The notes beneath the pieces were generated by a model. It did no database searches. It saw only the letters and a list, made by a program, of their open reading frames with translations, and was not told the DNA's origin. A DNA stretch of 12,955 nucleotides, taken from Acetobacter sp. (GTDB lineage Bacteria; Pseudomonadota; Alphaproteobacteria; RF32; CAG-239). Positions within the stretch are counted from its first letter, which is position 1; each line of letters begins with the position of its first letter. The position numbers were made by a program, and so were the translations under genes. This document shows positions 1-12,955 of the stretch, in pieces. Where the stretch lies: the NCBI GenBank assembly GCA_023665325.1, contig JAMPED010000039.1, forward strand, positions 1-12,955, given 5' to 3'.

Positions 1-52
1 TGTCATCCCTCTCAGGGTGCCCTGCTCCGGCACCCTGAGTCAAGGGATCTCC
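1..52 (+). repeat. Family A palindromic repeat, long-stem copy
   Basis: Starts TGTCATCCCT and ends AAGGGATCTCC. ATCCCT (5-10) pairs with AGGGAT (43-48). The inner stem is 11 bp (11-21 with 29-39) and TCA (40-42) is left as a one-sided bulge. It is almost identical to the copy at 12901-12952, with two differences in the loop. It lies directly downstream of the minus-strand HTH gene. Confidence 0.9.
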
Positions 53-66
53 CGCTACCACTCGTA

Positions 67-354
67 TCACTTCTCCTGCGGCGGCATATCCTTCAACGTA
101 ATCTCAAACGTCTTCCCGTAATACTTGAGCAACATCCCGATAACTTCCCAACGCATTTTTCCAATCCCAAGCTCGTGCGATTCAATCCGCTCCGGCAAAA
201 CTTTAATCGCCGTACTTACTTCCTCTAGCTTAAGCTTGCGGGAAATACGCTCCTGCAACAACGCCGCCGCAATTTTAGTCTTAAACTTTTTGCGCATTGT
301 TTTCATCCGCTGATGCCGATGGTTAAGTTCTTCTAATGTAAAAGTAAATGTCAT
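67..354 (-). CDS. Small HTH (XRE/Cro-like) domain protein
   Basis: A 95-residue protein. Residues about 27-80 look like a Cro/CI-type helix-turn-helix: a helix with KIAAALLQERISRK, then LKLEEVSTAI as the likely recognition-helix region, then IESHELGIGKMRWEVIGMLL. An N-terminal basic stretch (HRHQRMKTMRKKFKTK) precedes it. I chose the ATG at 354 because GGAG sits 9 nt upstream. Longer versions starting at 369 or 393 have no ribosome binding site and would run into the terminator at 380-408. No ligand or enzymatic domain is visible. It is probably a DNA-binding regulator or an antitoxin-like protein, but no toxin partner is next to it. Its leader may control it by attenuation. The family call is by pattern only; the target is unknown. 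Confidence 0.6.
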   Translation of the reverse strand: MTFTFTLEELNHRHQRMKTMRKKFKTKIAAALLQERISRKLKLEEVSTAIKVLPERIESHELGIGKMRWEVIGMLLKYYGKTFEITLKDMPPQEK

Positions 355-379
355 AATCTTAAACTCCATATTTAATGTT

Positions 380-408
380 AAAAAAACTGACACCGTTTAA
401 GGTGTCAG
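380..408 (-). terminator. Intrinsic terminator in the leader of the HTH gene
   Basis: On the minus strand CTGACACC (408-401) pairs with GGTGTCAG (394-387) around a 6-nt loop, followed by seven U residues (386-380). It ends only about 25 nt before the HTH start codon, so it either ends a separate small RNA or acts as an attenuator. Confidence 0.75.
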
Positions 409-535
409 GGAGTTCGAAAATCACTTTAGTATGACTCTTATAGTCTTCAATATATAACCATAAGCTCCCTGACTTAAAATCAAGGATATAAACTAAAGAG
501 AGCTTTCGACAGCCCTATCGACATCTCTGCCGACC
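380..535 (-). ncRNA. Structured leader or small RNA with competing stems
   Basis: The minus-strand transcript expected from the promoter at 541-568 would be about 155 nt and end at the terminator. Visible stems are CGGCAG with CTGTCG (with a G-U pair) near the 5' end, and a 9-bp stem GTCAGGGAG (473-465) with CTCCCTGAC (412-404). The 9-bp stem encloses further pairings (TTATA with TATAA, TATG with CATA). The 3' arm of the 9-bp stem shares CTGAC with the 5' arm of the terminator, so the two cannot form together. That is the layout of a terminator/antiterminator switch. I do not recognise a known riboswitch or 6S RNA. Confidence 0.4.
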
Positions 536-540
536 CATAC

Positions 541-568
541 ACTATAAAACAGAAATCATAAAAGTAAA
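541..568 (-). promoter_or_regulatory. Putative promoter for the HTH leader RNA
   Basis: On the minus strand TTTACT (568-563) is a -35 candidate and TATAGT (546-541, five of six matches to TATAAT) is the -10, with a 16-bp spacer. Predicted start is near 535. Confidence 0.4.
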
Positions 569-580
569 GTTAATTTTTAT

Positions 581-613
581 GGATTGCCACGGGCTAAAGC
601 CCTCGCAATGACG
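581..613 (-). repeat. Family B palindromic repeat
   Basis: Read on the minus strand it starts CGTCATTGCGAG and ends CGTGGCAATCC. The outer ATTGC/GCAAT pairing encloses an inner stem GGGCT/AGCCC. It lies just upstream of the putative promoter of the HTH leader. Confidence 0.85.
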
Positions 614-630
614 GGAGCGGTGTTTAAAAA

Positions 631-674
631 CGTCATTGCGAGCGCCGCCGTAAGGCACAAGCGCGTGGCAATCC
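631..674 (+). repeat. Family B palindromic repeat
   Basis: CGTCATTGCGAG at the start and GCGTGGCAATCC at the end, with an inner GCGC/GCGC and GCC/GGC pairing. Nearly identical to 803-846. Confidence 0.85.
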
Positions 675-680
675 ATACTC

Positions 681-721
681 TCACGAGATCGCTTGACTTC
701 GCTACGCTCAGAGCGATGACA
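681..721 (+). repeat. Family C palindromic repeat
   Basis: A 41-bp unit with ATCGCT (688-693) complementary to AGCGAT (712-717) and an interior GCTACGC-type loop. A second copy is at 8103-8143 with changes confined to the middle. Confidence 0.8.
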
Positions 722-744
722 TATTAAAAAAACTCTCTTTTCTG

Positions 745-784
745 TGTCATCCCTCGGCTGTGAAACAGCCGTCAAGGGATCTCC
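745..784 (+). repeat. Family A palindromic repeat
   Basis: ATCCCT, inner stem CGGCTG/CAGCCG around TGAAA, bulge TCA, AGGGAT, then CTCC. Same internal sequence as the copy at 7937-7976. Confidence 0.9.
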
Positions 785-802
785 TCGCCCCACGCCGCAG
801 CC

Positions 803-846
803 CGTCATTGCGTGCGCCGCCGTAAGGCATAAGCGCGTGGCAATCC
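803..846 (+). repeat. Family B palindromic repeat
   Basis: Second long family B copy. It differs from 631-674 at a few positions, including CGTGCG for CGAGCG. Confidence 0.85.
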
Positions 847-1040
847 ATAACCACTAAAGCCCGCTCGTTAAAAATCACACTCTCTACCCGCCGCAGCCAA
901 TGTTATGCCCGTGTCGCTGACACTGCGCCACCGCACTCCTCGCAATGACGTAAAAAAGCAAGCCCCACACCACAGCCCTAATTATTGCACGTGCTGCTAG
1001 CACCGTTGCCCGTGGCGCTGCCACCACCACCGCACCACCA
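847..1040. other. Gene-free stretch of decayed repeats
   Basis: No coding region is supported here. The segment around 858-885 (GCTCGTTAAAAATCACACTC) recurs at 8028-8054 and 8297-8317 and is a fourth repeat type (family D). Around 928-950 there is a half family B copy (CTCCTCGCAATGACG). The rest is imperfect GC-rich sequence (GTGCTGCTAGCACC, GTGGCGCTGCCAC) that looks like decayed palindromes. Confidence 0.6.
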
Positions 1041-1090
1041 CAAAATGTAACATTTTGTTACTTTACAATCCCCCATACTTCCTCTACACT
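1041..1090 (+). promoter_or_regulatory. lpxA promoter with an upstream palindrome
   Basis: TTTACA (1062-1067) and TACACT (1085-1090) form a sigma-70 type promoter with a 17-bp spacer, five of six and four of six consensus matches. Immediately upstream is a perfect palindrome, CAAAATG TAA CATTTTG (1041-1057), a plausible regulator binding site. The transcript would start near 1097 and carry AAGGAG at 1113-1118 ahead of the ATG. Confidence 0.5.
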
Positions 1091-1124
1091 CCTCCTAATT
1101 ACAATTTATTATAAGGAGACACCA

Positions 1125-1946
1125 ATGATACATCCGTCAGCCGTTGTTGAAACCGGCGCACAAATTGATCCCAGCGCCGAAATCGGACCATTTTGCTATA
1201 TCTCAAGCCGTGCCAAAATCGGTGCTAACTGCAAATTGATTGCCCGCGTCAGCATTTTAGGAGACACAACCTTGGGCGAAGGTAACGTCATTTTCCCCGG
1301 AGCGTGCTTAGGCGGCGGACCACAAGACCACGGTAACGAATTTCAGCCCGATGCCAAATTGATTATCGGCAAAAATAATGTCATCCGTGAAAATGTCACA
1401 ATGCACGCCGGCACCCCCAAAGGACAAACCAGCGTCAATGGTGAAACTCCAGAAGTGCTAACCACCCGCGTCGGTTCAAATGGAATGTTTATGGTCAACT
1501 CTCATATCGCACACGACTGCGTCGTAGGAGATAATGTGATTATGACTAATAATGCAGTAATAGGCGGTCACGTTCGCTTAGGCGATGGCGTCATCTTAGG
1601 TGGTAATTCCGCAGTTCACCAGTTCTGCCGTATCGGACGTAAAGCAATGATTGGCGGAATGACGGGTATCGGACGAGATGTTATCCCCTTTGCAATGGTA
1701 ACCGGTGATAGAGGCAAACTCCGTGGCTTAAACCAAATTGGGATGAAACGCAGCGGTTATGACGAACACACAGTCAAATCCGTCATTCGCGCTTATATGT
1801 ACATCTTCAAATCTAACGATGGCACCTTCGAAGAACGCGTTAAAAATGCTAAGGTAAAATTTGCTGATAACCCAATGGTGATGGAACAAGTCGCATTCAT
1901 TGAAGAAGCTATGCACAGCCGTCGTCAGGTTTTAGTTGCAGAATAA
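1125..1946 (+). CDS. lpxA: Acyl-ACP--UDP-N-acetylglucosamine O-acyltransferase (LpxA)
   Basis: LpxA transfers a 3-hydroxyacyl chain from acyl carrier protein to the 3-OH of UDP-GlcNAc, the first committed cytoplasmic step of lipid A synthesis. At 273 residues it is slightly longer than the usual 255-270. The first 190 residues show the hexapeptide repeats of a left-handed beta helix (IDPSAEIGPF, VVGDNVIM, VRLGDGVILGG). The motif HIAHDC is at 127-132, so H130 should be the catalytic histidine (E. coli H125). GGHV and AVHQFC follow as in the family. The helical C-terminal part starts near NQIGMKRSGY. AAGGAG lies six nt before the ATG. It has its own promoter and terminator and is not next to lpxD, fabZ or lpxB, its usual partners in many Gram-negative bacteria. 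The identification is firm. Confidence 0.96.
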   Translation: MIHPSAVVETGAQIDPSAEIGPFCYISSRAKIGANCKLIARVSILGDTTLGEGNVIFPGACLGGGPQDHGNEFQPDAKLIIGKNNVIRENVTMHAGTPKGQTSVNGETPEVLTTRVGSNGMFMVNSHIAHDCVVGDNVIMTNNAVIGGHVRLGDGVILGGNSAVHQFCRIGRKAMIGGMTGIGRDVIPFAMVTGDRGKLRGLNQIGMKRSGYDEHTVKSVIRAYMYIFKSNDGTFEERVKNAKVKFADNPMVMEQVAFIEEAMHSRRQVLVAE

Positions 1947-1968
1947 ACAACTTTAAGTCTATACTCAT

Positions 1969-1997
1969 CCCCGTAATGAAGATTACGGGGATTTTTT
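1969..1997 (+). terminator. lpxA terminator overlapping the next gene's ribosome binding site
   Basis: CCCCGTAAT (1969-1977) pairs perfectly with ATTACGGGG (1982-1990) around GAAG, followed by ATTTTTT. The next start codon is at 1998, directly after the U-tract, and the only Shine-Dalgarno-like bases (GGGGA) are in the 3' arm of the hairpin. Confidence 0.85.
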
Positions 1998-2879
1998 ATG
2001 AAAAAAACACAAACTCTTCTCATTTCCTTACTCGCAGCCATAGCACTCACCCTCAGCATTATATGGCTGCAAACCCCACATAAGCGTTATGCCGTTTTTG
2101 CTGGCTATAATAAAAATGGCACAATCCCTCCTTATGTCATCACTTACTTAAAAGGTCTAAACGAAGTCGCCGATGGTGTCGTTTATATCGCAGACTCAAC
2201 CTTAAACGAGGGAGAAGCGCAAAAACTTAACGGCTTGGTAATACACACCGAACATAAACGGCATAACGAATACGATTGGGGCTCATACAAACGAGGTTAT
2301 AACTGGCTTAAGGACAACGGCTACCTAAAAAACGCGAAAGAGCTGATTTTTGCCAATGACTCAACATACGCTCCCCTCGGTTCATTCAAACCAATGTTTA
2401 AAGAAATGGATAAACGGAAAAATCTCGATTTTTGGGGTGATAGCCAAAACACCCATTTCACCACCCACCTGCAGAGCTATTTTCTCGTTTTCCGCCGACC
2501 ATTATTTACCTCACAAGCGTTCCACCGCTTTGTCAATAATGTCACCCACCAGCCACACGATAGTATGTACATCACCGAATACGAAGTCCAATTCACCCCA
2601 CGTTTTGCCGGTTTAGGATACACGTGGCAGCCATATATTCCATACCATAAATTACAATATCTCAATATGAGTGACAAAAACTCTTACCCCTACACGCTCA
2701 TCACCAAATACAACCACGTTTTCTTAAAGCGCCGCACCTTCACTGAAAAATTGATGATATTAGAAGACCGCAACGAACTTTTACGCTACATCGCCCAAAC
2801 CTACCCCGAAAATTATAAAGACATATCCCAAGACATCGCCCCACACTTCATCCCCGATGACTTGAAAGGAATAAACTAA
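1998..2879 (+). CDS. Membrane-anchored RgpF-like (rhamnan synthesis F family) protein
   Basis: A 293-residue protein. Residues 1-4 are MKKT and 6-25 form one hydrophobic segment, so it is probably a signal anchor with the rest outside the cytoplasmic membrane. The body resembles the RgpF family (glycosyltransferase-like proteins of rhamnose-rich polysaccharide synthesis): YAVFAGYNKNGTIPPYVITY near residue 31, EYDWGSYKRG at 91-100, FANDST at 118-123 and HLQSYFLVFR at 157-166. The downstream gene is a paralogue sharing these motifs. Its role is probably glycan synthesis or modification at the cell surface; the acceptor is unknown. Its start codon follows the U-tract of the lpxA terminator, and the putative ribosome binding site is inside that hairpin. 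The catalytic mechanism is not established by sequence alone. Confidence 0.7.
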   Translation: MKKTQTLLISLLAAIALTLSIIWLQTPHKRYAVFAGYNKNGTIPPYVITYLKGLNEVADGVVYIADSTLNEGEAQKLNGLVIHTEHKRHNEYDWGSYKRGYNWLKDNGYLKNAKELIFANDSTYAPLGSFKPMFKEMDKRKNLDFWGDSQNTHFTTHLQSYFLVFRRPLFTSQAFHRFVNNVTHQPHDSMYITEYEVQFTPRFAGLGYTWQPYIPYHKLQYLNMSDKNSYPYTLITKYNHVFLKRRTFTEKLMILEDRNELLRYIAQTYPENYKDISQDIAPHFIPDDLKGIN

Positions 2880-3793
2880 TGCTAAAAAATCTTCCACTTG
2901 AAAAAATTGCCGCCACCATCCTCCTCTTAGGTTACCTTATCCATTGGGCTTTTTATGATTATCAACCCATCGAAATAGATTACCAATTCGCCCCATACAC
3001 TAAAGGCGAAAACGCCGCCGTCTTTGCCGCTTATTCTGCCGATGGCACCATACCAGACTATGTAGTGGATTATTTAAAAAAACTCAAACAAATCGCTCCC
3101 AACATCGTCTATGTCACAGATAACCCCATCAAGCGAGGAGAAATCAAAAAAATTAAACCCTACATCTCTCACCTGCTAGCTTACCGCCACGGCGAATACG
3201 ACTGGGGTTCATACAAACGAGGCGTCGCCATCCTTAAAAACGAAGACACATTTAATAAGCTGATATTGGCTAATGATTCAACCCTACCTCTTGCCAATAC
3301 CTTCCACCCCATACTTGCAAAAATGACCACCGAAAACGCCGATATTTACGGCATCACAGCCAACAAAGATGGCGCATATCATCTACAAAGCTACTTCTTA
3401 ATCTTAACACCCGAAGCTTGGAAAAGCACCGCTTTTGCCGAATACTTAAATGCCGTAAAACCTGAGAAAGATGGTCTAACCGTCGCCTATCATTATGAAG
3501 TTCCCTTTACACAATATATGGAAGAACAAGGTTTCAAAAGCGCTGCACATATTCCATACGATAGCCTTTCCACCCTGCCATTAAATGATAAAAACTGTTA
3601 TCCGTTGACAATGATAAGCCAATACAACGCCCCATTTTTAAAAATGCGCACCTTCACGAACCGCCTCAATGTACAAGAATCCCGCCGTCTTGTTTTCAAC
3701 TGGCTGAAAAAAAACAAACCCACCGCCTACCATATGCTTCTAACTCACTTAAAAAATATCAATTCCCCTTATCTTAAGGACGCCCACGAATGA
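2879..3793 (+). CDS. Second RgpF-like membrane-anchored paralogue
   Basis: A 304-residue paralogue of the preceding protein. A hydrophobic segment at about 9-26 suggests an N-terminal anchor. The family motifs recur in the same order: AAVFAAYSADGTIPDYVVDY near 46, EYDWGSYKRG at 106-115, LANDST at 130-135 and HLQSYFLIL at 168-176. Near the C-terminus both share a tract like KNCYPLTMISQYNAPFLKMR (KNSYPYTLITKYNHVFLKRR upstream). The ATG overlaps the preceding stop by one base (TAATG), and the stop overlaps the next start (ATGA), so the three genes are probably translated together. The arrangement suggests duplication followed by divergence. The function is inferred from the family: a surface polysaccharide step. 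Confidence 0.7.
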   Translation: MLKNLPLEKIAATILLLGYLIHWAFYDYQPIEIDYQFAPYTKGENAAVFAAYSADGTIPDYVVDYLKKLKQIAPNIVYVTDNPIKRGEIKKIKPYISHLLAYRHGEYDWGSYKRGVAILKNEDTFNKLILANDSTLPLANTFHPILAKMTTENADIYGITANKDGAYHLQSYFLILTPEAWKSTAFAEYLNAVKPEKDGLTVAYHYEVPFTQYMEEQGFKSAAHIPYDSLSTLPLNDKNCYPLTMISQYNAPFLKMRTFTNRLNVQESRRLVFNWLKKNKPTAYHMLLTHLKNINSPYLKDAHE

Positions 3794-5037
3794 AAAAAAC
3801 TCTTTCCCTTTTGTCATCCCTTAATGATGTCCCTCACGCCTCTATGTCATCCCTTAATGATACCCCTCTCGCCTCTATGTCATCCCTTAATGATGTCCCT
3901 CACGCCTCTATGTCATCCCTTAATGATGTCCCTCACGCCTCTATGTCATCCCTTAATGATACCCCTCACGCCTCTGTGTCATCCCTCGGATTGCGAAGCA
4001 AGCCGTCAAGGGATCTCCCTAACCCCCAAGCTAAACAAATACCACTGCCTCCCCTTTCCGGTGTCAAGCTCCTCGCCGTCATCGGCATTCTCTGCTGCCA
4101 CACCGGACTCATCCACGCGTTTGATGCCTGCGCAAGAATGGTCGAAATCCTCTTCCTGCTTTCCGGTTTTTTAATGGCATATAACCACTTCTTCACCACC
4201 ACCGAACACACTCTTTTAAATGGCTGGCACAATGTTAAAAAGAAGCTCCCAAAGTTCTATCCCATCCACATCTTCACCTTTTTACTGCAAGCTCTCTTCG
4301 TCAGCTATTGGGCAGAAAAACCTCTCTCATACCTCTTCTCTGTTGGCACTCTAAACCTCACCCTTCTCCACGCTTGGTTCATCGAAACCGAATTCAGTTA
4401 TAATAATGTCTCGTGGTTTTTAAGCGCACTAATGTTCGCCTACCTTCTCACCCCCACACTGGCAGGCATCATCAAACACCTTGGCACCACACTTTCCGCA
4501 CTTATCAAATTCGCAGTGTTTATCATCCTCTTCCGCGCCCTATTTGAATATCTCACCTTAAACGGTTATATCCGCATCGACCTGCATTGCAATCCAATGA
4601 TACAAACCCTGAACTACGCTCTAGGTTATACAGCTGGCGTTTTATTCCAACAAAAAAGCCAATTCAACCAATACATTAAAGAAAAAACCTCCCCCTTATT
4701 TTTAACAATTTTACAACTTTTATGTATAACATTGTATATACTTTGCTGCATTCGCTTTAGGGATACATTGCGCCTATTTTTTGTCCTCATCCCCCTGCCG
4801 ATGCTATACTTGCTTGCTATTCCACGCGGACTTATTGCCAAACTCTTAAGCTACGCCCCCATACAAAAGCTCTCCACACTCACCTTAGAGATTTTTATGC
4901 TCCACTCCTTTATCCTTTACAAATTCCCCACCAATGCCGGAGATACCAAAAGCTATATCATATTCTTCACCCTAACGCTAATTTCCGCCCTCGCCTTTCA
5001 TCAAGCCCAAACCCTCTGGCAGAAATACATAAGGTAA
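3790..5037 (+). CDS. Acyltransferase-3 family membrane protein with repeat-derived N-terminus
   Basis: A 415-residue polytopic membrane protein resembling acyltransferase family 3 (OatA/NodX-like), enzymes that O-acetylate or otherwise acylate surface glycans. The first core helix, SGVKLLAVIGILCCHTG, with H104 as the likely conserved histidine, begins only at residue 90. PKFYPIHIFTF and NNVSWFLSALMFAYLLTP correspond to the family's R-x-x-Y-P and W-F-L regions. About nine more hydrophobic segments follow. Residues 8-62 are five 11-residue tandem repeats (SSLNDVPHASM type), and residues 63-77 come from a full family A repeat. Neither belongs to the family. The ATG overlaps the preceding stop by four bases, with AAGGA nine nt upstream, and there is no good start between the array and the core. 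The call is moderately sure; the substrate is unknown. Confidence 0.7.
   Translation: MKKTLSLLSSLNDVPHASMSSLNDTPLASMSSLNDVPHASMSSLNDVPHASMSSLNDTPHASVSSLGLRSKPSRDLPNPQAKQIPLPPLSGVKLLAVIGILCCHTGLIHAFDACARMVEILFLLSGFLMAYNHFFTTTEHTLLNGWHNVKKKLPKFYPIHIFTFLLQALFVSYWAEKPLSYLFSVGTLNLTLLHAWFIETEFSYNNVSWFLSALMFAYLLTPTLAGIIKHLGTTLSALIKFAVFIILFRALFEYLTLNGYIRIDLHCNPMIQTLNYALGYTAGVLFQQKSQFNQYIKEKTSPLFLTILQLLCITLYILCCIRFRDTLRLFFVLIPLPMLYLLAIPRGLIAKLLSYAPIQKLSTLTLEIFMLHSFILYKFPTNAGDTKSYIIFFTLTLISALAFHQAQTLWQKYIR
3812..3976 (+). repeat. Five tandem 33-bp units inside the acyltransferase gene
   Basis: Units start at 3812, 3845, 3878, 3911 and 3944. Each begins TGTCATCCCT, as family A does, then continues TAATGATGTCCCTCACGCC with small variations (GATACC, CTCGCC). 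The period of 33 is a multiple of three and is read as 11-residue repeats. The array ends exactly where a full family A element begins. Confidence 0.97.
3977..4018 (+). repeat. Family A repeat in frame in the acyltransferase gene
   Basis: ATCCCT, inner stem CGGATTGC/GCAAGCCG with one mismatch, bulge TCA, AGGGAT, CTCC. Read in frame as SSLGLRSKPSRDLP. Confidence 0.9.
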
Positions 5038-5038
5038 T

Positions 5039-5176
5039 CCCCTAACAAAAGCGACACCTTATATTGGACCAGTTGTTAAAGGAGCTGATACTGTAAATAA
5101 AGTATATCAAACAGGCGGGTTTATAGCTAGAGGAAAAGCTATATATGATGATTGCCAAAAGAAAACTAAAAAATAG
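5039..5176 (+). pseudogene. C-terminal remnant of a lost gene
   Basis: An open frame with no start codon begins right after the acyltransferase stop and ends at TAG 5174-5176. It reads ATPYIGPVVKGADTVNKVYQ and then a lysine-rich tail, ending IYDDCQKKTKK. Base use is more AT-rich than in the genes to the left. It reads like real protein sequence and is followed after 38 nt by a small membrane protein. This fits the tail of a secreted or polymorphic toxin whose upstream part was deleted, but I cannot name the family. The deletion junction would lie at about 5038-5050. Confidence 0.4.
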
Positions 5177-5214
5177 AGTACGTTAAACTAAGATAAAAGC
5201 CAAAGGAGAGCATT

Positions 5215-5634
5215 ATGAAACCACATATTAAAGATATTATGCTACTAGGGGGTACATATTATGTTGGCTCTGTTATATTGGCTTTTATCTCTAATTTTAT
5301 TGGCGATATATTCGGGTTTGTTTGGTTTTATACATTTGTTATTTCGCTTATCAAATTGGTCTGGACGAAACAATTAAAAAGTATAACAGAAATTAAAAAT
5401 AAATTTCCCAAATTTTCATTTTTTTTAATATCTATAGGGTGGCTTCCCTATATTGTAACAATCATAAATACAACACTTGAAGCAATAAATATGCTTTATC
5501 CAGATTACCAAACATTGTTTATTTTACAAAATATTTACATTATCAGTGAATATATTTGGGTGATAGGATTATTTATTTCAATTATTTATGCGTCATACCA
5601 AATATTTATAAAAAAATCTCAATATCAAGAATAA
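5215..5634 (+). CDS. Small four-helix membrane protein, possible orphan immunity protein
   Basis: A 139-residue protein, unrecognised by family. Hydrophobic segments lie at about 9-29, 33-50, 69-86 and 105-131, joined by a lysine-rich loop at 51-67 (TKQLKSITEIKNKFPKF) and ending in a charged tail. AAGGAG (5203-5208) gives a clear ribosome binding site. It is much richer in A and T than the genes on either side, which suggests horizontal transfer. It follows the C-terminal remnant of a lost gene by 38 nt and is closed by a terminator at 5704-5731. Small membrane proteins directly behind toxin genes are often immunity proteins, so that is the leading inference from context. An unrelated small membrane protein is equally possible on sequence alone. 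Confidence 0.7.
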   Translation: MKPHIKDIMLLGGTYYVGSVILAFISNFIGDIFGFVWFYTFVISLIKLVWTKQLKSITEIKNKFPKFSFFLISIGWLPYIVTIINTTLEAINMLYPDYQTLFILQNIYIISEYIWVIGLFISIIYASYQIFIKKSQYQE

Positions 5635-5703
5635 TTAAAAAAAGGTTGATGATAAAGAAGATAGCTTAAACAACACTGAAAACTAATTTTACATATAAAA
5701 AAT

Positions 5704-5731
5704 GCCTTGTCAGAGATGATGAGGCTTTTTT
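5704..5731 (+). terminator. Intrinsic terminator after the membrane protein
   Basis: GCCTTGTC (5704-5711) pairs with GATGAGGC (5718-5725), including two G-U pairs, around a 6-nt loop and followed by TTTTTT. Confidence 0.75.
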
Positions 5732-5739
5732 ATTGGAGA

Positions 5740-5950
5740 GTTAAAGAAGGACTGACCTCATTTCATTCGACCTCACAGGCTTACCGCGATACTTCCGTCT
5801 CACTTTCGCTGGTAGTACGCCGCTACGCAGACTTTGTCTGCTACTTGCGCGAACAACTAAATGTTGCTGTGTTCGCTTTGCTCGCTTGCAACATTAAGAG
5901 AAGTTTCGAACCCCCTTCTGGGGTCTCAAGCCCCAAAATCATTATTTAAA
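5740..5950. other. Structured noncoding stretch, possible dispersed element
   Basis: No gene is supported here. Several inverted repeats lie close together: GCAGAC TTT GTCTGC near 5827-5841, AATGTTGC with GCAACATT spaced by 20 nt near 5870-5897, and GGGG with CCCC around TCTCAAG near 5920-5935. An open frame crosses it but has the composition of palindromic DNA, not of a protein. Together with the terminator at 5953-5979 it may be the end of a mobile or repeated element; only this copy is visible in the window. Confidence 0.35.
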
Positions 5951-5952
5951 AC

Positions 5953-5979
5953 AAAAAAGCACCACAAAGGTGCTTTTTA
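5953..5979. terminator. Bidirectional intrinsic terminator
   Basis: AAAAAAGCACC, loop ACAAA, GGTGCTTTTT: a GC-core hairpin flanked by A-tract and T-tract, so it can end transcription in both directions. The stretch 5980-6190 that follows holds no supported gene. Confidence 0.75.
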
Positions 5980-6194
5980 ATGTTGCAGACGTTGCAAACA
6001 CTGGTGGTGGATAGGATACTAATATGCAAACTCGGATAACTTTCGCGCCGAAACACCGACATTTGAGAACATTGATATCCCCCCCTGTCCGGACCATTTT
6101 TCACGTCTGCCCCGCTCCCACTTTCATTACCCAAAGAAGAACAACCGACCGGATAAAATAAAAAATAGTATATACCATAGGCAAAACATATTTC

Positions 6195-6222
6195 TTGACT
6201 TTTCACCAACACCTGGCATAAT
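6195..6222 (+). promoter_or_regulatory. Promoter of the 6283 gene
   Basis: TTGACT (6195-6200, five of six) and CATAAT (6217-6222, five of six) with a 16-bp spacer. Predicted start is near 6229, giving a leader of about 54 nt. Confidence 0.6.
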
Positions 6223-6282
6223 GAACAAAAATAGAACCTAAAAAAGTATTCCAATGACGAAACATTGATTAAGAGATATGTG

Positions 6283-7215
6283 ATGAAAAAATGTGATGAT
6301 AATAAAGTTCAACAAGATGAGATTGATTTTTTATATTTGGGGGATGTGTGGCATACTCTCTTGGGAGATGCACAAGAAAAAGTTCACCCAAACATCATTT
6401 ATGATGGCATTGCCAAAGGTGTTCCTTTTTATGCAACAAAAGAGTACAGTTTTTTTAAACATCGCCCCAAAAGCTCTTTAATTTCTTGTATTACGGTTCT
6501 TAAACACGAAGATAATAGAAATTTGTTTTATTCAGAGTTTGCGTTTCTAAAAGGAGCGAAAAATAATTTGCTCTTTTTGGAAGCCAGAGGTCGTAAAATC
6601 AGTGATGTTGCGGAAGGATACATATTACTTCAAAAAGGATGTGCTCAAGCTATGTGGGCGTTTAATCCTCTTTATGCACAACAGAAAGCAAAATTGCTTG
6701 AACATTCCCCATCTTCTTTTATGTCTGAATTTTGTGTGGCTGGCTTAGGCTGGAATATTCAAAAACGGTCGGATACGCTTATTAAAATCGACCAAGGACC
6801 GACTTATGAGATGGCATTGCAAGAATTTTTAAAATCTCATCCGGATAAGACAAAAGAGGACTTTCCTTCTGTGGAATTTGATACGAGCCATTTATGTTAT
6901 TTGGGGGCAAAAAAATATCCTGATGCATACGAATTTGCCTCTGATGTTTCCGCTGTTAGTGAATTTCGATTTTACGGTATGAAAATTTATTGTCTGGAAA
7001 TTGAGGTTTTAAAAGAAACTGATGATAGTGATATCGGTATGAAAGTTAACCTGTATGTCAACCAAAATGACCTCAATGGCTATATCCCGCAAGTAGGAGA
7101 TAATATCTCCGGATTAATGCAACTTTCAGCTTATCTTCATTCCGAAACTGATGTTGACGATATGGAAGACATACCGAAAACATTGTTTCAAAAACTCAAA
7201 AGTTTTTTCAAATAA
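6283..7215 (+). CDS. Unrecognised 310-residue protein
   Basis: I do not recognise this protein. It has no signal peptide or membrane segment, so it is probably cytoplasmic. The N-terminal part (about 15-200) is mixed alpha/beta with aromatic clusters (FLYLGDVWHTLLGD, YATKEYSFFKHRPKS). The C-terminal part (about 230-290) has alternating strands: FRFYGMKIYCLEIEVLKE, then MKVNLYVNQNDLNGYIPQVG and GLMQLSAYL, which could be a small beta barrel. An acidic linker (TDVDDMED) precedes a basic C-terminus. The ATG at 6283 has AAGAGA about seven to nine nt upstream and is preferred to the in-frame TTG at 6265. It has its own promoter and a terminator shared with the tRNA, so it is a single-gene unit in an AT-rich accessory patch. 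Confidence 0.8.
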   Translation: MKKCDDNKVQQDEIDFLYLGDVWHTLLGDAQEKVHPNIIYDGIAKGVPFYATKEYSFFKHRPKSSLISCITVLKHEDNRNLFYSEFAFLKGAKNNLLFLEARGRKISDVAEGYILLQKGCAQAMWAFNPLYAQQKAKLLEHSPSSFMSEFCVAGLGWNIQKRSDTLIKIDQGPTYEMALQEFLKSHPDKTKEDFPSVEFDTSHLCYLGAKKYPDAYEFASDVSAVSEFRFYGMKIYCLEIEVLKETDDSDIGMKVNLYVNQNDLNGYIPQVGDNISGLMQLSAYLHSETDVDDMEDIPKTLFQKLKSFFK

Positions 7216-7277
7216 AAAACATAAAGGCAAAACCGGCTTTTACTATTTATCATTGACAAATACAACAGTGCAACTTT

Positions 7278-7315
7278 AAAACAAAAAACACCCTTTAAGG
7301 GATGTTTTTTGTTTT
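7278..7315. terminator. Bidirectional terminator between the 6283 gene and the tRNA
   Basis: A long inverted repeat: AAAACAAAAAACA, CCCTT, short loop, AAGGG, TGTTTTTTGTTTT, with one bulged A at 7302. It gives a hairpin plus U-tract on both strands and serves the two convergent units. Confidence 0.8.
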
Positions 7316-7317
7316 AA

Positions 7318-7394
7318 TGGTGGGTTGGGAGGGACTCGAACCCCCGACCAGACCGTTATGAGCGGCCAGCTCTAACCAACTGAGCTACCAACCC
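7318..7394 (-). tRNA. tRNA with CAT anticodon (probably elongator tRNA-Met)
   Basis: A 77-nt cloverleaf with the CCA end encoded. Acceptor stem GGGTTGG/CCAACCC (7394-7388 with 7328-7322), D-arm GCTC/GAGC, anticodon stem GGCCG/CGGTC with loop CTCATAA, T-arm GGGGG TTCGAGT CCCTC. The anticodon is CAT. G1-C72 pairing rules against the initiator tRNA. The choice between elongator Met and the lysidine-modified Ile tRNA cannot be settled by the anticodon; the T-A pair at position 4:69 does not look like the Ile2 type, so Met is favoured. Confidence 0.93.
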
Positions 7395-7404
7395 GTTGGC
7401 ATTC

Positions 7405-7433
7405 TTTGTAAACTATTCGTTTTTTTCAGTCAA
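7405..7433 (-). promoter_or_regulatory. tRNA promoter
   Basis: On the minus strand TTGACT (7433-7428) and TACAAA (7410-7405) are spaced by 17 bp, placing the start a few nt before the tRNA. Confidence 0.55.
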
Positions 7434-7536
7434 GTAATTTTTTAACCTGTGCGTATTTTTCTTCTTCAGAGAATATTCCCATCTTTTTTTCAACCGCCAT
7501 CCTTCAGTCCCTCAAAGGATTTCACCTCATAAACAC

Positions 7537-7569
7537 AAAAAAACTCCCCAAGCTAAAAAGCAAGGGGAG
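7537..7569 (-). terminator. Terminator of the candidate RNA
   Basis: On the minus strand CTCCCC (7569-7564) pairs with GGGGAG (7549-7544), with an inner GC/GC pairing, followed by seven U residues (7543-7537). Confidence 0.75.
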
Positions 7570-7818
7570 GAAAAGATAAGTGCCAATGAAGGGATAGACA
7601 TATTGCCCAAGGGATACTTCTCGTAGCGGTTATCTTTTACTGGACGGGAACTATTGTGTGTTTCGTGCGTCCAATGTAGGTGATGCGCGTGCCATAACTA
7701 AAAAATTTAATTTATTCTCTTACTATTTTTTTGCTAATGGGACGGATTAACAATTTTAATCAGGTCCCCGAATACGCGTTAGAACGTTAGACATATATGA
7801 TAATAATTTGTTTTGTTG
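7537..7818 (-). ncRNA. Candidate structured noncoding RNA, about 280 nt
   Basis: A near-consensus promoter (7825-7853) and an intrinsic terminator bracket a stretch with no convincing reading frame. Stems visible on the minus strand are GGGAC plus GATTAA with TTAATC plus GTCCC (7768-7739), TTGGACG with CGTCCAG (7675-7640 region), and a perfect 9-bp AAAAGATAA with TTATCTTTT (7638-7630 with 7579-7571) enclosing about 50 nt in which TATCCCTT occurs twice. It shows no RNase P, SRP RNA, tmRNA tag or 6S hallmark that I can name. A 12-codon frame at 7756-7794 lacks a ribosome binding site. A housekeeping RNA that I fail to recognise remains possible. Confidence 0.45.
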
Positions 7819-7824
7819 AGTAAC

Positions 7825-7853
7825 CTTATAACACCATAAAATCAACTTGTCAA
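7825..7853 (-). promoter_or_regulatory. Strong promoter of the candidate RNA
   Basis: On the minus strand TTGACA (7853-7848, six of six) and TATAAG (7830-7825, five of six) with a 17-bp spacer. Predicted start is near 7818. Confidence 0.65.
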
Positions 7854-7936
7854 CACTTTTTTTTGTATTTTTTGTCATTTTTTTATTTTTAGCCGCAAAA
7901 TTCCTCCCTCCTTCCCGTCATCCCTTACTTTTTCCC

Positions 7937-7976
7937 TATCATCCCTCGGCTGTGAAACAGCCGTCAAGGGATCTCC
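7937..7976 (+). repeat. Family A palindromic repeat
   Basis: Inner stem CGGCTG/CAGCCG around TGAAA, as in 745-784. First of a dense repeat cluster that fills the gene-free stretch 7880-8450. Confidence 0.88.
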
Positions 7977-7981
7977 TTCCC

Positions 7982-8016
7982 CGTCATTGCGAGGAGCGTT
8001 AGCGACGTGGCAATCC
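7982..8016 (+). repeat. Family B palindromic repeat
   Basis: CGTCATTGCGAG at the start, CGTGGCAATCC at the end. The centre GAGCGTTAGCGA differs from the other copies. Confidence 0.85.
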
Positions 8017-8027
8017 ACACTCTCCGT

Positions 8028-8054
8028 AGCCCGCTCGTTAAAAATCACACTCTC
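8028..8054 (+). repeat. Family D short repeat
   Basis: GCTCGTTAAAAATCACACTC repeats the segment at 858-885, with a further copy at 8297-8317. No palindrome is obvious in it. Confidence 0.75.
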
Positions 8055-8102
8055 CTCCACACCGCAGCCCCATCGTTGCCCGTACCGCTGGCACCCATAC
8101 TC

Positions 8103-8143
8103 TCACGAGATCGCTTGACTTCACTTCGTTCAGAGCGATGACA
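8103..8143 (+). repeat. Family C palindromic repeat
   Basis: Same ends as 681-721, with TTCACTTCGTTCA in the middle instead of TTCGCTACGCTCA. Confidence 0.8.
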
Positions 8144-8177
8144 TATTAAAAGAAACAAAACCATACTCGCTTTTTTG

Positions 8178-8218
8178 TGTCATCCCTCGGCTTGCCTGCA
8201 AGCCGTCAAGGGATCTCC
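8178..8218 (+). repeat. Family A palindromic repeat
   Basis: Inner stem CGGCTTG/CAAGCCG around CCTG, with constant ATCCCT, TCA and AGGGAT parts. Confidence 0.9.
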
Positions 8219-8246
8219 CTCTTTAAGCACATCCCCCCCATCCACT

Positions 8247-8280
8247 GGATTGCCACGTCGTTTCACTCCTCGCAATGACG
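8247..8280 (-). repeat. Family B palindromic repeat
   Basis: Read on the minus strand it runs from CGTCATTGCGAGGAG to CGTGGCAATCC. Confidence 0.85.
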
Positions 8281-8296
8281 TACAAAAAAAGTATCC

Positions 8297-8317
8297 AGCT
8301 CGTTAAAAATCACACTC
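8297..8317 (+). repeat. Family D short repeat
   Basis: Third copy of GCTCGTTAAAAATCACACTC, following GTATCCA. Confidence 0.7.
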
Positions 8318-8359
8318 ACCCCACACCGCAGCCCTAATCGTTGCAGGTGGCGCTGCCAC

Positions 8360-8401
8360 TGTCATCCCTCGGCTTGCCCCGCAAGCCGTCAAGGGATCTC
8401 C
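8360..8401 (+). repeat. Family A palindromic repeat
   Basis: Inner stem CGGCTTGC/GCAAGCCG around CCC. Preceded by GGTGGCGCTGCCAC, itself a small palindrome also present near 1014-1025. Confidence 0.9.
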
Positions 8402-8457
8402 CGCTCCAAGCACATACCCCCATCCACTGGATTACCACAAACTAAAGCCCTAACAAT

Positions 8458-8486
8458 AAAAAAAGCCCCGCACAAACGTGCGAGAC
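8458..8486 (-). terminator. Terminator of the 8506-10251 gene
   Basis: On the minus strand GTCTCGCAC (8486-8478) pairs with GTGCGGGGC (8473-8465) around GTTT, with two G-U pairs, followed by seven U residues. Confidence 0.8.
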
Positions 8487-8505
8487 TTAAAAAAGAAATA
8501 ATCAG

Positions 8506-10251
8506 TTAAATCTCAAAATCAAGATTATCAAAGCCCCCCAGAGGAACTATCTTTTCTTCTCCAATTTCGAAAGAAACTTTGACCCTATCGCCTTTTTTAG
8601 ACCATTTTAACTCAGGAAAGTTAACACTTTTGCCGGTAAATTCAAAACCAGACTTTCCATCTAAAAGAATGTAATAAATGCCATCTTCCAGAGTAATGTC
8701 ACGGATAGTTGTTTCAAGCTCTATACGCTCAACTTGACTATCAAGCAGATTATCATTCTTGCTGCTTTGCAACATTGAAAGATACTTCTGCGCTGCCACG
8801 GTTTTCAGCTTATCACAGCCCACAGCCTGCCTATTTGTCGAAGCCACAAAGCAATATCCTTGGATATTTCCAGAACTATCCTTATAGGTCATAAAATAGG
8901 TCGGCACACCGCGAACATTATAAAGCACCGGAAAGGTAACTCTATAACCAGCAGCAGCAGCTTCAGCCTGCCCTTTAGCAATGTTTTGCGCTTCAAGCTC
9001 ATTAAAACCACTCATCCGATAAAACTTCGCCGCTTTCGTGCGTGTATCCACAAGCATAAAGCCGTTTGTCGCCTTGTCCGCACTGGCTGAGCGAATGCCC
9101 GTATACCAATAGCTGCGTCCCTTGCTATAAACAAGCGTCATACCCTCAGTTGGCAGAAGCACTCCTTCTTGCTTAGAAAAACAAGTAGAGTTCCACCAAC
9201 CCTGCTGATACTCACCCCATTGGCGAACCTGCTCGCTGATAAAATCTTTCGGCTGAATACGGTCAATCCACGCCGGCGCATCCTCAATAGAATATCGAGT
9301 AATTTCACCGGTTTCAGCATTCACCGTAATCGGACCTTCCGATTCTTCACCGCAAAAGCCAATCGTCTGCTCGTATGAGGAAAGCACCCAATAAGGCACA
9401 CCATTGCCATCAATCTCAAAACAATGATCGTTTAACCCCTTATGGAGATAACCATTCGTTTTGATATGACGTTCAATGTCATCACCGAAATACCCGCTTT
9501 CCAAGTAGCGCAGTTGCAACTTTCTGCCATTAACCTCAGTAACAAGGTAACGCACATTTGCATCTGTAGCGTCAACAATCACATACCCAGGGGTAACGCC
9601 ATTGTTTTTCCACTTAAAAAACGAGCTATGCTCCAACGGGGCGACCCAAATCAAGTCGTTGTTGAAAACGAGTTTTTTACCACCGTTAATGGTAAACTCC
9701 CCCGTAATCTGCTGAATGGTCATTTCACCAATCTCAACTTTAGAGCCAAGACCAGTATCATTACCAAGAACGTCCTCAGCAACTTTCTGGGCCAATCTCT
9801 CATCCACGGTAATCATCTTCTTAACGTCGATGACCGCAACGTCACGATGAAAGACACTGTCCGCTGCAACTTCAACATTTAAGCGCTTAGCATATTTGCT
9901 AGCGTTAAACATTTCAGCGCTTTGAACCCCTGCCACCAGCGGCGCAATCAGCGTAATCGCAAGCGGCAAAACGCGTAACCAAACATTCGGTTTCATATCA
10001 TCGTTGATAATGCTTGCGATGAATAAACCAAGAATTGAAACCATAAAAGTTTCAATCCATACTCCCTCAAATCCCCAAAATTGGAGAACGGGAAGCGTAA
10101 AATAGTTTAACATCCCAATGAGAAGAAATATCACACCGGAGATAATCCCCCAAACTGTAAAGTCCACTCGACTGGCAGACTTGAGATTCGGACAGCTTAT
10201 AGCTGCGAACAAAAGAGCCTCAAAAAGGCTTAGTAAAAAATAAGCTAACAT
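8506..10251 (-). CDS. Membrane protein with four N-terminal helices and a large extracytoplasmic region
   Basis: A 581-residue protein not assigned to a named family. Four hydrophobic segments lie in the first 110 residues (about 3-19, 32-53, 66-82, 92-108). The remaining 470 residues are soluble and rich in beta strands. Segments such as GYVIVDATDANVRYLVTEV, and ITVNAETGEITRYSIEDAPA followed by WIDRIQP, resemble the PepSY-like theme of a short strand pair followed by a D/E-A-x-T-G-x-V turn, repeated along the chain. Two cysteines (HCFEIDG and IGFCGEE) could form a disulfide. A perfect consensus promoter lies upstream, but no ribosome binding site is visible before the ATG. It stands 80 bp after the U32 gene, on the same strand, with its own promoter and terminator. 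Its role is unknown; envelope maintenance is a guess. Confidence 0.8.
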   Translation of the reverse strand: MLAYFLLSLFEALLFAAISCPNLKSASRVDFTVWGIISGVIFLLIGMLNYFTLPVLQFWGFEGVWIETFMVSILGLFIASIINDDMKPNVWLRVLPLAITLIAPLVAGVQSAEMFNASKYAKRLNVEVAADSVFHRDVAVIDVKKMITVDERLAQKVAEDVLGNDTGLGSKVEIGEMTIQQITGEFTINGGKKLVFNNDLIWVAPLEHSSFFKWKNNGVTPGYVIVDATDANVRYLVTEVNGRKLQLRYLESGYFGDDIERHIKTNGYLHKGLNDHCFEIDGNGVPYWVLSSYEQTIGFCGEESEGPITVNAETGEITRYSIEDAPAWIDRIQPKDFISEQVRQWGEYQQGWWNSTCFSKQEGVLLPTEGMTLVYSKGRSYWYTGIRSASADKATNGFMLVDTRTKAAKFYRMSGFNELEAQNIAKGQAEAAAAGYRVTFPVLYNVRGVPTYFMTYKDSSGNIQGYCFVASTNRQAVGCDKLKTVAAQKYLSMLQSSKNDNLLDSQVERIELETTIRDITLEDGIYYILLDGKSGFEFTGKSVNFPELKWSKKGDRVKVSFEIGEEKIVPLGGFDNLDFEI

Positions 10252-10289
10252 AACAATAAATTTTTTATAATGTTTATATTTGAGCTTTA

Positions 10290-10318
10290 ATTATACCATT
10301 TTTTTGTCAAACTGTCAA
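10290..10318 (-). promoter_or_regulatory. Perfect consensus sigma-70 promoter
   Basis: On the minus strand TTGACA (10318-10313), a 17-bp spacer and TATAAT (10295-10290): twelve of twelve consensus bases. Predicted start is near 10283, about 30 nt before the ATG at 10251. It begins 13 bp downstream of the U32 stop codon. Confidence 0.8.
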
Positions 10319-10330
10319 CCAAAATCAACC

Positions 10331-12709
10331 TCACTCTTCAACCACATACGCCACACCATCCACAGCCTCACGCTCATAAGCTTTCGCCGCAAACAGTTGA
10401 ATCTGACAATCTTTAGACACCGCAATATATTCCTTGCCGTCTTTTTTAAGCTGATACCGTTTCACCCCACGTTTGCAGTCTTTGCAAGCGTTCGGACGAA
10501 TACACACCGCCGAGGTAAAAAGCGGCGGATACGCTTTAATCACCTGCGCCAAAGGTATTGCAGAATGCGCCACCACCGCCCGCATATTCTCTGGCGAACT
10601 CTCCAACGCCAACGTCGCAAATGCCACGCCAAACTCAGCCAAAGCCAACACCGCATAACTATTCATCACATAAAGGAAACTTCCCGCCCCAATACGCACA
10701 TCTTTATACGGTTTCAAAAGCTCAAACGCATAGTAATTTTCGGCAATAAATTGCTTTGCGCCCCGCTCATAAAGCTTCGCCACAACCGCCGATAACTTCG
10801 CCATATTCCGACATATCTGCGGCAACCGAAACCACACATCTTTCATATCAACATCCAGCGCCAACACGTCCATATCCAGCGCCACATCAACAATCTCAAG
10901 CCCAGCTGGCTCCCGCTCTCTCTCCACACCGTCATTGCGAGCGTCGCAGCCACATCGCTGGCTATGCACCACCACACCGTCATTGCAAGTACCTCTGGCA
11001 CAAATTTGCTCTAAAAGTTGACGACGCAGCTCATTGAGCATTGACACCGGCACAAACCGCCCCTCCGGATTGCGCACCTCCAGAGAACGCACCTCAAACG
11101 CTGTCCCGCCGGTCTTTGCAAACGCCGTGCGAACCGCCTCTTCCACCTTAGCCACATCTTTTGCCGGCTCAAAACAACCCGAAACCGATACCGCCATCAG
11201 ATTTTTGTCATCCCTCGGCTGAGAAACAGCCATCAAGGGATCTCCAGCAACACACGAACCGAAAGCCCAAACAACGTCCGCCGCAATCTCCACCACCACC
11301 TCAAGCGCTGTCAAATTCCGAAACGCCCCCGGTTTTGGCTTAAGGTAATCATATTTCCCCTTAACAGCCGTAGAAGATGCCAAATACACCGGTGCCCCAA
11401 CTGCCAAATGCGGTCGCTCTTCAGGGAGTTCCAACTCCACATATTGCCCAGCTTTTGCCTCATATGTCGGCTTACCATTCACAAATAGCGCTTTCACGCC
11501 AAATCCAAACGGCTTTTCATCATTTCCAGAATCAACCTGCACCCCGTCATAACGAGCCACTGTATGCGATGTCTTAAACCCGAGCCGCCCTTTGCCAACC
11601 CGCTCCACTTTGCCAATAAGAAGCCCGCGATGTCCAACAAAATTCTCATCTGTAACCGTCTTGTCTTTACCGTTAAAATGAAACCGACACCACGGACGAG
11701 AGAAAATTTGTTTAATATCTTCGGCCTCGTTAAGGTCTTTCTTGCGCCCGTCTAAGATATGCCGATAATAATTCGTTACCGCCGCCACATAAAGCGGAGA
11801 TTTCTTCCGCCCCTCAATCTTCAAGGAAAGCGCCGGAATAGAAAGCACCGCCTCCTCCAACGCCAAATCTTTCATCGAAAACAGGTGAGAACGTATATTT
11901 TCACCCCGTTCACTTCCCCCCTCGTCATTGCGAGCGAAGCGTGGCAATCCATTAGTCCTAATTTCATCTTCGCTCGTGGATGAAAAATGCGAAATTTGTT
12001 CAAATGACCGCAGATGTCCTCCTAAGGAGGGGAGTGTACATAAACGTACATAACCCGACTGACGTGAGGCTTCCATCTGCGAGTCAGTTGGGCAAATTTC
12101 ACGTTTTTCAAATAGCGAGCGACACGGATATACACACCGCCCCCTATTAGCACTCTTCCCATATTCTAACGCTGAAAATAAACACTGCCCACTGTAAGAA
12201 TAGCATAACGCTCCGTGCACAAACACTTCCAAATCAAGCCCCGGACAAGCCGCCGCAATCGACTTAATCTCTGCCACAGAAAGCTCTCGCGCGAGCACCA
12301 CCCGCTTAAAACCAACCGATTGGAGAAACTTCGCCCCCTCAGCATTATGCACCGCCATCTGCGTACTAGCGTGGAGTTCCACCTCTGGAAGCATTCGCTT
12401 TGCCAAATAAAACACACCAAGGTCTTGAATAATCAACGCATCCACCCGAGCTTTACGAATAGCCGCAAAAGTCTCAGAAAGTTCGTCTATTTCCGCCTCT
12501 GTCAACACCGTATTAAGCGCCACAAACACCTTGCGATTAAGCGAATGCGCATAAGCGGTAAATTCATCTAACTCATCAGCGGTAAAGTTCTCCGCCCCTG
12601 CCCGAGCAGAAAATTTAGTTAACCCCAAATAAACCGCATCGGCCCCATAGTGGAGAGCCGCATACCCAGCCTCAATGTTCCCTGCCGGCGCTAAAAGTTC
12701 GTGTTTCAT
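10331..12709 (-). CDS. U32 family protein, RlhA/YdcP-like, with four repeat-derived insertions
   Basis: A 792-residue protein. RlhA (E. coli YdcP, about 650 residues) is needed for hydroxylation of a 23S rRNA cytidine; other U32 members hydroxylate tRNA, so the exact substrate is inferred. The N-terminal barrel (ELLAPAGNIEAGYAALHYGA) leads to the U32 signature EVFVHGALCYSYSGQCLFS at 161-179 and NRGRCVYPCR at 188-197, with Cys 169, 176, 192 and 196. SMKDLALEEA and LKIEGRKKSPLYVAA follow. The later part, including FVPVSMLNELRRQ, fits the extra C-terminal domain of long U32 proteins. Residues about 197-247, 254-262, 489-501 and 567-594 come from repeats; removing them brings the length near that of RlhA. 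The ATG at 12709 has GAGG six nt upstream and is preferred to the TTG at 12721. All insertions keep the frame, so the protein may still work. Confidence 0.85.
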   Translation of the reverse strand: MKHELLAPAGNIEAGYAALHYGADAVYLGLTKFSARAGAENFTADELDEFTAYAHSLNRKVFVALNTVLTEAEIDELSETFAAIRKARVDALIIQDLGVFYLAKRMLPEVELHASTQMAVHNAEGAKFLQSVGFKRVVLARELSVAEIKSIAAACPGLDLEVFVHGALCYSYSGQCLFSALEYGKSANRGRCVYPCRSLFEKREICPTDSQMEASRQSGYVRLCTLPSLGGHLRSFEQISHFSSTSEDEIRTNGLPRFARNDEGGSERGENIRSHLFSMKDLALEEAVLSIPALSLKIEGRKKSPLYVAAVTNYYRHILDGRKKDLNEAEDIKQIFSRPWCRFHFNGKDKTVTDENFVGHRGLLIGKVERVGKGRLGFKTSHTVARYDGVQVDSGNDEKPFGFGVKALFVNGKPTYEAKAGQYVELELPEERPHLAVGAPVYLASSTAVKGKYDYLKPKPGAFRNLTALEVVVEIAADVVWAFGSCVAGDPLMAVSQPRDDKNLMAVSVSGCFEPAKDVAKVEEAVRTAFAKTGGTAFEVRSLEVRNPEGRFVPVSMLNELRRQLLEQICARGTCNDGVVVHSQRCGCDARNDGVEREREPAGLEIVDVALDMDVLALDVDMKDVWFRLPQICRNMAKLSAVVAKLYERGAKQFIAENYYAFELLKPYKDVRIGAGSFLYVMNSYAVLALAEFGVAFATLALESSPENMRAVVAHSAIPLAQVIKAYPPLFTSAVCIRPNACKDCKRGVKRYQLKKDGKEYIAVSKDCQIQLFAAKAYEREAVDGVAYVVEE
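10930..11010 (+). repeat. Degenerate family B-derived insertion in the U32 gene
   Basis: CCGTCATTGCGAGCG (10929-10943) and CCGTCATTGCAAG (10978-10990) are two copies of the family B 5' end, 49 bp apart, each followed by a decayed remainder. On the coding strand they give CNDGVVVH and CDARNDGVERE, both containing the NDG signature of family B. Confidence 0.65.
11206..11245 (+). repeat. Family A repeat in frame in the U32 gene
   Basis: ATCCCT, CGGCTG/CAGCCA around AGAAA (outermost inner-stem pair lost), TCA, AGGGAT, CTCC. On the coding strand it is read as GDPLMAVSQPRDD. Confidence 0.9.
11923..11950 (+). repeat. Short family B repeat in the U32 gene
   Basis: A 28-bp compact copy, CGTCATTGCGAG CGAAG CGTGGCAATCC. 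On the coding strand it is read as GLPRFARND. Confidence 0.85.
11971..12121 (-). mobile_element. 151-bp MITE-like element in frame in the U32 gene
   Basis: The ends form imperfect inverted repeats of 28-29 bp: CGCTCG, then TGAAAAATGCGAAATTTG (left, 11971-11998), and the complement of CGCTCG, TTTGAAAAACGTGAAATTTG (right, 12121-12093). Inside is a 10-bp stem CCCGACTGAC (12054-12063) with GTCAGTTGGG (12083-12092), and CTCCTAAGGAGG near 12019. No transposase is encoded, so it would depend on one elsewhere. On the coding strand it is fully open and adds about 50 residues right after the CxxxC motif. Confidence 0.65.
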
Positions 12710-12729
12710 AAAAAGCCTCAATCAATTAA

Positions 12730-12768
12730 AATATACCAGACCCTACCTCTATGCACATTTTTTGTCAA
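12730..12768 (-). promoter_or_regulatory. Putative promoter of the U32 gene
   Basis: On the minus strand TTGACA (12768-12763) is a perfect -35, but the hexamer 17 bp downstream is a poor TAGGGT. TATATT (12735-12730) is a better -10 but too far from that -35. The exact start is undecided. Confidence 0.3.
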
Positions 12769-12826
12769 TATTTTTTTACCCCATCATTCCCCCTTCTTTT
12801 CTACTCCCCTCCCTCTCTCTTCTCTG

Positions 12827-12868
12827 TGTCATCCCTCGAATGGCAAAGCCATTCGTCAAGGGATCTCC
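12827..12868 (+). repeat. Family A palindromic repeat
   Basis: Inner stem CGAATGGC/GCCATTCG around AAA, a stem sequence different from all other copies but perfectly paired. Confidence 0.9.
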
Positions 12869-12878
12869 CTCTTCTTTG

Positions 12879-12900
12879 TGTCATCCCTCTCGCTTCTCTA
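12879..12900 (+). repeat. Family A 5' half-unit
   Basis: TGTCATCCCT followed by CTCGCTTCTCTA, directly abutting a full element. It has no 3' half. The layout matches the tandem units in the acyltransferase gene. Confidence 0.75.
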
Positions 12901-12952
12901 TGTCATCCCTCTCAGGGTGCCCAACTCCGGCACCCTGAGTCAAGGGATCTCC
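12901..12952 (+). repeat. Family A palindromic repeat, long-stem copy
   Basis: Near-identical to 1-52 with an 11-bp inner stem (CTCAGGGTGCC with its complement). Only two loop bases differ. Confidence 0.92.
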
Positions 12953-12955
12953 CCC

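Follow-up and report, generated by a model that had tools for sequence, protein, structure and literature searches.

The window, that is, the whole 12,955-nt stretch of DNA that was analysed, carries on its reverse strand a gene of the U32 peptidase family (RlhA-like). Its 792-aa product matches the Pfam models Peptidase_U32 (1.7e-65) and DUF3656 (5.4e-15), and the closest named records to it come from uncultured Alphaproteobacteria, mostly gut or rumen samples by title. The core of the protein comprises 630 residues (range 613-651 across 38 aligned rows) and retains 314 of the 317 positions conserved in at least 90% of the other rows; the corresponding values in the other 37 rows run from 293/323 to 317/317. 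The residues E161, C169 and C176 of the RlhA U32 motif, which are reported to be required in E. coli RlhA (PMC6599085), are all present and have the same numbering as in the E. coli protein. The original prediction had named decay of the gene as an outcome that would speak against it; the core shows no sign of decay, and neither a stop codon nor a frameshift interrupts the frame. Judged from these features, the core looks functional. The protein is presumably made and working, and it may hydroxylate C2501 of 23S rRNA. In the NCBIfam scan no RlhA model matched, and the best model, TrhP, scored 199.5 bits, below its cut-off of 534. A quadruple U32 knockout of E. coli has been constructed, and strains without rlhA are viable (PMC6599085). 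Therefore, the tolerance of inserts described below may reflect a weak need for the protein, and the gene need not be essential.

As the original prediction had proposed, four repeat-derived segments are present in the single open frame of this gene (Table 1). The frame is open across each of them, and jointly they encode about 95 residues. Some of the particulars that had been put forward were altered by the closer comparison. The element described as 151 bp long is present in frame, but it measures 128 nt, and the larger figure takes in flanks. Roughly 100 residues had been thought to be added, which is close to what the segments encode, but the net gain is about 85, and the native linker is replaced in loop 3. 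Four insertions from at least three families had been counted; four copies of three families are indeed there, but they occupy three loops and not four sites. The 151-nt stretch that holds the longest element, family C, folds at -56.6 kcal/mol (z -6.8), and none of 200 shuffles was as stable. Family C folds as a single long hairpin, and its ends pair in the predicted fold in the manner of MITE-type terminal inverted repeats. A second copy of family C was sought in the 12,955-nt window and none was found, and an Rfam scan at the inserts gave no match at E<=1.

Table 1. Positions of the U32 gene, of the repeat segments read within it and of the other family A copies in the window. For the segments within the U32 gene the strand is that of the gene.
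Feature	Position	Strand	Remarks
U32 peptidase-family (RlhA-like) gene	10334..12709	-	one open frame, 792 aa; stop codon 10331-10333
Codons of E161, C169, C176	12182..12229	-	5' of all inserts in the gene; invariant alignment columns
Family C, 128-nt long-hairpin element, loop 1	11983..12110	-	residues about 200-243, read as EKREICPTDSQMEASRQSGYVRLCTLPSLGGHLRSFEQISHF; 2/6 frames open
Family B (CGTC-tagged REP), loop 1	11923..11953	-	residues 253-263, read as NGLPRFARND; 5/6 frames open; CGTC...CCA strand of the element is +, opposite to the gene
Family A hairpin, loop 2	11207..11246	-	residues 488-501, read as GDPLMAVSQPRDD; 3/6 frames open; own strand +
Degenerate family B pair, loop 3	10930..11005	-	residues 569-594, ICARGTCNDGVVVHSQRCGCDARNDG; substitutes for native linker
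Family A, CTCAGGG-stem variant	3..52	+	contig start
Family A copy	747..784	+	outside domain-supported genes
Family A copy in acyltransferase gene	3979..4018	+	read on strand opposite to the U32 case, SSLGLRSKPSRDLP
Family A copy	7939..7976	+	intergenic
Family A copy	8180..8218	+	intergenic
Family A copy	8362..8401	+	intergenic
Family A copy	12829..12868	+	5' of U32 gene
Family A, CTCAGGG-stem variant	12903..12952	+	contig end

The inserts are restricted to particular places of the protein. In a broad alignment of 126 rows (120 proteins and 6 loci), internal insertions of at least 8 residues were confined to three loops. Loop lengths were taken from a detailed alignment of 42 rows (31 of 136 proteins and 11 loci), in which 38 rows were counted and P0012, P0066, P0082 and P0106 were left out as near-duplicates. 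Loop 1 has 76 residues in the window protein as against a median of 15 in the 37 other rows, and 10-19 residues in 27 of the 38 rows. Loop 2 has 24 residues against a median of 6, the length found in 31/38 rows, and loop 3 has 62 against a median of 56 (52-66 residues in 36/38 rows). The net gain given above follows from these differences. In loop 3 the repeat-derived sequence mostly took over the native linker, with little net gain in length. The AlphaFold2 model (38 rows) has a mean pLDDT of 81.5 for the window protein, and loop 2 forms in it a turn between two strands. The only segments of at least three residues with pLDDT below 50 are 208-268, 490-498 and 585-597, which are the three inserts, and these low values in part reflect that aligned rows are lacking there. 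Whether the inserts fall in surface loops had been put forward as a check, and the model predicts them to lie in poorly ordered loops. A solved homologue of the related protein P0009 was sought by sequence and none was found at E<=1; a fold search with the same protein gave partial matches only, the best being the U32 peptidase Mk0906 and TIM-barrel proteins.

Two of the three families recur in the window. The pattern of family A is matched exactly at 9 places, compared with none in 200 shuffles, and the family B head, with one mismatch allowed, occurs 9 times as against 0.63 expected. All nine window copies of family A lie on the + strand, whatever the direction of the gene, and two window genes (U32 and acyltransferase) read the element on opposite strands. 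A further 11 copies were found in 4 of 152 related genomes (loci L037-L044 and L105-L107). The strand that bears the element has a negative local GC skew in 10/11 of these outside copies, and the + strand of the window has a negative skew in 10/11 sliding windows. Overall, 19/20 copies of family A are found on the C-rich strand (9/9 in the window, 10/11 outside); the copies cluster on few contigs and hence do not count as independent. In family A, 116 of 120 inner-stem positions are paired (20 copies with 9 different arms), whereas pairing between the arms of different copies reaches 56%; the inner stem is thus exchangeable yet self-complementary. Within the window, only the two in-gene copies, those of the U32 and acyltransferase genes, have one of the first six pairs broken. 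Outside the window, a broken pair is seen in one of 11 copies (L106), and because this stem is also broken, the breakage of in-gene stems is only a lead. One family A pattern was searched in viral_contigs and gave 0 matches. A dedicated Y1 transposase was considered as well. The Y1_Tnp domain occurs in 53/152 genomes but is absent from G005, G010, G016 and G018, all of them carriers of family A or C, and no link to the repeats is therefore claimed. The two ends of the contig (1-53 and 12901-12953) are copies of one family A variant and share 96% identity, and the assembly therefore probably broke at repeats.

Family B resembles the CGTC-tagged REPs (CGTC-1 to CGTC-4), which are common in Alphaproteobacteria, for which no dedicated transposase was found, and which also lie inside ORFs, some ORFs containing two (PMC3733652). 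The likeness comprises the CGTC tag (TGTC or CCTC in some REPs), a stem that starts with AT and a CCA tail. Window copies have the head CGTCATTGCGAG, and the full pattern is present in 7/152 related genomes. The loop 1 copy has the layout CGTC-ATTGC...GCAAT-CCA, which is repeated in related genomes, and the loop 3 pair is degenerate. REPs are characterized by an 8-9-bp stem and a 4-5-nt loop; the family B stem is imperfect, with one mismatch (counted by eye), and its inner part is variable. Family A differs from the CGTC-tagged REPs. It has TGTC and AT, but its end is CTCC and it possesses a further, exchangeable inner stem; the combination of a CCA tail and an 8-9-bp stem was not found in it, as it ends in ...GGGATCTCC and its inner stem has 7-11 contiguous pairs in 17/20 copies. 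Two families of Rickettsia palindromic elements (RPEs) have counterparts among these REPs, RPE-6 in CGTC-1 and RPE-4 in CGTC-4, and in recB of two Xanthomonas species different REPs lie at about the same site (PMC3733652).

Family C is dispersed outside the U32 gene. Matches at E<=0.001 occur in 25 of the 152 related genomes, with at most five candidates scored per genome, and matches of at least 68 nt occur in 8 of them (G001, G002, G010, G014, G016, G018, G021 and, weakly, G005). In the seven of these genomes in which it was read (all but G010), loop 1 of the U32 protein has 13-18 residues. The best match in G014 is 88% identical to the window element over 115 nt, compared with 62% identity between the U32 core DNA of G014 and the window and 34% at third positions; loop 1 in this genome has 13 residues. 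Of the 65 listed G014 matches to locus L100, 37 overlap the family C part of this locus, some being short pieces. Eleven distinct family C copies were examined in related genomes, listed as 12 entries because one of them appears twice, and none appears to lie within a trustworthy gene frame. The longest frame that overlaps such copies, found in L104 and 316 aa long, is antisense to another of 493 aa. Four family C loci were compared between G002 and G014, whose flanking genes there are 92-95% identical. At three of the four, the matching spacer of the other genome lacks family C wholly or for the most part (about 38 nt still align in one case), and at the fourth a 56-nt part of it remains. These findings suggest that family C, and the elements generally, are mobile or have recently been so, presumably with the help of an enzyme. 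The possibility that family C is a peptide module of many proteins was also considered and rejected. A query with residues 202-262 led to three proteins out of ten candidates, all of them U32, in a search that detects only relatives with common 5-residue words and similar protein length; family C was therefore not found inside any other protein. The spacers at L075, L076, L100 and L101 and at their G002/G014 matches are crowded with repeats (at least 93 matches for one 3-kb locus), which differ at matching sites.

Among close relatives the contents of the loops are variable. P0001-P0005 share 86-96% identity over 621 core columns, yet their loops hold unrelated repeats or nothing. Loop 1 contains families C and B in P0001, B, E and B in P0002, D in P0003, B and E in P0004 and ten residues in P0005, where D and E are by-eye names for recurring peptides known from protein sequences alone. 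P0002 and P0005, with 96% core identity, share loops 2 and 3 almost wholly, yet they have 72 and 10 residues in loop 1. A family C-like end is carried by loop 3 of P0004. Comparison of the U32 gene with the window's own genus was made at the protein level, and the DNA boundaries given for the inserts are approximate. On a core tree of the 38 rows, which has good support for 22 of its 35 inner branches, the minimum number of insert-state changes is 10 for loop 1, 3 for loop 2 and 5 for loop 3 (total 18). Labels were assigned by eye, and a composite label (C+B, for instance) was treated as a state distinct from C. These changes are not to be equated with insertions. When loops are scored on the same tree simply as filled or short, the minimum is 7, 2 and 2 (total 11). 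A further species, to which most of P0011-P0120 belong, has tandem repeats in these loops, built of 14- and 11-residue units whose copy number varies. This species has many metagenome entries, one cluster numbering 973 members, and its U32 loops 1 and 2 display a protein-level VNTR.

The occurrence of the same segments in homologues of unrelated genomes had been named as a result that would speak against the prediction, and here the outcome is divided. Family C is indeed present in loop 1 of P0006, P0007, P0108 and partly P0008, at the same place and in the same frame as in P0001, but these proteins do not form a single clade on the core tree (p-AU 2e-31). P0010, which is sister to P0006, lacks family C in its loop 1 of 24 residues, and the eight related genomes named above hold longer family C copies elsewhere while loop 1 is short in the seven that were read. 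P0108 forms a long branch far from the other carriers. By hand count, the family C peptides of P0001 and P0006 are identical at 36/41 positions (88%), compared with 81% for the core, and those of P0001 and P0108 at 32/41 (78%), compared with 73%; the peptide of P0007 was not included in this count, as an extra piece is present in it. The shared place and frame in P0001, P0006, P0007 and P0108 would also fit an old insertion followed by losses.

Palindromic repeats within genes are already known from Rickettsia and Wolbachia, from enterobacteria and from certain bacteria rich in REPs. RPEs are dispersed palindromes of 100-150 nt that sometimes lie in frame in conserved genes, in solvent-exposed places (PMC3767692; PMC2229807), and family C, with its 128 nt, its dispersal and its in-frame position, resembles them in size and distribution. 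For one guanylate kinase of Rickettsia that carries an insert of this kind, both translation and activity have been reported (PMC2229807). The parallel with RPEs drawn in the original prediction is thus upheld by dispersed hairpin repeats, by loops that are short in most relatives and by a core with no sign of decay. It is a parallel of form and distribution. The hosts here are other bacteria, with uncultured gut and rumen Alphaproteobacteria as relatives, and three families are represented by four copies within a single gene. The loops are short in some close relatives, whereas the set described in PMC3767692 has insertions in all orthologues. The Wolbachia palindromic elements are likewise protein-coding palindromes of an alphaproteobacterium (as described in PMC3767692 and PMC2229807), and here the likeness is one of description. 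Bacterial MITEs such as ERIC and Correia/NEMIS are also small, hairpin-forming and mostly intergenic, and are sometimes fused in frame (PMC2229807), but for the present repeats a target duplication and a parental transposase would be hypothetical. The clade probably corresponds to the GTDB order RF32. No report of such repeats in RF32/CAG-239 was found among the open-access literature matches listed, and the family B head, searched as a text string, gave only an unrelated open-access match.

Taken together, these results make it highly probable that RPE/REP-like selfish DNA is tolerated in three loops of the U32 protein, and that several families spread and turn over there with peptides as by-products. 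Several small palindromic repeat families would spread across the genome, and the three poorly ordered loops of the RlhA-like protein would accept extra residues while the core enzyme is kept. In-frame, stop-free insertions into the loops would survive and later be replaced, eroded or lost; other insertions would kill the gene and hence remain unseen. The encoded peptides would be by-products without a selected function, their neutrality being presumed. A single ancestral insertion of family C into loop 1, inherited by all carriers and diversified by decay, partial loss and overwriting, corresponds to the published eRPE-4 view for Rickettsia. The common site and frame in the five carriers (only partly in P0008) and the remote position of P0108 on its long branch fit such a history. 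However, it is unlikely here, as the carriers do not group together, P0010 lacks the element, P0002, P0003 and P0004 have other sequence in loop 1, and a family C-like end is found in loop 3 of P0004. Moreover, the family C peptide is more similar than the core in both pairs counted, whereas an old neutral loop should have diverged beyond it.

The same high identity of the peptide, together with the tendency of each recognisable family to one reading frame in these loops (by eye), could be taken to mean that the inserts have been co-opted and that selection maintains a role of the loop peptides, such as contact with RNA or the ribosome. This is very improbable, since relatives at 86-96% core identity are without the family C peptide or have unrelated ones, family C DNA is equally similar in copies outside trusted genes, and tandem repeats of varying copy number fill the same loops in another species. 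Still smaller is the chance that the repeats were misjoined within the gene during assembly of a metagenome contig. The contig does start and end in one family A variant, where repeats probably broke the assembly, but the frame is open through every insert, and P0006 and P0007, from other contigs, have family C in the corresponding position. Just as improbable is a decaying pseudogene that tolerates insertions because it no longer has a function. Several insertions in one gene and the loss of the native linker in loop 3 are compatible with it, but the retention of conserved positions is within the range of the other rows, the core length is unchanged, and no stop or frameshift is present.

Compared with the tolerance of selfish repeats in the loops, a more far-reaching proposal is that loops 1-3 are landing pads repeatedly filled, emptied and refilled by unrelated palindromic families, with replication-linked, strand-polarised insertion and decay of the hairpin within genes. 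It is a possible but rather doubtful proposal. Rickettsia orthologues can carry different RPE families at one site (PMC3767692), and this source leaves undecided whether such same-site elements reflect hot spots or one diverged ancestral insertion; it favours the single insertion and keeps hot spots possible. With its four copies from three families, and with replacement at the same loops, the U32 gene bears on this question. The case is unusually instructive because, in a single conserved enzyme, the loops of close relatives may be full, short or filled with other sequence. If the landing-pad proposal were true, the question would be decided for hot spots in one gene, without a dedicated transposase. 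The loops also show at which points a protein of the RlhA type accommodates additional residues.

Other features of the window were also noted. Two long genes, at 6286-7215 (309 aa) and 8506-10251 (581 aa), are without Pfam, NCBIfam or PADLOC matches, and the PADLOC run on four window proteins gave no match. The adjoining genes at 1998-2879 and 2879-3793 both have an RgpF domain and lie next to the acyltransferase gene (3790-5037); they are likely a duplication. Near its start, the acyltransferase gene contains 5.3 in-frame copies of a 33-nt unit (3812-4019, including the family A copy), the first ten letters of which agree with the start of family A. The order in this gene is 33-nt units, then the family A copy, then the Acyl_transf_3 domain.
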